NCBI RefSeq assembly: GCF_014196295.1
Contig: NZ_JACIDK010000005.1
Location: forward strand, 62,001-126,000
Reading direction: 5' to 3'
DNA length: 64,000 bases
Origin: Phenylobacterium haematophilum
GTDB lineage: Bacteria; Pseudomonadota; Alphaproteobacteria; Caulobacterales; Caulobacteraceae
Positions 1 to 64,000 of this stretch are shown here, in pieces (position 1 is the stretch's first letter; each line of letters opens with the position of its first letter). Both the position numbers and the translations under genes were made by a program. The notes beneath the pieces were generated by a model. The model saw nothing but the letters and a program-made list of their open reading frames with translations. It had not been told where the DNA came from and searched no databases.

Positions 1-549
1 GATGCCGGCGCCGATGACGATCAGGCTCTTGGGGACCTCCGGCAGCGACAGGGCGCCGGTGGAGTCGACGATGCGCTCCTGGTCGATGGTCACGCCCGGC
101 AGCGGGGTCGGCTCGGAGCCGGTGGCGATGACGATGTCCTTGGCTTCCAGGGCGGTGACCGAGCCGTCCTCGGCGGTGACCTCGACCTTGCCCGGGCCGG
201 CGATCTTGCCCGCGCCCTTGATCCACTCGACCTTGTTCTTCTTGAACAAGAACTCGATGCCCTTGGTCAGGGCGGTCACCGAGTCGGCCTTCTGCTTCAT
301 CATCTGCACGAGGTTCAGCTTGGGCTTCACCTCGATGCCGAGGGTGGCGAATTCGCCGCCGGCGGCTTCGTAGAGTTCCGAGGCGTGCAGCAGCGCCTTG
401 GAGGGCATACAGCCGACATTGAGGCAGGTGCCGCCGAGCGTCGTGCGCTTCTCCACCACGGCGACCTTCAGGCCCAGCTGGCCCGCGCGGATGCCGGCGT
501 TGTAGCCGCCGGGGCCGCCGCCGATGATGATGACGTCGTATTGAGCCAT
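1..549 (-). CDS. lpd: Dihydrolipoyl dehydrogenase (E3), partial
   Basis: E3 flavoprotein that reoxidises the lipoyl groups of 2-oxoacid dehydrogenase complexes using NAD+. The gene starts at 549 (MAQYDVIIIGGGPGGYNAG) and runs off the left edge after 183 codons. The N-terminus shows the FAD Rossmann motif GGGPGG, then the redox-active disulfide GGTCLNVGCMPSK near residues 39-52. The visible part stops at the start of the NAD-binding motif (VIGAGI). It lies 25 bases after the DUF2007 gene and is the last visible gene of the suc/odh operon, so it most likely serves the 2-oxoglutarate dehydrogenase complex. E3 may also be shared with pyruvate dehydrogenase, which the window cannot show. Confidence 0.96.
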   Translation of the reverse strand, partial: MAQYDVIIIGGGPGGYNAGIRAGQLGLKVAVVEKRTTLGGTCLNVGCMPSKALLHASELYEAAGGEFATLGIEVKPKLNLVQMMKQKADSVTALTKGIEFLFKKNKVEWIKGAGKIAGPGKVEVTAEDGSVTALEAKDIVIATGSEPTPLPGVTIDQERIVDSTGALSLPEVPKSLIVIGAGI

Positions 550-574
550 GATGTTCAGTGCCTGATCGGAGGAG

Positions 575-940
575 TTACGGGGAGGATATAGGAACGCGGC
601 CCTCGTCCTGATGCTCGCGCTGGATGGGCAGCGGGGTCGGGACGCCGAAGAGCCAGGTGATGACGAGCGAGAAGGCCAGACGCGGCACGCTCTGCGCCGG
701 CGGCGGCGGGGCCAGGGACGACGGCGCTGCGCGGATCTGCGAAAGCATCGCCCGCACCTCGGCCGCCTCCTCTTCCATCACGTGGAGCGGGAAGCCGCCG
801 AGCGCGAACTGCACCCCGAAGTTCATCTCTCCGTGGTGCTGGTTCTGGAGGAAGACGAAGATCCCGGAGGCGCGCAGAGCCGACGCTGCGACCTGGGCCT
901 CCGTGAGATCGGCGAATCTTGCGACTTCCACCAGCGCCAT
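575..940 (-). CDS. DUF2007 domain protein
   Basis: A 121-residue protein with no signal peptide. The N-terminal part (MALVEVARFADLTEAQVAAS, then 'SGIFVFLQNQHHGEMNF') fits the small DUF2007 'putative signal transducing protein' fold, in which a ferredoxin-like domain reads 'L...A..L..AGI.....'. The C-terminus holds a short Pro-rich stretch (about residues 73-81) and a hydrophobic segment (AFSLVITWLFGV, about residues 89-100) that could be a weak membrane anchor. It sits between odhB (42 bases upstream) and lpd (25 bases downstream) on the same strand, so it is co-transcribed with 2-oxoglutarate dehydrogenase genes. Its function is unknown. Confidence 0.8.
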   Translation of the reverse strand: MALVEVARFADLTEAQVAASALRASGIFVFLQNQHHGEMNFGVQFALGGFPLHVMEEEAAEVRAMLSQIRAAPSSLAPPPPAQSVPRLAFSLVITWLFGVPTPLPIQREHQDEGRVPISSP

Positions 941-982
941 GACGCAGCTCCAACCAAGTGTCGGAGCTTGGCCACATCGGTC

Positions 983-2200
983 TTAGACGTCCAGCAGCAG
1001 GCGCTGCGGGTCTTCGATGGCTTCCTTGACCTTGACCAGGAAGGTCACCGCGCCCTGGCCGTCGACGATGCGGTGATCGTAGCTGAGCGCCAGGTACATC
1101 ATCGGACGGATCACCACCTGGCCGTTCACGGCCATCGGGCGTTCCTGGATCTTGTGCATGCCCAGGATGCCCGATTGCGGGGCGTTGAGGATCGGGGTCG
1201 ACATCAGCGAACCGTAGACGCCGCCGTTCGAGATCGTGAACGTGCCGCCTTGCAGGTCTTCGAGGGCGAGTTGGCCATCGCGGGCCTTCTTGCCCAGCGC
1301 GCCGATGCCCTTCTCGATGCCCGACAGCGACAGCGCGTCGGCGTCACGCAGCACGGGAACCACCAGGCCCTTGTCGGTGCCGACGGCGACGCCGATATCG
1401 TAGTGGTTCTTATAGATGACGTCCGTGCCGTCGATCTCGGCGTTGACGTCCGGCACGTGCTTCAGGCCGTGGATCACCGCCTTCACGAAGAAGCTCATGA
1501 AGCCGAGCTTCACGCCGTGGCTCTTTTCGAAGCCGTCCTTGTACTGGTTGCGCAGGGCCATGACCGCGCTCATGTCGACCTCGTTGAAGGTCGTCAGCAT
1601 GGCCGCGGCGTTCTGAGCTTCCTTCAGGCGGCGGGCGATGGTCTGGCGCAGGCGGGTCATGCGGACCCGCTCTTCGCGCTCGTGGATCTCGCGCGGCGCG
1701 GCCGGAGCGGCGGGCGCCGCCGGTGCGGCGGCGCGGGCTTCCAGAGCGGCCAAAGCGTCGCCCTTGGTCACGCGGCCGGCCTTGCCCGAGCCGGCGATGG
1801 CGCCGGCGTCGAGGTTGTTTTCGGCGACGATGCGCTGGGCCGAGGGGGCCAGCGGCGCGGCGGCGGCAGGAGCAGCGGCCGGAGCCGGCGCGGGGGCGGG
1901 AGCCGGCGCCGGCTTCGGCGCTTCAACCTTGGGGGCCGGGGCGGCGGCCGGGGCCGAGGCCACGGCGCCTTCGGCCAGGCGGCCGAGCACGGCGCCCGGC
2001 TCGACGGTCGCGCCTTCTTCGGCGGCGATGAACTCGAGCACGCCGTCCGCAGGAGCGGCGACCTCAAGGCTCACCTTGTCGGTTTCCAGCTCGACGAGGA
2101 TCTCGTCCTTCCGAACGGCGTCGCCCGCCTTCTTCGTCCAGCGCGCGACCGTCGCCTCGGTGACGGACTCGCCCAGGGCGGGGGTCATGATGTCGGCCAT
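983..2200 (-). CDS. odhB: 2-oxoglutarate dehydrogenase E2, dihydrolipoamide succinyltransferase
   Basis: E2 core of the 2-oxoglutarate dehydrogenase complex; transfers the succinyl group from lipoyl-lysine to CoA. 405 residues, typical length. Domains: N-terminal lipoyl domain (about 1-75) with the lipoylated Lys42 in ETDKVSLEV; an Ala/Pro-rich linker (about 78-115); a peripheral subunit-binding domain (about 117-150, [14 protein letters not shown]); a second Ala/Pro linker; and the CoA acyltransferase domain ending with the catalytic motif DHRIVDG. The start at 2200 gives the canonical [18 protein letters not shown]. It is 55 bases downstream of sucA in the same operon. The synonym sucB is also used. 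Confidence 0.98.
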
Positions 2201-2255
2201 TGGAAGTACCTGTCTCTCTTCGCTCTGTTCTTTTACTTGGAAGTCCCGGGACGCC

Positions 2256-5210
2256 TTAGGCGAAGGCGTCCGCGAGGAAGTTCTGCAGTTCGCGCATGTG
2301 CCGGCTCATCAGGCCCGCGGCGGTCGAGGCCGAGGCCGGACGACCGACGTAGCGGGCGCGCTTGGCCTTGACCTTGAGGCGCTCCAGGGTGAGCTCCAGC
2401 CACGGGTCGACGAAGGTCCAGCCGCCCATGTTCTTCGGCTCTTCCTGGCACCAGACCAGCTCGGCGTTCGGGAAGCGCGACAGTTCCGTCGACAGCGACT
2501 TCACCGGCCACGGATAGAACTGCTCGAGGCGCATGATGTAGACGTCGTCGACGCCCTTCTCCTCACGGGCGTCCAGCAGGTCGTAATAGACCTTGCCCGA
2601 GCACAGCACCACGCGGCGGATCTTGTCTGGCGGGACGAGCTTGACCGAGGTGTTGACGCCGCGCTCGGCGTCGTCGTTCAGCACGCGGTGGAAGGACGAA
2701 CCCTCGGCCAGGTCGGCCAGGGTCGAGGTGGCCTTCTTGTGCCGCAGCAGCGACTTCGGCGTCATCACGATCAGCGGCTTGCGGAACTCGCGGCGCTGCT
2801 GACGGCGCAGGGCGTGGAAGTAGTTGGCCGGGGTCGAGCAGTTGACGACCTGCATGTTGTCTTCGGCGCAGAGCTGCAGATAGCGCTCCAGGCGGGCCGA
2901 GGAGTGCTCGGGGCCCTGGCCCTCGTAACCGTGCGGCAGGAGCATCACCAGGCCGCTCATCCGCAGCCATTTGCGCTCGCCCGACGAAATGAACTGGTCG
3001 ACGACGACCTGGGCGCCGTTGGCGAAGTCGCCGAACTGGGCCTCCCAGAGGGTCAGCGTCTTCGGATCGGCCAGCGAGAAACCGTACTCGAAGCCCAGCA
3101 CCGCCTCTTCCGACAGCGCCGAGTCGATGACTTCGAAGTGGGCCTGGCCCGGACGCAGGTGCGACAGCGGGGTGTAGTGCTCTTCGGTCGTCTGATCGAT
3201 CAGGTCGCAGTGGCGCTGCACGAAGGTGCCGCGGACGCTGTCCTGGCCGGCCAGACGGACCGGGAAGCCCTCGTCGAGCAGGCTGGCGAAAGCCAGGTGC
3301 TCGCCGGTCGCCCAGTCGAGCCCTTCGCCGGCCTCGATCGCCGCGCGGCGGTTCTCGATGACGCGGCGGACGGTCTTGTGGACGTCCAGGCGGTCCGGAA
3401 TGGCGGTGATCTTCTGGCCGAGGTCGATCAGCTTCTGCATCGGCACGCTGGTGTCGCCGCGGCGGTCGTCGCCCTCGGGCAGCGCCAGCCCGGCCCACTT
3501 GCCGTCCAGCCAGTCGGCCTTGTTGGGCTTGTAGGTCTTGCCGGCCTCGAATTCCTTGTCGAGGAAGTCCTCGAACTCGGCGACCCAGCCGGCGACTTCG
3601 TCCTGGGTGGCGACGCCTTCGGCGATCAGCTTGCGGGCGTAGAGCTCGCGGGTCGGCGGGTGGTCCTTGATCTTGGCGTACATCAAGGGCGAGGTCATCG
3701 TCGGGTCGTCGCCCTCGTTGTGACCGAACCGCCGGTAGCAGAACATGTCGATGACGACGTCCTTGCCGAACTGCTGGCGGAACTCGGTGGCCACCTTGGC
3801 CACGTAGGTCACCGCTTCCGGGTCATCGCCGTTCACGTGGAAGATCGGCGCCTCGACCATCAGCGCCACGTCCGACGGATAGGGCGAGGAGCGGCTGTAC
3901 TGCGGCGCCGTCGTGAACCCGATCTGGTTGTTGACGATGAAGTGGATGGTGCCGCCGGTGCGGTAGCCCTTGGTGCCCGAAATCGCGAAGCACTCGGCCA
4001 CCACGCCCTGGCCGGCGAAGGCCGCATCGCCGTGCAGCAACAGCGGCAGCACATGGCCACGGCCGCTCTCGGGCGCATCGCGCAGGGTGAAGGCCTGCTT
4101 GGCGCGCGCCTTGCCGAGGACGACCGGATTGACGATCTCCAGGTGCGAGGGGTTGGCGGTCAGGGACAGGTGGACGTTGTTGCCGTCGAACGCGCGGTCC
4201 GACGAGGCGCCCATGTGATACTTCACGTCGCCCGAACCCTCGATGTCCGAAGGCACCGACGAGCCGCCTTGGAACTCGTGGAAGATCACGTGGTAGGGCT
4301 TGGCCATCACGGCGGCCAGGACGTTCAGGCGGCCGCGGTGCGGCATGCCCAGGACGATGTCGCGCACGCCGAGCGCGCCGCCGCGCTTGATGATCTGCTC
4401 CATGGCCGGGACCATGGCTTCGCCGCCGTCCAGGCCGAACCGCTTGGTGCCGGGATAGCGCTTGTGCAGGAAGCGCTCGAAGCCTTCGGCCTCGATCAGC
4501 TTCTTCAGGATGGCGACCTTGCCCTCCTTGGTGAAGTGGATCTCCTTGTCGCGGCCCTCGATGCGCTCCTGCAGCCAGGCCTTCTGGGCCGGATCGGAGA
4601 TGTGCATGTACTGCACGCCGATGTCGCCGCAGTAGGTGCGCTTGAGGATCGCCAGGATCTCGCGGATCGTGCCGGTCTCGAGGCCGAGCACGTAGTCGAG
4701 GAAGATCGGACGGTCGAAGTCGGCCTCGGTGAAGCCGTAGGTCGCCGGGTCGAGCTCGGAGGCGTCGCCGTCCGGCACCGTGATGCCCAGCGGGTCGAGG
4801 TTGGCGCGCAGGTGGCCGCGCATCCGGTAGGCGCGGATCATCATGATCGCGCGGAGGGAGTCGAGGGTGGCGGCGCGGACCGACTCGGGCGAGGCGCTGG
4901 GCGCGGCGCGCTCGGCGACCTTGGCGCCGACCTTGGCCTCGACCGCGGGCCAGAGGCCGTCGATGGCCGAGAGCCAGTCGGGACGGGCGACGGGCGCGCC
5001 CGGCTTGGTCCAGGAGCGCTTGCCGGCGGCGGCCTTAACCTCTTCGGCGCGGTCGTTCAGCGAGCTGAAGAACGCCTGCCAGGAGGCGTCGACCGAGGCG
5101 GGGTTCGCCGCCCATCTCGCGTAGAGGTCCTCCACGAATGTGGCGTTGCCGCCGTAGAGGAATGAGGTCTCCGCGAGCACCTCGTTGATCAGACTGCCGT
5201 CGTCCGCCAT
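2256..5210 (-). CDS. sucA: 2-oxoglutarate dehydrogenase E1 component
   Basis: Thiamine-diphosphate enzyme that decarboxylates 2-oxoglutarate and succinylates the E2 lipoyl group. At 984 residues it is full length. The N-terminus carries the E2-interaction peptide typical of OGDH E1 ([17 protein letters not shown], about residues 17-33). The ThDP/metal region includes [14 protein letters not shown] (about 288) and [10 protein letters not shown] (about 391), followed by [10 protein letters not shown]. The C-terminal transketolase-like part has [12 protein letters not shown]. It lies 112 bases after sucD and 55 bases before odhB on the same strand. The spacer 5211-5322 carries no gene. Confidence 0.98.
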
Positions 5211-5322
5211 TTCTTCCGTTTCCCGGGGTCCGTCGCGCGGACTTCAGGAAGAAGGAGCCGAGCGCGGACCGCCCATACTACTTAGGTTGTCGCCGGACGC
5301 CTTCCAGGCGCCCGGCTCGTCG

Positions 5323-6200
<878 letters not shown>

Positions 6201-6201
<1 letters not shown>

Positions 6202-7400
6202 CAGTTCGCCTCCCGCACGGCTTTGACAATCTTCTCAGCGCCGTCCGAAAGGTCGTTCGCCGCGATCACGTTCAGACCGCTTTCGTTGATGATCTTCTTG
6301 CCCAGCTCGGCGTTGGTGCCTTCGAGGCGGACCACCAGCGGGACGTTGAGGCCGACCTGCTTGACCGCGTTGACCACGCCGTTGGCGAGGATGTCGCAAC
6401 GGGCGATGCCGCCGAAGATGTTGACCAGGATGCCCTTCACGTTCGGGTCGGCCATGATGATCTTGAAGGCCGCCGTCACCTTGGGCTCGTCGGCGCCGCC
6501 GCCGACGTCCAGGAAGTTCGCCGGCTCTGCGCCGTAGAGCTTGATGATGTCCATGGTGGCCATGGCTAGGCCCGCGCCGTTGACCATGCAGCCGATCTCG
6601 CCGTCGAGGGCGATGTAGCTGAGGTCGAACTTCGAGGCCTCGATTTCCTTCGGGTCCTCTTCGCTCTCGTCGCGCAGGGCGACGATGTCCGGATGACGGA
6701 ACAGCGCGTTGGAGTCGAAGCTGACCTTGGCGTCGAGGACGCGCAGGTGATCATCGCCGGTCACGATCAGCGGGTTGATCTCAAGCATGCTCATGTCCTT
6801 GGCGAGGAACGCCGTATAGAGCTGCGAGAGAAGCGTGGCCGCTTCCTTGGCCAGGCCGCCCGTCAGGCCCAGCGCCTTGGACAGCGTGCGAGCGTGGTGC
6901 GGGAAGACGCCGGTGGCCGGGTCGATGGAGAAGGTGATGATCTTCTCGGGGGTCGAGTGAGCGACCTCCTCGATGTCCATGCCGCCTTCGGTCGAGGCCA
7001 CGACCGAGACCCGGCTCGTTTCGCGGTCGACCAGCAGCGACAGGTAGAATTCCTTGGCGATCGCGGCGCCTTCCTCGATGTAGAGGCGGTTCACCTGCTT
7101 GCCCTTCGGGCCGGTCTGATGGGTCACCAGCACGCGGCCGAGCATTTCCTCGGCGTTGGCCTTGACCTCGTCGACCGACTTGACGACGCGCACGCCGCCC
7201 TTGGCGTCGGGACCGAGGCCTTCGAAGCGGCCCTTACCGCGTCCGCCGGCGTGGATCTGGGACTTCACGACGAAGACCGGACCACCGAGGTCCTGGGCGG
7301 CCTTGACCGCTTCGTCTACGGAGAAGGCGGCATAGCCGCGCGGGACCGCCACGCCGAACTCGGAGAGGACGGACTTGGCTTGATGCTCGTGGATGTTCAT
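6201..7400 (-). CDS. sucC: Succinyl-CoA ligase, beta subunit
   Basis: Beta, nucleotide-binding subunit of succinyl-CoA synthetase. 399 residues with an N-terminal ATP-grasp domain ([34 protein letters not shown] near residue 47) and a C-terminal ligase/CoA domain ([19 protein letters not shown] near 330). It is the first gene of the leftward operon sucC-sucD-sucA-odhB-DUF2007-lpd. The operon promoter should lie in 7401-7637, opposite the rightward LytTR gene. Unlike many alphaproteobacteria, mdh does not directly precede sucC here. Confidence 0.98.
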
Positions 7401-7519
7401 GAGGCCGCGTAACGCGTGATCGGGAAACCCGCCGGGCTCGGCGGACGGCCGGGGTTATAGGCGCCACCGCTCAATGTGGCAACCGCGAGCCCCCAACAAA
7501 ACCGCGTATTTTCGCCTAC

Positions 7520-7527
7520 TGTATACA
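7520..7527. promoter_or_regulatory. Palindrome TGTATACA in the suc/LytTR divergent spacer
   Basis: An 8-base perfect palindrome inside the relatively AT-rich stretch CTACTGTATACAATCC, between sucC (start 7400, leftward) and the LytTR gene (start 7638, rightward). It could be a dimeric-regulator operator, or contribute TATACA-like -10 elements on either strand. The rest of 7401-7637 holds no ORF I would support. Assignment to a regulator is inference only. Confidence 0.3.
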
Positions 7528-7637
7528 ATCCGGACGCTAGCGTCATCGAAGAAAGACCAATTACAACAATCGCTCGACCATAAGGACGCGCCAGCGCCCC
7601 GCTTCCTCATCGGACCCAATCGTGTTTTCTCCTGCGC

Positions 7638-8411
7638 ATGCGCTCAGTGAAGGCGAAGTGGTTCGAATATGGCCCCATGGGCGGCGTCGCCGGATGGCGG
7701 CGCGGCTTCGCCATCGCCGCAGCCGCGGCGGTGTTCCTGGCTGTCTCCGGCGCCTTCGGCATGAGCCGGACGCCGCTAGGCGTGCGACTGTTCTACTGGG
7801 CCGGCATGCTGACCATCGGCACGGTCTGGGGCGGACTGATCCTGCGCCTCGTCTTCCCGGCCCGGGACGCGGCGTCGAACCCCTGGCTGCGCACCATCCT
7901 CTATGCGCTGGTGATCGCTGGACCGCTGACCGGACTTGTCTGGCTGGTCAACGGGCGGCTGCTGCACGCGCCGATCCCGCTCCGGGCGCTGGCCTCCCTG
8001 TTCGTAAGCGTCGCCCTGGTTACGCTGGCGATCACGGCCGTGAACGTGCTGGCCGGGCGCCGCCAGGCGGCGGCCGAGCCGATCATCGCCCCTGCGCCGT
8101 CCCGCTTCCTCGAGCGGCTGCCAGCCAAGCTGCGCGGCGCCGAGATCTGGGCGGTGCAGTCCGAGGACCATTATTTGCGGCTGCACACCTCGCTGGGCCA
8201 GGAGCTGATCCTGATGCGGCTGAGCGACGCCGTGGCCGAGCTGGAGGGCGTCGAGGGCGCCCAGGTGCATCGGTCCTGGTGGGTCGCCCGCGCAGCGATC
8301 GCGCAGGCGCGCCGCGGCGAGGGCCGCGCCACCCTGACCCTCAAGGACGGTTCCGAGGTTCCGGTCAGCCGAACCTATGCGCGGCGATTGCGCGAGCGCA
8401 GTTGGCTGTGA
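7638..8411 (+). CDS. Membrane-anchored LytTR-family transcriptional regulator
   Basis: 257 residues. The N-terminal half has about four hydrophobic membrane segments (about 24-41 GFAIAAAAAVFLAVSGAF; 50-68; 85-105; 117-139). After a short linker comes a C-terminal LytTR DNA-binding domain (about 160-257), with typical features EIWAVQSEDHYLRLHT, HRSWWVARAAI and VPVSRTYARRLRE. There is no receiver domain, so it is not a classic response regulator; the membrane part probably senses the signal. It is divergent from the sucCDAB operon across 237 bases. An alternative in-frame ATG at 7677 would shorten the N-terminus by 13 residues before the first membrane segment, so the exact start is uncertain. 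Confidence 0.88.
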   Translation: MRSVKAKWFEYGPMGGVAGWRRGFAIAAAAAVFLAVSGAFGMSRTPLGVRLFYWAGMLTIGTVWGGLILRLVFPARDAASNPWLRTILYALVIAGPLTGLVWLVNGRLLHAPIPLRALASLFVSVALVTLAITAVNVLAGRRQAAAEPIIAPAPSRFLERLPAKLRGAEIWAVQSEDHYLRLHTSLGQELILMRLSDAVAELEGVEGAQVHRSWWVARAAIAQARRGEGRATLTLKDGSEVPVSRTYARRLRERSWL

Positions 8412-8460
8412 CCAACGGCGCCGTCCATAACCTCAGGCTATGGATTATTGAACCAAACGA

Positions 8461-8997
8461 CTAGTTGCAGTGCGAACGCCACTGTTCGCGGCTCTGACCC
8501 CACACATCGACGCTCTCGCTGATCGGAGGCGGCAGCATCGCGTGACGCAGCAGCGAGGAGCCGAGCCGACGGGCGACGGCCTGCGAATTGACGTTGCCGG
8601 GGTCGATGCAGTGGATGACCTCGGTCCAGCCCAGATGGTCAAAGGCCCAGTCGATCGCCGCGGTCGCGCCCTCGGTCGCATAGCCCCGCCCCCAGAACTC
8701 GCGCGCCACGCCCCAGCCGACTTCAGTTCCGGGCCAACCCTCGGGCTGCCAGGGGCCGAGCCTGCCGACCCATCGGCCGCTCTCCTTCTCGATAACCGAG
8801 AACATGCCGAAGCCGCGCACCACCCAGGACCCGGCCATGGTGCACATCATCCGCCAAGCCGCCTCCCGCGGCTGCGGTCCGCCGAGGAACCGCGAGGCCT
8901 CCTCGTCTGCGGAAAAGGCGGCCCAGGGCTCGAAGTCCTCCCCCGAGGTCGGGCGCAGGAGCAGGCGGGCGGTTTCGAGGGTCGGTCCGAGGCTCAT
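8461..8997 (-). CDS. GNAT-family N-acetyltransferase (RimJ/RimL-like)
   Basis: 178 residues. The opening 'LETARLLLRPTSGEDFEPWAAF' and the acetyl-CoA loop 'REFWGRGYATEGATAAIDWA' (about residues 107-126) are characteristic of RimJ/RimL-type acetyltransferases that modify protein N-termini or small amines. 'HCIDPGNVNSQAVARRLGS' is the usual C-terminal motif for the second half of the fold. The substrate cannot be deduced. It is convergent with the LytTR gene, with a 49-base gap holding a weak inverted repeat (CCATA...TATGG). Confidence 0.9.
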   Translation of the reverse strand: MSLGPTLETARLLLRPTSGEDFEPWAAFSADEEASRFLGGPQPREAAWRMMCTMAGSWVVRGFGMFSVIEKESGRWVGRLGPWQPEGWPGTEVGWGVAREFWGRGYATEGATAAIDWAFDHLGWTEVIHCIDPGNVNSQAVARRLGSSLLRHAMLPPPISESVDVWGQSREQWRSHCN

Positions 8998-9075
8998 GGC
9001 GACGACTTTTCACCGGTTCGGGCGGCCGCGCCAGCGGTTCAGCCGGCGTTCAGCACCGCGCCGTAGGGTGGGGCC

Positions 9076-9807
9076 ATGACCCTGGATGGCGAACCGCCCC
9101 TGACCCTGGAGCCGCGCAACCCGCCGCCTCCGCCACGCCGCAGGATCGGCGGCAAGGCGCTTCTGGCCGGCGTGGCGCTGGCCGGAGCGCTGGGGATCGG
9201 GCTGGGCCTGGCCGCGCGGCCGCAACTGATCACCGACCTGGCCGCCCGCACGCCGATGGCGCCGGTCGCCAAGCCGGCCGCGCAGCCCGAGCGGCAGATG
9301 GACATCGTCATGGCCGAGTTGCCCCCAGCCGCGCCGCCGCCGCCCGCCCCACCGTTGGAAACCCTGCCGCCGGACATGGTCGAAGCGCCGCCGCCCGGAG
9401 TCGCTCCGCTGCCGGTCGAGCCGGCGCCGGCGCCGATCCCGCGCCCTGCCCCCGCCGCGCCGCGCGCGCCGCAGGCTGCGTCGGCGCCTCAGGCGCCGAT
9501 AGCTCCGGACCCGACCTGGGGCGAGCGACCGAGCTTCGACTGCCGCAACGCCGCATCGCTGGCCGAGGAGATGGTCTGCACCGACGCGGTGCTGGCCGCC
9601 GCAGATCGCCACATGGCCCGCGCCTATCGCCGGGCCGAGCGTTCGGGCGCACCGATCGAGGCGCTGCGCGAGGACCAGGACGACTGGCTGGCCTACCGCG
9701 AGGAGGCGGCGTTGCGCTCGCCGCGCGCGGTCGCCGCCGCCTATGACCGCCGCATCGGCGAACTGGAGGCGATCGCCGCCGGCCGCGCTCGCCTCGGCGG
9801 CAGATAG
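9076..9807 (+). CDS. Membrane-anchored Pro-rich protein with LprI-like domain
   Basis: 243 residues. A short cytoplasmic N-terminus with Pro/Arg (PPPPPRRR) leads to one membrane segment (about 31-50, ALLAGVALAGALGIGLGLAA). A long Pro/Ala-rich spacer (about 85-145) follows, then a C-terminal domain (about 150-240) beginning 'SFDCRNAASLAEEMVCTDAV'. The paired cysteines, 'C..A....E..VC.D..L...D..M...Y', match the LprI/DUF1311 family of periplasmic lysozyme-inhibitor-like domains. The architecture suggests a domain held in the periplasm across the cell wall on a flexible stalk. The start is the ATG at 9076 with upstream GGGTGGGG. Confidence 0.8.
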   Translation: MTLDGEPPLTLEPRNPPPPPRRRIGGKALLAGVALAGALGIGLGLAARPQLITDLAARTPMAPVAKPAAQPERQMDIVMAELPPAAPPPPAPPLETLPPDMVEAPPPGVAPLPVEPAPAPIPRPAPAAPRAPQAASAPQAPIAPDPTWGERPSFDCRNAASLAEEMVCTDAVLAAADRHMARAYRRAERSGAPIEALREDQDDWLAYREEAALRSPRAVAAAYDRRIGELEAIAAGRARLGGR

Positions 9808-9815
9808 CGAGCACG

Positions 9816-9846
9816 AAAAAGGCCGGCGCCGCGATGCGGGCCGGCC
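9816..9846 (-). terminator. Rho-independent terminator of mdh
   Basis: Read on the minus strand, a GC hairpin (GGCCGGC at 9840-9846 pairing with GCCGGCC at 9821-9827) is followed directly by TTTTT (9816-9820). It lies 24 bases beyond the mdh stop codon. It also separates mdh from the convergent LprI-domain gene. Confidence 0.8.
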
Positions 9847-9870
9847 CTTCGATGGTTCGGGTCGTCTGGT

Positions 9871-10860
<990 letters not shown>

Positions 10861-10970
10861 GGAACTGTCCCGTGTTTGCAGTGCGAAATTCGCACGGGCT
10901 CTAGACCCGCAAGGGCTTTGCGGCAAGCGCAAGTGACTCGGTGCGGCTTGAGGGCTACCTAGCGGCGGTC

Positions 10971-11381
10971 ATGTTCGAGATCGATCCGGCCTTCGTCGCC
11001 ACCTCCCACGCCCTCGGCGACCTCGCCCTCAGCCACGCCCGCCTGCAGGACGACGGACGCTATCCCTGGATCGTGCTGATTCCCCGCCGCGCCGCCTTGC
11101 GCGAGCTGGAGGACCTGTCCCGCGAGGACCTGGCGATCCTGACAGACGAGATCCTCGCCGCCGGCCGCGCCGTGCGGGCGCTGGGCTTCGTCGTCGACAA
11201 GCTGAACGTCGGGGCGCTGGGCAACCTCACCCCGCAGTTGCACGTGCATGTGATCGGCCGCCGGGTCGGCGATCCGGCTTGGCCCGGCCCGGTCTGGGGC
11301 CATAGCCCAGCCGAGCCCTATGGCCAGGACGATCTGGCCCGCGTGGCGACGGCGGCGAAAGCGGCGCTGGGCTTGGCCTAG
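10971..11381 (+). CDS. HIT-family protein
   Basis: 136 residues from the ATG at 10971; an in-frame GTG at 10941 would add 10 residues. The histidine-triad region 'LNVGALGNLTPQLHVHVIGR' (about residues 80-99) matches the nucleotide hydrolase/transferase superfamily, where the triad usually reads H-x-H-x-H. Here the third histidine is replaced by Ile-Gly (LHVHVIGR), as in many small bacterial HIT proteins of this subgroup. Substrate unknown. It is divergent from mdh across about 110 bases and ends in a 4-base convergent overlap with the next gene. Confidence 0.85.
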   Translation: MFEIDPAFVATSHALGDLALSHARLQDDGRYPWIVLIPRRAALRELEDLSREDLAILTDEILAAGRAVRALGFVVDKLNVGALGNLTPQLHVHVIGRRVGDPAWPGPVWGHSPAEPYGQDDLARVATAAKAALGLA

Positions 11382-12115
11382 TTGCGGCGCAAGGTGACGG
11401 CGGTGCGGTCGCGGCCTTCGAGCAGGTCGCCCGACCACTCGCCGCCGGGGCCGGGATTGAGCATCAGGGTCGCGATCCCGCCGCCGGGCCGCGGATAGAA
11501 GCTGGCGGTGACCTGCGTACCAATGCGCTGGATGTCGACCAGGAAGCCCGACCCCTCTGGCGTGCCGCGCCGACGCGGATCGCGCCAGGCTCCTTCCAGG
11601 GTCCCGCCGCCCTTGTCGACCAGCAGGAATGAATAGAGCGTCTCGCCCGAGCGCGCTCGTAGCACCCAGGCGCCGTCCATCGGACCCTGCATCCCCTGGG
11701 CTGACGCGAAGGACGAGCGCAGCCGGCTCTCGTAGCTGCGCTCGACGGCGTTGAGCGGCCCCTCCGGCGTCTTGTCGTACTCGTCGATCGTGACCGGGCC
11801 GCTGAGCAACGGCCGGCGCGGGGCTGGCGGCGGCGGCGCATAGGCCGGGGGCATACTGACGGCCGCGGGCCGCTCGATCGGAGGCGGCGCAGGCGGCGCC
11901 GGCGCATAAGGATAGGTGGGCGCGGCGGTCGTCGCCGGGGTCGGGGCGGGAGTCGGGGCAGGCGGCGCGCCGAGCGTTTCGGCGGTCTCCTCGTCGATCT
12001 GGTCCAGGATGGAGCCGATCGGATCGACGACGTCCTGCGCCTGGGCCGCCGACGCGGCGGTCAGGGCCACGAGCCCGATCGCAGACCTCAGAAAATGATT
12101 CAAATCACGCCTCAC
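11378..12115 (-). CDS. Secreted Pro-rich protein of unknown function
   Basis: 245 residues. There is a Sec signal peptide (about 1-26, FLRSAIGLVALTAASAAQAQ) and a short segment 'DPIGSILDQIDEETAETLG'. A Pro/Ala-rich linker (about 48-105) follows, then a C-terminal domain (about 120-245) rich in Gly and beta-prone residues (GAWVLRARSGETLYSFLLVD, GGTLEGAWRDP, GIATLMLNPGPGGEWSGDLL). The repeated 'L-E/G-G-W' pattern suggests a small beta-barrel-like domain. I do not recognise the family. Its ATG overlaps the stop of the CitE-like gene by 4 bases (ATGA), so the two are translationally coupled. Confidence 0.82.
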   Translation of the reverse strand: MRRDLNHFLRSAIGLVALTAASAAQAQDVVDPIGSILDQIDEETAETLGAPPAPTPAPTPATTAAPTYPYAPAPPAPPPIERPAAVSMPPAYAPPPPAPRRPLLSGPVTIDEYDKTPEGPLNAVERSYESRLRSSFASAQGMQGPMDGAWVLRARSGETLYSFLLVDKGGGTLEGAWRDPRRRGTPEGSGFLVDIQRIGTQVTASFYPRPGGGIATLMLNPGPGGEWSGDLLEGRDRTAVTLRRN

Positions 12116-12960
12116 GCCGCGGCGATGGCCTCGGCCACGGCGATCACCCGCCGCGCCTGGGCCAAGTGCAACCGCTCAACCATGCGCCCCTCGACTTTAA
12201 GAACACCCTTAGCGGCGTTTTCCGGCGAATCGAAGGCTGCGACCACCACCCGCGACCATGCGACCTCTTCGGCGGACGGGCTGAATGCGGCGTTTGCGGG
12301 CTCGATCTGGCGCGGGTGGATCAGGGTCTTGCCGTCGAAACCGAACTCCAGTCCCTGTCCGCACTGCGCCGCCAGGCCGGCGTCGTCCTCGATCTCGTTG
12401 AACACGCCGTCCAGGACCGCCAGGCCGTGCGCCCGACCGGCGGCGACGATCAGCGAAAGCGGGCCGGCCAGGGCTGCGCGCCCGACGGTCAGCCGGCAGC
12501 GCATTTCCTTGGCCAGGTCGTTGGTCCCGACGACCAGGGCGGCCAACCCCTCGGCCCCGGCGATGTCGTCCAGGGCGAAAAGCGAAGCGCAGGTCTCGAC
12601 CATGGCCCACAGCGGCACCCCGCCGGCCTCGGCCGCGCCGTAGGCCCGCACGTCGTGCGCGCTCGACACCTTGGGAATCAGAATCGCATCCGGCCGCGCG
12701 TCGATGGCGGCGGCCAGGTCCTCAAGCCCCCAGGGGGTGTCGAGGCCGTTGACCCGGATCACCACCTCGCGGCGGCCGAAACCGCCCGCGCGGACCGCGG
12801 CCGCCGCCTGTTCGCGGGCGACTTCCTTGGCGTCCGGCGCGACCGCATCCTCGAGGTCGAGTATGACCACGTCGCAGGGCAGCCCGCGCGCCTTTTCGAT
12901 CGCCCGGGCGTTGGCGGCGGGCATGTAGAGGGCGCTGCGGCGCGGGCGGGCGACGTTCAA
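12112..12960 (-). CDS. HpcH/HpaI aldolase / citrate-lyase-beta (CitE-like) protein
   Basis: 282 residues with a TIM-barrel CitE-like fold that cleaves or forms acyl-CoA C-C bonds (citryl-CoA or malyl-CoA type). Diagnostic features are RPRRSALYMPA at the N-terminus, VVILDLEDAVAPDAK (metal-binding acidic residues), 'VIRVNGLDTPWGLEDL', 'IPKVSSAHDV', 'MVETCASLFALDDIA' and 'FGFDGKTLIHPRQIEPAN'. The conserved RPRRS block requires a TTG start at 12960, preceded by GGAG at a good distance. The next ATG (12924) would remove that block. No citD/citF neighbours are present, so this is a stand-alone CitE-like enzyme such as a malyl- or methylmalyl-CoA lyase or thioesterase; the exact substrate is unknown. 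Confidence 0.9.
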   Translation of the reverse strand: MNVARPRRSALYMPAANARAIEKARGLPCDVVILDLEDAVAPDAKEVAREQAAAAVRAGGFGRREVVIRVNGLDTPWGLEDLAAAIDARPDAILIPKVSSAHDVRAYGAAEAGGVPLWAMVETCASLFALDDIAGAEGLAALVVGTNDLAKEMRCRLTVGRAALAGPLSLIVAAGRAHGLAVLDGVFNEIEDDAGLAAQCGQGLEFGFDGKTLIHPRQIEPANAAFSPSAEEVAWSRVVVAAFDSPENAAKGVLKVEGRMVERLHLAQARRVIAVAEAIAAA

Positions 12961-13018
12961 GGTCGGCGGGCTCCAGGCGGGATAGCGAAGGCCCAGTCAT
13001 AAGGGTTAGGATGGCGAC

Positions 13019-13402
13019 ATGACCACCCGCTACGACGCCGGCGCCAGAAACGTGTTGGGGGGCGAACTGCTCGCCTGCTCGCTCGACCCCGTGACCGGGT
13101 TCTTCCGCAACGGCTGCTGCGAGACCGGGCCGCACGACCTGGGCCTGCACACGGTCTGTGCGGTGATGACGGCCGAGTTCCTCGCCTATTCGAAGATGGT
13201 CGGCAACGACCTGTCGACGCCCATGCCCGAGTACGGCTTTGCGGGGCTGAAACCCGGGGACCGCTGGTGCCTGTGCGCCCCGCGCTGGAAAGAGGCTCTG
13301 GACGCCGGCGCCGCGCCGCAGGTGGTGCTGCAGGCGACCCACGAGGAGACCCTGGCCATCGTGCCGCTCGGCGTGCTCAAGGACCACGCCGTCGAGGCCT
13401 AG
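13019..13402 (+). CDS. DUF2237 family protein
   Basis: 127 residues, cytoplasmic. The motifs 'ARNVLGGELLACSLDPVTGF', 'NGCCETGPHDLGLHTVCAVM', 'LSTPMPEYGFAGLKPGDRWC' and 'VVLQATHEETLAIVPL' are the hallmark of DUF2237. It is Cys-rich (seven cysteines including CC and CLC), consistent with metal or redox binding, but no activity is established. It stands alone, divergent from the CitE-like gene and nearly touching the convergent thpR stop. Confidence 0.9.
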   Translation: MTTRYDAGARNVLGGELLACSLDPVTGFFRNGCCETGPHDLGLHTVCAVMTAEFLAYSKMVGNDLSTPMPEYGFAGLKPGDRWCLCAPRWKEALDAGAAPQVVLQATHEETLAIVPLGVLKDHAVEA

Positions 13403-13403
13403 C

Positions 13404-13946
13404 TCAGAACAGCGGATACTCCCGCTCGGCGCGATACCAGGATCCCTGGTCCGACTGCCAGCTGGAATAGAGGCCGAAGCTGGTGACCCTGAAGGGCTCG
13501 GTCCGCAGCAGATTGTTCTCCTGGATCCACTTGGCGACATCGGCCGGATTGGGCCGGCGCAGATAGGCCAGGGTGACGTGCGGCTTGTAGGTGCGGGTGT
13601 CGGGTTTCAACCCCGCTCGGCGGGCGGCGACCTCGCAGGATCGGGCCAAGTGGCGCAGGGCCTCGTTCTCCTCGACGCCGGCCCAGACCGCGTGGATGTC
13701 GGCCCCCTCGCCGAAAGCCCCCACGCCCTGGAGGGACAATTCGATCGGCCCGCTACCCACAGTGGTAAGCTCTGCATCAAGGTCGGCGGCGACGTTCTCG
13801 GCCACGTCGCCAACGAACCGCAAGGTGATGTGGAACGCCTCAGCCGGCCGCCAGCGCGCGCCCGGCAAACGGTCCTGCCGGACGACCAGGTCCTGCGCGA
13901 TGTCCTCGGGAATGGCGAGCGCGGCGAACAGGCGGATCATGGTCAC
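13404..13946 (-). CDS. thpR: RNA 2',3'-cyclic phosphodiesterase
   Basis: 180 residues, the normal size for the 2H phosphoesterase/2'-5' RNA ligase family, which opens 2',3'-cyclic phosphates on RNA ends. The two catalytic H-x-T motifs are visible: His39 in FHITLRFVGDV and His123 in KPHVTLAYLRRP. The N-terminus MIRLFAALAIPEDI is typical. An alternative start two codons downstream (MIRLF) is possible. Single-gene unit on the minus strand. Confidence 0.94.
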   Translation of the reverse strand: MTMIRLFAALAIPEDIAQDLVVRQDRLPGARWRPAEAFHITLRFVGDVAENVAADLDAELTTVGSGPIELSLQGVGAFGEGADIHAVWAGVEENEALRHLARSCEVAARRAGLKPDTRTYKPHVTLAYLRRPNPADVAKWIQENNLLRTEPFRVTSFGLYSSWQSDQGSWYRAEREYPLF

Positions 13947-14034
13947 CTACCTAAGGTGCTGACGTTCTGACGCAATCGTAATCGACCCAGCCTTGCATGG
14001 AGGCCATTGGACCACGATATTTGAGTGGCGTCCG

Positions 14035-14051
14035 CTAGGGGCGCTTCCTAG
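14035..14051 (+). promoter_or_regulatory. Leader hairpin before the Bax-inhibitor-like gene (possible ybhL RNA motif)
   Basis: CTAGG (14035-14039) and CCTAG (14047-14051) form a perfect 5-bp stem with a 7-base loop; the overlapping sequence CTTCCTAGAAG offers a competing fold. It ends 16 bases before the ATG and just before the ribosome-binding GAAGGG. An alphaproteobacterial RNA motif named ybhL has been described upstream of this gene family. Whether this leader belongs to it is inference from position and general shape. Confidence 0.4.
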
Positions 14052-14067
14052 AAGGGCCAACATCCCT

Positions 14068-14817
14068 ATGAGCGACTATAACCGCGGCTACGCGCGCTCG
14101 ATCCCCGCAGATCGCGCCGACATGTCGGTGGACGCGGGTCTGCGCAGCTTCATGCTCGGCGTCTACAATAAGGTAGCGTTGGGTCTCCTGCTCTCCGCCG
14201 CTCTGGCGTTTGTGACTGGTTCGTTCCCGCCGGTTCGCGACCTGATGTTCAGCGTCTCGCCGACCGGCAAGGTCGGGTACACCCTGCTCGGCATGATCGT
14301 GGCCTTCGCGCCGCTGGCCGTGATCCTCTTCGGCGCCTTCGCCATGAAGAACGTCACGCCGCGTTCGTCGGGCATCTACTACTGGACCATCGTCGCCCTG
14401 ATCGGCGCGGGTCTGGGCGTACTGACCTTCGTCTATACGGGCGCCTCGATCTTCTCGACGTTCCTGATCACCGCGGCGGCCTTCGGCGGCCTGTCGCTGT
14501 TCGGCTACACGACGAAGAAGGACCTGACCGGTTTTGGCAGCTTCCTGATCATCGGCCTGGTCGGCCTGGTGATCGCCAGCATCGTCAACATCTTCCTGGC
14601 GAACAGCATGATGGCCTTCATCATCAGCGTCGCCGGCGTGCTGATCTTCGCGGGCCTGATCGCCTACGACACCCAGCGCCTGAAGATGAGCTACTACGAG
14701 ATGGGCGGCGACCACACGGCCCAGGCCGTGGCCACCAACTACGGCGCGCTCAGCCTGTATCTGAACTTCATCAACCTGTTCCAATTCCTGCTCAGCATCT
14801 TCGGCGACCGCCGCTAA
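14068..14817 (+). CDS. Bax inhibitor-1/YccA family membrane protein
   Basis: 249 residues from ATG 14068 (MSDYNRGYARSIPADRADMS), with GAAGGG upstream. Seven hydrophobic membrane segments span about residues 29-245, including 'YNKVALGLLLSAALAFVTGS' and 'YTLLGMIVAFAPLAVILFG'. The family-specific region 'LIAYDTQRLKMSYYE' (residues about 198-212) and the C-terminal 'ALSLYLNFINLFQFLLSIFG' identify the YbhL/TMBIM family, whose bacterial member BsYetJ is a pH-sensitive calcium leak channel. The physiological role here is unknown. It is followed by a strong terminator and preceded by a structured leader. Confidence 0.95.
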   Translation: MSDYNRGYARSIPADRADMSVDAGLRSFMLGVYNKVALGLLLSAALAFVTGSFPPVRDLMFSVSPTGKVGYTLLGMIVAFAPLAVILFGAFAMKNVTPRSSGIYYWTIVALIGAGLGVLTFVYTGASIFSTFLITAAAFGGLSLFGYTTKKDLTGFGSFLIIGLVGLVIASIVNIFLANSMMAFIISVAGVLIFAGLIAYDTQRLKMSYYEMGGDHTAQAVATNYGALSLYLNFINLFQFLLSIFGDRR

Positions 14818-14841
14818 GCGCTGACAAGGACCAGAGCTTCG

Positions 14842-14871
14842 AACCCCGGCGGGAAACCGCCGGGGTTTTTG
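14842..14871 (+). terminator. Rho-independent terminator of the Bax-inhibitor-like gene
   Basis: Perfect 11-bp stem (AACCCCGGCGG at 14842-14852 with CCGCCGGGGTT at 14857-14867), a GAAA tetraloop, then a T tract (TTTTTG). It starts 24 bases beyond the stop codon at 14817. The opposite strand also has AA at the stem base, so it may help end DUF2794 transcripts arriving from the right. Confidence 0.95.
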
Positions 14872-14876
14872 TTTGG

Positions 14877-15209
14877 CTAGTCGACGACCTTGAAGCGGCC
14901 CTTGTCGAAGAACCGCAGCACCTGCTCCAGCTCGTGGCCGCGGCGCAGGACCATGCCGCCCTGGCCGATGACGGCCCAGGCGCCCTGGCGGCGGGCCAAG
15001 GCCGGCCGTTTCTCGATGCGATAGAGCGGAGCCTCCGAGGTCCGCCGGAACACCGAGAACACGCAGGCGTCGGCCAATGCGCCGATGCCGTAGTCGCGCC
15101 ATTCGCCGGCGGCGACCATGCGTCCATAGAGGGCGAGAAGGCGGTCGAGCTCGCGTCGCTCAAAAAAGACCTGGACGGTCCGAGGCTGCTGTTGCGGATC
15201 AAGCGCCAT
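14877..15209 (-). CDS. DUF2794 family protein
   Basis: 110 residues from the ATG at 15209 (MALDPQQQPRTVQVFFERRE). The whole length matches the alphaproteobacterial DUF2794 family: FERRELDRLLALYGRMVAAG, EWRDYGIGALADACVFSVFR, APLYRIEKRPALARRQGAWA and VLRRGHELEQVLRFFDKGRF. No signal peptide or membrane segment. Function unknown. A longer in-frame form reaching 15320 lacks family support. It sits tail-to-tail with the Bax-inhibitor-like gene across the terminator at 14842. Confidence 0.9.
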   Translation of the reverse strand: MALDPQQQPRTVQVFFERRELDRLLALYGRMVAAGEWRDYGIGALADACVFSVFRRTSEAPLYRIEKRPALARRQGAWAVIGQGGMVLRRGHELEQVLRFFDKGRFKVVD

Positions 15210-15329
15210 TGCGTAGAGCGTGCCCCAATTTCCGGCCGCCGACAAATGCTCAGTGGGCGGCGGTCGTTGCGCGGCTGACACGCCCCCCGCCAATCTAAAA
15301 CAACCGTAATGTTGCGCCACGGAAAGACC

Positions 15330-15467
15330 TTATTTCGGTCGTTCGCGCGCCTGATCCGCCTTCGATAGTGACATGGTCGGTTGATCGGAGACCTGCTGGT
15401 CCCGGATCCTGAACAGCCCCCCCAGCCCCCCTGGATCGTGGGCTTCGGTCAGCCGACGCTTCTTCAT
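15330..15467 (-). CDS. Candidate 45-residue small protein
   Basis: A short ORF starting MKKRRLTEAHDPGG and ending KADQARERPK, preceded by GGGGTGG six bases before the ATG, a plausible ribosome-binding site. It is basic and Gly-rich in the middle. No family is recognised. It lies in the 337-base gap between DUF1223 (ends 15547) and DUF2794 (starts 15209), in the same orientation as both. The same DNA could instead encode an RNA on the plus strand, given the terminator at 15487-15526. The real product of this gap is uncertain. Confidence 0.35.
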   Translation of the reverse strand: MKKRRLTEAHDPGGLGGLFRIRDQQVSDQPTMSLSKADQARERPK

Positions 15468-15486
15468 TGAGCACCACCCCAATGCG

Positions 15487-15526
15487 AGCCCGCGCGGATC
15501 CTCCCCCCCTCCCGCGCGGGCTTGTT
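15487..15526 (+). terminator. Strong rightward hairpin terminator with no upstream gene
   Basis: AGCCCGCGCGG (15487-15497) pairs perfectly with CCGCGCGGGCT (15512-15522) around a 14-base C-rich loop and is followed by TGTTTG on the plus strand. On the minus strand the bases after the stem are CGCATTGG, with no T tract, so it is oriented to stop rightward transcription. No plus-strand gene exists between the Bax-inhibitor terminator (14871) and this point. Confidence 0.65.
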
Positions 15527-15546
15527 TGCGTCTGGATTCCTGAAAA

Positions 15547-16236
15547 TCAGTCCTTGAGGGCGACGGCGATGATGCGGCCGCCGTCGACGCCCTGGACCAG
15601 CACGGCGCTCGCCAGGCCGTCCTCGGCCGCCGGCAGCCGGTAAGCGGTCGGGCGGCCGCGCCAGGGACCCAGGCGCTTGATCTCGCGCACCACGTTGCGG
15701 TGGACGACGGTCTGACCGCGGTTGTCGCCCTTACGGACGACCACATCCTGTTCCCGCGGATCGTAGCGCACCAGCCAGACCTCGGCCCCGCCGCGCGGGA
15801 CCTTGCCCGAGCCGACGTCGACCCGACGCGCGCCGATGAAGGCCATGTCCGGCGGATCGTGCGGCCCCTTGGCCGCCTGGGAGATCAGGCGCTCGACCTT
15901 TTCGTTCTGCAGGCCCCCGGCCTGGGAGCGGCCGTCGACGACCACCTGCGGCGTATAGGGCTCACGCAGTTCCAGGCGGGCCACATAGGCCTTCTGACGG
16001 GCGGTGAACTCGGGTTTGGCGAAGGTGTCGGACCAGCCGAGATAATCCCAGTAATCGACCGGGAAGGTCAGGGCGAGCACGCCCTCGCGCTGCGCCATCT
16101 TGGCCAGATTGGCGTTCGCCTCGCCACAGGAGGCGCACCCCTGGGCGGTGAACAGCTCGACGACCACCGGCGGCTTGGCGGCCGCGGCGACAGGGGTGGC
16201 GCAGAGCAAGAGGCTGAAAAGCGCGGCCTTACGCAT
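15547..16236 (-). CDS. DUF1223 secreted thioredoxin-like protein
   Basis: 229 residues from ATG 16236, with a Sec signal peptide (MRKAALFSLLLCATPVAAAA). The mature part begins 'PPVVVELFTAQGCASCGEAN', with a CxxC pair at the thioredoxin position, followed by 'LTFPVDYWDYLGWSDTFAKP', 'RQKAYVARL' and 'YTPQVVVDGR', all characteristic of DUF1223. It is probably a periplasmic thiol-disulfide-type protein, but no substrate is known. A long in-frame extension to 16383 is not needed and would bury the signal peptide. It follows acnA on the same strand, separated by a terminator. Confidence 0.92.
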   Translation of the reverse strand: MRKAALFSLLLCATPVAAAAKPPVVVELFTAQGCASCGEANANLAKMAQREGVLALTFPVDYWDYLGWSDTFAKPEFTARQKAYVARLELREPYTPQVVVDGRSQAGGLQNEKVERLISQAAKGPHDPPDMAFIGARRVDVGSGKVPRGGAEVWLVRYDPREQDVVVRKGDNRGQTVVHRNVVREIKRLGPWRGRPTAYRLPAAEDGLASAVLVQGVDGGRIIAVALKD

Positions 16237-16305
16237 CGTGCCGCAATTAAGCGGACTTCCCTGAGCTTTGGATTTCAACAAGGCGTGACCAGCTTGCAGC
16301 GTCGC

Positions 16306-16346
16306 GGAAACGAAAGAGGGGGCCTGCACGGGCGGCAGACCCCCTC
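16306..16346 (-). terminator. Probable acnA terminator
   Basis: GAGGGGGCCTGC (16316-16327) and GCAGACCCCCTC (16335-16346) form a stem with 11 of 12 pairs and a 7-base loop. Read on the minus strand it is followed by TTTCGTTTCC. It lies 47 bases past the acnA stop and 70 bases before the DUF1223 start. Confidence 0.7.
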
Positions 16347-16392
16347 GAACGCGATGATCTACCCCTCTGCGTGAGAGAGGCAAACCAAGACT

Positions 16393-19083
<2,691 letters not shown>

Positions 19084-19293
19084 ATCAGGGATCCTTCCTC
19101 TGTTCTCGGCCGCTCTTGGACCACTTCGGGGATCGCGCGCTTTTCGGGGCGGACACACAGCGTTCGTCCCAGCGCCGCGTACGCCCCCCAAGGTGGCGAC
19201 GGCCGCGCGCGTCATAGACCCTGATTTCCTAACCGTCCATGCAGGGCGGGGCATTTCCTCGCTACCTGAGAACCACCCGCAAGGAGCCGGCGC

Positions 19294-19905
19294 GTGATCG
19301 AGGCGCTGGTGATCGAAAATCTGGCGCTCCAGCGCGGCGGAAGGCTTTTGTTTTCGGGCCTTAGCGTCGAATTGCCAGCCGGTTCCGCGGCTGCGCTGGT
19401 CGGTCGCAACGGCGCCGGCAAGACCAGCCTGCTGCGGGCGATCGCCGGGCTGGTGCCGCTGGACGCCGGCGTCATCCGCTTCGGATCGCTGGACCCCGTC
19501 GACGCCCGCGCCGAGCACGTCCACCTGGCCGGCCACCAGGACGGCCAGAAGCCCGCCCGAACCGCCTGGGAAGAGCTCGCCTTCTGGGCGCGCTGGAACG
19601 GGGCGAGCGAATCGGCGGCGCGCGAAGCGGCGGCGCGGCTGGAGCTGACCCGGCTGCTGGACCTGGAGGTGCGGCGGCTGTCGGCCGGACAACGGCGGCG
19701 GCTGTCGCTGGCCCGGCTGCTGGCCGCGCCGCGCGCGCTTTGGCTGCTCGACGAACCGCTCAGCCCGCTCGACGCCGACTGGCGCGCGCGCTTCGGCGAG
19801 ATCATGGGCGAGCATCTGGCCGGCGGCGGGCTGATCGTCGCGGCGGTGCACGATCCGCTGCCGATCACGGCGCTCAGCGTTGAGATCGGGGAGACCGCGC
19901 CATGA
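19294..19905 (+). CDS. ccmA: Cytochrome c biogenesis ATP-binding protein
   Basis: 203 residues; ATPase of the CcmABCD machinery that releases holo-CcmE carrying haem for c-type cytochrome assembly. Walker A is [17 protein letters not shown] (about residue 36), the signature is [17 protein letters not shown] (about 128), Walker B is [13 protein letters not shown], and the switch His is in AAVHDPLP. The GTG start at 19294 has AAGGAG upstream. It overlaps ccmB by 4 bases. Confidence 0.96.
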
Positions 19906-20567
19906 GCCGCGCCACGGCCTTGCTCTCGCGCGAAGCAGCCCTGGCCTGGGGCCGCGGCGGCGGCCCGATGGTCTCACTGGCCTTCTACGGCGGCGTCGCC
20001 ACCCTGCTGCCGCTGGCCACGGGGCCCGAGCCCGCGCGGCTGGCGGCGGTCGCGCCGGGCGCAGCCTGGGTGGCCCTCGCGCTCGCCGCCCTGCTCTCGC
20101 TCGACCGTCTGTTCGAGCGCGACTACGAGGACGGGGCGCTGGACCTGCTGACGCTGTCGTCGGTGCCGCTGGAGATCGCCTGCGCGATCAAGTGCCTGGG
20201 TCAGTGGCTGGCCACCGCCGCGCCGCTGGCCTTCGCCGCCCCTGTGGCGGCCATCGCGCTGGGGGCCAAGCCGCATCTGGCGCCGTTGATCTTCGCCTGC
20301 GCGCTGATGGGCGGGCTGGCCTTCGCCTTCGTCGGCGGCATCGGCGCGGCGTTGAGCCTGGGCGCGCGGCGCGGCGGCCTGCTGACCGCGGTGATCGTGC
20401 TGCCGCTGTTCGTGCCGCCCGTGATCTTCGGCGGCGGAGCGCTGGACGCCTACGCCGGCGGGCTGCCGTGGAAGGCGGGGTTCGCCCTGCTGGCGGCCTA
20501 TGCAGCCGCCGCCGTGGCGCTGGGCCCGATCGCCATGGCAGCTGCCTGCCGCAACGCGCTGAGCTGA
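19902..20567 (+). CDS. ccmB: Haem exporter permease
   Basis: 221 residues with about six membrane segments, the normal CcmB layout. Typical features are '[20 protein letters not shown]' after the second segment, then '[20 protein letters not shown]' and '[20 protein letters not shown]' in the C-terminal half. It partners with CcmA and CcmC. The ATG lies inside the ccmA stop (ATGA). Two bases after its stop it meets a convergent NTF2-like gene, so the ccm operon is interrupted here and ccmC is a separate unit about 1.7 kb on. Confidence 0.96.
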
Positions 20568-20568
20568 T

Positions 20569-21024
20569 CTAGTCGGTCACCGCCGGCTGCGGCTTGGGCT
20601 GCCACATGGCGTTCACGATCACCCAGCGGTCGCCGAACCGGCCAAGGTGGAAGTAGTCGACGAACCAGGGCGTCTCGACCCGGGCGACGGCGACGTCGCC
20701 GGCGATGTCGAGCACCTTGACCAAGCGGCTCCATTGCTCGCGCGGGGTCTTGAGAACGCCGCGGCGGGTCAGGTCGACGAGCTCCTCCTTGCTCATTCGG
20801 CGCAGGCCCAGCGCCTCGTCCGGCGTCGGCTTCACCGCGCGCTTGGCGAGATCGGGATGCAGCGAACGCGCAACACGGTCCGCGTCGCCTTCCAGTTGGC
20901 CGTCGACATAATCGTAGGCGGTCGCCTCGATCTTCCGCACCGCGACCTCGTCCAGGTCCGCCGCCAGGGCCGGACCGCCGGCCAGAACGCAGGTCGCCGC
21001 CAGGCCCGCAAAAAGCTTGCGCAT
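20569..21024 (-). CDS. Secreted NTF2/lumazine-binding-like protein
   Basis: 151 residues from ATG 21024 (RBS GAGAAGGAA), with a Sec signal peptide (MRKLFAGLAATCVLAGGPALAA). The mature domain 'VRKIEATAYDYVDGQLEGDADRVARSLHPDL...KR' and 'VARVETPWFVDYFHLGRFGDRWVIVNAMW' match the putative lumazine-binding/NTF2-like (SnoaL-fold) family, a small cone-shaped barrel. These are often periplasmic or secreted in proteobacteria; ligand unknown. It lies antisense between ccmB and the Spy-like gene. Confidence 0.88.
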   Translation of the reverse strand: MRKLFAGLAATCVLAGGPALAADLDEVAVRKIEATAYDYVDGQLEGDADRVARSLHPDLAKRAVKPTPDEALGLRRMSKEELVDLTRRGVLKTPREQWSRLVKVLDIAGDVAVARVETPWFVDYFHLGRFGDRWVIVNAMWQPKPQPAVTD

Positions 21025-21195
21025 GAGTTCCTTCTCCGTGTTGCGCTGGGGCCGAGCCCCCGAAAGCCACGCGACGTGTAATCGATCCAGTTGAACCGCT
21101 TGCAGCATTGTCGACGAAAAGCTCCGAAACGGCGACGGACTTCACCAACCGCGCCGTTGAAGGGTCAGAGGGGCGGCAATCGGAGCATTTGACCC

Positions 21196-21696
21196 ATGAC
21201 CTTCAAGAAACTCGCGCCTGTCGCGCTCGGCGGCGTCCTGCTGACCGGCCTGATGGCCAGCGCCAGCGTCGCACAGCAACCGCCGCCCGCCGCCGCGGCC
21301 GGCCAGCCGCGCGATGGCCGCGGCGAATGGCGTCGTCCGGACCCGGAGGCGATGGCCGCGCGCCGCGCCGAGCATCTGCGCGCTGCGCTGCAGCTGCGGC
21401 CGGACCAGGAACCGGCGCTGAAAGCCTTCCTCGACGCCAGCAAGCCGGCCGCCCGCCCGGCGCGCGGCGACCGCGCCGCCATGGCCCAGATGTCTACGCC
21501 GCAGCGGCTCGACGCCCAACGAGCGCGGATGACCGAGCGCCTCGCCCGCTTCGACCAGCGCGCGGCGGCGACCAAGAAGTTCTACGCCCAACTGAGCCCC
21601 GCCCAGCAGAAGGCGTTCGATACGCTGGCGCCCCGCGGCCCCGGCAAGGGCAAGGGCCCTGGCGGCCGCGGGGGCCACGGACCGCAGCGCGGCTAG
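21196..21696 (+). CDS. Spy/CpxP-like periplasmic protein (LTxxQ family)
   Basis: 166 residues: signal peptide (MTFKKLAPVALGGVLLTGLMASASVA), then a Pro/Ala/Gly stretch, two Arg/Gln-rich amphipathic helices (ARRAEHLRAALQLRPDQEPA; RARMTERLARFDQRAAATKK) and the LTxxQ-like motif LSPAQQKAFDTL. The C-terminus is Gly/Lys/Arg-rich (GPGKGKGPGGRGGHGP). Spy/CpxP proteins are envelope chaperones or metal/stress sensors. The leader holds GGGTCA (21162-21167) and TGACCC (21190-21195) directly before the ATG, an inverted repeat that could mask the ribosome-binding site. Confidence 0.85.
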   Translation: MTFKKLAPVALGGVLLTGLMASASVAQQPPPAAAAGQPRDGRGEWRRPDPEAMAARRAEHLRAALQLRPDQEPALKAFLDASKPAARPARGDRAAMAQMSTPQRLDAQRARMTERLARFDQRAAATKKFYAQLSPAQQKAFDTLAPRGPGKGKGPGGRGGHGPQRG

Positions 21697-21724
21697 CCCG
21701 TTCCCATGCTAAAAGGGACGGGCG

Positions 21725-22315
21725 ATGCTGTTCAAGGCGCCCGTCCTGGCGGCCATCGCGGAAGGCAAGGTCGACCTGGCCTTCCGTCGGTGGCGCAAGC
21801 CGACCGTCAAGGCCGGCGGGACCCTGACCACGCCGGTCGGGGTGCTGGCCATAGACGAGATCATGATCGTCGCAGCCGAGACGATCAGCGACGCCGACGC
21901 GGTCCGCGCCGGCTATGCGTCAGCCGCCCAGGCGGTGGCCGCCCTGGAGGGCGAAGCCCCCATCCACCGCATCGCCTTCCGCCTGATCGGCGAGGACCCG
22001 CGCCGGGCCCTGCGGCTCGACGTCTCGGACGCGGCGCTGGGCGAGATCGAAGCGCGGCTGGCCCGGCTCGACGCCCGCGGCCCCTGGACCGCGACGGTGC
22101 TCGACCTGATCGCCGCCCATCCCGGGGTGCGCGCCCCAGACCTCGCCGCTCGGCTGGGCCGCGAGACCGTCGCCTTCAAGACCGACGTGCGCAAGTTGAA
22201 GGCGCTGGGCCTGACCGAGAGCCTCGCGGTCGGCTACCGGCTCTCGCCCCGCGGCCAGGCATTGCGCACGCGCCGCTTGCAGCCTGGGTCGCCCGACGCT
22301 AAGCCGCAGGCATGA
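21725..22315 (+). CDS. ASCH-like / winged-helix protein
   Basis: 196 residues, cytoplasmic. The N-terminal part (about 1-100) 'ILxxGKVDLAFRRWRKPTVKAG' style sequence (AAIAEGKVDLAFRRWRKPTV) with 'TPVGVLAIDEI' resembles the ASCH RNA-binding-like fold. The C-terminal part (about 115-180) 'TATVLDLIAAHPGVRAPDLA' plus 'FKTDVRKLKALGLTESLAVG' looks like a winged helix of the kind that reads nucleic acids. No catalytic residues are clear. RBS GGGACGGG. The stop overlaps the ccmC ATG by 4 bases, so ccmC translation is coupled to this gene. Family assignment is by eye and not certain. Confidence 0.75.
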   Translation: MLFKAPVLAAIAEGKVDLAFRRWRKPTVKAGGTLTTPVGVLAIDEIMIVAAETISDADAVRAGYASAAQAVAALEGEAPIHRIAFRLIGEDPRRALRLDVSDAALGEIEARLARLDARGPWTATVLDLIAAHPGVRAPDLAARLGRETVAFKTDVRKLKALGLTESLAVGYRLSPRGQALRTRRLQPGSPDAKPQA

Positions 22316-23040
22316 TCCCGGCGCCGGCCTTTTTGTCGAATCCCGAGCGGTTCATGGCCTTTTCCCGCTGGGCCGCCCCGATGTTCGGCGCCATCGCCGT
22401 CGTCCTGGCGCTGGCCGGCCTGTGGCTGGGCTTCACCGCGCCCGAAGACTACCAGCAGGGCGACACGGTCCGGCTGATGTTCATCCACGTGCCAGCCTCG
22501 TGGATGAGCATGTTCGTCTACGCCTGCCTGGCGACAGCGAGCTTCCTGGCCCTGGTCTTCCGCCACGCTTTGGCCGACGCGGCCGCCCGCGCCGCAGCCC
22601 CGCTGGGCGCGGCCTTCACCTTCATGGCGCTGTTCACCGGCTCGCTCTGGGGCCGTCCCATGTGGGGCACCTGGTGGCAATGGGACGCGCGCATGACCTC
22701 GGTGCTGGTGCTTTTCCTGGTCTACCTGGCCTATATGGCCCTGCGCGCCTCGCTGGACGACGAGACGAAGGCCGCCCGCGCCTGCGCGATCCTGGCCCTG
22801 GTCGGGGCGGTGAACCTGCCGGTGATCAAGTTCTCGGTCGACTGGTGGAACACCCTGCACCAGGGCGCTTCGGTGTTCCGCGCCGACGGACCGGCCATGA
22901 CCAACGACTATCTGTGGCCGCTGCTGCTGATGGGTCTGGCCTACATGTCGGCTTTCGGCTCGCTGTGGCTGGTCGGCATCCGCGCCCAGGTCTGGCGTCG
23001 GCGGGCCGAGGCCGCCGCCCTGCGCGCGGCGAGAGGATAA
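22312..23040 (+). CDS. ccmC: Cytochrome c maturation haem-handling protein CcmC
   Basis: 242 residues with six membrane segments. The WWD haem-binding domain is 'GRPMWGTWWQWDARMTSVLV' (about residues 113-132). Conserved flanking histidines are visible in 'RLMFIHVPASWMS' (about 57-69) and 'DWWNTLHQGASV' (about 178-189). CcmC loads haem onto CcmE. Coupled to the ASCH-like gene upstream (ATGA) and followed 4 bases later by ccmD. Confidence 0.97.
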   Translation: MIPAPAFLSNPERFMAFSRWAAPMFGAIAVVLALAGLWLGFTAPEDYQQGDTVRLMFIHVPASWMSMFVYACLATASFLALVFRHALADAAARAAAPLGAAFTFMALFTGSLWGRPMWGTWWQWDARMTSVLVLFLVYLAYMALRASLDDETKAARACAILALVGAVNLPVIKFSVDWWNTLHQGASVFRADGPAMTNDYLWPLLLMGLAYMSAFGSLWLVGIRAQVWRRRAEAAALRAARG

Positions 23041-23044
23041 TCCG

Positions 23045-23188
23045 ATGCTCGACCTCGACGCCGGCAAGTACGCGATCTTCGTTTGGCCGGCCTACGGCCT
23101 GACCGCCCTCGTCTTCATCGGAATGATCGTCTTCACTTTGCGCCAGTCGCGTATCTGGCGCCGCCGCGCCGAGCGGGACGGCCAGTGA
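23045..23188 (+). CDS. ccmD: Haem exporter small subunit CcmD
   Basis: 47 residues: MLDLDAGKYAIFVWPAYG then one membrane helix (LTALVFIGMIVFTL) and a basic cytoplasmic tail (RQSRIWRRRAERDGQ). This is the normal CcmD size and pattern (KYxxFVWPAYG). CcmD stabilises the CcmABC-haem-CcmE complex. It sits between ccmC and ccmG, and its TGA stop overlaps the ccmG GTG start. Confidence 0.94.
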   Translation: MLDLDAGKYAIFVWPAYGLTALVFIGMIVFTLRQSRIWRRRAERDGQ

Positions 23189-23703
23189 ACCGGACCCTCG
23201 CCTTCCTGCCGCTGGCCGCGCTGCTGGCGCTGGGCCTGCTGTTCGGCCTCTATTCCCTCAAGCGCGATCCCCAGGTCCAACCCGACGCCCTGGTCGGCAA
23301 GCCCCTGCCGGACCTGACCCTGCCGACACTCGACACCGGCCGGCCTATCCGCCTGCACGACGCCGCCCAGCCGGCCCCGGTGCTGGTCAACATCTTCGCC
23401 TCGTGGTGCGCCCCCTGCGAGATCGAGCACCCGGTTCTGGTCGACCTCAAGAAACAGGGGGTGCGCATCGTCGGCGTCGCCTACAAGGACGCGCCGGAGA
23501 ACACCAAGGCCTTCATCGGCCGGCTCGGCGACCCCTATTCCGAGCGCCTGGTGGACCGTGACGGCCGGGCGGGCATCGACCTCGGCGTCACCGGCGTGCC
23601 CGAGACCTATCTGGTCGGCCCCGGCGGGACGATCCTGGCCAAGCACACCGGGCCGCTGACCCTGGAAAAGGCGCGCGAGTTGCTGGCCAAGGCGCCGCGT
23701 TAA
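23185..23703 (+). CDS. ccmG: Thiol:disulfide interchange protein DsbE/CcmG
   Basis: 172 residues; membrane-anchored periplasmic thioredoxin that keeps apocytochrome c haem-binding cysteines reduced. N-terminal anchor about residues 6-24 (AFLPLAALLALGLLFGLYS). The active site is WCAPC (Cys75/Cys78), then the CcmG-specific region 'VGVAYKDAPENTKAFIGRLG' and the cis-Pro loop GVTGVPETYLV. GTG start at 23185 inside GTGA. ccmE, ccmF and ccmH are not in the window and must lie elsewhere. Confidence 0.96.
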   Translation: MNRTLAFLPLAALLALGLLFGLYSLKRDPQVQPDALVGKPLPDLTLPTLDTGRPIRLHDAAQPAPVLVNIFASWCAPCEIEHPVLVDLKKQGVRIVGVAYKDAPENTKAFIGRLGDPYSERLVDRDGRAGIDLGVTGVPETYLVGPGGTILAKHTGPLTLEKARELLAKAPR

Positions 23704-23714
23704 CCAATCCTTGA

Positions 23715-23765
23715 GGCGGCGCAACGAAACCTCGCCAAGGTTCCGTTAACCATAGTTGCGCCGCC
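23715..23765. repeat. Inverted repeat between ccmG and a small Pro/Gln-rich gene
   Basis: GGCGGCGCAAC (23715-23725) is perfectly matched by GTTGCGCCGCC (23755-23765), an 11-bp stem with a 29-base loop. The loop contains a nested AACCT-CGCCA-AGGTT hairpin. There is no T tract after it. The right arm ends one base before the likely GTG start at 23767, so if transcribed it would hide that start; otherwise it may serve as a ccmG terminator or a protein-binding site. Confidence 0.65.
23746..23753 (+). promoter_or_regulatory. CtrA-like half-site TTAACCAT
   Basis: TTAACCAT matches the published CtrA half-site of Caulobacter-type bacteria. It lies 14 bases before the GTG of the small gene at 23767. 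A near match, TTAACCAA, is at 23700-23707, overlapping the ccmG stop. Its position so close to the start fits repression or a short leader. Functional binding is inference. Confidence 0.35.
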
Positions 23766-23766
23766 C

Positions 23767-24021
23767 GTGAGCACGATCCGCCCGCCGATCTTCCCGACGC
23801 CACAGCCGCAGGCCCAGCCGACGGCGCCCGCGCGCAACAGCGCCCAGCAGGCGTTCTTCGCCGCGGCGATGGGCCGCCCGGCCGCCGCCCCGACGCAGGC
23901 TCAGGTCCAGACTCAGCCGCAGGCCCCGGCCGGGCCGGTTCACCGCATGCCCGCCTCATTGCCGGCCGACCCGCCGCAGAAAATCCTGCGCCCGGGTTCG
24001 ATCCTCGACATTCGGGTCTGA
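23767..24021 (+). CDS. Small Pro/Gln/Ala-rich protein, unknown
   Basis: 84 residues from a GTG start: a low-complexity N-terminal two-thirds rich in Pro, Gln and Ala (PTPQPQAQPTAPARNSAQQA, FFAAAMGRPAAAPTQAQVQT), then a more ordered C-terminal end, 'PQKILRPGSILDIRV'. No signal peptide, membrane segment or cysteines. The ordered tail looks like a short conserved docking motif. It meets the MarR gene tail-to-tail 8 bases on. No Shine-Dalgarno is obvious because the upstream inverted repeat occupies that position. Confidence 0.6.
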   Translation: MSTIRPPIFPTPQPQAQPTAPARNSAQQAFFAAAMGRPAAAPTQAQVQTQPQAPAGPVHRMPASLPADPPQKILRPGSILDIRV

Positions 24022-24028
24022 AACGCGG

Positions 24029-24610
24029 CTAGGCCGCTTTCTTGAGCTTCTTTTTCTTCGGCTTGCCGGCCTTGGCCTTCTTCGGCTTCTCAGCCTTGTC
24101 CGCCTTGGGCTTCTTGGCTGGCGCAGCGATCGGCACCGGCGCGGCGGCCGCCTCGTCGGCCGCCCGGATCAGCTCGCGCAATCCCGTCGTCAGCGCCTCG
24201 CGCTTGGCGGTCGACAGCAGGCGCAGCAGCCGCGCATCCGCCGCCGCCATCTTCGGCTTGGCCGCGGCGAGGGCCAGGCGTCCGGCTTCGGTCAGGCTGA
24301 CGGCGTTGGCGCGGGCGTCGGCGGTCGAGCGCTGGCGCTCCAGCAGGCCCTTGACGATCATCCGCGCGACCATGTCGGCCAGGGTCGAGCGATCGATGCC
24401 GGTGGTCCGCACCAGATCGGTCTGGGTCAGGCCCTCATAGGCCTCGACCGCGGCCAGCACCGCATATTGCCGCTGAGTGACGCCGCCCTCGCCCTGCTCG
24501 TCCGCATAAATGTCGAGGGCCAGCTGCAAGGCCCTATGCAGCAGATGACTGGGCGACTTCTCAAGGGCCGGCAGGCCCTTCTTCTTGTCCTGGGACTTCG
24601 ACTTGGCCAT
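24029..24610 (-). CDS. MarR-family regulator with lysine-rich C-terminal tail
   Basis: 193 residues from ATG 24610 (MAKSKSQDKKKGLPALEKSP). The winged-helix MarR core is at about 20-140: LLHRALQLALDIYADEQGEG, 'TQRQYAVLAAVEAYEGLTQT', recognition helix 'LVRTTGIDRSTLADMVARMI', wing 'LLERQRSTADARANAVSLTE'. After about residue 155 comes an unusual tail made almost only of Lys, Ala and Pro (KPKADKAEKPKKAKAGKPKK...), like histone H1 or AlgP tails; it should raise non-specific DNA affinity. Target genes unknown; the divergent direction leads to no gene, and downstream is the convergent Pro/Gln-rich gene. Confidence 0.9.
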   Translation of the reverse strand: MAKSKSQDKKKGLPALEKSPSHLLHRALQLALDIYADEQGEGGVTQRQYAVLAAVEAYEGLTQTDLVRTTGIDRSTLADMVARMIVKGLLERQRSTADARANAVSLTEAGRLALAAAKPKMAAADARLLRLLSTAKREALTTGLRELIRAADEAAAAPVPIAAPAKKPKADKAEKPKKAKAGKPKKKKLKKAA

Positions 24611-24716
24611 CCGGTTCCACCCCCGCCTGTCGACACGCCTGGACGCTAGCGGCGTACGGTGTCGATTTGACGACACATGGTCAGTGGACGGCGCCGGCGC
24701 CAGGGGCCTCCGGAGG

Positions 24717-25325
24717 CTATTCGACGTGGGGCGGCGGCGGCTCGTCGGTCTTGGCGTACTTCATCATCAGCGGCACCTGGGCGAAGCCGAACAGCACCGT
24801 GAGGATCAGCAGGCCCGGGAAGCGGAATACGACCCAGACGTCGTCGGGCTGGGTGCGCCAGACGAACTCGTTCAGCGCCGCCAGCGCCAGAAAGAACAGG
24901 CCGTAGTTGAGGGTCAGCTTGCGCCAGCCGACGTCCGGCATCTTCACCGCGTCGCCCAGCAGCAGCTTCAGCGGGTTCTTGCGCAGGACCAGCCCGCCCA
25001 GCAGCGCCACGCCAAACAGGGTGTTCATCACCGTCGGCTTCAGCTTCACGAAGCGGACGTCGTGGAAGAACAGGGTCAAGCCGCCGAACACCAGGGCCGC
25101 GCCGCCGGCGATCAGCGGGAACGGCGCGATGCGCTTTTCGAACACGAACCCAACGACCAGGCCCAGGAGCGATCCGCCGACCAGCCACCAGGTCGCCTGG
25201 ACCAGCGCCTCCTGCGAGGTCATGCCGCCGCCGCGGTTCAGGAAGAAGCCGATCAGGAACGCGACCAAGCCGCCGTAGTCGACGACGCCGCGGACCCATT
25301 TGCGTGCGCTGGGGGAGAGCTTCAT
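24717..25325 (-). CDS. yciB: Septation protein A / inner membrane protein YciB
   Basis: 202 residues with about five to six membrane helices. Family signatures are DYGGLVAFLIGFFLNRGGGM (N-terminal), 'LFFHDVRFVKLKPTVMNTLF', 'RKLTLNYGLFFLALAALNEF' and 'WVVFRFPGLLILTVLFGFAQ'. YciB/IspA proteins affect septation and envelope integrity. Its ATG overlaps the ftsY stop by 4 bases, a pairing conserved in many alphaproteobacteria (family knowledge), so the two are co-expressed. Confidence 0.95.
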   Translation of the reverse strand: MKLSPSARKWVRGVVDYGGLVAFLIGFFLNRGGGMTSQEALVQATWWLVGGSLLGLVVGFVFEKRIAPFPLIAGGAALVFGGLTLFFHDVRFVKLKPTVMNTLFGVALLGGLVLRKNPLKLLLGDAVKMPDVGWRKLTLNYGLFFLALAALNEFVWRTQPDDVWVVFRFPGLLILTVLFGFAQVPLMMKYAKTDEPPPPHVE

Positions 25326-26257
25326 GCCTCGTCGAGTCCGACCAGGGTGCGGGCGAAGGCGCGCGCCTTGAACGGCTGGAGATCGTCGATCCCCTCGCCC
25401 ACGCCGATAAGCTTGATGGGGCTGTCGGACGCCTGGGCCACCGGCACCAGCACGCCGCCGCGGGCGGTGCCGTCCAGCTTGGTCATGACGATTCCCGACA
25501 CCCCGATCTGGTTGCCGAAGATGTTCTCCTGGGCCAGCGCGTTGCGGCCCACCGTGGCGTCCAGCACCAGCAGGGTTTCGTGGGGCGCGTCCGGCTCGAC
25601 CTTCTTGACCACGCGGATGACCTTCAGGAGCTCGTCCATCAGGCCCTGCTTGTTCTGCAGACGACCCGCGGTGTCGATCAGTACGACGTCGTAGCCATCG
25701 GCCTTGGCCCGCTCGACCGCGTCGAAGGCCAGACCCGCGGCGTCCGAGCCGGTGGGCCGCGACATGAAATCGGCGCCGGCCCGCTCGGCCCAGACCTTCA
25801 GCTGCTCGACCGCGGCGGCGCGGAAGGTGTCGCCGGCGACGACCAGCACCTTGGCCCCGCGAGAGGTCAGGTCGGCGGCGATCTTGCCCAGGGTGGTGGT
25901 CTTGCCCGAGCCGTTGACCCCGATGAACATCACCACGTAGGGGCGCGGCCCAGTCAGCGGCGCGAACTCGCCCTCACGGCTTTCCAGCTCGGCGCCGATG
26001 GCTTCGGCCAGGGCCTCCTTGATCTCACGCTCGTCGACGCTCTTGCCGAACTTCTCGTCGGAAAAGCGCTGGGTGATGCGCGCAGCCGAGTGCGGGCCGA
26101 GATCGGCCTCGATCAGCATCTCTTCCAGCTCGTCGAGCTTGGCTTGGTCCAGCGGCTGCTTGGTGAAGGTGGAGACCACCTGTTCCGTCATCTGTTTCGA
26201 CGAGCGCGACAGCCCGGCGGTCAGACGTTGGAACCAGCCCTTCTTCGGTTCGGTCAT
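25322..26257 (-). CDS. ftsY: Signal recognition particle receptor FtsY
   Basis: 311 residues; GTPase that docks SRP-ribosome complexes at the membrane. The N domain spans about 1-95. G1 is GVNGSGKTTTLGK at 113-125; the NG domain continues with 'VAGDTFRAAAVEQLKVWAER' (G2), DTAGRLQNK (G3) and TKLDGTARGG (G4). The acidic A domain of E. coli is nearly absent, as usual in alphaproteobacteria. Coupled to yciB downstream. The mtaB/dapF genes lie nearby in the same orientation, separated by a rightward TRIC gene. Confidence 0.98.
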   Translation of the reverse strand: MTEPKKGWFQRLTAGLSRSSKQMTEQVVSTFTKQPLDQAKLDELEEMLIEADLGPHSAARITQRFSDEKFGKSVDEREIKEALAEAIGAELESREGEFAPLTGPRPYVVMFIGVNGSGKTTTLGKIAADLTSRGAKVLVVAGDTFRAAAVEQLKVWAERAGADFMSRPTGSDAAGLAFDAVERAKADGYDVVLIDTAGRLQNKQGLMDELLKVIRVVKKVEPDAPHETLLVLDATVGRNALAQENIFGNQIGVSGIVMTKLDGTARGGVLVPVAQASDSPIKLIGVGEGIDDLQPFKARAFARTLVGLDEA

Positions 26258-26304
26258 GGGCCGCTTCTAGCTCGTCAAAGGGTTGCGCGATAGAGGATGA
26301 AGCC

Positions 26305-26928
26305 ATGGACGCGCTCGCCACAGCCTTCGCCTGGTTCGACTACGCCGCCGTCGCCGTGTTCGGCGCCACCGGGGCGCTGGCGGCGGCACAGCGCAAGCAT
26401 GACATCGTCACCTTCGCCTTCTTCGCGGCGGTCACCGGGGTCGGAGGCGGGACCTTGCGCGACCTCCTGCTGGACGCCCCGGTATTCTGGGTCGGTCGCC
26501 CGGACTATTTGATCGTTTGTCTCGCCGCGGCGGGAGCGGTCTGGATCTTCGGCACCGGCAGCGCGCGGATGAAAGTGCTGCTGTGGTTCGACGCCCTGGG
26601 CATGGCCGCCTACAGCGTGATCGGCGCGGCCAAGGCGCTGTCGCTGGGCGCGCCGCCGTTCTCGGCCCTGGTGATGGGCGTGCTGACCGCGTGCTTCGGA
26701 GGCGTCATCCGCGACGTGCTGGCGGGTGAGCCCTCGGTGCTGCTGCGTCGCGAGATCTACGTCACCTGCGCCCTGATCGGCGCCGCGGTCTATGTGGTGC
26801 TGGATACGCTAGGCCTGCGCGACGTCTGGACCGGGCTGCTCGGCTTCGCCGCGGCGTTCGCGGTGCGGGCCGGCGCGATCCGCTACGGCTGGACGCTGCC
26901 GGCCTTCCCGGGGCGCGGAACGTCCTGA
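26305..26928 (+). CDS. Trimeric intracellular cation (TRIC/YadS-like) channel family protein
   Basis: 207 residues with about seven hydrophobic segments. Two internally similar halves carry the glycine-rich motifs 'VFGATGALAAAQRKHDIVTF' and 'GVGGGTLRDLLLDAPVFWV', then 'AAYSVIGAAKALSLG', 'VLTACFGGVIRDVLAGEPSV' and 'LRREIYVTCALIGAAVYVVL'. This is the UPF0126/YadS family, prokaryotic TRIC channels. Glycine transport has also been suggested for relatives. Start ATG 26305 with GAGGA upstream. Divergent from ftsY. Confidence 0.93.
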   Translation: MDALATAFAWFDYAAVAVFGATGALAAAQRKHDIVTFAFFAAVTGVGGGTLRDLLLDAPVFWVGRPDYLIVCLAAAGAVWIFGTGSARMKVLLWFDALGMAAYSVIGAAKALSLGAPPFSALVMGVLTACFGGVIRDVLAGEPSVLLRREIYVTCALIGAAVYVVLDTLGLRDVWTGLLGFAAAFAVRAGAIRYGWTLPAFPGRGTS

Positions 26929-26932
26929 CGAC

Positions 26933-28243
26933 CTAGGAAATCCGCGCCAGCGCCTTGCCGCCGTCGTGGCCGTGGACGGCCAGCGCCGCCACCGATCCGA
27001 CGCTCACCTCGCCCTCGAAGGCGATCTCGGTGAAGTCCTCGGCCCGCGCCACGCCCGGCCGCTCCACCAGCCCCAGCAGGGTGCGGCCAACCTGACGATC
27101 CAGGTGACGCAGCAGAGCCGCTTCGCCGGCCGCGCGCAGGCGTGCGGCGCGCGCCTTGATCACCGGGCGCTGGAGCTGCGGCATCCGCGCCGCCGGGGTG
27201 CCCGGCCGCGGGCTGAACGGGAAGACGTGCAGGAACGAGAGCCCCGCCTCCTCGACGAGGCGCAGCGTATTCTCGAACATCTCGTCGGTCTCGGTCGGGA
27301 AGCCGGCGATCAGGTCGGCGCCGAAGGCGACGTCGGGGCGCACGGCGCGCACGTCGGCGACCAACTTCAGGGCGTCGGTGCGATTGTGACGGCGCTTCAT
27401 GCGCTTAAGGATCATGTCGTCGCCGGCCTGCAGCGACAGGTGCAGGTAGGGCATCAGCCGGCGGTCCTCGGCCAGCACCCGCATCAGGTCCGGATCGATC
27501 TCAGCCGCATCGATCGACGACAGCCGCAGCCGCGGCAGGTCCGGGACCAGCTTCAGGATCCGCGCGACCAGTTGGCCGAGGGTCGGCTGGCCCGGCAGGT
27601 CGGCGCCCCAGCTGGTCACGTCGACCCCGGTCAGCACCACTTCCTGGTAACCCTGGGCGGCCAGCTTGCGGACCTGTTCGACCACCTCGCCAGCCGGCGC
27701 CGAGCGCGAGTTTCCGCGGCCGTACGGGATGATGCAGAAGGTGCAGCGGTGGTCGCAGCCGTTCTGCACCTCGACATAGGCGCGGGCGCGATCCTTCAAG
27801 CCGTCGATCAGGTGACCGGCGGTCTCGCGCACGCTCATGATGTCGTTGACGCGGACCTTGCCCTCGGGGACCTGGTCGGCATAGGCGCCGGCCTGCGACT
27901 TCTCGGCGTTGCCGAGCACCAGGTCGACCTCGGCCATGGCCGCGAAGGCGGCCGGATCGATCTGCGCCGCGCAGCCGGTGACGATCAGCTTGGCCTCCGG
28001 GTTCTCGCGCCGGGCCTTGCGGATCGCCTGGCGCGCCTGGCGGACGGCCTCATTGGTCACCGCGCAGGTGTTGAAGACGATGGCGTTCTCCAGCCCGTCC
28101 TCGGCCGCACGCGCGCGGATGACCTCGCTCTCATAGGCGTTCAGGCGGCAGCCGAAGGTGACGATGTCGACGCCGCCGGGCTCGGCGCGCGCCGTGCGCG
28201 GCGTCAGCTCGAAGTCTTCGAGGGCGTCGTGGTCGTGGCTCAC
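26933..28243 (-). CDS. mtaB: tRNA t6A37 methylthiotransferase MtaB
   Basis: 436 residues; radical-SAM enzyme that converts t6A37 to ms2t6A in tRNAs reading ANN codons. The N-terminal UPF0004 domain has three cysteines for one cluster (FGCRLNAYES, NTCAVTNEA, VTGCAAQ). The radical SAM triad is CDHRCTFCIIPYGRG, and a TRAM-like C-terminus follows. The GTG start at 28243 overlaps the dapF TGA (GTGA). An in-frame extension to 28312 would run inside dapF and lacks family similarity. Confidence 0.95.
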   Translation of the reverse strand: MSHDHDALEDFELTPRTARAEPGGVDIVTFGCRLNAYESEVIRARAAEDGLENAIVFNTCAVTNEAVRQARQAIRKARRENPEAKLIVTGCAAQIDPAAFAAMAEVDLVLGNAEKSQAGAYADQVPEGKVRVNDIMSVRETAGHLIDGLKDRARAYVEVQNGCDHRCTFCIIPYGRGNSRSAPAGEVVEQVRKLAAQGYQEVVLTGVDVTSWGADLPGQPTLGQLVARILKLVPDLPRLRLSSIDAAEIDPDLMRVLAEDRRLMPYLHLSLQAGDDMILKRMKRRHNRTDALKLVADVRAVRPDVAFGADLIAGFPTETDEMFENTLRLVEEAGLSFLHVFPFSPRPGTPAARMPQLQRPVIKARAARLRAAGEAALLRHLDRQVGRTLLGLVERPGVARAEDFTEIAFEGEVSVGSVAALAVHGHDGGKALARIS

Positions 28244-29067
28244 GGCAAGGTTCCGGTGAAATCGACCTGGGCCGGCCCGGTCATGATCACATGGCCGTCG
28301 CTCTCGCGCCACTCGATGACCAGCTCGCCGCCGTCCAGCACCAAAGTCGCCTTGCGGTCGACCAGCCCGCGGCGGAACGAGGCGACCAGCGCCGCGCAGG
28401 CGCCGGTGCCGCAGGCCTTGGTCAGGCCCGCGCCGCGTTCCCAGACCTTCAGCCGGATGCGGTCGCGCGCGACGATCTGGGCGAAGCCGACATTGACCCC
28501 CTCCGGGAACAGCCGGTGATGCTCGATCATCGGACCGACCTGCACCACGGGCGCGGTCTCCACGTCCGGCACGAAGAACACCACGTGCGGATTGCCCATC
28601 GAGACGCAGCCCGGCGTGTGCAGGATCGGATCGTCGATCGGGCCGACCTGCAGCTCTATGCCGCGGGTGTCCATCTCTTCGTCCAGCGGGATCTGCCGCC
28701 AGTCGAGGCCCGGCTCGCCCATGTCGACGCTGACGATCTTGTCGCCGGCGCGGGTGGCCGTCAGCAGACCGCCCTGGGTCTCGATCACCGCCTGGTCGGC
28801 GCCGGAAGCCTCCATCAGCAGCCAGCCGACGCAGCGGCTGGCGTTGCCGCAGGCCCCGACCTCGTCGCCGTCGGCGTTCCAGAATCGCACGCGAGCGTCA
28901 GCTTTCGCCGACGGCTCTATAGAAACCAGCTGATCGCAGCCGACGCCGGACTTTCGATCGGCGATCGCGCGCACCTCCGCCGCAGTGGGCGCGAAGGGGG
29001 CGGTGCGGGCCTCGACCACGACGAAGTCGTTGCCGAGCCCGTTCATCTTCAGGAACGGACGGCTCAT
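28240..29067 (-). CDS. dapF: Diaminopimelate epimerase
   Basis: 275 residues; interconverts LL- and meso-diaminopimelate for lysine and peptidoglycan synthesis. The two catalytic cysteines are Cys73 (GACGNASRC) and Cys219 (KACGTGACAAL). The N-terminus MSRPFLKMNGLGNDFVVVEA is canonical. Upstream partner of mtaB in a coupled two-gene operon, a pairing common in alphaproteobacteria. Divergent from the prolyl oligopeptidase gene across 75 bases. Confidence 0.98.
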   Translation of the reverse strand: MSRPFLKMNGLGNDFVVVEARTAPFAPTAAEVRAIADRKSGVGCDQLVSIEPSAKADARVRFWNADGDEVGACGNASRCVGWLLMEASGADQAVIETQGGLLTATRAGDKIVSVDMGEPGLDWRQIPLDEEMDTRGIELQVGPIDDPILHTPGCVSMGNPHVVFFVPDVETAPVVQVGPMIEHHRLFPEGVNVGFAQIVARDRIRLKVWERGAGLTKACGTGACAALVASFRRGLVDRKATLVLDGGELVIEWRESDGHVIMTGPAQVDFTGTLP

Positions 29068-29142
29068 GGCCGGGGCTATATAGGCGAGCTGCGATCACCT
29101 TGCACGCGACAAGCCCAGCCTGCCCCGCTAAGCGTAACGGCC

Positions 29143-31200
29143 ATGAAGCTTGTTACAGCAGCGCTTTTTGGCGCTCTCATCGCCGCCCCGGTCGCCGCCA
29201 TTGCACAAGCCGCCGACCCGTTCATCTGGCTCGAAGATATCGACAGCCCCCGCGCCATGGCCTGGGTCGAGGCCCAGAACGCCAAGACCCTGGCCCGGCT
29301 GGAGGGCGATGCCCGCTACCCGACCTTCCTTGGCGAGGGCCGCGCGATCTTCACCGCCACCGACCGCATCCCGAAGCCCGACTTCCGGGCCGGCGGGGTC
29401 GACAACTTCTGGCAGGACGCGACCAACACCCACGGCGTCTGGCGCCACACGACCCTCGCCTCCTATCGCAGCGCCGCGCCGACCTGGGACGTGGTGCTGG
29501 ACGTCGATAGGCTGGCCAAGGACGAGGGCCGCAACTGGTTCTGGAAGGGCGCGACCTGCCTGAAGCCGGACGAGACGCTTTGCCTGGTGCGGCTGTCGAA
29601 CGGCGGCGGCGACGCGGTGGAATTGCGCGAGTTCGACACCGCGACCAAGACCTTCGTCGAAGGCGGCTTCCGCTCGCCCGAGGGCAAGCAGGGCGCCGAG
29701 TGGATCGACCGCGACACCCTGGTCGCCTGGCGTGAATGGACGCCCGGCGAGGTCACCGCCTCGGGCTACGCCAACGTGGTCAAAATCCTCAAGCGCACCG
29801 GCGAAGCCACCGAGATCTTCCGCGGTGAAGAGTCCGACGTCTGGGCCAACGCCAGCGTGCTGCGCGGCGAGGGCGGCAAGACCGACGGGGTGCTGATCCA
29901 GCGCGGCCTGACCTTTTTCGAGTCCGACTACTCGCTCTATTCCGACGGCCGCCTGACCCCGGTCGCCCTGCCGAAGAAGGCCCAGTTCCAGGCCTATGTC
30001 GACGGGCGGATGATCTTCACCCTGCAGGACGCCTGGAACGGCTTCGGAACCGGGGCGCTGATCGCCTACGACCCCAAGGACCTGGCCGCGGGGCCGGCGC
30101 TGGTCTTCCAGCCCGGCCCGCGCCAGGCGATCCAGTCGGTCACCAACACCAAGGGCCTGCTGGCGGTCGAGCTGCTGGAGGACGTCAAGGGCGCGGTCGA
30201 CGTCTACGACCTGACGGCCGGCAAATGGACCGCACGGCGCCTGGCCCTGCCCAAGGGCGAGACGCTGTCGATCATCTCCACCTCGGGCAAGGACGACCAG
30301 CTGTTCGTCGGGGCCGAGGGCTTCCTGACCCCGTCGAGCCTGTGGCTGGCCGACGGCGCGACTGGCAAGGCGCAGAAGCTCAAGTCGCTGCCGGCCCGCT
30401 TCGACGCCGGCAAGGACCAGGTCGACCAGTTCTGGGCGACCTCGTCCGACGGGACCAAGATCCCCTACTTCGTGGTCCGCCCGAAGGCAGCCAAGCTGGA
30501 CGGATCGATCCCGACCATCATGTACGGTTACGGCGGGTTCGAGGTCGCCAAGCCGCCGATCTATATCCCGGAGTTGGGCAAGATCTGGCTGGAGCGCGGC
30601 GGCGCCTATGTGATCGCCAACATCCGCGGCGGCGGCGAGTTCGGTCCCGCCTGGCACCAGTCGGTGCTGCGCGACAAGCGCCAGCTGGCCTTCGACGACT
30701 TCGCCGCAGTCGCCCGCGACCTGGAAGCGCGCAAGATCACCTCGCCACGCCGCCTGGGCATCTACGGCCGATCGAACGGCGGGGTGCTGACCACCGTCTC
30801 GCTGACCCAGCATCCCGAGCTCTGGAACGCCGTCGTCGTCGAGAGCCCGCTGGTCGACATGCTGCGCTACCACAAGCTCTCGGCCGGGGCCTCGTGGGTC
30901 GGCGAGTACGGGAACCCGGACGTCGCCGAAGACCACGCCTTCATCGCCAAGTACGACGGCTACCTGAACCTGATGGCCGGCCAGAAGTACCCCGAGCCCT
31001 ACGTCACCACGAACACGCGCGACGACCGGGTGCACCCCGGCCACGCCCGCAAGTTCGCCGCTAAGCTTGAGGCTCTCGGCTACCCCTACCTCTATTTCGA
31101 GAACACCTTCGGCGGGCACTCGAACGACGCCGACCCGGAGATGAACGCCAAGCGCTGGGCCCGGCACTACGTGTACCTGGCCCAGAAGCTGATGGATTAG
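29143..31200 (+). CDS. Prolyl oligopeptidase family serine peptidase (S9A), exported
   Basis: 685 residues with a Sec signal peptide ([23 protein letters not shown]). After it comes 'DPFIWLEDIDSPRAMAWVEA', then a long beta-propeller region (about 70-400) and a C-terminal alpha/beta hydrolase domain. The nucleophile is Ser544 in YGRSNGGVL; the triad Asp lies in NTRDDRVHPGHARKF and the His in TFGGHSNDADP. It cleaves peptides after proline or a related residue; the propeller filters substrate size. Periplasmic location is inferred from the signal. Single gene, followed by a dispersed palindromic repeat. Confidence 0.94.
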   Translation: MKLVTAALFGALIAAPVAAIAQAADPFIWLEDIDSPRAMAWVEAQNAKTLARLEGDARYPTFLGEGRAIFTATDRIPKPDFRAGGVDNFWQDATNTHGVWRHTTLASYRSAAPTWDVVLDVDRLAKDEGRNWFWKGATCLKPDETLCLVRLSNGGGDAVELREFDTATKTFVEGGFRSPEGKQGAEWIDRDTLVAWREWTPGEVTASGYANVVKILKRTGEATEIFRGEESDVWANASVLRGEGGKTDGVLIQRGLTFFESDYSLYSDGRLTPVALPKKAQFQAYVDGRMIFTLQDAWNGFGTGALIAYDPKDLAAGPALVFQPGPRQAIQSVTNTKGLLAVELLEDVKGAVDVYDLTAGKWTARRLALPKGETLSIISTSGKDDQLFVGAEGFLTPSSLWLADGATGKAQKLKSLPARFDAGKDQVDQFWATSSDGTKIPYFVVRPKAAKLDGSIPTIMYGYGGFEVAKPPIYIPELGKIWLERGGAYVIANIRGGGEFGPAWHQSVLRDKRQLAFDDFAAVARDLEARKITSPRRLGIYGRSNGGVLTTVSLTQHPELWNAVVVESPLVDMLRYHKLSAGASWVGEYGNPDVAEDHAFIAKYDGYLNLMAGQKYPEPYVTTNTRDDRVHPGHARKFAAKLEALGYPYLYFENTFGGHSNDADPEMNAKRWARHYVYLAQKLMD

Positions 31201-31208
31201 GACCAGGC

Positions 31209-31326
31209 GTCATCCCGGTTTGCGAAGCAAGACCGGGACCCATGAACACCGGATCTCTCGGTGCGTGCTCGGCGCCGTCCGGCGCAAATGGGTCGCGGTC
31301 TTCGGCTGCGCCGAAACCGGGATGAC
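31209..31326. repeat. REP/BIME-like palindromic repeat, copy 1
   Basis: Bounded by GTCATCCCGG (31209-31218) and its exact complement CCGGGATGAC (31317-31326). Each end forms its own hairpin: CCCGGTTTGCGAAGCAAGACCGGG on the left (paired arms CCCGGT/ACCGGG) and CGGTCTTCGGC...GCCGAAACCGGG on the right. The two halves are inverted copies of one unit, with internal ACCCAT/ATGGGT. Related copies occur at 52020, 56552 and 60335. It lies between the S9 peptidase and DUF2218 genes, which converge here. Confidence 0.85.
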
Positions 31327-31334
31327 AGCTGGGG

Positions 31335-31634
31335 TCACGCCCCGCGCCGCCATTCCACGGCCATGTCGGGCTCGCGGAAGGCGAAGCGCTTGAGGTGGCT
31401 GTCCATCACCTTCTCAAGCAGGGCCAGGCTGTCAGGGTCGCCCGCGCGGGCCACCATCATCAGGGTTTCGGGGGCGGCCCGCAGCGCGGCCTCGCCCATC
31501 TCGAAGGTGATCTTGCCCTCGTGGTCGTTCCATTCGGCCGGGACCTTGTGGCCGAAGTGCTTGCAGAGCTGCACCATGTAGCGGCCGGCGTGGGCGGTCG
31601 GGACGGTGGCGCTCGATTTCATGACGGCCTCCAT
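31335..31634 (-). CDS. DUF2218 family protein
   Basis: 99 residues. The sequence 'SSATVPTAHAGRYMVQLCKH' then 'FGHKVPAEWNDHEGKITFEM' and 'AGDPDSLALLEKVMDSHLKR' is typical of DUF2218, a small cytoplasmic family with conserved Cys-Lys-His (LCKHFGHK) that may bind metal or act in siderophore/iron contexts. A start four codons in (MKSSATV, 31622) is equally plausible. It begins 2 bases after the PadR stop, so it is the second gene of the PadR operon and probably its main target. Confidence 0.9.
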   Translation of the reverse strand: MEAVMKSSATVPTAHAGRYMVQLCKHFGHKVPAEWNDHEGKITFEMGEAALRAAPETLMMVARAGDPDSLALLEKVMDSHLKRFAFREPDMAVEWRRGA

Positions 31635-31636
31635 GT

Positions 31637-32215
31637 TCAGGCCTTCTCGATCTTGGCGACGGCGTCGTCGATGGCCGCGACAATCGCGTCCACCTGGGCG
31701 TCGGTCGGCTTTTCGCCCGCGAGCTTGACCCGCAGGGCCATGGCCAGGTTCTGCATGGCCCGGGCCACGCGGGGCGAAGAGCGCGGCGAGGATTCAGCCG
31801 CTTCGTCCAGCCGAGCGAAAACGGCGTCCACCGCCGGCTTGTTCCGCTCCAGCGCCTCCAGGCCGGTCTCGGTGATCTCGAAGGCCTTGCGGCCGCCCTC
31901 GGCGCCGGTGGGTCGGGCGAAGCCCTCGTCTTCCAGCAGGCTCAGGGTCGGATAGATCACGCCGGGGCTCGGCCGATAGGACCCGCCGGTGCGCTCCTCA
32001 AGCGCGCGGATCAGTTCGTAGCCGTGGCTCGGCTTGTCCTTGAGAAGCGCCAGGATGACGAAGCGCAGGTCGCCGTGCTCCAGCAGCCGGCCGATGCGCG
32101 GTCCGCCGCGGCCGCGGCCGCCCCAGTGTTCGCCGCCTCGGCCGAAACCGCCGCCGCCGAAGGGCCCGCGGCCCCGATGCTCGCGATGAGCTTTCCAATG
32201 ATGATGTCGGTGCAT
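31637..32215 (-). CDS. PadR-family transcriptional regulator
   Basis: 192 residues. A His/Gly/Arg-rich N-terminal extension (MHRHHHWKAHREHRGRGPFG, then Gly/Arg repeats to about 40) could bind metal. The PadR winged helix spans about 44-120: 'HGDLRFVILALLKDKPSHGY', ELIRALEERTGGSYRPSPG, 'VIYPTLSLLEDEGFARPTG', 'GRKAFEITETGLEALE'. A C-terminal helical dimerisation region follows. It shares an operon with DUF2218. The leader contains three near-identical AT-rich palindromes at 32230-32284, consistent with autorepression. Confidence 0.92.
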   Translation of the reverse strand: MHRHHHWKAHREHRGRGPFGGGGFGRGGEHWGGRGRGGPRIGRLLEHGDLRFVILALLKDKPSHGYELIRALEERTGGSYRPSPGVIYPTLSLLEDEGFARPTGAEGGRKAFEITETGLEALERNKPAVDAVFARLDEAAESSPRSSPRVARAMQNLAMALRVKLAGEKPTDAQVDAIVAAIDDAVAKIEKA

Positions 32216-32229
32216 TTTCGATCCTATTT

Positions 32230-32284
32230 AGATATGTCTCAATTGCAGATATATCGAAGTTGGATCGAGGTTCAAGATATATCT
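32230..32284. promoter_or_regulatory. Three AGATATRTCK operator repeats upstream of PadR
   Basis: AGATATGTCT (32230-32239), AGATATATCG (32247-32256) and the perfect palindrome AGATATATCT (32275-32284) lie directly upstream of the PadR start at 32215, in an AT-rich island (about 32216-32300) that contrasts with the GC-rich surroundings. Spacing is 17 and 28 bases. PadR-family operators are often ATGT/ACAT-type palindromes, so binding by the adjacent PadR is a reasonable inference. The OxyR-like gene ends at 32302, so the island drives only the PadR operon. Confidence 0.6.
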
Positions 32285-32301
32285 AAGATGTTTTTAGATC
32301 G

Positions 32302-33198
32302 TCAGGTGCGGAGGGTCTCGGCCAGCAGTCGGCCCTCGGCGGCGCGGCTGGAGCCGGACCGCCAGGCGACGACGATCTCGCGGCTCGGATGGTCGGCCTC
32401 GAGCGGCATCACCGCCACGTCCGCCGCCTCGGTCAGGCCGGCCGCCACCGCCATCGCAGGCAGGAAGGTGACCCCCAGGCCCGAGCCGACCATCTGAACC
32501 AGGGTCGGCAGCGAGGTCGCCGCGAAAGCCTCCTCCTCGCCCGTCGCCCGCGGCGGGCGCAGCCCGCAGGCGGCCAGGGCGTGGTCGCGCAGGCAGTGGC
32601 CGTCCTCCAGCAGGATCAGGTCGTCGCTCTCCAGGGCCGAGGGCGGGGCCGCCGCCTCGCGGGCCAGCGGGTGCGTGCGAGGCAGCGCCGCCAGCAGCTC
32701 GTCGTCGGAGACGTGGGCGTGGGCCAGGCCGCTCATGTCGTAGGGCAAGGCGATCAGCGCGGCGTCCAGCTGGCCAGCCTTCAGAAGCGCGATCAGCCGA
32801 TGGGTCAGATCCTCGCGCAGATAGAGGCGCAGTTTCGGGAAACGGGCGCGCAACAGCGGCAGCGCCCGCGGCAACAGGAACGGGGCGACGGTCGGGATGA
32901 CGCCAAGCCGGAAGCGGCCGGTCAGCGGCTGGCCGGCGTTGCGGGCCGACTGCACCAGCTCCTCGGCTTCGTTGAGGATGGTCGTGGCCTTCCCCAGCGC
33001 CACCTCGCCGATCGCGGTCAGGATCACCCCCGAGCGCGCCCGATCGACGACCGGGCCGCCGAGAATCTTCTCCAGCTCCTGCACCCCGGCTGAGAGCGTG
33101 GGCTGGGTGACGTGGGCCGCCTCGGCGGCGCGGCCGAACGAGCCGTGCTCGGCCAAGAGCTTGAGGTACTGGAGCTGTCGCAGGGTCGGGAGGTTCAT
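32302..33198 (-). CDS. oxyR: Hydrogen peroxide-inducible LysR regulator OxyR
   Basis: 298 residues from ATG 33198 (MNLPTLRQLQYLKLLAEHGS). N-terminal LysR winged helix (about 1-65, FGRAAEAAHVTQPTLSAGVQ) and C-terminal regulatory domain with the peroxide-sensing cysteines Cys202 and Cys211 (EDGHCLRDHALAACG), spaced nine residues apart as in E. coli C199/C208. Divergent from ahpC with an OxyR-type box between them, so it most likely controls ahpCD and itself. An in-frame extension to 33267 would overlap the operator. Confidence 0.96.
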   Translation of the reverse strand: MNLPTLRQLQYLKLLAEHGSFGRAAEAAHVTQPTLSAGVQELEKILGGPVVDRARSGVILTAIGEVALGKATTILNEAEELVQSARNAGQPLTGRFRLGVIPTVAPFLLPRALPLLRARFPKLRLYLREDLTHRLIALLKAGQLDAALIALPYDMSGLAHAHVSDDELLAALPRTHPLAREAAAPPSALESDDLILLEDGHCLRDHALAACGLRPPRATGEEEAFAATSLPTLVQMVGSGLGVTFLPAMAVAAGLTEAADVAVMPLEADHPSREIVVAWRSGSSRAAEGRLLAETLRT

Positions 33199-33207
33199 AG
33201 GCCCAAG

Positions 33208-33222
33208 ATAGGAAATTTCTAT
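33208..33222. promoter_or_regulatory. OxyR box ATAG-N7-CTAT
   Basis: ATAGGAAATTTCTAT is a palindrome that fits the classic OxyR element ATAG-N7-CTAT. It starts 10 bases upstream of the oxyR ATG and lies 98 bases upstream of ahpC. A second degenerate CTAT (33237-33240) follows. The position fits oxyR autorepression and activation of ahpC. Confidence 0.7.
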
Positions 33223-33319
33223 CCGAAAGCCAGAAACTATCGATTGGCCTTTTGTGCGCTGCAGCACTATCTCAACGCCACGGCTTCGGCCGACCAGTTC
33301 AAATCATTTGGAGAGATCG

Positions 33320-33874
<555 letters not shown>

Positions 33875-33888
33875 AGGCCTTCAGCAAA

Positions 33889-33967
33889 CGGACGGGTCAC
33901 GACCCGTCCGCACGCCGCCTAGTCCGGGCCGCCGCTCCTCCCCGCGCGGCCCGGACGCCTCTTTGCC
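33889..33967 (+). terminator. Tandem hairpins between ahpC and ahpD
   Basis: First hairpin: CGGACGGGTC (33889-33898) with GACCCGTCCG (33901-33910), perfect 10 bp. Second: GTCCGGGCCG (33922-33931) with CGGCCCGGAC (33947-33956), perfect 10 bp with a 15-base loop, then GCCTCTTTGCC. The first lacks a T tract and the second has a weak one. They probably attenuate read-through so that ahpC is made in excess over ahpD. Confidence 0.65.
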
Positions 33968-34035
33968 CTTTATCCTGGCGTAAGCGTCGCCGAGACTGGC
34001 GGACGCCTTTGCACGCCTAAAGTTTGGAGAACGCC

Positions 34036-34572
34036 ATGTCGCTCGACGCCCTGCGCGAGACGTTGCCCGCCTACGCCAAGGACCTCAGCCTCAACCTGTC
34101 GAGCCTGGCCAACGAGACCCTGCTCACCGATCAGCAGAAGTGGGGCGCTTTCGTCGCGTCGGCCCACGCGGTGGGCACGCCGGCGGTGATCAGGGCGGTC
34201 GACGCCGCCGCCGCGGCGGCCGGTCTCTCGGCCGAAGCGGCGACCGCCGCCAAGGCCGCCGCCGCGATCATGGGCATGAACAATGTCTACTACCGCTCGC
34301 TGCACCTGCTCTCGAACCCCGAGTACAAGACCCTGCCGGCCAAGCTGCGGATGAACATCCTGGCCAATCCCGGCGTCGACAAGGTTGACTTCGAGCTGTG
34401 GTCCACCGCCGTTTCGGCTATCAACGGCTGCGGCATGTGCCTGGACGCGCACGAGTCCGAGCTGAAGAAGCACGGCATGCCGAACACCTCGATCCAGGCC
34501 GCCCTGCGCATTGGCGCGGTGGTCAATGCGGTCAGCCGCGTGGTCGCCGCCGAGACCGCCTCGGCCGCCTGA
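34036..34572 (+). CDS. ahpD: Alkyl hydroperoxidase AhpD
   Basis: 178 residues from ATG 34036 with GGAGAA upstream. The active-site motif CGMCLDAHE gives Cys132, Cys135 and His139, all present. AhpD passes electrons from lipoamide/dihydrolipoamide carriers to AhpC. Four codons upstream an in-frame ATG (34024) exists, but the GGAGAA would then lie inside the gene. It follows ahpC by about 160 bases. With ahpC, a lipoamide-dependent peroxidase; the lpd product of the suc operon could supply electrons (inference). Confidence 0.96.
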
Positions 34573-34596
34573 CGCGCCCGCTTCGACGGACGTCCT

Positions 34597-34639
34597 TTCC
34601 GCCCGCCCGGCCCATAGCCAGGCGGGCGGAATCGTTTCC
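34597..34639 (+). terminator. Terminator after ahpD
   Basis: TTCCGCCCGCC (34597-34607) pairs perfectly with GGCGGGCGGAA (34621-34631), 11 bp with a 13-base loop, followed by TCGTTTCC. Lies between ahpD and the Nudix gene, so the Nudix gene probably has its own promoter or relies on read-through. Confidence 0.7.
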
Positions 34640-34670
34640 GAATGCCGCCTTCGTCCAGGAGGCCCGCGCC

Positions 34671-35255
34671 ATGTCCGTGTCAGACCGTATCCGGGTGCGC
34701 GACGTGCGCCTGCTGTCCGATAACTGGTATGTGCTGAAGGCCACGACCTTCGACTGGCGGCGGGCCGACGGGACCTGGCAGACCCAGAGCCGCGAGACCT
34801 ACGACCGCGGCAACGGCGCGGCGCTGCTGCCCTACAATCTCGCCGCGCGCACCGTGGTCCTGACCCGTCAGTTCCGCTACCCGGCCTATGTGAACGGCCA
34901 TGACGACCTCTTGGTCGAGGCCCCCGCCGGCTTGCTCGACGACGCCACGCCCGAGGAGCGCATTCGCGCCGAGGTGGAGGAGGAGACCGGTTACCGGCTG
35001 GGCGCCATCCGCAAGATCTTCGAGTGCTTCATGAGCCCCGGCTCGGTGACCGAGAAGCTGCACTTCTTCGTCGCCGAGTACGACGCCGCCATGCGGGTCG
35101 GCGACGGCGGGGGGCTGGAGAGCGAGGGCGAGGAGATCGGCGTCCTCGAACTGCCGTTCGACGAGGCCATGGCGATGATCGAACGCGGCGAGATCGCCGA
35201 CGCCAAGACCATCATCCTGCTGCAGTACGCGGCGCTGAACGTCTTTCGGGCCTAG
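34671..35255 (+). CDS. Nudix hydrolase, NudK-like (GDP-mannose pyrophosphatase)
   Basis: 194 residues from ATG 34671 (RBS AGGAGG). The Nudix box 'GLLDDATPEERIRAEVEEETGY' region (about residues 86-106) keeps G-x5-E-x7-R-E-U-x-E-E-x-G-U with AEV/EEETG; 'VRLLSDNWYVLKATTFDWRR' and 'ETYDRGNGAALLPYNLAART' match NudK/ADP-ribose or GDP-mannose pyrophosphatases. 'PGSVTEKLHFFVAEYD' is typical of the dimeric NudK group. Convergent 4-base overlap with the MocR gene. Confidence 0.9.
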   Translation: MSVSDRIRVRDVRLLSDNWYVLKATTFDWRRADGTWQTQSRETYDRGNGAALLPYNLAARTVVLTRQFRYPAYVNGHDDLLVEAPAGLLDDATPEERIRAEVEEETGYRLGAIRKIFECFMSPGSVTEKLHFFVAEYDAAMRVGDGGGLESEGEEIGVLELPFDEAMAMIERGEIADAKTIILLQYAALNVFRA

Positions 35256-36703
35256 GCCTCCAGGGCCCGCGCCAGCCGCGCCACGCCGCCCGCCATCATC
35301 CGCTCCGGGAAGCCCGAGAAGCCCAGCATCAGACCCTGGCGCGGCTGCGCCTGGCGATAGAGCCGGCTGATCGCCCGCACGCTGACCCCGCCGGCGGCGG
35401 CGGCCGCCTCGACCTCGAGATCCGGGCCGCTCCCCTTCAGATAGGCGATCAGGGTCATGCCCTGGTCGGGGACGTCGACCTCCAGAAGATGGCCGAGCTG
35501 GGCCTCCAGCGCGCCGGCCAGGGCGTCGCGCTGGGCCTTGTAGGCCAGCCGTCGCCGGCGGATGTGGGCGGCGAAATGACCCTCGCGGAAGAAGTCCAGC
35601 ACGATCGCCTGGGTCAGGGTCGGCGGCTGGCGGTCCATCAGTTGGCGGGCGTTGGCTAGGGCCGTGGCCAACGGCTTGGGAGCCACCATGTAGCCCATGC
35701 GCAGGCCCGGAAAGAGCGCCTTGTTGAGGGTGCCGACATAGATCACCCGCTCGCCGCCATCGAGGCCCTGCAGCGACTCCAGCGGCGGGCCGGTGTAGCG
35801 GAACTCCGAGGCGTAGTCGTCCTCGACGATCCAGGCGCCGGCGGCCCGCGCCCAGGCCAGCAGCTCCATCCGCCGACCCATCGAGAGCGTCATGCCGAGC
35901 GGATACTGGTGCGAAGGGGTGACGAAGGCCACGCGCGCCTCGGGCGCCGCCTCGACCCCGGCTGCGACCACGATCCCGTGCCGGTCCACCGGCGCATGAA
36001 AGATGTCGGCCCCCATCGCCGCCAGGGCGTGGCGGGTGGCCGGATAGCCGGGATCCTCCATCCACACCCGGTCGCCGTCCTTCAGCAGCACCCGGGCGGC
36101 GATGTCGACGGCGTGCTGGGCGCCGGCCGTGACGATCACCTGGTCGGGCTCGCAGATCACCCCGCGCGCGGCCCGCAGATAGTCGCTGATCGCCGCCCGC
36201 AGCGCGTGGTCGCCGCGGGGGTCGGAATAGCCGAAGTGGACCGGATCGAGATGGCGGAGCGCCCGCCGCGTCGATCGCGACCAGGCGTCCTGCGCGCGCG
36301 CATCCAGCAGGGTGCGCCCGGTCGTGAACAGCCGCTGCTCGGGCTGAGGCGTCGGCAGCGCCGCCTCGTCCAGCTCGCGGACGCGCGGGGGCACCACCGC
36401 CGGCTCGTACGCCTCGGGCGGCGTCGGCTTCAGTTCGGCGACGCCGGAAAGGTCGCCGGAGACATAGGTGCCCGAGCCCGGCCGGCCGACCGCATAGCCC
36501 TCGGCCAGCAGCAGATCGTAGGCGGCCACAACCGAGGCCCGCGCCACGCCCAGGCGGCGGGCGAAGTCGCGGCTGGAGGGCAGCCGTTCGCCGGGCTTCA
36601 GCGCGCTCTGCACGATGGCTCCACGCACCTGGTCGTAGATCTGCCGGATCACCGGCTCGCCGGCCTGCGGGCCGCGCCACGGATAGATGTCGGCCCAGCT
36701 CAT
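35252..36703 (-). CDS. MocR-family (GntR/aminotransferase fusion) regulator, PdxR-like
   Basis: 483 residues. N-terminal GntR winged helix (about 15-85: 'QIYDQVRGAIVQSALKPGER' then 'LPSSRDFARRLGVARASVVA'). A linker leads to a PLP-binding fold-type I aminotransferase domain (about 120-480), with AGAQHAVDIAARVLL, 'VEDDYASEFRYTG' and the PLP-lysine motif 'YVGTLNKALFPGLRMGYM'. MocR proteins use PLP as effector. The neighbour across the 99-base divergent spacer is a flavin/pyridoxamine-oxidase-like protein, which suggests it as the target. The spacer contains two CTGGA steps 18 bases apart (36728 and 36746) as possible direct-repeat operators. Confidence 0.93.
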   Translation of the reverse strand: MSWADIYPWRGPQAGEPVIRQIYDQVRGAIVQSALKPGERLPSSRDFARRLGVARASVVAAYDLLLAEGYAVGRPGSGTYVSGDLSGVAELKPTPPEAYEPAVVPPRVRELDEAALPTPQPEQRLFTTGRTLLDARAQDAWSRSTRRALRHLDPVHFGYSDPRGDHALRAAISDYLRAARGVICEPDQVIVTAGAQHAVDIAARVLLKDGDRVWMEDPGYPATRHALAAMGADIFHAPVDRHGIVVAAGVEAAPEARVAFVTPSHQYPLGMTLSMGRRMELLAWARAAGAWIVEDDYASEFRYTGPPLESLQGLDGGERVIYVGTLNKALFPGLRMGYMVAPKPLATALANARQLMDRQPPTLTQAIVLDFFREGHFAAHIRRRRLAYKAQRDALAGALEAQLGHLLEVDVPDQGMTLIAYLKGSGPDLEVEAAAAAGGVSVRAISRLYRQAQPRQGLMLGFSGFPERMMAGGVARLARALEA

Positions 36704-36802
36704 TCAGCCTCCCCGCCGCAATGTGGTCTGGACAGATAGCCGATACTGGATCTTCACAACAGTCCGCATGCAGCTAGTCTTTCCGCGAAAGGAGCCACTG
36801 GG

Positions 36803-37495
36803 ATGAGCAGCTTCACCCCGACCCCGCGCTCGCGGGCCCGGCGCAAGCCCGACCGCGCCGCCTATGACGAAGAGGCGGTGTTCGCCATTCTCGACGCTGG
36901 ACTACTCTGCCATGTCGGCTACGTGATCAACGGCCAGCCGTTCGTCACCCCGACCACCTACTGGCGCGAGGGGCGCAAGCTCTACTGGCACGGCTCGGCC
37001 GCCAGCCGGATGCTGAAGGCGCAAGGCTGCGGCCTGCCGGTCTGCGTCACGGTCAGCCAGATCGACGGCCTGGTGCTGGCGCGTTCGGGAATCGCGCACT
37101 CGATGAACTACCGCTCGGTGATGGCCTTCGGCCGCGCGCGGCTGATCGAGGGACTGGCCGCCCGCCGCGCAGCGATGGAGGCGTTCATCGACCGGCTCTA
37201 TCCCGAGCGCTCGGCCGAACTGCGCCCCTCGACCGACAACGAGATCCTGCAGATCGGCCTGGTCGAGATGACCATCGAGGAGGCCAGCGCCAAGCGGCGC
37301 GACGGCGGCGTCAATCGCATGGCGGCCGACGACGGCTGGAGCGCCTGGAGCGGGGTGATCCCGGTCGAGACCCGGCTTGGCGCGCCGATGGCCGACGCCC
37401 ATCAGAGCGCCGGCGCGGCGCCGTCGCCGAGCCTTGACCTCTACGAACCGGGCGCGCGCCTCGACGCGGTGCTGACCAAGGCGGCGCGGAGTTAA
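36803..37495 (+). CDS. Pyridoxamine 5'-phosphate oxidase-family flavoprotein
   Basis: 230 residues, cytoplasmic. The split-barrel flavin-binding signature is 'AILDAGLLCHVGYVINGQPF' then 'VTPTTYWREGRKLYWHGSAA' and 'VCVTVSQIDGLVLARSGIAH', typical of the PPOX/flavin nucleotide-binding family near MocR regulators. It is not classical PdxH: the length and pattern differ. It may handle B6 vitamers or flavins. Divergent from the MocR gene, with its stop meeting the SRPBCC gene tail-to-tail. Confidence 0.9.
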   Translation: MSSFTPTPRSRARRKPDRAAYDEEAVFAILDAGLLCHVGYVINGQPFVTPTTYWREGRKLYWHGSAASRMLKAQGCGLPVCVTVSQIDGLVLARSGIAHSMNYRSVMAFGRARLIEGLAARRAAMEAFIDRLYPERSAELRPSTDNEILQIGLVEMTIEEASAKRRDGGVNRMAADDGWSAWSGVIPVETRLGAPMADAHQSAGAAPSPSLDLYEPGARLDAVLTKAARS

Positions 37496-38016
37496 TTCGG
37501 CTTGCCCGTCTCGACGTAGGTCTTGAGCCGCGCGACCTGCTCGCCGAGCACGCCGTCGACGGGCGCGGCCCAAGTCTGGGCCAGGCCGCCCCTGGCGTAG
37601 CCGCCGACGTCATAGGTCAGGGTCAGTTGCGTCTTTTTCGAATCGCTGGTCTTGCCGAACGCCAGGCCCAGGTGCCCGCTCGCCCCGGTCGTCGCCAACG
37701 GCCCCAACGCCCCGGCCAGCCGCAGGGCGTCCGGCGCGGAATAGACCAGGGTCATGTGGCGCACAAAGCCGTCTGGAAGCTTCTCGCAAAAGCACCCGGA
37801 CGCATCAATCGACAGGTTTTTCGCATCGCCCGAATAGGTGTGGCTGCTGTTCCACCACTTGCCGATGTCCAGCGCCGCGGTGCGGACCTTGGCCGCCGGC
37901 GCGGCGATCTCCACGACGTGGCGCACCTGAAATCCGGCCGGGCCGCTGTCGGCGACTTCGGCGTGCGCCGAGCCGGTCGCCAGCAGCAGCGCGGCGATAA
38001 TACCCAGCACTTTCAT
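37492..38016 (-). CDS. Secreted SRPBCC/START-like protein
   Basis: 174 residues with a Sec signal peptide (MKVLGIIAALLLATGSAHAE). The mature part 'FQVRHVVEIAAPAAKVRTAA' then 'DIGKWWNSSHTYSGDAKNLS' and 'VRHMTLVYSAPDALRLAGAL' is the polyketide-cyclase/START fold with a hydrophobic pocket. 'LKTYVETG' closes the terminal helix. Probably binds a hydrophobic ligand in the periplasm; none is known. One CFCE motif is present. Confidence 0.88.
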   Translation of the reverse strand: MKVLGIIAALLLATGSAHAEVADSGPAGFQVRHVVEIAAPAAKVRTAALDIGKWWNSSHTYSGDAKNLSIDASGCFCEKLPDGFVRHMTLVYSAPDALRLAGALGPLATTGASGHLGLAFGKTSDSKKTQLTLTYDVGGYARGGLAQTWAAPVDGVLGEQVARLKTYVETGKPN

Positions 38017-38030
38017 GATCTTGGGCCTCC

Positions 38031-38882
38031 CTAAGCCTTCTCGAAGCTTAGCGGCCCTCCCCAGAAGGTCTCAACCAGCAAGTTCTGCGCGCCCGGCTCG
38101 CCCGTGGTGACGAACCGCCGCCCGGCCCCATCGCCGGTGCGGTACTCCGGATGCTTGGCGAGGTACGCCTCCAGCGCGTCGGCGGTCGCCTGCGGCTGGT
38201 GGATCAGCGGCGTGCCGGGCTTCAGCGCCGCGCGGAAAATGTCGGCGATGATCTCGTAGTGGGTGCAGCCCAGGATCGCCCGGTCCGGAGCACGGCCGAC
38301 GCGGGTGGCCACCGCCGCCACGTGCGCCTCGACGGCCTGGGCCAGCTCGACGGCGCCGGCGCCGTTCTCGATCATCCGCGCCAGCTCGGGGCAGGGCTCG
38401 GCGAACACCGCCACGTCCTGGCGGCGCTTGTCGATCTCGATCTCGTAGACTCGCGAACGCGCCGTGGCCGGTGTGCAGAACACGGCCAGGATGTCGAGCT
38501 TCTCGATCTTGTCGCCGCGTAGCTCGGCCTCGTGCTCCCAGGGCATGCCGGTCGCCGCCTCGATGGTCGGGACGATGATGCCGAGGATGTTGACGGGTCG
38601 TCCCAGCGCCTTGCGATAGCCCGGCAGCCAGGTCTGCTGCAGCCGCCGCAGGGCGATGGCCGAGGCGGTGTTGCAGGCCAGCACAACGAGATCGCAGCCG
38701 AGGTCGAACAGATGCTCGCAGCCGGCCCGGGTCAGCTCGACGATCTCCTCGCCGGTCCGCCCGCCGTACGGCGCGTTGGCCTGATCGCCCAGATAAATGA
38801 AGTCGGCCCGCGGCAGCCGCTGCACGAGCGCGCGGTGCACGGAGAGCCCGCCCACGCCGGAATCGAAGACGCCAATGGCCAT
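38031..38882 (-). CDS. murI: Glutamate racemase
   Basis: 283 residues; makes D-glutamate for peptidoglycan. Catalytic cysteines are Cys70 (LACNTASAIAL) and Cys206 (LGCTHYEIIADIF). The N-terminus GVFDSGVGGLSVHRAL and YLGDQANAPYG are canonical. Single gene 14 bases beyond the SRPBCC start; the same orientation suggests the two may be co-transcribed. Its promoter region (38883-38950) adjoins the TetR operator cluster. Confidence 0.97.
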   Translation of the reverse strand: MAIGVFDSGVGGLSVHRALVQRLPRADFIYLGDQANAPYGGRTGEEIVELTRAGCEHLFDLGCDLVVLACNTASAIALRRLQQTWLPGYRKALGRPVNILGIIVPTIEAATGMPWEHEAELRGDKIEKLDILAVFCTPATARSRVYEIEIDKRRQDVAVFAEPCPELARMIENGAGAVELAQAVEAHVAAVATRVGRAPDRAILGCTHYEIIADIFRAALKPGTPLIHQPQATADALEAYLAKHPEYRTGDGAGRRFVTTGEPGAQNLLVETFWGGPLSFEKA

Positions 38883-38951
38883 GTCCCTGGATGTAACCGG
38901 GCCCGCGGCGGCCGTCCATGCGGCCGTTCGCCGAACTGCGACATTTCAAAT

Positions 38952-38982
38952 TGACAACCGTGTCAGGCTGACATATCTGTCA
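38952..38982. promoter_or_regulatory. Tandem TetR-type operators TGACA-N4-TGTCA
   Basis: Two palindromes, TGACAACCGTGTCA (38952-38965) and TGACATATCTGTCA (38969-38982), both TGACA-N4-TGTCA, 17 bases apart. They precede the 85-residue hypothetical gene and the TetR gene. Related sequence occurs again after the TetR gene at 40040-40052. Binding by the local TetR is inferred from shape and location. Confidence 0.65.
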
Positions 38983-39100
38983 AATCAAGCGTTGCAGTGT
39001 GGTGTGTAAACCCAGCGGACGGCCCGAGACGCAGGCCGGCCGCGCGTATTCCTTTTTCCCCAGCGTCGCCTGCCAACCTGGACCCGAAAACCTAGCAGCC

Positions 39101-39358
39101 ATGGCCCTCCCCGCCCGCGCCCCCACCTCTCCCGACACCCCGTCGCCGACCTGGCAGATCGGGGTTGAGGTCGACCTCGCCACCGCGCTTGCGCTGTCGC
39201 GTGCGACCACCCGCGCCCTGCTCGAGCTCTCGCCGCTCGCGCATCGCGAAATCACCGCCGCCCTGGAACACGAGATCGACGTGCTCGAACGCCAGAGCGA
39301 TCCCCTGTCGCTCGCCGCCGCCAACGCGGTGCGCCAGTACCTGCCCGAGGCCGCCTGA
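39101..39358 (+). CDS. Small hypothetical protein upstream of TetR
   Basis: 85 residues from ATG 39101 (MALPARAPTSPDTPSPTWQI). The N-terminal 15 residues are disordered; the rest 'IGVEVDLATALALSRATTRA', 'LLELSPLAHREITAALEHEI' and 'ERQSDPLSLAAANAVRQYLP' should be alpha-helical, so a small helical bundle. No family recognised. It precedes the TetR gene by 14 bases, so the two form one unit from the operator at 38952. No clear Shine-Dalgarno; an extension further upstream is open but lacks a good start. Confidence 0.65.
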   Translation: MALPARAPTSPDTPSPTWQIGVEVDLATALALSRATTRALLELSPLAHREITAALEHEIDVLERQSDPLSLAAANAVRQYLPEAA

Positions 39359-39372
39359 CTCCCCGGCGTCCC

Positions 39373-40032
39373 ATGCGGGTCAATCTTGAGGCCCGGGCCG
39401 CGGCGGCCGAGCAGCGCAAGGCGCAAACGCGCGAGCGCCTGCTCGAGGCCGCCATCGCGGTTATCGGCGAGAAGGGCCCCGACGCCTGCTCGATCGAGGA
39501 CTTCGTCGCCGCAGCCGACGTCTCCCGCGGCACCTTCTACAACTACTTCCCGACCGCCGAGGACCTGCTGCGGGCGGTGAGCCGCAAGATCATCGCGGCG
39601 ATGACCGCGGTGCTCGACGCCCGGCTGCCGGCCAGCATGTCGGTGTCGCTGCGCCTGGCCACCCGGCTGCACAGCTACATCCTCTCGGTCAGCCGCGACC
39701 CGGCCTGGGGCTGGATGACCGCCCGCCTCGACGGATCGCGGCTCGAACGCACCCCGGTGCTCGAGGCCAATCTCGACCTGATGTTCTATGAGGGCGTGTC
39801 GCGCGGCGAGTTTCGCGACATGGACCCGGCCGCCGTCCGCACCCTGGTGTTCGGCGCCAGCCGCATGGTCCAGCGAGACATCCTGATGGGCCTGTCCAGC
39901 CCGGAGCACGCGATCCAGGTGGTCGCCCTGGTGCTCAACGCCTGCGGCCGGCCCTACGAGTCGGCGCTGGCCGTCAGCCGCGAAGGCGCGTCCGTCGCCC
40001 TGGAGATCCAGGCCGTCCTCGACGCGGCCTGA
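39373..40032 (+). CDS. TetR/AcrR-family transcriptional regulator
   Basis: 219 residues. The N-terminal helix-turn-helix (about 15-65) is RKAQTRERLLEAAIAVIGEK with 'SIEDFVAAADVSRGTFYNYF' as recognition region, typical of TetR. The C-terminal ligand domain (about 70-215) has no recognisable effector signature. It is preceded by a helical small protein gene and a double TGACA-N4-TGTCA operator and followed by a further palindrome (40031-40062) before a Tat-exported M3 peptidase. Autorepression and control of the peptidase are likely. Confidence 0.93.
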   Translation: MRVNLEARAAAAEQRKAQTRERLLEAAIAVIGEKGPDACSIEDFVAAADVSRGTFYNYFPTAEDLLRAVSRKIIAAMTAVLDARLPASMSVSLRLATRLHSYILSVSRDPAWGWMTARLDGSRLERTPVLEANLDLMFYEGVSRGEFRDMDPAAVRTLVFGASRMVQRDILMGLSSPEHAIQVVALVLNACGRPYESALAVSREGASVALEIQAVLDAA

Positions 40033-40062
40033 CGTCACATTACGACCGTGTCATGTGACGTC
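40031..40062. promoter_or_regulatory. Palindrome between tetR and the M3 peptidase gene
   Basis: GACGTCACAT (40031-40040) and ATGTGACGTC (40053-40062) form a perfect 10-base inverted repeat around TACGACCGTGTC. The element ACGACCGTGTCA (40042-40053) resembles ACAACCGTGTCA of the upstream operator. It overlaps the tetR stop and lies 56 bases before the peptidase ATG, a suitable place for an operator. No T tract, so a simple terminator is less likely. Confidence 0.55.
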
Positions 40063-40117
40063 GGTTCGGCTTGACCTTAAGGTCGCCGCCTTCCCACCAA
40101 TTCATCCTGGAGTCCTC

Positions 40118-42241
40118 ATGAAACGGCGTACGTTCCTTGCCGCCTCCGGCGCGCTCGCCGCCGCCTCGGCCCTGCCCGCCGCCGCCTTCGCGCAAGGCGC
40201 CGCCGCGACCAGCGCCCTGACGGCCGCATGGACGGGCCCGTTCGGCGGGGTTCCCGCCTTCGACAAGGTCGCCGTCGCCGACTTCCCGGCCGCCTACGAC
40301 CTGGCGATGAAGACCGAGCGCGGCGAGATCAACGCCATCGCCGCCAACCCCGCGCCGGCGGACTTCGACAACACCATCGCCGCGCTCGAGCGGTCCGGCG
40401 ACCTGATCAACCGGGTCGGCATGTTCGGCGGCGTCTGGTCCTCGACCCTGTCGACGCCGGAGCTGCGCGCCCAGGAAAAGGTGTTGAACCCCAAGCTCGC
40501 CGCGCACAGCGACGAGACCCTGCAGAACGAGAAGCTCTTCGCGCGGATCGAGGCGGTCTACAATGATCGCGCGAAACTGACCCCCGAGCAGCAGCGCCTG
40601 ACCTGGGTCTACTGGAACCGCTTCGTGCGCGCCGGCGCCAAGCTTTCGGCCGCCGACAAGAAGCGCGTGGCCCAGATCAACCAGGAACTGGCCGCCCTCT
40701 TCACCAGCTTCAGCCAGAACCTGCTGGCCGACGAGACCGACTACGTCCTCTACCTGCGCACCGAGAGCGAGCTGGCCGGCCTGCCCGACGACGTCCGCGC
40801 CGCCGCCGCTGCGGCCGCCGAGGAGCGCGGCAAGAAGGGCGAGTGGGCGATCCTCAACACACGATCCTCGATGGATCCGTTCCTGACCTATTCGAACCGC
40901 CGCGACCTGCGCGAGAAGGTCTGGCGCACCTATTACAGCCGCGGCGACAACGGCGACGCCAAGGACAACAACGCCAACATCAAGAAGATCCTGAAGCTGC
41001 GCTTCGAGCGCGCCCAGCTGCTCGGCTACGCGTCCCACGCCCACTGGCGGCTGGAAAACACCATGGCCAAGACCCCCGAAGCGGCCATGGAGCTGATGAC
41101 CCGCGTGTGGCCCTCGGCCATCGCCCGGGTGAAGGAAGAGGTCGCCGAGATGCAGGCGATCGCCGACAAGGAACGGGCCGGGATCAAGATCGAACCCTGG
41201 GACTATCGCTTCTACGCCGAGAAGGTCCGCGCCGCGCGCTACGACCTCGATATGAACGAGCTCAAGCCGTACATGCAGCTGGAGAAGCTGCGCGAGGGCA
41301 TGTTCTGGGCCGCCGGCGAAGTCTACGGCTTCGAGTTCGTGCAGGTCGCCGACGTCCCCGTCGCCCACCCGGACATCCGCGTCTGGGACGTGAAGAAGGG
41401 CGGCCAGCACGTCGGCCTCTGGTACTTCGACCCCTACGCTCGGACCGGCAAGCGCTCGGGCGCCTGGATGAACGCCTACCGCCGCCAGGAGAAGTTCGAC
41501 AAGCCGATCACCACGATCGTCTCGAACAACTCCAACTTCGTGAAAGGCGCGCCCGGCGAGCCTGTCCTGATCTCCTGGGACGACGCAGAGACCATGTTCC
41601 ACGAGTTCGGCCACGCCATCCACGGCCTGAACTCCGACGTGAACTACCCCACCCTGGCCGGCACCGCCGTGCCGCGCGACTACGTCGAGTTCCCCAGCCA
41701 GATCAACGAGCACTGGCTGCCGACCAAGCAGGTGCTGAGCAAGTTCGCCCTGCACCACAAGACCGGCGCGCCGATTCCGCAGGCGCTGGTCGACAAGCTG
41801 GAAAAGGCCAAGACCTTCCGCCAGGGCTTCGACGTCACCGAGTACCTGTCCTCAGCGCTGATCGACATGAAACTGCACCTGGCCGGCGGCGCCGACATCG
41901 ACCCCGACGCCTTCGAGCGCGAGCAGCTGGCCAAGCTCGGCATGCCGCACGAAGTGGTCATGCGCCACCGCACCCCGCAGTTCGGGCACGTCTTCGCTTC
42001 GGACGGCTACTCGGCCGGCTATTACAGCTATCTGTGGTCAGAGACCCTGGCCCTCGACGTCGTCGACGCGTTCAAGAGCTCGCCGGGCGGCATGTACGAC
42101 AAGGCCATGGCCAAGAAGCTGCACGACAACGTCATGAGCGTCGGCAACTCGATCGATCCAGCGATCGCCTACCACACCCTGATGGGCCGCGACGTCGACG
42201 TTAAGGCCTACCTGCGCGACAAGGGCTTCCCGACCGCCTGA
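40118..42241 (+). CDS. M3-family metallopeptidase, Tat-exported (dipeptidyl carboxypeptidase-like)
   Basis: 707 residues. The N-terminus MKRRTFLAASGALAAASALP has the twin-arginine-like pattern K-R-R-T-F-L and an AFA cleavage site, so export through Tat to the periplasm is likely. The zinc motif is HEFGH at His495-Glu496-His499 (MFHEFGHAIHGLNS), with the downstream Glu in 'RDYVEFPSQINEHWLPTKQV'. The family includes Dcp and oligopeptidase A; a periplasmic Dcp-like role in peptide trimming fits. Terminator hairpin at 42251. Confidence 0.95.
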   Translation: MKRRTFLAASGALAAASALPAAAFAQGAAATSALTAAWTGPFGGVPAFDKVAVADFPAAYDLAMKTERGEINAIAANPAPADFDNTIAALERSGDLINRVGMFGGVWSSTLSTPELRAQEKVLNPKLAAHSDETLQNEKLFARIEAVYNDRAKLTPEQQRLTWVYWNRFVRAGAKLSAADKKRVAQINQELAALFTSFSQNLLADETDYVLYLRTESELAGLPDDVRAAAAAAAEERGKKGEWAILNTRSSMDPFLTYSNRRDLREKVWRTYYSRGDNGDAKDNNANIKKILKLRFERAQLLGYASHAHWRLENTMAKTPEAAMELMTRVWPSAIARVKEEVAEMQAIADKERAGIKIEPWDYRFYAEKVRAARYDLDMNELKPYMQLEKLREGMFWAAGEVYGFEFVQVADVPVAHPDIRVWDVKKGGQHVGLWYFDPYARTGKRSGAWMNAYRRQEKFDKPITTIVSNNSNFVKGAPGEPVLISWDDAETMFHEFGHAIHGLNSDVNYPTLAGTAVPRDYVEFPSQINEHWLPTKQVLSKFALHHKTGAPIPQALVDKLEKAKTFRQGFDVTEYLSSALIDMKLHLAGGADIDPDAFEREQLAKLGMPHEVVMRHRTPQFGHVFASDGYSAGYYSYLWSETLALDVVDAFKSSPGGMYDKAMAKKLHDNVMSVGNSIDPAIAYHTLMGRDVDVKAYLRDKGFPTA

Positions 42242-42250
42242 CGGCGGCAG

Positions 42251-42285
42251 GCCGCAGCCCGGCTCGCCCGGGCTGCGGCATCCCT
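42251..42285. terminator. GC-rich bidirectional hairpin
   Basis: GCCGCAGCCCGG (42251-42262) pairs perfectly with CCGGGCTGCGGC (42268-42279), 12 bp with a CTCGC loop, followed by ATCCCTTCT. It sits in the 45-base gap between the convergent M3 peptidase and lipoprotein genes. Confidence 0.7.
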
Positions 42286-42286
42286 T

Positions 42287-42754
42287 CTACTGACCTTCCC
42301 GCGGCTTTTCCGCGGTCTTCACGGCGCAGCCCTTGTAAGTCGTGCCGCCCAGTGCGACCTCGGCCGCCAGCGGATACTTCAGGTCCGACATTCCGTCCGA
42401 ACAGCCGGCCTCTTCGCGCAGCGTGACCTTGATCGGCCGCGGCCCGTCGGCGTTCTCCCAGACCACCGCACCGTCCGCCACCGACGCGCCCTTGTTCGGG
42501 AAGGCGATGTTGGAATCGGGGGTCGAGAACTCGATCTGGCCCTCACGGATCTTCACGCCCCAGAACGGCTCGGTCCCGTGCGCGTCAAGGTCGCCCTGGA
42601 AGGCGGCCGGCAGCGATCCGGCCGGAGCAGGAGCCGGGGCGGGCGCGGGCGCGGGCGCATCGGCCGGCGGCTGGGCGACCGAACCGTCCGGCGCCTGCGG
42701 CTGGCAGGCGGCGAGCAGAAGCGCGGCGGCGGTGATCAGGAGAGCGTGTCGCAT
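42287..42754 (-). CDS. COG3650-type lipoprotein
   Basis: 155 residues. The signal with lipobox is MRHALLITAAALLLAAC with acylated Cys17, then an [12 protein letters not shown] linker (about 34-45). A small domain follows: AFQGDLDAHGTEPFWGVKIR, 'IEFSTPDSNIAFPN', 'PIKVTLREEAGCSDGMSDLK' and 'YPLAAEVALGGTTYKGCAVK'. The 'GTEPFW' and the C...C pair are hallmarks of COG3650/META-like lipoproteins, suspected envelope-stress proteins. Anchored to the outer or inner membrane. Confidence 0.88.
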   Translation of the reverse strand: MRHALLITAAALLLAACQPQAPDGSVAQPPADAPAPAPAPAPAPAGSLPAAFQGDLDAHGTEPFWGVKIREGQIEFSTPDSNIAFPNKGASVADGAVVWENADGPRPIKVTLREEAGCSDGMSDLKYPLAAEVALGGTTYKGCAVKTAEKPREGQ

Positions 42755-42800
42755 ACGGCGTCCTTTCGCATGGCGGCGGCCAGGGTAGACTCAACGCGCA

Positions 42801-43928
42801 ATGAGTCGGGTGCTTTCCTTCTACGAATTTTTCGCCGGCGGCGGCATGGCCCGTCTGGGCCTGGGACCAGCGTGGGCCTGCGCGTTCGCCAACGATTTCG
42901 ACCCGTTGAAAGCGGCCACCTATCGGGCCAACTTCGCTGACGCCGACGCGCACTTCCACCAGGGCGACGTATGGGCGATCGATCCCGCGGCCCTGCCGCC
43001 CCACGCCGATCTCGCCTGGGCCTCCTCGCCCTGCCAGGACTTCAGCCTCGCCGGGGCTCGCGCCGGGCTGGCGGGCGGACGCTCGTCGGCCTTCTTCGGG
43101 TTCTGGCGGCTGGTCCAGGCGCTGGGCGACGCCGCGCCCCGCGCCATAGTCATCGAGAACGTGACCGGTCTGCTCTCCTCGCACGGCGGCGCCGACTTCA
43201 CCGCCCTCTGCCAGGCGCTGGCCGACCAGGGCTACGCCTTCGGCGCGCTGGAGATCGACGCGGCCCGCTTCACGCCGCAGTCGCGGCCGCGGGTCTTCGT
43301 GATCGCCACGCGCGAGCCGCCGGCGCCCAGCCTTTCCGGCGACAGCCCCTTCCACACCCGCGCGGTGCGCGAGGCCCACGCCCGGCTGCCCGAAGATCTG
43401 ACCCGCCGCTGGATCTGGTGGCGCGGCGCCGCGCCCGCCGCCCGCAACACCGACCTCGCCGCCCTGCTGGAGCCTGACGCCGCCGTAGCCTGGCACGGAC
43501 AAGACAAGACCGAGCGCCTGCTGGCGCTGATGGCCCCGCCGCACCTGGCCAAGATCGAGGCCGCCCGCGCGTCCGGAACCCGCCAGGTCGGCGCCGTCTT
43601 CCGGAGGATGCGCGTCGAGGACGGCCAGCGCGTGCAACGCGCCGAGGTCCGCTTCGACGGCCTGGCCGGCTGCCTTCGCACCCCGCGCGGCGGCTCCTCT
43701 CGCCAGACCCTGGTCGTCGTCGAGCACGGCGAGGTGCGCAGCCGGCTGGTCTCGCCGCGCGAAGGGGCCAGGCTGATGGGCCTGCCCGACAGCTACGCTC
43801 TGCCGCGCGCCGCCACCGGCGCGCTGCACGTGGTCGGCGACGGGGTCGTGGTCCCGGTCGTGCGCTGGCTGGCCGAGCAGATCCTCGAGCCTTTGCTCGA
43901 CCGTCGGACGGCCGTCGCCGCCGAATAG
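42801..43928 (+). CDS. DNA (cytosine-5-)-methyltransferase
   Basis: 375 residues. The conserved C5-MTase motifs are present: motif I FYEFFAGGGMARLGLG, motif IV SSPCQDFSLAG with catalytic Cys78, motif VI 'AIVIENVTGLLSS', motif VIII 'SRPRVFVIATR'. The target recognition domain lies about 195-285, and motif X-like 'VPVVRWLAEQIL' closes the protein. Recognition sequence unknown. No cognate restriction endonuclease is next to it, but a Vsr endonuclease lies about 2.3 kb downstream. Two GANTC sites flank its start (42788-42792, 42803-42807). Confidence 0.95.
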   Translation: MSRVLSFYEFFAGGGMARLGLGPAWACAFANDFDPLKAATYRANFADADAHFHQGDVWAIDPAALPPHADLAWASSPCQDFSLAGARAGLAGGRSSAFFGFWRLVQALGDAAPRAIVIENVTGLLSSHGGADFTALCQALADQGYAFGALEIDAARFTPQSRPRVFVIATREPPAPSLSGDSPFHTRAVREAHARLPEDLTRRWIWWRGAAPAARNTDLAALLEPDAAVAWHGQDKTERLLALMAPPHLAKIEAARASGTRQVGAVFRRMRVEDGQRVQRAEVRFDGLAGCLRTPRGGSSRQTLVVVEHGEVRSRLVSPREGARLMGLPDSYALPRAATGALHVVGDGVVVPVVRWLAEQILEPLLDRRTAVAAE

Positions 43929-44017
43929 CCAGACTGGCCGGCGAAACAGAAGAAGTGCGCTTCCAAATCTCCCCTGGGCGCTTAGGTTGGCGGCACAGCT
44001 AAACCGACGAGAGAGCC

Positions 44018-44998
<981 letters not shown>

Positions 44999-45002
44999 GC
45001 CC

Positions 45003-46193
45003 CTGAGGATCGCGGTCGTCGGATGCGGCGTCGCCGGCATGGCGGCGGCGCGCGCCCTGGCGCGCAAGGGTCATGCGGTGACGCTGCTGGAAGCCTTCCA
45101 GCAGCCGCGCCCGCTGGGCTCCGGACTGCTGCTGCAGCCCTCGGGCCTGGCGGCCCTGCGCCAGCTCGGGCTTGCTGAACAGGTGATCGCGCGCGGCGCG
45201 CGGGTCGATCGGCTGGACGGCCGCGACTTGCGCGGCCGCCTGATCATGGACATGCGCTACGCCGACTGGCGCCCGGACGCGTTTGGCGTCGGCGCGCACC
45301 GCGCCACCCTGTTCGACGTTCTGCATGACGGCCTTGAGGCCGCCGGTGTCCAGCTGCTCACCGACGTCGATGTGGCGAGCGTCGAGCACCACCCCGTCGC
45401 ACGCCTGATCGACACGGCCGGCCAGAGCCACGGCCCCTTCGACCTCGTGGTCGTCGCCGATGGCGCGGCCTCGCGCCTGCGCGCGCAGCTGCGGCCGAAC
45501 GCCAAGGCCCCCGTCTATCCGTGGGGCGCGGTCTGGGCCAACGCCCGCGACGAGACCGGCGCCTTCGCCGGGTCGCTTTCCCAGCGCTATGATCGCGCCT
45601 CGACCATGATGGGCGTGCTGCCGATCGGGCGCCGCCCGGACGACGGCGACGGTCAGCTGGTCAGCTTCTTCTGGTCCTTGCCGGTGACGCAGATGGACGG
45701 CTTCCTCAGCGGCGACCTGGGCGACTGGCGCCAGCGGGCGATCGCTATGTGGCCGCAGGCCGCGCCGATCATCGAGCAGTTCCAGACGCCCGCGCAATTC
45801 TCCCGCGCCAGCTATCGCGACGTGCGCGTCGGCCGCTGGTCGGACGGGCCCTTCGTGCTGATCGGCGACGCCGCTCACGGAACCAGCCCTCAGCTCGGCC
45901 AAGGCGCGAACATGGGCCTGATCGACGCCGTCGAGCTGGCCGAACGGCTGGGCGACAGCGTCTCCCGGTCAGTCCGCGGATTCCAGGCCTCGCGCCGCCG
46001 CCACACCGGGCTCTACCAGTTCATGTCGCGCTGGCTGACGCCGATGTTCCAGTCCGGCGGCTGGCTGGGTCCGTTCGTGCGCGACGCGTTCTTCACGCCG
46101 ATGTCCAAGGCGCCCGGCGGTCGCCAGGTCGCCGCACGGGTGCTGACCGGAACCCTGCGTCTGGGACGCACGCCCAAGGCGCTGCGGCCGTGA
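45003..46193 (+). CDS. FAD-dependent monooxygenase (UbiH/PHBH-like), probable CTG start
   Basis: About 396 residues if started at CTG 45003. The N-terminal Rossmann motif is complete only with that start: IAVVGCGVAGMAAARALARK, with GxGxxG in the first 15 residues. Further FAD-binding motifs are 'DLVVVADGAASRLRAQLRPN' (DG motif) and 'LIGDAAHGTSPQLGQGANMG' (GD motif), giving the class A flavoprotein hydroxylase fold. Substrate unknown. The frame opens at 44934, has no ATG, GTG or TTG before the Rossmann motif, and the next ATG (45039) would delete it. The purine block GAAGG at 44987-44991 sits 11 bases before CTG. Its stop overlaps the vsr start. Confidence 0.85.
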   Translation: MRIAVVGCGVAGMAAARALARKGHAVTLLEAFQQPRPLGSGLLLQPSGLAALRQLGLAEQVIARGARVDRLDGRDLRGRLIMDMRYADWRPDAFGVGAHRATLFDVLHDGLEAAGVQLLTDVDVASVEHHPVARLIDTAGQSHGPFDLVVVADGAASRLRAQLRPNAKAPVYPWGAVWANARDETGAFAGSLSQRYDRASTMMGVLPIGRRPDDGDGQLVSFFWSLPVTQMDGFLSGDLGDWRQRAIAMWPQAAPIIEQFQTPAQFSRASYRDVRVGRWSDGPFVLIGDAAHGTSPQLGQGANMGLIDAVELAERLGDSVSRSVRGFQASRRRHTGLYQFMSRWLTPMFQSGGWLGPFVRDAFFTPMSKAPGGRQVAARVLTGTLRLGRTPKALRP

Positions 46194-46600
46194 GCGACGT
46201 CTTCACCCCCGAGAAGCGATCGGCGGTGATGGCCCGGGTGAAGGGCAAGAACACTGCGCCCGAGCTCAAGGTCCGCAAGGCCCTGACCGCGCTCGGCGCC
46301 CGCTATCGCCTGAACCGCAAGGACCTGCCCGGCTCACCGGACATCGTCATGCCCGGCCGCCGGCTGGCGATCTTCGTTCATGGCTGCTTCTGGCACGGCC
46401 ACGACTGCCGTCGCGGCTCGCGGGTGCCCAAGGCCAACCGCGAGTACTGGACCGCGAAGGTGACCCGCAACATCGCCCGCGACCAGCGCGCCGCAGCGGA
46501 ACTGACCGCCGCCGGCTGGCGCGTCGAGACCATCTGGGAATGCGATCTGAAGGACGCCGCGGCCCTGACCGACCGCCTGCGCGCGCTGCTGGCGTCCTAG
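46190..46600 (+). CDS. vsr: Very short patch repair (Vsr) endonuclease
   Basis: 136 residues from the GTG at 46190, whose GTGA overlaps the monooxygenase stop. MSDVFTPEKRSAVMARVKGK, 'TAPELKVRKALTALGARYRL', 'DLPGSPDIVMPGRRLAIFVH', 'GCFWHGHDCRRGSRVPKANR' and 'WRVETIWECDLKD' match the Vsr family. It nicks T:G mismatches that arise when 5-methylcytosine deaminates. That fits the C5 methyltransferase at 42801, but the two are separated by cysK and a monooxygenase gene. Confidence 0.95.
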   Translation: MSDVFTPEKRSAVMARVKGKNTAPELKVRKALTALGARYRLNRKDLPGSPDIVMPGRRLAIFVHGCFWHGHDCRRGSRVPKANREYWTAKVTRNIARDQRAAAELTAAGWRVETIWECDLKDAAALTDRLRALLAS

Positions 46601-47049
46601 GCCACCGTCACCTCAGTCTTCACCGAATTGGCGATGAAGCACTCTTCGTGCGCCTCATGGTGCAGGTGAGCCAGTTGCTCGGCGTCGGGCGCCTGGCCGT
46701 TCCACTCGATCTGCGGCGACAGCGTGACCTTGGTCACCGCCATCTTGCCCGGCGCGATTTCTTCCATGATCCCGCTGGCGTGGTCGCGATAGGACGTGAC
46801 CACGAAGCCGGCCAGCCGCGCCTTATGCAGGAAGGTCAGCATGTGGCAGTTGGACAGCGCGGCGACGAACATTTCCTCGGGGTCGACGGCCTCCTGCACG
46901 GCCCACTTGCCGACCACGTGCGGCGAGGCCGAGGCCGGCACGATCAGCCCGCCGTCGAAGCTGATCACGTGGCCGCGGCTGTAGCGTCCTTTCGCGAAGT
47001 CCTCGCCGTCGCGCAGGCTCCACGCGACGTCGGCGGTGTAGGCGGCCAT
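46597..47049 (-). CDS. OsmC-family peroxidase-like protein
   Basis: 150 residues. 'YSRGHVISFDGGLIVPASAS' and 'AVDPEEMFVAALSNCHMLTF' with a conserved Cys, then 'APGKMAVTKVTLSPQIEWNG' match the OsmC/Ohr superfamily (thiol-dependent organic peroxide reduction). One obvious cysteine is in the SNCHML position; the second is near the C-terminus (EECFIANSV). Its start overlaps the acyl-CoA dehydrogenase stop by one base (TGATG), so it is coupled to that gene. Convergent 4-base overlap with vsr. Confidence 0.9.
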   Translation of the reverse strand: MAAYTADVAWSLRDGEDFAKGRYSRGHVISFDGGLIVPASASPHVVGKWAVQEAVDPEEMFVAALSNCHMLTFLHKARLAGFVVTSYRDHASGIMEEIAPGKMAVTKVTLSPQIEWNGQAPDAEQLAHLHHEAHEECFIANSVKTEVTVA

Positions 47050-48836
47050 CAGAACGCCTCCGCCGGCAGCGCCATCATCAGCTCGGCGCCGGTCTTCAGC
47101 TTGGCCAGGTGCGCGGCCGTATCCGGCAGGATGCGCTCGACGTAGTAGCGGCCGACGACCAGCTTGTTGGCGTAGAACGGATCGGTTTCGCCGGCCGCGA
47201 TCTTGCCCTGCACGGTCTTGGCGATCTGCGCCCACATATAGGCCAGCGCCGTGAGCCCGAAGAGGTGCATGTAGTCGGTCGAGGCCGCGCCGGCGTTGTC
47301 GGGGTTCATCAGCCCGTTCTGCATCAGCCACATTGTGGCGTCCTGCAGCTCGCCCTTGGCCTTGGCCAGGCCCTCGGTGAACGGCTTGAGGTCCTTGTCG
47401 CCGCCGTTGGCCTCCACGAAGGCGTCGATGTCGGCGAAGAAGCTCATCACCGCCCGGCCGCCCTGCGCCGCCAGCTTGCGGCCGACCAGGTCAAGCGCCT
47501 GCACGCCGTTGGTGCCCTCGTAGATCAGGGCGATGCGCACGTCGCGCATGTACTGGCTGACCGGGAAATGCTCGGTGAAGCCCGACCCGCCATGCACCTG
47601 CACCGCGTTCGAACAGACCTGCAGCCCCTTGTCGGTCAGGAAGCCCTTCACCACCGGGGTCATCAGCGCCATGTAGTCGCCGGCCTTCTGGCGCACCGCC
47701 TCGTCGGGGCTGGCGTGAGCCAGGTCGCCCTGCAGCGCGGTCCAAAACAGGAAGGCGCGGCCGCCCTCGATCAGCGCCCGCGAGTCCATCAGCATCCGCC
47801 GCACGTCCGGGTGGACGATGATCGGGTCGGCAGGCCCGTCCGGGTTCTTCGGGCCGGTCAGCGAGCGGCCCTGAAGCCGCTCCTTGGCGAAGGTCGCGGC
47901 GGCCTGATAGGCGGCCTCGGCCTGGGCCACGCCCTGCAGCCCGACCCCGATCCGCGCCTCGTTCATCATCACGAACATCAGCGAGAGGCCCTTGTTCTCC
48001 TCGCCGACCAGCCAGCCCACCGACTCCTCGTGACGGATCACGCAGGTGGCGTTGCCGTGGATGCCCATCTTCTCTTCGAGGCCGTCGCAATAGACGCTGT
48101 TGCGCGCGCCCGGCTTGCCGTCGGCGTCAGGGATGAACTTCGGCACGATGAACAGGCTGATGCCGCGCGTTCCCTCCGGCGCGCCCTCGATCCGGGCCAG
48201 CACCAGGTGGACGATGTTCTCGGCCATGTCGTGCTCGCCGCCGGAGATCCAGATCTTCCCGCCCGTGATCTTGTAGGAGCCGTCGCCCTGCGGGACCGCC
48301 TTGGTGCGCAGCAGGCCCAGATCCGTGCCGCAGTGCGGCTCGGTCAGGTTCATGGTCCCGCCCCATTGGCCGCTCGCCAGCTTCGGCAGATAGAGGTCCT
48401 TCTGCGCGTCCGACCCGCCGTTCAGGATCGCCGAATAGGCGCCATGGGTCAGGCCCGGATACATCGAGAAGGCCATGTTGGCCGACGAGCTCATCTCCGA
48501 GAACGACAGGTTGACCACGTGCGGCAGGCCCTGGCCGCCATAGGCCGGCTCGGCGCCCAGCGCCGGCCAGCCGCCCTCGACCAGCTGGGCGTAGGCTTCC
48601 TTGAAGCCGGCCGGGGTCTTCACCGTGTGGTCCGGGCTCCAGACGCAGCCTTCCTTGTCGCCCACGCTGTTCAGCGGCGCCAGCACCTCGCCGGTGAAGC
48701 GGCCGGCCTCTTCGACGATCTGCGAAATCACGTCCATGGAGGCGTCGGCGAATCCCGGCAGGTTCGCGTACTTCTCGATCTCCAGCACGTCGCGCAGCAG
48801 GAACAGGTGGTCGCGTACGGGGGGCTGATAGGGCAT
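47049..48836 (-). CDS. Acyl-CoA dehydrogenase with C-terminal extension (DmdC/FadE-like)
   Basis: 595 residues, longer than the 380-residue classical ACAD, with an extra N-terminal segment (MPYQPPVRDHLFLLRDVLEI) and a C-terminal domain as in 3-methylmercaptopropionyl-CoA dehydrogenase and related FadE-type enzymes. The FAD-binding signature is 'LTEPHCGTDLGLLRTKA', with 'FKITGGKIWISGGEHDMAEN'-like sequence next, and the catalytic-base region is 'ALIYEGTNGVQALDLVG'. The MerR gene upstream and OsmC gene downstream are co-oriented, forming MerR-ACAD-OsmC. Substrate chain length unknown. Confidence 0.93.
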   Translation of the reverse strand: MPYQPPVRDHLFLLRDVLEIEKYANLPGFADASMDVISQIVEEAGRFTGEVLAPLNSVGDKEGCVWSPDHTVKTPAGFKEAYAQLVEGGWPALGAEPAYGGQGLPHVVNLSFSEMSSSANMAFSMYPGLTHGAYSAILNGGSDAQKDLYLPKLASGQWGGTMNLTEPHCGTDLGLLRTKAVPQGDGSYKITGGKIWISGGEHDMAENIVHLVLARIEGAPEGTRGISLFIVPKFIPDADGKPGARNSVYCDGLEEKMGIHGNATCVIRHEESVGWLVGEENKGLSLMFVMMNEARIGVGLQGVAQAEAAYQAAATFAKERLQGRSLTGPKNPDGPADPIIVHPDVRRMLMDSRALIEGGRAFLFWTALQGDLAHASPDEAVRQKAGDYMALMTPVVKGFLTDKGLQVCSNAVQVHGGSGFTEHFPVSQYMRDVRIALIYEGTNGVQALDLVGRKLAAQGGRAVMSFFADIDAFVEANGGDKDLKPFTEGLAKAKGELQDATMWLMQNGLMNPDNAGAASTDYMHLFGLTALAYMWAQIAKTVQGKIAAGETDPFYANKLVVGRYYVERILPDTAAHLAKLKTGAELMMALPAEAF

Positions 48837-48916
48837 GTCCGCTCCAATGACGGGCCGGTGACGGCGAAAGGGCTCCCGACCGCGTCGAAAGCCCTCTAGG
48901 TTTATCGTGGTTGCAC

Positions 48917-48936
48917 GATCACGGCGAACCGTGATC
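48917..48936. repeat. Inverted repeat GATCACGG-CGAA-CCGTGATC
   Basis: Perfect 8-bp arms (48917-48924 and 48929-48936) with a CGAA loop, immediately past the MerR stop and 80 bases before the acyl-CoA dehydrogenase start. No T tract on either strand. It shares GATCAC with the palindrome GGTGATC-AAC-GATCACC at 49485-49501 upstream of MerR, so both might be sites for one regulator. Confidence 0.5.
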
Positions 48937-48941
48937 GGCGA

Positions 48942-49415
48942 TTACTTGGCGTGTTCCAGGTCGCCCAGGCGCTCGCGCAGCACCTGGTCGTAGTCGGCGG
49001 CGCGCGGCAGCAGGTCGGGCCGCGTTTCCTTGAGGTGCTGCTCGAGCGCATCGCACCCTTTGCGGAGCTCCTCGATCGCCTGCTCGATGTCGTTGCGCTG
49101 GGCCTCCAGCTCGACGATGCGCTCGCGGAACTTGACCAGCGACTTGGCGTTCTGCGCCGCCCCGCCGTCGTTCAGTTCGTAGAGGTCGAGAATCTCGCCG
49201 ATCTCGGAGAGCGCCAGGCCTACGCGCTTTCCGCGCAGGATCAGCTGCAGCCGGGCGCGGTCCTTGTAGGAATAGACCCGGTTCATGCCGTCCCGCGCCG
49301 GTGAGATCAGGCCCTTGTCCTCGTAGAACCGCAGGGCGCGCGGGGTGCATTTGAACTCCAGGCACAGCTGGCGGATCGTGAAGGTGCGATTGGGCCGACG
49401 AAGATCACTGGCCAT
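48942..49415 (-). CDS. MerR-family transcriptional regulator
   Basis: 157 residues. N-terminal MerR winged helix (about 12-80): FTIRQLCLEFKCTPRALRFY, EDKGLISPARDGMNRVYSYK, 'DRARLQLILRGKRVGLALSE'. A coiled-coil dimerisation helix (about 90-130: KFRERIVELEAQRNDIEQAI) and a short C-terminus without metal-binding cysteines follow, so it resembles the LiuR/PmpR-type regulators of acyl-CoA metabolism. Lies directly upstream of the acyl-CoA dehydrogenase, same strand, with its own operator-like sequence at 49454-49501. Confidence 0.92.
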   Translation of the reverse strand: MASDLRRPNRTFTIRQLCLEFKCTPRALRFYEDKGLISPARDGMNRVYSYKDRARLQLILRGKRVGLALSEIGEILDLYELNDGGAAQNAKSLVKFRERIVELEAQRNDIEQAIEELRKGCDALEQHLKETRPDLLPRAADYDQVLRERLGDLEHAK

Positions 49416-49453
49416 GCGGCGCCCTCCCTGGACGCATCGTTTCTATTGATTGA

Positions 49454-49501
49454 CACCGTAAGACGGTGCTTCCGTTTACGTCAAGGTGATCAACGATCAC
49501 C
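49454..49501. promoter_or_regulatory. Operator cluster upstream of the MerR gene
   Basis: Contains CACCGT-AAG-ACGGTG (49454-49468), the LiuR/MerR-type element TTCCGTTTACGTCAA (49470-49484; on the minus strand TTGACGTAAACGGAA) and GGTGATC-AAC-GATCACC (49485-49501). They lie about 40-85 bases upstream of the MerR ATG (49415), in the spacer shared with the divergent metalloprotease gene at 49573. The middle element resembles published LiuR-type sites for branched-chain/acyl-CoA regulons. Confidence 0.5.
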
Positions 49502-49572
49502 CTCGGGTGAGGCGCGCCCTGGACCGGCCGGATCGAACGACCCTAGGTTGGTCGCGCAAAGGGGGCGATTTC

Positions 49573-52014
49573 ATGGTTCGATCTGGTTTGTTGGCGACCG
49601 CCGCGGCGGCCGCTTGTCTGGCGTTCTCATCGCCCGCCTTCGCCGTCGCGGACCCTAAGCCGGCCGCGGCCACCGCCGGCGCGGTCCGCCAGGACGGGCT
49701 GCTGCCTGTCTATGTCGACAAGGCCCGCGGCCGCATCCTGCTGTCGCTGCCCGCGCCTGACGCGCAAGGGATCAGCGGCCGCTTCCTCTATATCGCCGCG
49801 CTCAAGACCGGCCTCGGCTCGGCCCCGGTCGGGCTCGACCGCGCCCGGATCGGCGACACCCAGGTGCTAGCCTTCCGCCGCATCGGCAGGAAGGTGGTGG
49901 CCGAGTTCGAAAACCATCGCTTCCGCGCCGCCGGCGCCCCCGACGCCGAACAGACCGCCGCCCGCGAGGCGTTCTCCGTTTCCACCGTCTGGGCCGGCGA
50001 GGTGATCGAGACCGCGCCCGACGGCGCCATCCTGGTCGACATCGGAAGCTTCCTGACCCGCGACGGCATCGGCGTCGCCGACGCGCTGAAGCAGGCCGGC
50101 GAGACCGGCTACAAACTGGTCCCCGACCTCTCGCTCGCCGACCCCGGCGCGGTGAAGGTGTTTCCGGAAAACCTCGAGTTCGAGGCCCGCCAGACCTATG
50201 CTTCCGACACGCCCGGACCGGAGGTGCGCAACATCGCCCCCGACCCCAAGCTGATCACATTCGAGGTCCGCCACAGTCTCGTGAAGCTGCCCGAGCCCGG
50301 CTATCAGCCGCGCGCCTTCGATCCGCGCACCGGCGGGTTCTCGACCATGGCGCTCGACTACGCCGCCCCGCTCGGCGAGGAGATCGTTCAGCGCTACGCC
50401 AACCGCTTCAGGCTTGAGAAGACCAACCCCGCCGCCGCCCGCTCGCCGGTCAAGAAGCCGATCGTCTTCTATGTCGACCGCGCCGCGCCCGAGCCGATCC
50501 GAAGCGCCCTGGTCGAGGGCGCGGCCTGGTGGAACCAGGCGTTCGAGGCGGCCGGCTTCGTCGACGCCTTCCAGGTCAAGGTTCTGCCGGAGGGCGCCGA
50601 CCCGCTGGACGTCCGCTACAACGTCATCAACTGGGTCGATCGCGCCACCCGGGGTTGGTCCTACGGCCAGGCTGTGGTCGATCCGCGCACCGGCGAAATC
50701 GTCAAGGGCTCGGTGCTGCTCGGCGCGCTGCGCGTGCGCCAGGACATGTTGATCTTCGAGGGCCTGGTCGGCGCGCACCACAACGGAACCGGCGGCCCCA
50801 ACGATCCGATACAGGTCTCGCTCGCCCGCCTTCGCCAGCTCTCGGCCCATGAGGTCGGCCACTCGATCGGCTTTGCGCACAACTTCGCCGGCTCGACCCA
50901 GGACCGCGCCAGCGTCATGGACTATCCGGCCCCGCGGGTGTTGCTGAAGGACGGCCGCATCGACCTCTCGGACGCTTACGGCGTCGACATCGGCGGCTGG
51001 GACAAGTTCACCGTCGACTGGCTCTATGGCGAGGATGGCGAGCCGGCGCTGCGAAAGGTCAAGGCCTCGGTCGACCAGGGCCAGCGCTACGTCACCGACG
51101 TCGACGCCCGCCCGCTCGGGACCGCCCAGCCGTGGGGCAGCCTGTGGGACGACGGCCCCGATCCGGCCGCCGAGCTCGCTCGCATGATGGAGGTCCGCCG
51201 CGTCGCGATAGGCCAGTTCGGCCTCGGCGCGCTGAAGCCCGGCGAGCCGGTGGCCAATCTCAAGCGCAAGTACGTTCCGATCTACCTGCTGCACCGCTAC
51301 CAGCTTGAGGCGGCCAGCAAGCTCGTCGGCGGCGTCGACTTCGCCTACGCGGTGATCGGCGACGGTCGCGAGACCTCGCCGCCGGTTCCCGCCGCCCAGC
51401 AGCGCGCGGCGCTGGCGGCCCTGCTCGCCACCCTCGCCCCCGGCGAGCTCGACACGCCCGAGACACTGACCGCGATGCTGTCCTCGGCCCAGTCGGGCGA
51501 CCCGGACCGTCAGTACACGATTGAGGTCTTCGCCACGGCCGGCGGGCCGGTGTTCGATCCACTAGTCGCCGCCGAGGTCGCAGCCGGCCTGACGCTCGAC
51601 AACCTGCTGGCTCCCGACCGCATGGCGCGGCTCGTCGACCAGAACCGCCGCGATCCGGCCCAGCTCGGTGTTGGCGAGATACTCGACCGGCTGATCGACA
51701 CCGTGTTCGCGCCGGCGCCCGGCCGCCTGGGCGAGATCTCCCGGCGGGTTCAGACCCGGCTGGTGCTGAACCTCGCCAATGCGGCGCGCGACCCCAAGGT
51801 CTCGCCGGCCGTCGGCTCGGAGATCAGCGCCCGGCTCAAGGCCCTGCCCACGCGGCTCAAGGGCGGCGCCGACCCAGCCGACCGCGCCCATCGCCAGCGC
51901 CTGGTCGCGCTGCTCGGCGACCCGGCCCTGCTGGCCGAGCTCTTGGAACCGAAGCTGAAGCCCCAGACCCCGCCGGGCATGCCGATCGGCGACGGAGATT
52001 TCGGCGGGCGATAA
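49573..52014 (+). CDS. Secreted zinc-dependent metalloprotease (DUF5117-type)
   Basis: 813 residues with a Sec signal peptide (MVRSGLLATAAAAACLAFSS, cleavage near AFA). An N-terminal beta-rich region includes 'FEVRHSLVKLPEPGYQPRAF' and 'PIVFYVDRAAPEPIRSALVE'. The zinc motif is HEVGHSIGFAH, with His426, Glu427, His430 and His436, the metzincin-like HExxHxxGxxH. Typical DUF5117/DUF5118 proteases are large envelope-associated enzymes in Caulobacter and Bacteroidetes. Role unknown. Followed after 5 bases by palindromic repeat copy 2. Confidence 0.93.
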   Translation: MVRSGLLATAAAAACLAFSSPAFAVADPKPAAATAGAVRQDGLLPVYVDKARGRILLSLPAPDAQGISGRFLYIAALKTGLGSAPVGLDRARIGDTQVLAFRRIGRKVVAEFENHRFRAAGAPDAEQTAAREAFSVSTVWAGEVIETAPDGAILVDIGSFLTRDGIGVADALKQAGETGYKLVPDLSLADPGAVKVFPENLEFEARQTYASDTPGPEVRNIAPDPKLITFEVRHSLVKLPEPGYQPRAFDPRTGGFSTMALDYAAPLGEEIVQRYANRFRLEKTNPAAARSPVKKPIVFYVDRAAPEPIRSALVEGAAWWNQAFEAAGFVDAFQVKVLPEGADPLDVRYNVINWVDRATRGWSYGQAVVDPRTGEIVKGSVLLGALRVRQDMLIFEGLVGAHHNGTGGPNDPIQVSLARLRQLSAHEVGHSIGFAHNFAGSTQDRASVMDYPAPRVLLKDGRIDLSDAYGVDIGGWDKFTVDWLYGEDGEPALRKVKASVDQGQRYVTDVDARPLGTAQPWGSLWDDGPDPAAELARMMEVRRVAIGQFGLGALKPGEPVANLKRKYVPIYLLHRYQLEAASKLVGGVDFAYAVIGDGRETSPPVPAAQQRAALAALLATLAPGELDTPETLTAMLSSAQSGDPDRQYTIEVFATAGGPVFDPLVAAEVAAGLTLDNLLAPDRMARLVDQNRRDPAQLGVGEILDRLIDTVFAPAPGRLGEISRRVQTRLVLNLANAARDPKVSPAVGSEISARLKALPTRLKGGADPADRAHRQRLVALLGDPALLAELLEPKLKPQTPPGMPIGDGDFGGR

Positions 52015-52019
52015 CATGT

Positions 52020-52086
52020 GTCATCCCGGTTTCGGCGGAGCCGAGGACCGGGACCCGGACAGCCGCTGCGCGGCTTCCGGGATGAC
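52020..52086. repeat. REP/BIME-like palindromic repeat, copy 2
   Basis: Bounded by GTCATCCCGG (52020-52029) and CCGGGATGAC (52077-52086), with internal pairing CCCGGTTTCGGC...GCCGAGGACCGGG. 67 bases. Lies between the convergent metalloprotease and lysyl-tRNA synthetase genes, so it could double as a bidirectional terminator. Confidence 0.85.
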
Positions 52087-52101
52087 ACTGAATGCCCGGA
52101 C

Positions 52102-53808
52102 CTAAGCCGCGGCCAGTTCCCCGGCCAGCGCCTGCTCGATCAGCGCGATCGTCCGCTCCAGACCGAAGATCGCCGCGAACGAGCCGAAGCGCGGACCCTG
52201 GCTCTGGCCCAGCAGCACCTCGTACAGCGCCTGGAACCAGGCCCGCAGCGGTTCGAACCCGGCGGTCTTGCCGACCTCGAACACCTCGTTCTGGATGGTC
52301 TCGGCGTCGGCGTCGGCCGGCAGCGCCTTGAAGCGGGCCAGCAGGTCCTCCATCGCCGCCCGCTCCTTCTCGTCGGGGCTGCGGAACTTCTTCGAGGGCT
52401 TCACGAAGTCCTCGTAGTAGTTGATCGCGTATCCGATGAGTCGGTCGAGCATCGGCTCGCTTTCGGGCGAAGCGCCCGGCATGTACCGACTGACGAAGCC
52501 CCAGAGGATGTCCTTGGTCGAGGCGTCAGCCGCCGACACCAGGTTCAACAGCAGCGAGAACGACAGCGGCGAGCCCTTCTCCGGCGGCGCCCCGCGGTGG
52601 ACGTGCCAGGCCGGGTTGTCGATCGCCGTGCTGTTGCTGGTCGCCCGCGCCTTGTTGAACGCCTCTAGCTGCTGCAGGTACTCGTCCGTCGCCTTCGGGA
52701 TGACGTCGAAATAGAGCCGCTTGGCCGACTTCGGCGATTGGTACATGTAGTAGGCGAGGCTCTCGGGCGCGCCGTAGCGCAGCCACTCCTCCATGGTCAG
52801 GCCGTTGCCCTTGGACTTGGAGATCTTCTGGTTGTTCTCGTCCATGAACAGCTCGAAGTGGAAGGCTTCTGGCGGGGTCCCGCCCAGCACCTTCACCAGC
52901 TTGTTCGAGACCCGCACCGAGTCGACGAGATCCTTGCCCGACGCTTCGAAATCGACGCCCAGCGCGTACCAGCGCGCGGCCCAGTCGGGGCGCCACTGCA
53001 GCTTCACGTGACCGCCGGTCACCGGAACCTCGGTCAAGGTCCCGTCCTCGTCGGCGAAGGTGATGGTGCCCTTCTCGACGTCGCGCGCAACGGTCGGCGC
53101 CTGCAGCACCCGGCCCGACTTCGGGCTGATCGGCAGGAACGGCGAATAGGTGGCGCGGCGCTCTTCGCCGAGGGTGGGCAGCATCACGCCCTGGACGGCG
53201 TCGAACCGCGCCAGGATCTTCAGCAGCACCTCGTCGAAGCGGCCGGACTTGTAGGTCTGCGTCGACGACATGAATTCGTAGTCGAAGCCGAAGCCGTCGA
53301 GGAAGGCGCGCAGGCGGGCGTTGTTGTGGGCCGCGAAGCTTTCGTACTCGCCGAACGGGTCGCGCACGGCCGAGACCGGCTTGTCGCGATCTTCTTCCAG
53401 CATCTCGCGGTTGGGCACGTTGTCCGGGATCTTCCGCAGACCGTCCATGTCGTCGGAGAAGACGATCAGCTTGGTCGGGATCGCGTCCTCGGTCAGGGCG
53501 CGGAACGCCGTGCGCACCATGGTCGGGCGCGCCGCTTCACCGAACGTGCCCATGTGCGGCAGGCCCGAGGCCCCGAACCCGCACTGGAACACGATCGGCT
53601 GGGCCAGCACCGGGAAGGTGCTCACCGCCTCGTCGGCCTTGCCCTGTGCGATCAGGCTGGCGGCCAGGTCCCGCTCGGCGTCCGACAGGCGAAGTTTGAG
53701 CGTCCGATCCAGCAGAATGCGGGCCTGTTCGAAGGGCCAGCTTTTCGCTTCGCGCGCCTGGGCAGAGAGGCCGCGCAGGGAGGGGTTCTGGATCGAGGTG
53801 TCGGACAT
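52102..53808 (-). CDS. lysK: Lysyl-tRNA synthetase, class I
   Basis: 568 residues; class I (archaeal-type) LysRS, the standard form in alphaproteobacteria and spirochaetes. The HIGH-like motif is LPHMGTFGEAARP and the KMSKS-like motif is KISKSKGNGLTMEEW. N-terminus MSDTSIQNPSLRGLSAQARE. No fusion or truncation. Divergent from the PhnD-like lipoprotein gene across 121 bases. Confidence 0.97.
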   Translation of the reverse strand: MSDTSIQNPSLRGLSAQAREAKSWPFEQARILLDRTLKLRLSDAERDLAASLIAQGKADEAVSTFPVLAQPIVFQCGFGASGLPHMGTFGEAARPTMVRTAFRALTEDAIPTKLIVFSDDMDGLRKIPDNVPNREMLEEDRDKPVSAVRDPFGEYESFAAHNNARLRAFLDGFGFDYEFMSSTQTYKSGRFDEVLLKILARFDAVQGVMLPTLGEERRATYSPFLPISPKSGRVLQAPTVARDVEKGTITFADEDGTLTEVPVTGGHVKLQWRPDWAARWYALGVDFEASGKDLVDSVRVSNKLVKVLGGTPPEAFHFELFMDENNQKISKSKGNGLTMEEWLRYGAPESLAYYMYQSPKSAKRLYFDVIPKATDEYLQQLEAFNKARATSNSTAIDNPAWHVHRGAPPEKGSPLSFSLLLNLVSAADASTKDILWGFVSRYMPGASPESEPMLDRLIGYAINYYEDFVKPSKKFRSPDEKERAAMEDLLARFKALPADADAETIQNEVFEVGKTAGFEPLRAWFQALYEVLLGQSQGPRFGSFAAIFGLERTIALIEQALAGELAAA

Positions 53809-53929
53809 CTGCGCGGCCTAACGCCAGTACGCGCTCGCCTCAAGCAGACTTTTACGCTCATCATCGTCGTGGAGCTGTCACGGAACCGGCGCAAAAGCCC
53901 GGCCAGTCGCTCTTTCGGGGGAAGTTTTC

Positions 53930-54940
53930 ATGCTCACGCGCCGCCTCGCGCTCGCCCTGGCCGCCGCGCTCACGCTCGCCGGCTGCAGCCAGAAGGACGA
54001 GGCCAAGACGCCTCCCCAGGTGATCAACTTCTCGATCATGTCGACCGAGGGGCGCCAGACCCAGATGGACGACTGGGGTCCGTTCCTGGCCGACATGGAA
54101 AAGTCGGTCGGCGTGCCGGTGAAGCCGTTCTTCGGCACCAACTACACCTCGCTGATCGAGGCCATGCGCTTCAAGCAGACCGATGTCGGCTGGTTCACCA
54201 ACCACTCGGGCCTCGAAGCCGTGCGCCGCGCGGGCGGCGAGGTCTTCGCCCGCACCGTCAAGCCGAACGGGCCCGACGGCTACCAGGCGGTGATCGTCGT
54301 CAAGAAGGGCTCGGGGATCACCCTCGATCGCCTGCTGAAGTGCGACCAGACGCTGAACTTCGGCATGGGCGACGCCAAGTCGACCTCGGGCACGCTCGCG
54401 CCCATGACCTATCTGTTCGCGCCCGAGGGGATCGATCCCAACGCCTGCTTCAAGACCGTCCGCTCGGCCAACCACGAGGCCAACCTTTTCTCGGTCGCCC
54501 AGGGTCTGCTCGACGCGGCCACCAACAACACCGCCTCGATGGAGCGCATGGAGATGCTGGGCACGGACCTGGCCAAGAAAACCATGGCCAGCATCGACGT
54601 GATCTGGACCTCGCCGACCATTCCCGAGGACCCGATGGTCCGCCGCAAGGACCTCGACCCCGCGCTGAAGGCGAAGATCGACGCCTTCATGTTCAGCTAC
54701 GGGACCGGCGAAGGCCCGGAGGCCGAGCGCCAGCGCAAGGTGCTCGAGCGCATCCAGACCAAGCCCTTCAAGCGCGCCGACAATTCGCACCTGCTGCCGG
54801 TCCGCGAGATGGAGGCCGCCGGCCAGCTGATCGTCGCCAAGCGCAAGGGCGATGCGGCCGCGACCGCCGCCGCCCAGGCCGAACTCGACAAGATCGCCGC
54901 CGAGAAGAAGACGCTGCCGCCGGCCGGAGCGGGGAACTGA
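53930..54940 (+). CDS. Phosphate/phosphonate-type substrate-binding lipoprotein (PhnD-like)
   Basis: 336 residues. Lipobox [11 protein letters not shown] with acylated Cys19. The mature protein is a periplasmic-binding type II fold: [20 protein letters not shown], '[20 protein letters not shown]', [20 protein letters not shown], '[20 protein letters not shown]', '[20 protein letters not shown]'. This is the PhnD/phosphite/phosphonate family. No ABC permease or ATPase gene is adjacent: the next gene is a small membrane protein. So it is an orphan binding protein or signalling receptor here. Confidence 0.92.
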
Positions 54941-54987
54941 AGCGCCCTTTTCGCGTCCTTCCTACCTGGGCCGTTACGGAGGGTTAT

Positions 54988-55368
54988 GTGAATCTGCTGG
55001 TCGCCAAGCGGGCCTTAGGCCTGTTCTCGCTCGCCGTCGGCGTGGCCGCGGTCACCGCGCCGCGCCAGGTCACGCGGTTCCTCGGGCTCAAGTTCGACGA
55101 TCAGGCGATGAGCGCCTTCGGCGCGCGCGAGATCGCCTCCGGCGCGGGCCTGCTTTCGCCGGTGCCGCCTGGGCCGTGGTTCTGGATGCGCGCCGGCGGC
55201 GACCTAATGGATCTGGCGGCGCTTGGCCGCGCCATCGGCCGCGACAATCCCCGGCGCAAGGTGGCCTATGTGGCCTTCGGCGCGGTTGCGGCCGTCGCCG
55301 TGGTCGATATCGCCATCGCCATCCACGCCGCCCGCAATCGCCGCGACGACAACGAGGCGGCGGCTTAG
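54988..55368 (+). CDS. Small membrane protein, unknown
   Basis: 126 residues from a GTG start at 54988 (RBS GGAGG). Hydrophobic segments include LLVAKRALGLFSLAVGVAAV (about 3-22), 'FGAREIASGAGLLSPVPPGP' and 'FGAVAAVAVVDIAIAIHAAR' (about 95-114), with 'WFWMRAGGDLMDLAALGRAI' between. The last helix is followed by RRDDNEAAA. The pattern resembles small alphaproteobacterial inner-membrane proteins of unknown function. Follows the PhnD-like gene by 47 bases and may be co-transcribed with it. Confidence 0.75.
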   Translation: MNLLVAKRALGLFSLAVGVAAVTAPRQVTRFLGLKFDDQAMSAFGAREIASGAGLLSPVPPGPWFWMRAGGDLMDLAALGRAIGRDNPRRKVAYVAFGAVAAVAVVDIAIAIHAARNRRDDNEAAA

Positions 55369-55784
55369 CCCCCGCTCAGCAGGAAGTGTCCGCGCAGGGC
55401 GGCGGCGGGCTTGTCGCGCGCCTCCTGCCAGGCCTCGACGTGCACGTTGGCGATCTGCCGGCCGACCTTCCTCACGTCGGCGCGGGCGTACATGGTCATC
55501 GCCTTGCCGGGCCGCAGGTACTCGATGGTGATGTCGATGGTCTTGTGGACCTTGGCGCTGGGCGCGATCACCGACAGCTGGGCCAGAGCGGTCATTTCCA
55601 TGAACGCCCCGATCACCCCGCCGTGCAGGGCCGGCAGCGCCATGTTGCCGATCAGGTGCGGCGCGAACGGCAGGATGGCGGTCATCTCGTCGCCGGCCAG
55701 TTCGGCGCGCATGCCGAGGAACCGGACATATGGCACCCGACCGAGGAACAGTTCGAGGCGTTGAACGGCGGCCGGCTGGGTCAT
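55365..55784 (-). CDS. PaaI-family hot-dog thioesterase (1)
   Basis: 139 residues, cytoplasmic. Hot-dog fold with ALHGGVIGAFMEMTALAQLS, the PaaI/DUF4442-type HGG motif, and 'KVHKTIDITIEYLRPGKAMT' then 'MYARADVRKVGRQIANVHVE'. It hydrolyses acyl- or aryl-CoA thioesters. Its ATG overlaps the next gene's stop by 4 bases, so the two thioesterases form a coupled pair. Confidence 0.92.
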   Translation of the reverse strand: MTQPAAVQRLELFLGRVPYVRFLGMRAELAGDEMTAILPFAPHLIGNMALPALHGGVIGAFMEMTALAQLSVIAPSAKVHKTIDITIEYLRPGKAMTMYARADVRKVGRQIANVHVEAWQEARDKPAAALRGHFLLSGG

Positions 55785-56224
55785 GGCGCGGCCCGCTTCA
55801 GAACAAATGCGGCCTGGGCCGTCGCGATCGGGTCTTCCGGATCGGCGTCGAAGGCGTGGGCGCGCACGAAGGCGATGTTGCGGGTCAGCTTGTAGCAGTG
55901 GGCGCTGGCGGTCACGTCGGCGCGCGGCGCCGCCGGGCGCATATAGTCGATGCGCAGGTCCAGGGTCGCCGTGGACAGGAAGCCGCCTTCGAGCGATCGC
56001 GAGGTCACGGCCAGGCCGCAGACATGATCGAGGAGCGCGGTGATCACCCCGCCCGCGATGACGCCGGTGTCGGGATCGCCGACCAGCTCTTCTCGCCAGG
56101 GGGTGAAGATGGAGCCTCGCGAGGGCTCTACGGAAATCAGCTTGAAGCCGAGGGCGGAGGCCTGCGGCACGGTCTCAACCATGTGCCGGGCCGCATCGCG
56201 AAGGGCCTCCGGGGTAATCGTCAT
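55781..56224 (-). CDS. PaaI-family hot-dog thioesterase (2)
   Basis: 147 residues, the upstream member of the pair (start 56224). 'GDPDTGVIAGGVITALLDHV' gives the A-G-G variant in place of HGG, followed by 'TLDLRIDYMRPAAPRADVTA' and 'ITPEALRDAARHMVETVPQA' at the N-terminus. It may form a hetero-oligomer with the downstream paralogue. No phenylacetate genes are nearby, so the substrate is open. Confidence 0.92.
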   Translation of the reverse strand: MTITPEALRDAARHMVETVPQASALGFKLISVEPSRGSIFTPWREELVGDPDTGVIAGGVITALLDHVCGLAVTSRSLEGGFLSTATLDLRIDYMRPAAPRADVTASAHCYKLTRNIAFVRAHAFDADPEDPIATAQAAFVLKRAAP

Positions 56225-56263
56225 CCCCGTTCTTTGAGGCGCCTCCGCCTATCGGTCAACGTG

Positions 56264-56290
56264 AGGGCAGGTCAAGTTCATACCTGCCCT
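56264..56290 (-). terminator. Hairpin directly after the 35-residue gene
   Basis: AGGGCAGGT (56264-56272) and ACCTGCCCT (56282-56290) form a perfect 9-bp stem with a 9-base loop. On the minus strand it begins inside the stop codon of the 35-residue gene. No strong T tract follows, so it could be a factor-assisted terminator or an mRNA-protecting hairpin. Confidence 0.65.
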
Positions 56291-56397
56291 TAAGCGACGC
56301 CGGCGGCCTTGGTCAGGATCGCGACGGCGATGGCCATCAGCGGGGTGGCGGCGAGAGCGAGGTTGGCGAAGCCGTTGAAAGCGTAGGAGTTGCGCAT
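56290..56397 (-). CDS. 35-residue membrane microprotein
   Basis: MRNSYAFNGFANLALAATPL then a hydrophobic helix MAIAVAILTKAAGVA. It starts at ATG 56397 with AGAGGGAC as a good ribosome-binding site and stops at TAA 56292-56290, which leads straight into a perfect hairpin. The alternation of hydrophobic residues (LALAATPLMAIAVAIL) predicts one membrane-spanning helix with short polar ends. No family recognised. It is short enough to escape ordinary gene finding; the RBS, terminator and isolated position all support it. Confidence 0.7.
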   Translation of the reverse strand: MRNSYAFNGFANLALAATPLMAIAVAILTKAAGVA

Positions 56398-56551
56398 GGT
56401 CTTGTCCCTCTGGTCTGGTATGGTTCGCGATGTCCGCGTCCCGATGAGAGAGGTATACGCAACGACTTTTCCGAATACTCGTTAAGTCTTGGTCATGACG
56501 CCGATTTCACAATATGAATACTGTGTAATGTTCCGCGGATCGCCAATACGC

Positions 56552-56692
56552 GTCATCCCGGAAAGCGTGAGGCGCTTGTCCGGGACCCATTGCCGCCGCG
56601 GTCCGGGGCTAGAGGCGCAGGCCGCGCAACATCCTGCACGATCAGGTGTTCATGGGTCCCGGTCTTCGGCCGGAGGCCGAAACCGGGATGAC
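56552..56692. repeat. REP/BIME-like palindromic repeat, copy 3
   Basis: Bounded by GTCATCCCGG (56552-56561) and CCGGGATGAC (56683-56692), 141 bases, the longest copy. The left unit is CCCGGAAAGCGTGAGGCGCT...TGTCCGGGACCCAT, the right unit ATGGGTCCCGGTCTTCGG...CCGAAACCGGG, so two inverted units flank a unique centre. It fills much of the 327-base gap 56398-56724; the rest (56398-56551) is AT-richer and presumably carries the microprotein promoter. No other gene is seen in this gap. Confidence 0.85.
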
Positions 56693-56724
56693 ACCTTGAG
56701 ATCGCCTTACCCATATCCCCTGGC

Positions 56725-57732
56725 ATGATCCGGCCCGAAGCTCTGCTGTGTCCCAAGCCCGAGGGGCTGTACTGCGCGCCCGGCGACTTCTTCGTCGATC
56801 CGGTGGCGCCGGTGGCGCGCGCGGTGATCACCCACGGCCACGCCGACCACGCCCGCGCCGGCCACGGCACGGTCATCGCCACGCCGCAGACCCTGGCGAT
56901 CATGGCCGAGCGCTACGGCGCCGATTTCGCCGGCTCGGTCCAGCCGCTGGCCTACGGCGAAAGCGTCGCCCGCGACGGGGTCGACGTGACCCTGGTCCCG
57001 GCCGGCCACGTGCTGGGCTCGGCCCAGGCCGTCGTCGCGTGGAAGGGCCTGACCATGGTGGTGTCCGGCGACTACAAGCGCCGCCGCGACCCGACCTGCC
57101 CGCCCTTCGAGCCGGTGCCCTGCGACGTGTTCATCTCCGAGGCCACCTTCGGCCTGCCGGTGTTCCGCCATCCGGACGACGCCCACGAGATCGCCAAGCT
57201 GCTGCGCTCTGTGCAGCAGTTCCCGGAACGCGCCCACATGGTCGGCGCCTATGCGCTTGGGAAAGCCCAGCGCATCATTCGCCTACTGCGCGAGGCCGGC
57301 TGGGAGCGAACCATCTACGTCCACGGCGCGCTCGACCGCCTGAACCATCTCTATGAGAAGCACGGCGTGCCGCTCGGCCCGTTGGCCCCAGCCACCTCGG
57401 ACGTGAAGCAAGACTTCGCCGGCCAGATCATCATCGCCCCGCCCGGCGCCCTGGCCGACCGATGGTCGCGCCGGTTCCCCGATCCGGTCACGGCCTTCGC
57501 CTCGGGCTGGATGCAGGTGCGCGCCCGCGCCCGTCAGCGCGGGGTCGAGCTGCCGCTGGTGATCTCCGACCACGCCGACTGGGACGAACTGACCGCCACC
57601 GTCGACGAGTTGCGCCCCGGGGAGCTGTGGATCACCCACGGCCGCGAAGAGGCGCTGATGCGTTGGGCCGATCTGCACGGGATCAAGGCCCGGGCCCTGG
57701 CCCTGGTCGGCTACGAGGACGAGACCGAGTGA
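56725..57732 (+). CDS. Ligase-associated DNA exonuclease (metallo-beta-lactamase fold)
   Basis: 335 residues. The MBL motif is ITHGHADHARAG (HxHxDH, about residues 36-41). Later metal ligands are in 'LVPAGHVLGSAQAVV', GDYKRRRDPT and 'LVISDHADWDEL'. The beta-CASP-like C-terminal region includes 'MVGAYALGKAQRIIRLLREA'. This matches the 'ligase-associated DNA exonuclease' family found next to ATP-dependent ligase genes in bacteria; here the ligase is about 1 kb downstream, with DUF4349 between. Probable role: DNA end processing. Confidence 0.92.
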   Translation: MIRPEALLCPKPEGLYCAPGDFFVDPVAPVARAVITHGHADHARAGHGTVIATPQTLAIMAERYGADFAGSVQPLAYGESVARDGVDVTLVPAGHVLGSAQAVVAWKGLTMVVSGDYKRRRDPTCPPFEPVPCDVFISEATFGLPVFRHPDDAHEIAKLLRSVQQFPERAHMVGAYALGKAQRIIRLLREAGWERTIYVHGALDRLNHLYEKHGVPLGPLAPATSDVKQDFAGQIIIAPPGALADRWSRRFPDPVTAFASGWMQVRARARQRGVELPLVISDHADWDELTATVDELRPGELWITHGREEALMRWADLHGIKARALALVGYEDETE

Positions 57733-57796
57733 AGGCCGCTTGCCGGCGATCACAGATCCGTTACCGTCATGGGCGACATCTCGATGGGGCGGGCGC

Positions 57797-58666
57797 ATGC
57801 GATCGGCAATTGGACTGGGACTGGCGCTCGTCCTGCTCGCTGGCTGCGGAAAGCCCTCGGAACCCAAGTTTTACGAAGATCTGGCAGCCGACGCCGCCGC
57901 CGCAACAGCGCCGCAGGCGCTCGAAAGGCCAGCGACGCCAAGCGTCCCGGCCGGTGCGCCTATGCTCGCCTATTCCTACGGCTATGGCCTGCAAGCCTCT
58001 CCCAAGGGCGTCCGCACGCTGATTGCAAAGCACGAAGCCGCCTGCACCAAGGCCGGCCCCGCGCTCTGCCAGGTCACCGGGTCGTCGGTGAGCGAGCGCG
58101 GCCAGGACCAGTTGTCGGCCGAGCTCACCCTGCGCGCTGCGCCGCCCTGGTTGTCCCAGTTCCGCGAGGGACTGAGCGCCGACGCCAAGGACGCCGGCGG
58201 ACGGGTCGTGCGCTCTGAAGTTTCCACCGAGGACCTCTCGCGCCAGATCGTCGACACCGAGGCGATGCTCCGCGCCAAGATCACGCTGCGCGACCGGCTT
58301 CAGGCGCTGCTCGCCTCCCGGCCGGGCAAGCTCGCCGACCTCGTCGAACTTGAGCGCGAACTCTCCAAGGTCCAGGGCGAACTCGACGCCGCGCAGTCGG
58401 AACTGGCCATGATGCGCCAGCGGGTGGCGACCTCAGACGTGACGATCAGCTACGAATCCGGCGGCGTCCTGGCCCCTCAAGACGTCTGGTCGCCGATCGG
58501 CAAAGCGTTCAGCGACTTCCTCCGCATCCTTGCGGCCACCATCGCGCTGTTGATCAACGTCATCGCCTGGACCCTGCCTTGGCTGCTGCTCGGCGGCCTG
58601 CTGATCTGGGCGCTGCGCAAGCGGCGAAAGTGGCCCTGGCGGCGCAATCAGAAGCCGGCCGCCTGA
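57797..58666 (+). CDS. DUF4349 lipoprotein
   Basis: 289 residues from ATG 57797. Lipobox LLAGCGKPSEP with Cys17. After a flexible region comes the DUF4349 domain: APMLAYSYGYGLQASPKGVR, 'CQVTGSSVSERGQDQLSAEL', 'TLRAAPPWLSQFREGLSADA' and VVRSEVSTEDLSRQIVDTEA. A coiled-coil (about 168-210: MLRAKITLRDRLQALLASRP; 'VELERELSKVQGELDAAQSE') follows, then one C-terminal membrane helix (about 240-270) and a basic end (RKRRKWPWRRNQKPAA). So the protein is anchored twice. Unknown function. It interrupts the exonuclease-ligase pair. Confidence 0.9.
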   Translation: MRSAIGLGLALVLLAGCGKPSEPKFYEDLAADAAAATAPQALERPATPSVPAGAPMLAYSYGYGLQASPKGVRTLIAKHEAACTKAGPALCQVTGSSVSERGQDQLSAELTLRAAPPWLSQFREGLSADAKDAGGRVVRSEVSTEDLSRQIVDTEAMLRAKITLRDRLQALLASRPGKLADLVELERELSKVQGELDAAQSELAMMRQRVATSDVTISYESGGVLAPQDVWSPIGKAFSDFLRILAATIALLINVIAWTLPWLLLGGLLIWALRKRRKWPWRRNQKPAA

Positions 58667-58700
58667 GGCCAAGCTCGGGGTCGCGCGTTAAACTGACCGC

Positions 58701-60320
58701 ATGCGCGCTTTCGCCGAACTCCTTGACCGCCTGTCGCTGACCGCCTCGCGGAACGCCAAGCTCGTCCTGTTGCGCGACCACTTCGCCAACGCGCCCGATC
58801 CCGACCGCGGTTGGGCCCTCGCGGCCCTGACTGGCGACCTGACCTTCGATGCCGCAAAACCGGCCTTCATCCGCAAGGCGGTCGAGGCGCGGATGGACCC
58901 GATTCTGTTCGGCTGGTCCTACGACTATGTCGGCGACCTGGCCGAGACCGTCGCCCTGGTCTGGCCCGCCCGCCCCGGCGCCAACCGCGAGCCCGAACTT
59001 TCGGAGGTGGTCGACGCCCTGCGCGGCGCCAGCCGCGCCGAGGTCCAGCGGCTGATCGAGGGCTGGCTCGACGCGCTCGACGCCACCGGCCGCTGGGCGC
59101 TGCTCAAGCTGATGACCGGCGGCTTGCGGATCGGCGTCTCCGCCCGCCTCGCCAAGACCGCCGTCGCCGCCCTCGGCCCTGTGGAGGTCTCCGAAGTCGA
59201 GGAGGTTTGGCACGCGCTCGCCCCGCCCTATGACGACCTGTTCGCCTGGCTCGAAGGGCGCTCAGAGCGCCCAACCGCCGACGCCCCCGGGCGCTTCCGG
59301 CCGGTGATGCTGGCCCAGGCGATCGACGAGGCGGTCGACTTCGGCAAGCTTGATCCGGACGACTACGCGGCCGAATGGAAATGGGACGGCATCCGCGTCC
59401 AGGCGATCAGCGAAGGGGGCGTGCGGCGGCTCTACACCCGCACCGGCGACGACATCTCGCGCACCTTTCCGGATGTGATCGCGGCGATGGACTACGAGGG
59501 CGCACTCGACGGCGAGCTGCTGGTCCTGCGCGAGGGCGGCATGGCCAGCTTCGCCGACCTGCAGCAGCGCCTGAACCGCAAGAGCGTCACCGACAAGATG
59601 CTGGCCGACTTCCCGGCGGGGATCCGCGCCTACGATCTGCTGTCCGACGGCGGCCAGGACATGCGCGCCTTGCCGTTCGCCCAGCGCCGCGCGCGGCTCG
59701 AAGCCTTCGTCGGGGCCTTGGAGACGCGGCGCATCGACCTGTCGCCGATCCAGCCGTTCGCGACCTGGGAGGAGCTGGCCGCCATACGCCGAGAGCCGCC
59801 GCCAGGCGACCCCGCCCTCGCCGAGGGACTGATGCTCAAGCGCTGGGACAGCGTCTACGAGGCCGGCCGGCCCAAGGGCCCATGGTTCAAGTGGAAGCGC
59901 GACCCGTTCCTGATCGACGCGGTGCTGATGTACGCCCAACGCGGCCATGGCAAGCGCTCGAGCTTCTATTCCGACTACACCTTCGGGGTCTGGAGCGAGG
60001 CGGTCGACGGCTCACGGGTGCTGACCCCGGTCGGCAAGGCCTATTTCGGCTTCACCGACGAGGAGCTGAAGGAGATCGACAAGTACGTCCGCGACCACAC
60101 GGTCGACCGCTATGGCCCGGTCCGCGCCGTGCGCGCCGACGTCCGCCACGGACTGGTCTTCGAAGTCGCCTTCGAGGGCCTGCAACGCTCGACCCGCCAC
60201 AAGTCCGGCGTCGCCATGCGCTTCCCCCGCATCAGCCGAATCCGCTGGGACAAGCCGGCCGGGGAAGCCGACGAGCTGGCGACCCTGGAGCGGATGCTGG
60301 AGCAGATGGAGGGGCGGTGA
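58701..60320 (+). CDS. ATP-dependent DNA ligase
   Basis: 539 residues, cytoplasmic. N-terminal ligase domain 'MRAFAELLDRLSLTASRNAK', then the nucleotidyltransferase domain with AMP-accepting Lys227 in AEWKWDGIR, 'YEGALDGELLVLREGGMASF', 'DLLSDGGQDMRALPFAQRRA', 'EGLMLKRWDSVYEAGRPKGP' and 'WFKWKRDPFLIDAVLMYAQR'. A C-terminal OB domain ends the protein. Size and order match the stand-alone ATP-dependent ligases paired with the MBL exonuclease at 56725. Typical partners (Lhr-like helicase, PdeM nuclease) are not in the window. Confidence 0.95.
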   Translation: MRAFAELLDRLSLTASRNAKLVLLRDHFANAPDPDRGWALAALTGDLTFDAAKPAFIRKAVEARMDPILFGWSYDYVGDLAETVALVWPARPGANREPELSEVVDALRGASRAEVQRLIEGWLDALDATGRWALLKLMTGGLRIGVSARLAKTAVAALGPVEVSEVEEVWHALAPPYDDLFAWLEGRSERPTADAPGRFRPVMLAQAIDEAVDFGKLDPDDYAAEWKWDGIRVQAISEGGVRRLYTRTGDDISRTFPDVIAAMDYEGALDGELLVLREGGMASFADLQQRLNRKSVTDKMLADFPAGIRAYDLLSDGGQDMRALPFAQRRARLEAFVGALETRRIDLSPIQPFATWEELAAIRREPPPGDPALAEGLMLKRWDSVYEAGRPKGPWFKWKRDPFLIDAVLMYAQRGHGKRSSFYSDYTFGVWSEAVDGSRVLTPVGKAYFGFTDEELKEIDKYVRDHTVDRYGPVRAVRADVRHGLVFEVAFEGLQRSTRHKSGVAMRFPRISRIRWDKPAGEADELATLERMLEQMEGR

Positions 60321-60334
60321 GGCCGCCACTCCGT

Positions 60335-60368
60335 GTCATCCCGGTTTGCGAAGCGAGACCGGGATGAC
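60335..60368. repeat. REP/BIME-like palindromic repeat, copy 4 (single unit)
   Basis: GTCATCCCGG (60335-60344) and CCGGGATGAC (60359-60368) meet in one hairpin of 34 bases, ATCCCGGT...ACCGGGAT with loop TTGCGAAGCGAG. It is the solitary form of the unit present twice in copies 1 and 3. Lies in the 59-base gap between the converging ligase and M28 peptidase genes. Confidence 0.88.
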
Positions 60369-60379
60369 AGCTGAGACGG

Positions 60380-61957
60380 TTACCTCGCGAAACGCTTGAA
60401 GAAGCTCTCGTCCTTCCACTTCGGTGTCGCCGGCGCGTTGGCGATGTCGGTGATCAGCCGCCCCAGGAAGGCGTCGAACTTCACCGCTTCGGCCTTTTCG
60501 ACCGGTTGGGCGAGGTCGTCGGCCAGGGCGTGATAGCGCTCGGCCCGCCAGGTCCTCTCGATCGCCGCGCGGTCGCTGCCTTCCTTGAAGCCGAACTTGA
60601 ACGACAGGGCCGGGATGCCCGCGCGGATGAAGCTGTACTGATCCGAGCGGATGAACGAGTTGCGGTCCGGATAGGGGTCGGCGACCACCTCCAGGTTCGC
60701 AGCCTTGGCCGCCGCCTTGGCGGTGTCGCCCATTGTGCTTTCGTCGATGCCGTAGATCAGCACCGAGTCGAAGGTCCAGAGCGGCAACGCCATGTCCATG
60801 TTGAGGTTGGCGACCACCGAGGCGGGCGGCACGCTGGGCTTGCCGGCGAAGTACTTGGAACCCAGCAGCCCCTTCTCCTCGCCCGTCACCAGCACGAACA
60901 GCACCGAGCGCTTCGGCGCCGTCTTCGCCGCCGACATCTCGCGGGCGATCTCCAGCACCGAGGCGACCCCGGCGGCGTTGTCCAGCGCCCCGGCGTAATA
61001 GGGCGCGCCCACGCCGGTGGTGTTCGGCCCCAGGTGGTCGAGGTGGGCGGTGACGACGATGTTCTCGGCCTTCAGCTTCGGATCCGAGCCCGGCAGCTTG
61101 GCGACGACATTGGCCGACGACACCTGGCCGACCTCGGTCGCCACCTGCGCCTTCAGGTCCATGTTCAGCGCAAAGCCCTTGATAGGTTTGGCCGCGTCGG
61201 CCAGTTCCAACACCTGCGCGAACGTATGCCCCGACCTGGCGAACAGCTTCTCGGCCTCGGCGGGGTTGAAGCTGGCGGAGAACGCCTCGCCGGTCACGTC
61301 GCGCAGGTCCTCGTCGGCCGGATACATGCCCGGCTGGCCGGCGCTGGCCATCTGCCGCGCCCACGGCACGTCCATCGACTTCGGGGTCGGCAGCGCGATC
61401 AGCCCGACTGCGCCGGCCGCCTTGGCCGCGCGCCAGGTTTCCGAGCCGCGCGAATGCGCCTTCAGCGCCGCCGAGATTTCGCCCGGTCCGCCGTTCACAT
61501 AGACCGCGATCTTGCCCTTCAGGTCCTGGCCGGCGAAGTCGTCGTAGCCGACCTCCGGCAGGTGCAGGCCGTAGCCGATAAACACCAGCGGCGCCTGGAT
61601 CGCCTTGGGCTGAGGCAGGCGCGCGCCCAGCAGCAGATCGGGGCCGACCCGCAGCGGCTGCTCTTGTCCGTCCACCACCAGAGCCGCGCTTGAACCGTCG
61701 GTCAGCACCCGCTGCACGGTGAACTTCATCGGCTGCAGGTAGCCGTCGGTCCCGGCCGGCTTCAGCCCGAACGCCTTGAACTGCCCGGCGGCGTAGGCGG
61801 CGGCCTTGTCGTAGCCCGGCGTCCCGGTCAGCCGGCCCTCGAACTGCGGCCCGGCCAGGGTCTCGACATGCGACCACCAGCGGGCGCCGTCGGCATCGGC
61901 CGCCGCGGCGGGAAGGGCGCTGAGCGCAGCGATCACGAGGGCAAGGGGAAGGCGCAT
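60380..61957 (-). CDS. M28-family zinc aminopeptidase, secreted
   Basis: 525 residues from ATG 61957, with a Sec signal peptide ([20 protein letters not shown]). A PA-like insertion (about 140-280, [20 protein letters not shown]) lies inside the peptidase domain. The zinc ligands are visible in [33 protein letters not shown] and RYHALADDL. Probably releases amino acids or acts on peptides in the periplasm. Convergent with the ligase; divergent from acs. Confidence 0.94.
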
Positions 61958-62131
61958 CGGCCGCTCCGGTTGTTGGGGGAAGCCTCGACCATTCGCCGAT
62001 CCGCCCAGCTGCGGCAAGCCGCGCCGCAGCCGCAGGGCCGCGAAACTCGAAACTTCGCCCCCTGGGCGGTTGCGCCCGCGGCCTCACTCCGCATAACTCC
62101 CCGGCAAAGCGTGAAACAGGGAGTGCGCGGC

Positions 62132-64000
62132 GTGAGCGAAGGCGAAGTCTTTCCGGTTCCCAAGGCCTGGGCCGAGCGGACGCACATGGACGCGGCCGGC
62201 TACGAGGCCGCCGTGGCGCAAGTCGAGGCCGATCCGATCGGCTACTGGACCAAGGTCGCCGGCCGCCTCGACTGGAGCAAGCCGTTCACCCAGGTGAAGG
62301 ACGTCTCGTTCAACAAGGACGACTTCCGCATCCGCTGGTACGCCGACGGCGAGCTGAACGTCTCGGTCAACTGCCTGGACCGCCACATCGCCACGCGCGG
62401 CGACCAGAAGGCGATCATCTGGGAAGGCGACGGCGGCGAGACCACGACGTTCACCTATCGCGAGCTGCTGGCCGAAACCTGCCGCATGGCCAACGTGCTC
62501 AAGGCCAAGGGCGTCAAGAAGGGCGACCGCGTCACCATCTACCTGCCGATGATTCCGCAGGCGGCCGTCGCCATGCTGGCCTGCGCCCGCATCGGCGCCG
62601 TGCACTCGGTGATCTTCGGCGGCTTCTCGCCGGACTCGATCGCCGGCCGCATCCAGGACTGCGACAGCCGCATCGTCATCACCGCCGACGAGGGCCTGCG
62701 CGGCGGCAAGACCGTGCCGCTGAAGCGCAACGTCGACGAGGCGCTGGCCGCCTGCCCGCAGGTCAAGGACGTCATCGTCGTGCGCCGCACCGGCGCGGAC
62801 GTGCCGATGGTCGAAGGCCGCGACGCCTATTTCGGCGCACTGAAGAAGGACGTCGCCGACACCTGCGAGCCCGAGCCGATGAACGCGGAAGACCCGCTGT
62901 TCATCCTCTACACCTCCGGTTCGACCGGAAAGCCCAAGGGCGTGCTGCACACCACCGGCGGCTACCTGACCTGGGCGGCCCACACCCACGAGCTGGTCTT
63001 CGACTACCGCCCCGGTGAGGTCTTCTGGTGCACGGCCGACGTGGGCTGGGTCACCGGCCACAGCTACGTCGTCTACGGTCCGCTCGCCAACGCCGCGACC
63101 AGCCTGATGTTCGAGGGCGTGCCGAACTACCCGACCAACTCCCGCTTCTGGGAGGTGATCGACAAGCACCAGGTCGAGATATTCTACACCGCCCCGACCG
63201 CCATCCGCGCCCTGATGCGCGACGGCGACGAGCCGGTGACCAGGACCTCGCGCAAGTCCCTGCGCCTGCTCGGCACGGTCGGCGAGCCCATCAATCCGGA
63301 AGCCTGGCTCTGGTACCACCGCGTGGTCGGCGAGGGCCGCTGCCCGATCGTCGACACCTACTGGCAGACCGAGACCGGCGCCTGCCTGGCCTCGCCGCTG
63401 CCGGGCGCCCATGCCGCCAAGCCCGGCTCCTGCGCCAAGCCGCTGCCGGGCGTGAAGTTCCAGCTTGTCGACGCCGAAGGGGGCGTGCTGGAGGGCGCGA
63501 CCTCCGGCAACCTCTGCATCACCGACAGCTGGCCTGGCCAGATGCGCACCGTCTACGGCGACCATCAGCGCTTCTTCGACACCTACTTCTCGACCTATCC
63601 GGGCAAGTACTTCACCGGCGACGGCTGCCGCCGCGACGAGGACGGCTACTACTGGATCACCGGCCGGGTCGACGACGTGATCAACGTCTCGGGCCACCGC
63701 CTGGGCACCGCTGAGATCGAGAGCGCGCTGGTCGGCAACGAGCACGTCGCCGAGGCCGCGGTCGTCGGCTACCCGCACGACGTCAAGGGCCAGGGGGTCT
63801 ACTGCTTCGTGACCCTGAAGGCGGACGTGGCGCCGACCGACATCCTGCAGGCCGAGCTCAAGGGCTGGGTCCGCCGCGAGATCGGTCCCTTCGCGGCCCC
63901 CGACGTCGTGCAGTTCGCGCCGGGCCTGCCCAAGACCCGCTCGGGCAAGATCATGCGCCGCATCCTGCGCAAGATCGCCGAGAACGACCTCGGCAACCTC
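62132..64000 (+). CDS. acs: Acetyl-CoA synthetase, partial
   Basis: Converts acetate to acetyl-CoA via acetyl-AMP. 623 codons from the GTG at 62132 (RBS AGGGAG), reaching the right edge, so about 25 C-terminal residues are missing. AMP-binding motifs: [12 protein letters not shown] (P-loop-like), '[20 protein letters not shown]', '[20 protein letters not shown]' and [13 protein letters not shown]. The regulatory lysine is Lys606 in RSGKIMRR, the site acetylated by Pat-like enzymes in the family. Upstream in-frame GTGs (62111, 62123) are alternative starts. Divergent from the M28 peptidase. Confidence 0.97.

Follow-up and report, generated by a model that had tools for sequence, protein, structure and literature searches.

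The DNA analysed here, which we call the window, is a stretch of 64,000 nucleotides from a contig of Phenylobacterium haematophilum (NZ_JACIDK010000005.1). On its reverse strand, at positions 56290..56397, lies a microprotein gene that runs from ATG to TAA and encodes 35 amino acids (MRNSYAFNGFANLALAATPLMAIAVAILTKAAGVA), with Pro19 in the middle of its predicted helix; homologs, selection and helix prediction are the evidence for this gene. A ribosome-binding site, AGAGGGAC, read from the sequence, occupies 56404..56411 on the same strand and stands 6 nt before the ATG, so that the ORF and the well-spaced site named in a preliminary description of this DNA are both present. The best 19-residue hydropathy mean of the protein is 2.10, and AlphaFold2 models it as a single helix spanning residues 3-32 (mean pLDDT 83.7, pTM 0.43). 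The two agree with one predicted membrane helix, as had been proposed.

Searches with the window's microprotein gave no Pfam or NCBIfam match. NCBIfam returned zero families at E≤1 for the microproteins of the window and of locus L076, and a Pfam scan of 20 microproteins at E≤5 returned three families with one member each (best E 0.094), none of which was AcrZ. A PDB sequence search with the microprotein yielded two chance-level rows only (E 1.3 and 6.8), and Rfam had no match to 56200-56730 up to an E-value of 1.

Two thioesterase-like ORFs, named by eye, lie downstream on the same strand, thioesterase 1 at 55365-55784 and thioesterase 2 at 55781-56224. A GC-rich palindromic repeat, GTCATCCCGG ... 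CCGGGATGAC, fills 56551-56692 between the microprotein promoter and an exonuclease-like gene and looks like a dispersed REP-type element. The microprotein gene had been described as lying alone between the thioesterase pair and the repeat; the placement is exact, but the gene is not simply isolated, as it has a conserved promoter that is common to urcA genes. Most of the fetched loci from the window's genus share one layout, with the exonuclease-like gene divergent and the microprotein, thioesterase 2 and thioesterase 1 following on one strand. In most fetched loci from a second genus (g28, see below), the microprotein gene comes after the thioesterase pair on the same strand. At one of these, L165, the next gene after the microprotein is convergent, and therefore the microprotein seems to be the sole ORF of its transcript there. 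We also observed that several relatives (L003-L005) have an almost unchanged copy of the segment before thioesterase 2 (56228-56263, around CGTTGACCGATAGGCGGAGGCGCCTCAAA), which may be a promoter of its own.

Behind the stop codon is a perfect 9-bp inverted repeat with a 9-nt loop (56264-56272 / 56282-56290, reverse strand), which overlaps the stop codon by a single base, the codon's last. It folds by itself, with a z of -3.27. The mean z after the stop codon was -0.78 in the window's genus (31 unique stretches, 10 of them below -1.5) and 0.26 in the second genus (39 unique stretches, one below -1.5). The corresponding values for a control region farther downstream, from somewhat mixed groups, were -0.86 and -0.32. 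The groups used at first, both here and for the upstream models described below, had been split by length and start, and the group labelled 'pheno' held some second-genus loci; both tests were repeated with clean genus groups. Near relatives L003 and L040 have a different fold after the stop codon, and L038 has a weaker version of the hairpin. A stop codon running into a perfect 9-bp hairpin, as reported earlier, is thus present in the sequence but unconserved in relatives. A role as terminator was rejected, as there is no T-run, a terminator scan did not list the hairpin and the structure is not conserved. Local to the window's lineage, the hairpin is no conserved part of the locus.

Distribution of the microprotein and selection on its frame

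A profile built from reference sequences only matched 104 of 390 Caulobacteraceae genomes at E≤1e-4. The matches fell in two of 22 genera, Phenylobacterium (g1, the window's genus) and g28, which is most likely Caulobacter. At least three of the 104 genomes rest on UrcA-like frames. Four rows (G013, G410, G008 and the second of G391) belong to longer frames (123-141 residues) and probably represent UrcA signal peptides, and for this reason we put the number of genomes with a microprotein at about 100. Within g28, a separate profile search matched 66 of 75 genomes at E≤0.01. With only the 35 residues as query, 24 of 80 genomes returned rows at E≤1, and the weaker rows are noise; an earlier profile gave 105 of the 390 family genomes at E≤0.1, many chance rows among them. 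Six genomes (G309, G311, G314, G327, G330 and G394) each have two microprotein-like rows at E≤1e-4. In seven Phenylobacterium genomes the profile found no match; there the thioesterase-like and exonuclease-like genes stand side by side and the upstream element is absent as well. The microprotein gene is therefore dispensable.

For comparative work we collected 131 loci, each required to match a loose version of the upstream element and a core pattern that contains proline, and to have a frame open for 28-45 codons; the element, the proline and the open frame are consequently present in this set by construction. Six of 58 profile loci that were checked (L059, L153, L163 and L177-L179) are missing from it. 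Microproteins in the collected set are 31-42 residues long. In the relatives found with the protein profile, frame and start codon are preserved, length is similar and the core residues recur; substitutions are conservative, in line with the earlier proposal of a genuine small membrane protein. Relatives with a broken frame or unconserved residues had been named beforehand as what would speak against that proposal, and the relatives found by profile have neither. The frame and its residues recur across other species, and the ORF is a conserved gene and more than a chance frame.

Selection was measured in three groups of equal-length sequences (12, 9 and 29 unique sequences), for which the pooled dN/dS was 0.59, 0.51 and 0.48, respectively. 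In each group the coding frame had the lowest pN/pS among the six frames (0.65, 0.54 and 0.55), with the next-lowest frames at 0.72, 0.74 and 0.73. When alignment columns were shuffled, the observed substitution score was reached in 0 of 300 shuffles in each of the three groups, and the observed share of silent changes in 0, 12 and 0 of 300. The window and its near relative L038 differ by three nonsynonymous and no synonymous changes. All 64 unique proteins have the mid-helix proline, which the collecting pattern required, and their best 19-residue hydropathy ranges from 2.03 to 2.67. Similarly, the proline is invariant in the 26 of 26 rows of the references-only alignment (A5), whose rows were drawn from the collected loci. 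Purifying selection on the frame is real but moderate.

A putative promoter with UzcR-like sites

The sequence before the gene had been noted as richer in AT, and it is: the GC content of the window is 68.9%, that of 56398-56540 is 49.0% and that of 56450-56540 is 42.9%. Judged by its elements, this AT-rich leader region is a conserved, predicted promoter. All of the elements lie on the reverse strand. The untranslated leader (56398..56451) contains TCATCGGGACGCGG, its start being set by the predicted -10 element TATACC at 56452..56457, which is spaced 24 nt from a TTAA. The TTAA belongs to a proximal UzcR-like (m_5) site, CATGACCAAGACTTAA, at 56482..56497, with one mismatch to CATTAC-N6-TTAA. 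This site is part of a palindromic element, TGAAATCGGCGTCATGACCAAGACTTAA (56482..56509), in which two inverted UzcR-like sites share GTCATGAC. A distal UzcR-like site, CATTACACAGTATTCA, also with one mismatch, lies 33 bp upstream of the proximal one at 56515..56530. With up to one mismatch, 0.09 copies of CATTAC-N6-TTAA would be expected in the window and three occur, two of them just upstream of the ORF. The third, CATTACGGTTGTTTTA, lies at 15296-15311 on the reverse strand and has one mismatch.

According to the available excerpt of the review PMC8963506, UzcR is the response regulator of a two-component system of Caulobacter crescentus that responds to uranium, zinc and copper, and its site, CATTAC-N6-TTAA, is found 43 or 53 bp before the transcription start. 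The same excerpt gives urcA as the most uranium-specific induced gene of C. crescentus, dependent on UzcR, with two nearly identical UzcR motifs in its promoter (PMC8963506).

Nearly every homolog examined has a conserved element in the DNA some 100 nt upstream of its ATG; that of the second-genus locus L165 reads CATGAAGCAAGAGTAA. To count sites, loci were chosen by the protein profile alone, and two loci with matches at other places (L052 and L181) were omitted, which left 29 loci per genus. In the 190 nt upstream, 24 of 29 loci of the window's genus and 18 of 29 of the second genus have a site with up to one mismatch, against 0.07 and 0.15 after base shuffling. With up to two mismatches the counts were 28 and 29 of 29, against 1.33 and 1.98 after shuffling. 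The full sets of 30 loci gave 25 and 18 (one mismatch) and 29 and 30 (two mismatches), and a downstream control stretch of these full sets had a UzcR-like site in 0 of 60. Sites in the second genus are often two mismatches from the consensus, and one profile match, L059, has no site within two mismatches upstream.

The 24-nt spacing between TTAA and a TATA-type -10 element, taken as the best hexamer within a 14-nt range, was found in 73 of 75 unique upstream regions of the collected loci; the exceptions, L097 and L098, have a poor hexamer at 22. With the transcription start set from the -10 element, this spacing would put the centre of the proximal site at about -44. The 4.4-Mb genome has two perfect copies of the palindrome T(T/G)AA-N6-GTCATKAC-N6-TTAA, one at this locus and the other upstream of a urcA gene, and a reversed control of the pattern had no match in the genome up to two mismatches. 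Because the pattern was written after both places were known, it is its rarity that counts and not its discovery. A third match with one mismatch (C14:27261) was dropped, as it appears from the lengths of its flanks to lie inside a coding frame. Additionally, urcA genes are preceded by TCATCGG or TCAACGG leaders in the same place as the leader of the microprotein. ChvI was considered as a regulator and set aside, since its TTGC-N3-GCAA motif, as given in the accessible part of PMC9731502, does not fit. The genome of the window has 16 matches to OmpR-type regulators, none above the TIGR01387 cut-off.

Resemblance to urcA genes

The urcA genes encode periplasmic proteins whose function is unsolved. 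The microprotein profile also matches the N-termini of longer frames, and most of these are UrcA-like. Among 20 long-frame matches picked by hand from the search of 390 genomes, 15 were UrcA-like by eye, and 6 of these were scanned with the family model. In g28, 17 of 18 matches in frames of at least 100 residues were UrcA, 10 by the family model and 7 by eye, a count that omits the microprotein row of G348. Fifteen of these 18 were fetched and 3 coincide with family-model matches; 14 of the fetched frames were UrcA-like (7 scanned, all positive) and one, L250, was not. The TIGR04433 cut-off was passed by 13 of 13 UrcA-like proteins scanned.

We then have 25 UrcA loci identified by the family model, of which 12 have the full element upstream and 13 do not. 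The 12 element-bearing proteins have signal peptides with a microprotein-like, Pro-containing core (by eye); the other urcA gene of the window's own genome, L132, is among the 13 without the full element. Upstream DNA models of 115 nt plus the ATG were made from the microprotein genes of the window's genus alone (32 unique sequences) and of g28 alone (41 unique sequences) and searched with nhmmer. The first model matched 12 of the 25 UrcA loci at E≤1e-3 (best 4.2e-12), the second matched the same 12 (best 2.8e-15), and neither matched any of 20 control loci at E≤1. The genes matched number 11, because two of the loci, L236 and L240, overlap and share one strong match. The urcA gene of the window's genome that has the exact palindrome (L133) was missed by the first model and was partially matched by the second (E 0.078). 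A model from the earlier, mixed groups had its best E of 7e-18 at L254, which is UrcA by eye, whereas the 4.2e-12 above refers to clean groups and family-model UrcA only. L020, which was matched among 21 earlier controls, was left out of the final set; it is the same place as L078 and is UrcA-like by eye.

The resemblance ends with the N-terminus. The mature UrcA domain (TIGR04433, >25 bits) is absent from the microproteins of the window and of L076. The UrcA-type cleavage motif A[HQNLA]A[AEGD], written after the UrcA sequences were known, was found in 32 of 34 UrcA proteins that had been chosen for their Pro core and in a single one of the 64 microproteins. Over the ten residues after the proline, hydropathy is 2.41 in the microproteins and 1.32 in UrcA. 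About half of the UrcA loci examined are like the microprotein locus in having a promoter with inverted CATKA(C/A)-N6-(T/G)TAA sites, the leader and an N-terminal hydrophobic segment of the LALAATP kind, and the microprotein is unlike UrcA in lacking the mature domain and the signal-peptidase motif and in its more hydrophobic tail. By sequence comparison, the predicted promoter, the leader and the signal-peptide-like N-terminus are common to the microprotein gene and a subset of urcA genes.

Possible origin and role of the microprotein

The simplest account of these likenesses would be a truncated urcA paralog whose signal peptide now serves as a membrane anchor. We consider it probable that the gene has this origin, is induced by UzcR and encodes a small single-pass protein of the inner membrane. 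The microprotein gene would descend from urcA genes or share an ancestor with them, having kept a urcA-type promoter, leader and signal-peptide-like N-terminus and lost the mature domain and the signal-peptidase motif. The missing cleavage motif and the more hydrophobic tail suggest that what was once a signal peptide probably remains in the membrane, where its orientation would be N-in/C-out. UzcR or a close relative would most likely activate the gene under zinc, copper, uranium or envelope stress, through predicted binding to the pair of inverted sites, whose centre would lie some 44 bp upstream of the transcription start. The locus resembles members of the UzcR (m_5) regulon of C. crescentus in having a site within one or two mismatches, and it may do so in the predicted position of that site, about -44. 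Common descent, UzcR binding, induction and membrane location are all things that we infer. Signal peptides can look alike without common descent, and convergence is accordingly an alternative to urcA ancestry.

A urcA gene cut after its signal peptide could also be a decaying remnant, kept by chance and on its way out, a reading with which the moderate constraint, the absence of the gene from some Phenylobacterium genomes and the end of the urcA resemblance at the signal peptide, with nothing beyond, would agree. We consider it improbable given that the short form is found in about 100 genomes across two genera, that the conservative substitutions were reached in 0 of 300 shuffles in all three groups, and that the cleavage motif is missing from all but one of the 64 proteins, whose tail is on average more hydrophobic; broken copies fall outside the 131-locus set because an open frame of 28-45 codons was required. 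Those last protein features also bear on a secreted peptide, in which the product would be exported and cut and a short piece would be active. The near-absence of the (post hoc) cleavage motif from the microproteins (1 of 64, compared with 32 of 34 UrcA proteins) and the more hydrophobic residues after the proline make this quite improbable, even with the resemblance to signal peptides and the AGVA at the C-terminus of the window's protein. Very unlikely, in our view, is that the short ORF is merely a leader peptide, or its upstream region a promoter, for the thioesterase genes. The window and relatives with the same layout do have the microprotein, thioesterase 2 and thioesterase 1 in a same-strand row, with a 65-nt gap after the microprotein gene in the window. 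In most fetched g28 loci, however, the ORF and the same promoter come after the thioesterases, and at L165, where a convergent gene follows, the ORF seems to be alone on its transcript. That the promoter accompanies the ORF rather than the thioesterases argues against a leader peptide, and residues are conserved, not position alone.

The identity of the regulator is a separate matter. The gene may be real and the element may bind another OmpR-type response regulator that answers to a different signal, as the sites are one or two bases off the consensus and the genome has 16 OmpR-type matches. We regard this as possible but unlikely, since the element is shared with promoters of urcA genes, the family to which a UzcR-dependent gene of C. 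crescentus belongs, and the predicted position and the spacing fit the published -43, the dependence and the -43 both being as reported in the excerpt of PMC8963506.

We return to the reading of a UzcR-induced membrane protein derived from urcA. Stress-induced small single-pass membrane proteins include AcrZ, MgrB and CydX, and the AcrZ helix contains a proline. The microprotein is like these in size, in its one predicted helix and in its putatively regulated promoter, and like AcrZ it has a proline in the helix; it is unlike them in having no notable Pfam or PDB sequence match. Kinship with AcrZ was rejected, the likeness being one of general features, with no AcrZ match in the Pfam scan. By analogy, and only tentatively, the microprotein might work as such proteins do and bind and tune a membrane partner, the first candidates being the UzcS kinase or a UzcR-controlled efflux pump. 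These partners are named because UzcR targets include TonB-dependent receptors, the acrAB-nodT pump and the sRNA gene chvR (PMC12864828, in the portion available) and because small proteins are known to tune sensor kinases (PMC12501420, likewise in part, where MgrB is treated among small proteins). More speculatively still, the signal peptide of a metal-induced secreted protein could, once its gene had been truncated, have become a free-standing inner-membrane regulator that reports on, or feeds back to, the UzcRS envelope-stress system, although we hold this to be rather doubtful.

No description of this gene was found among the matches listed in the literature on UrcA, UzcR/UzcRS and Caulobacter small membrane proteins, and an earlier description is possible. 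The locus adds a conserved microprotein with a predicted inducer to a well-studied model group. It may also be a case of how a small membrane protein arises, by a secreted protein being cut back to its signal peptide with the promoter kept, and it may help with the unsolved function of urcA.

A minor observation concerns the arrangement of urcA genes themselves. In genome G288 two urcA genes stand in tandem (L236/L240); the upstream model finds the shared element before the first (E 4.3e-12) and matches only weakly before the second (E 0.066).
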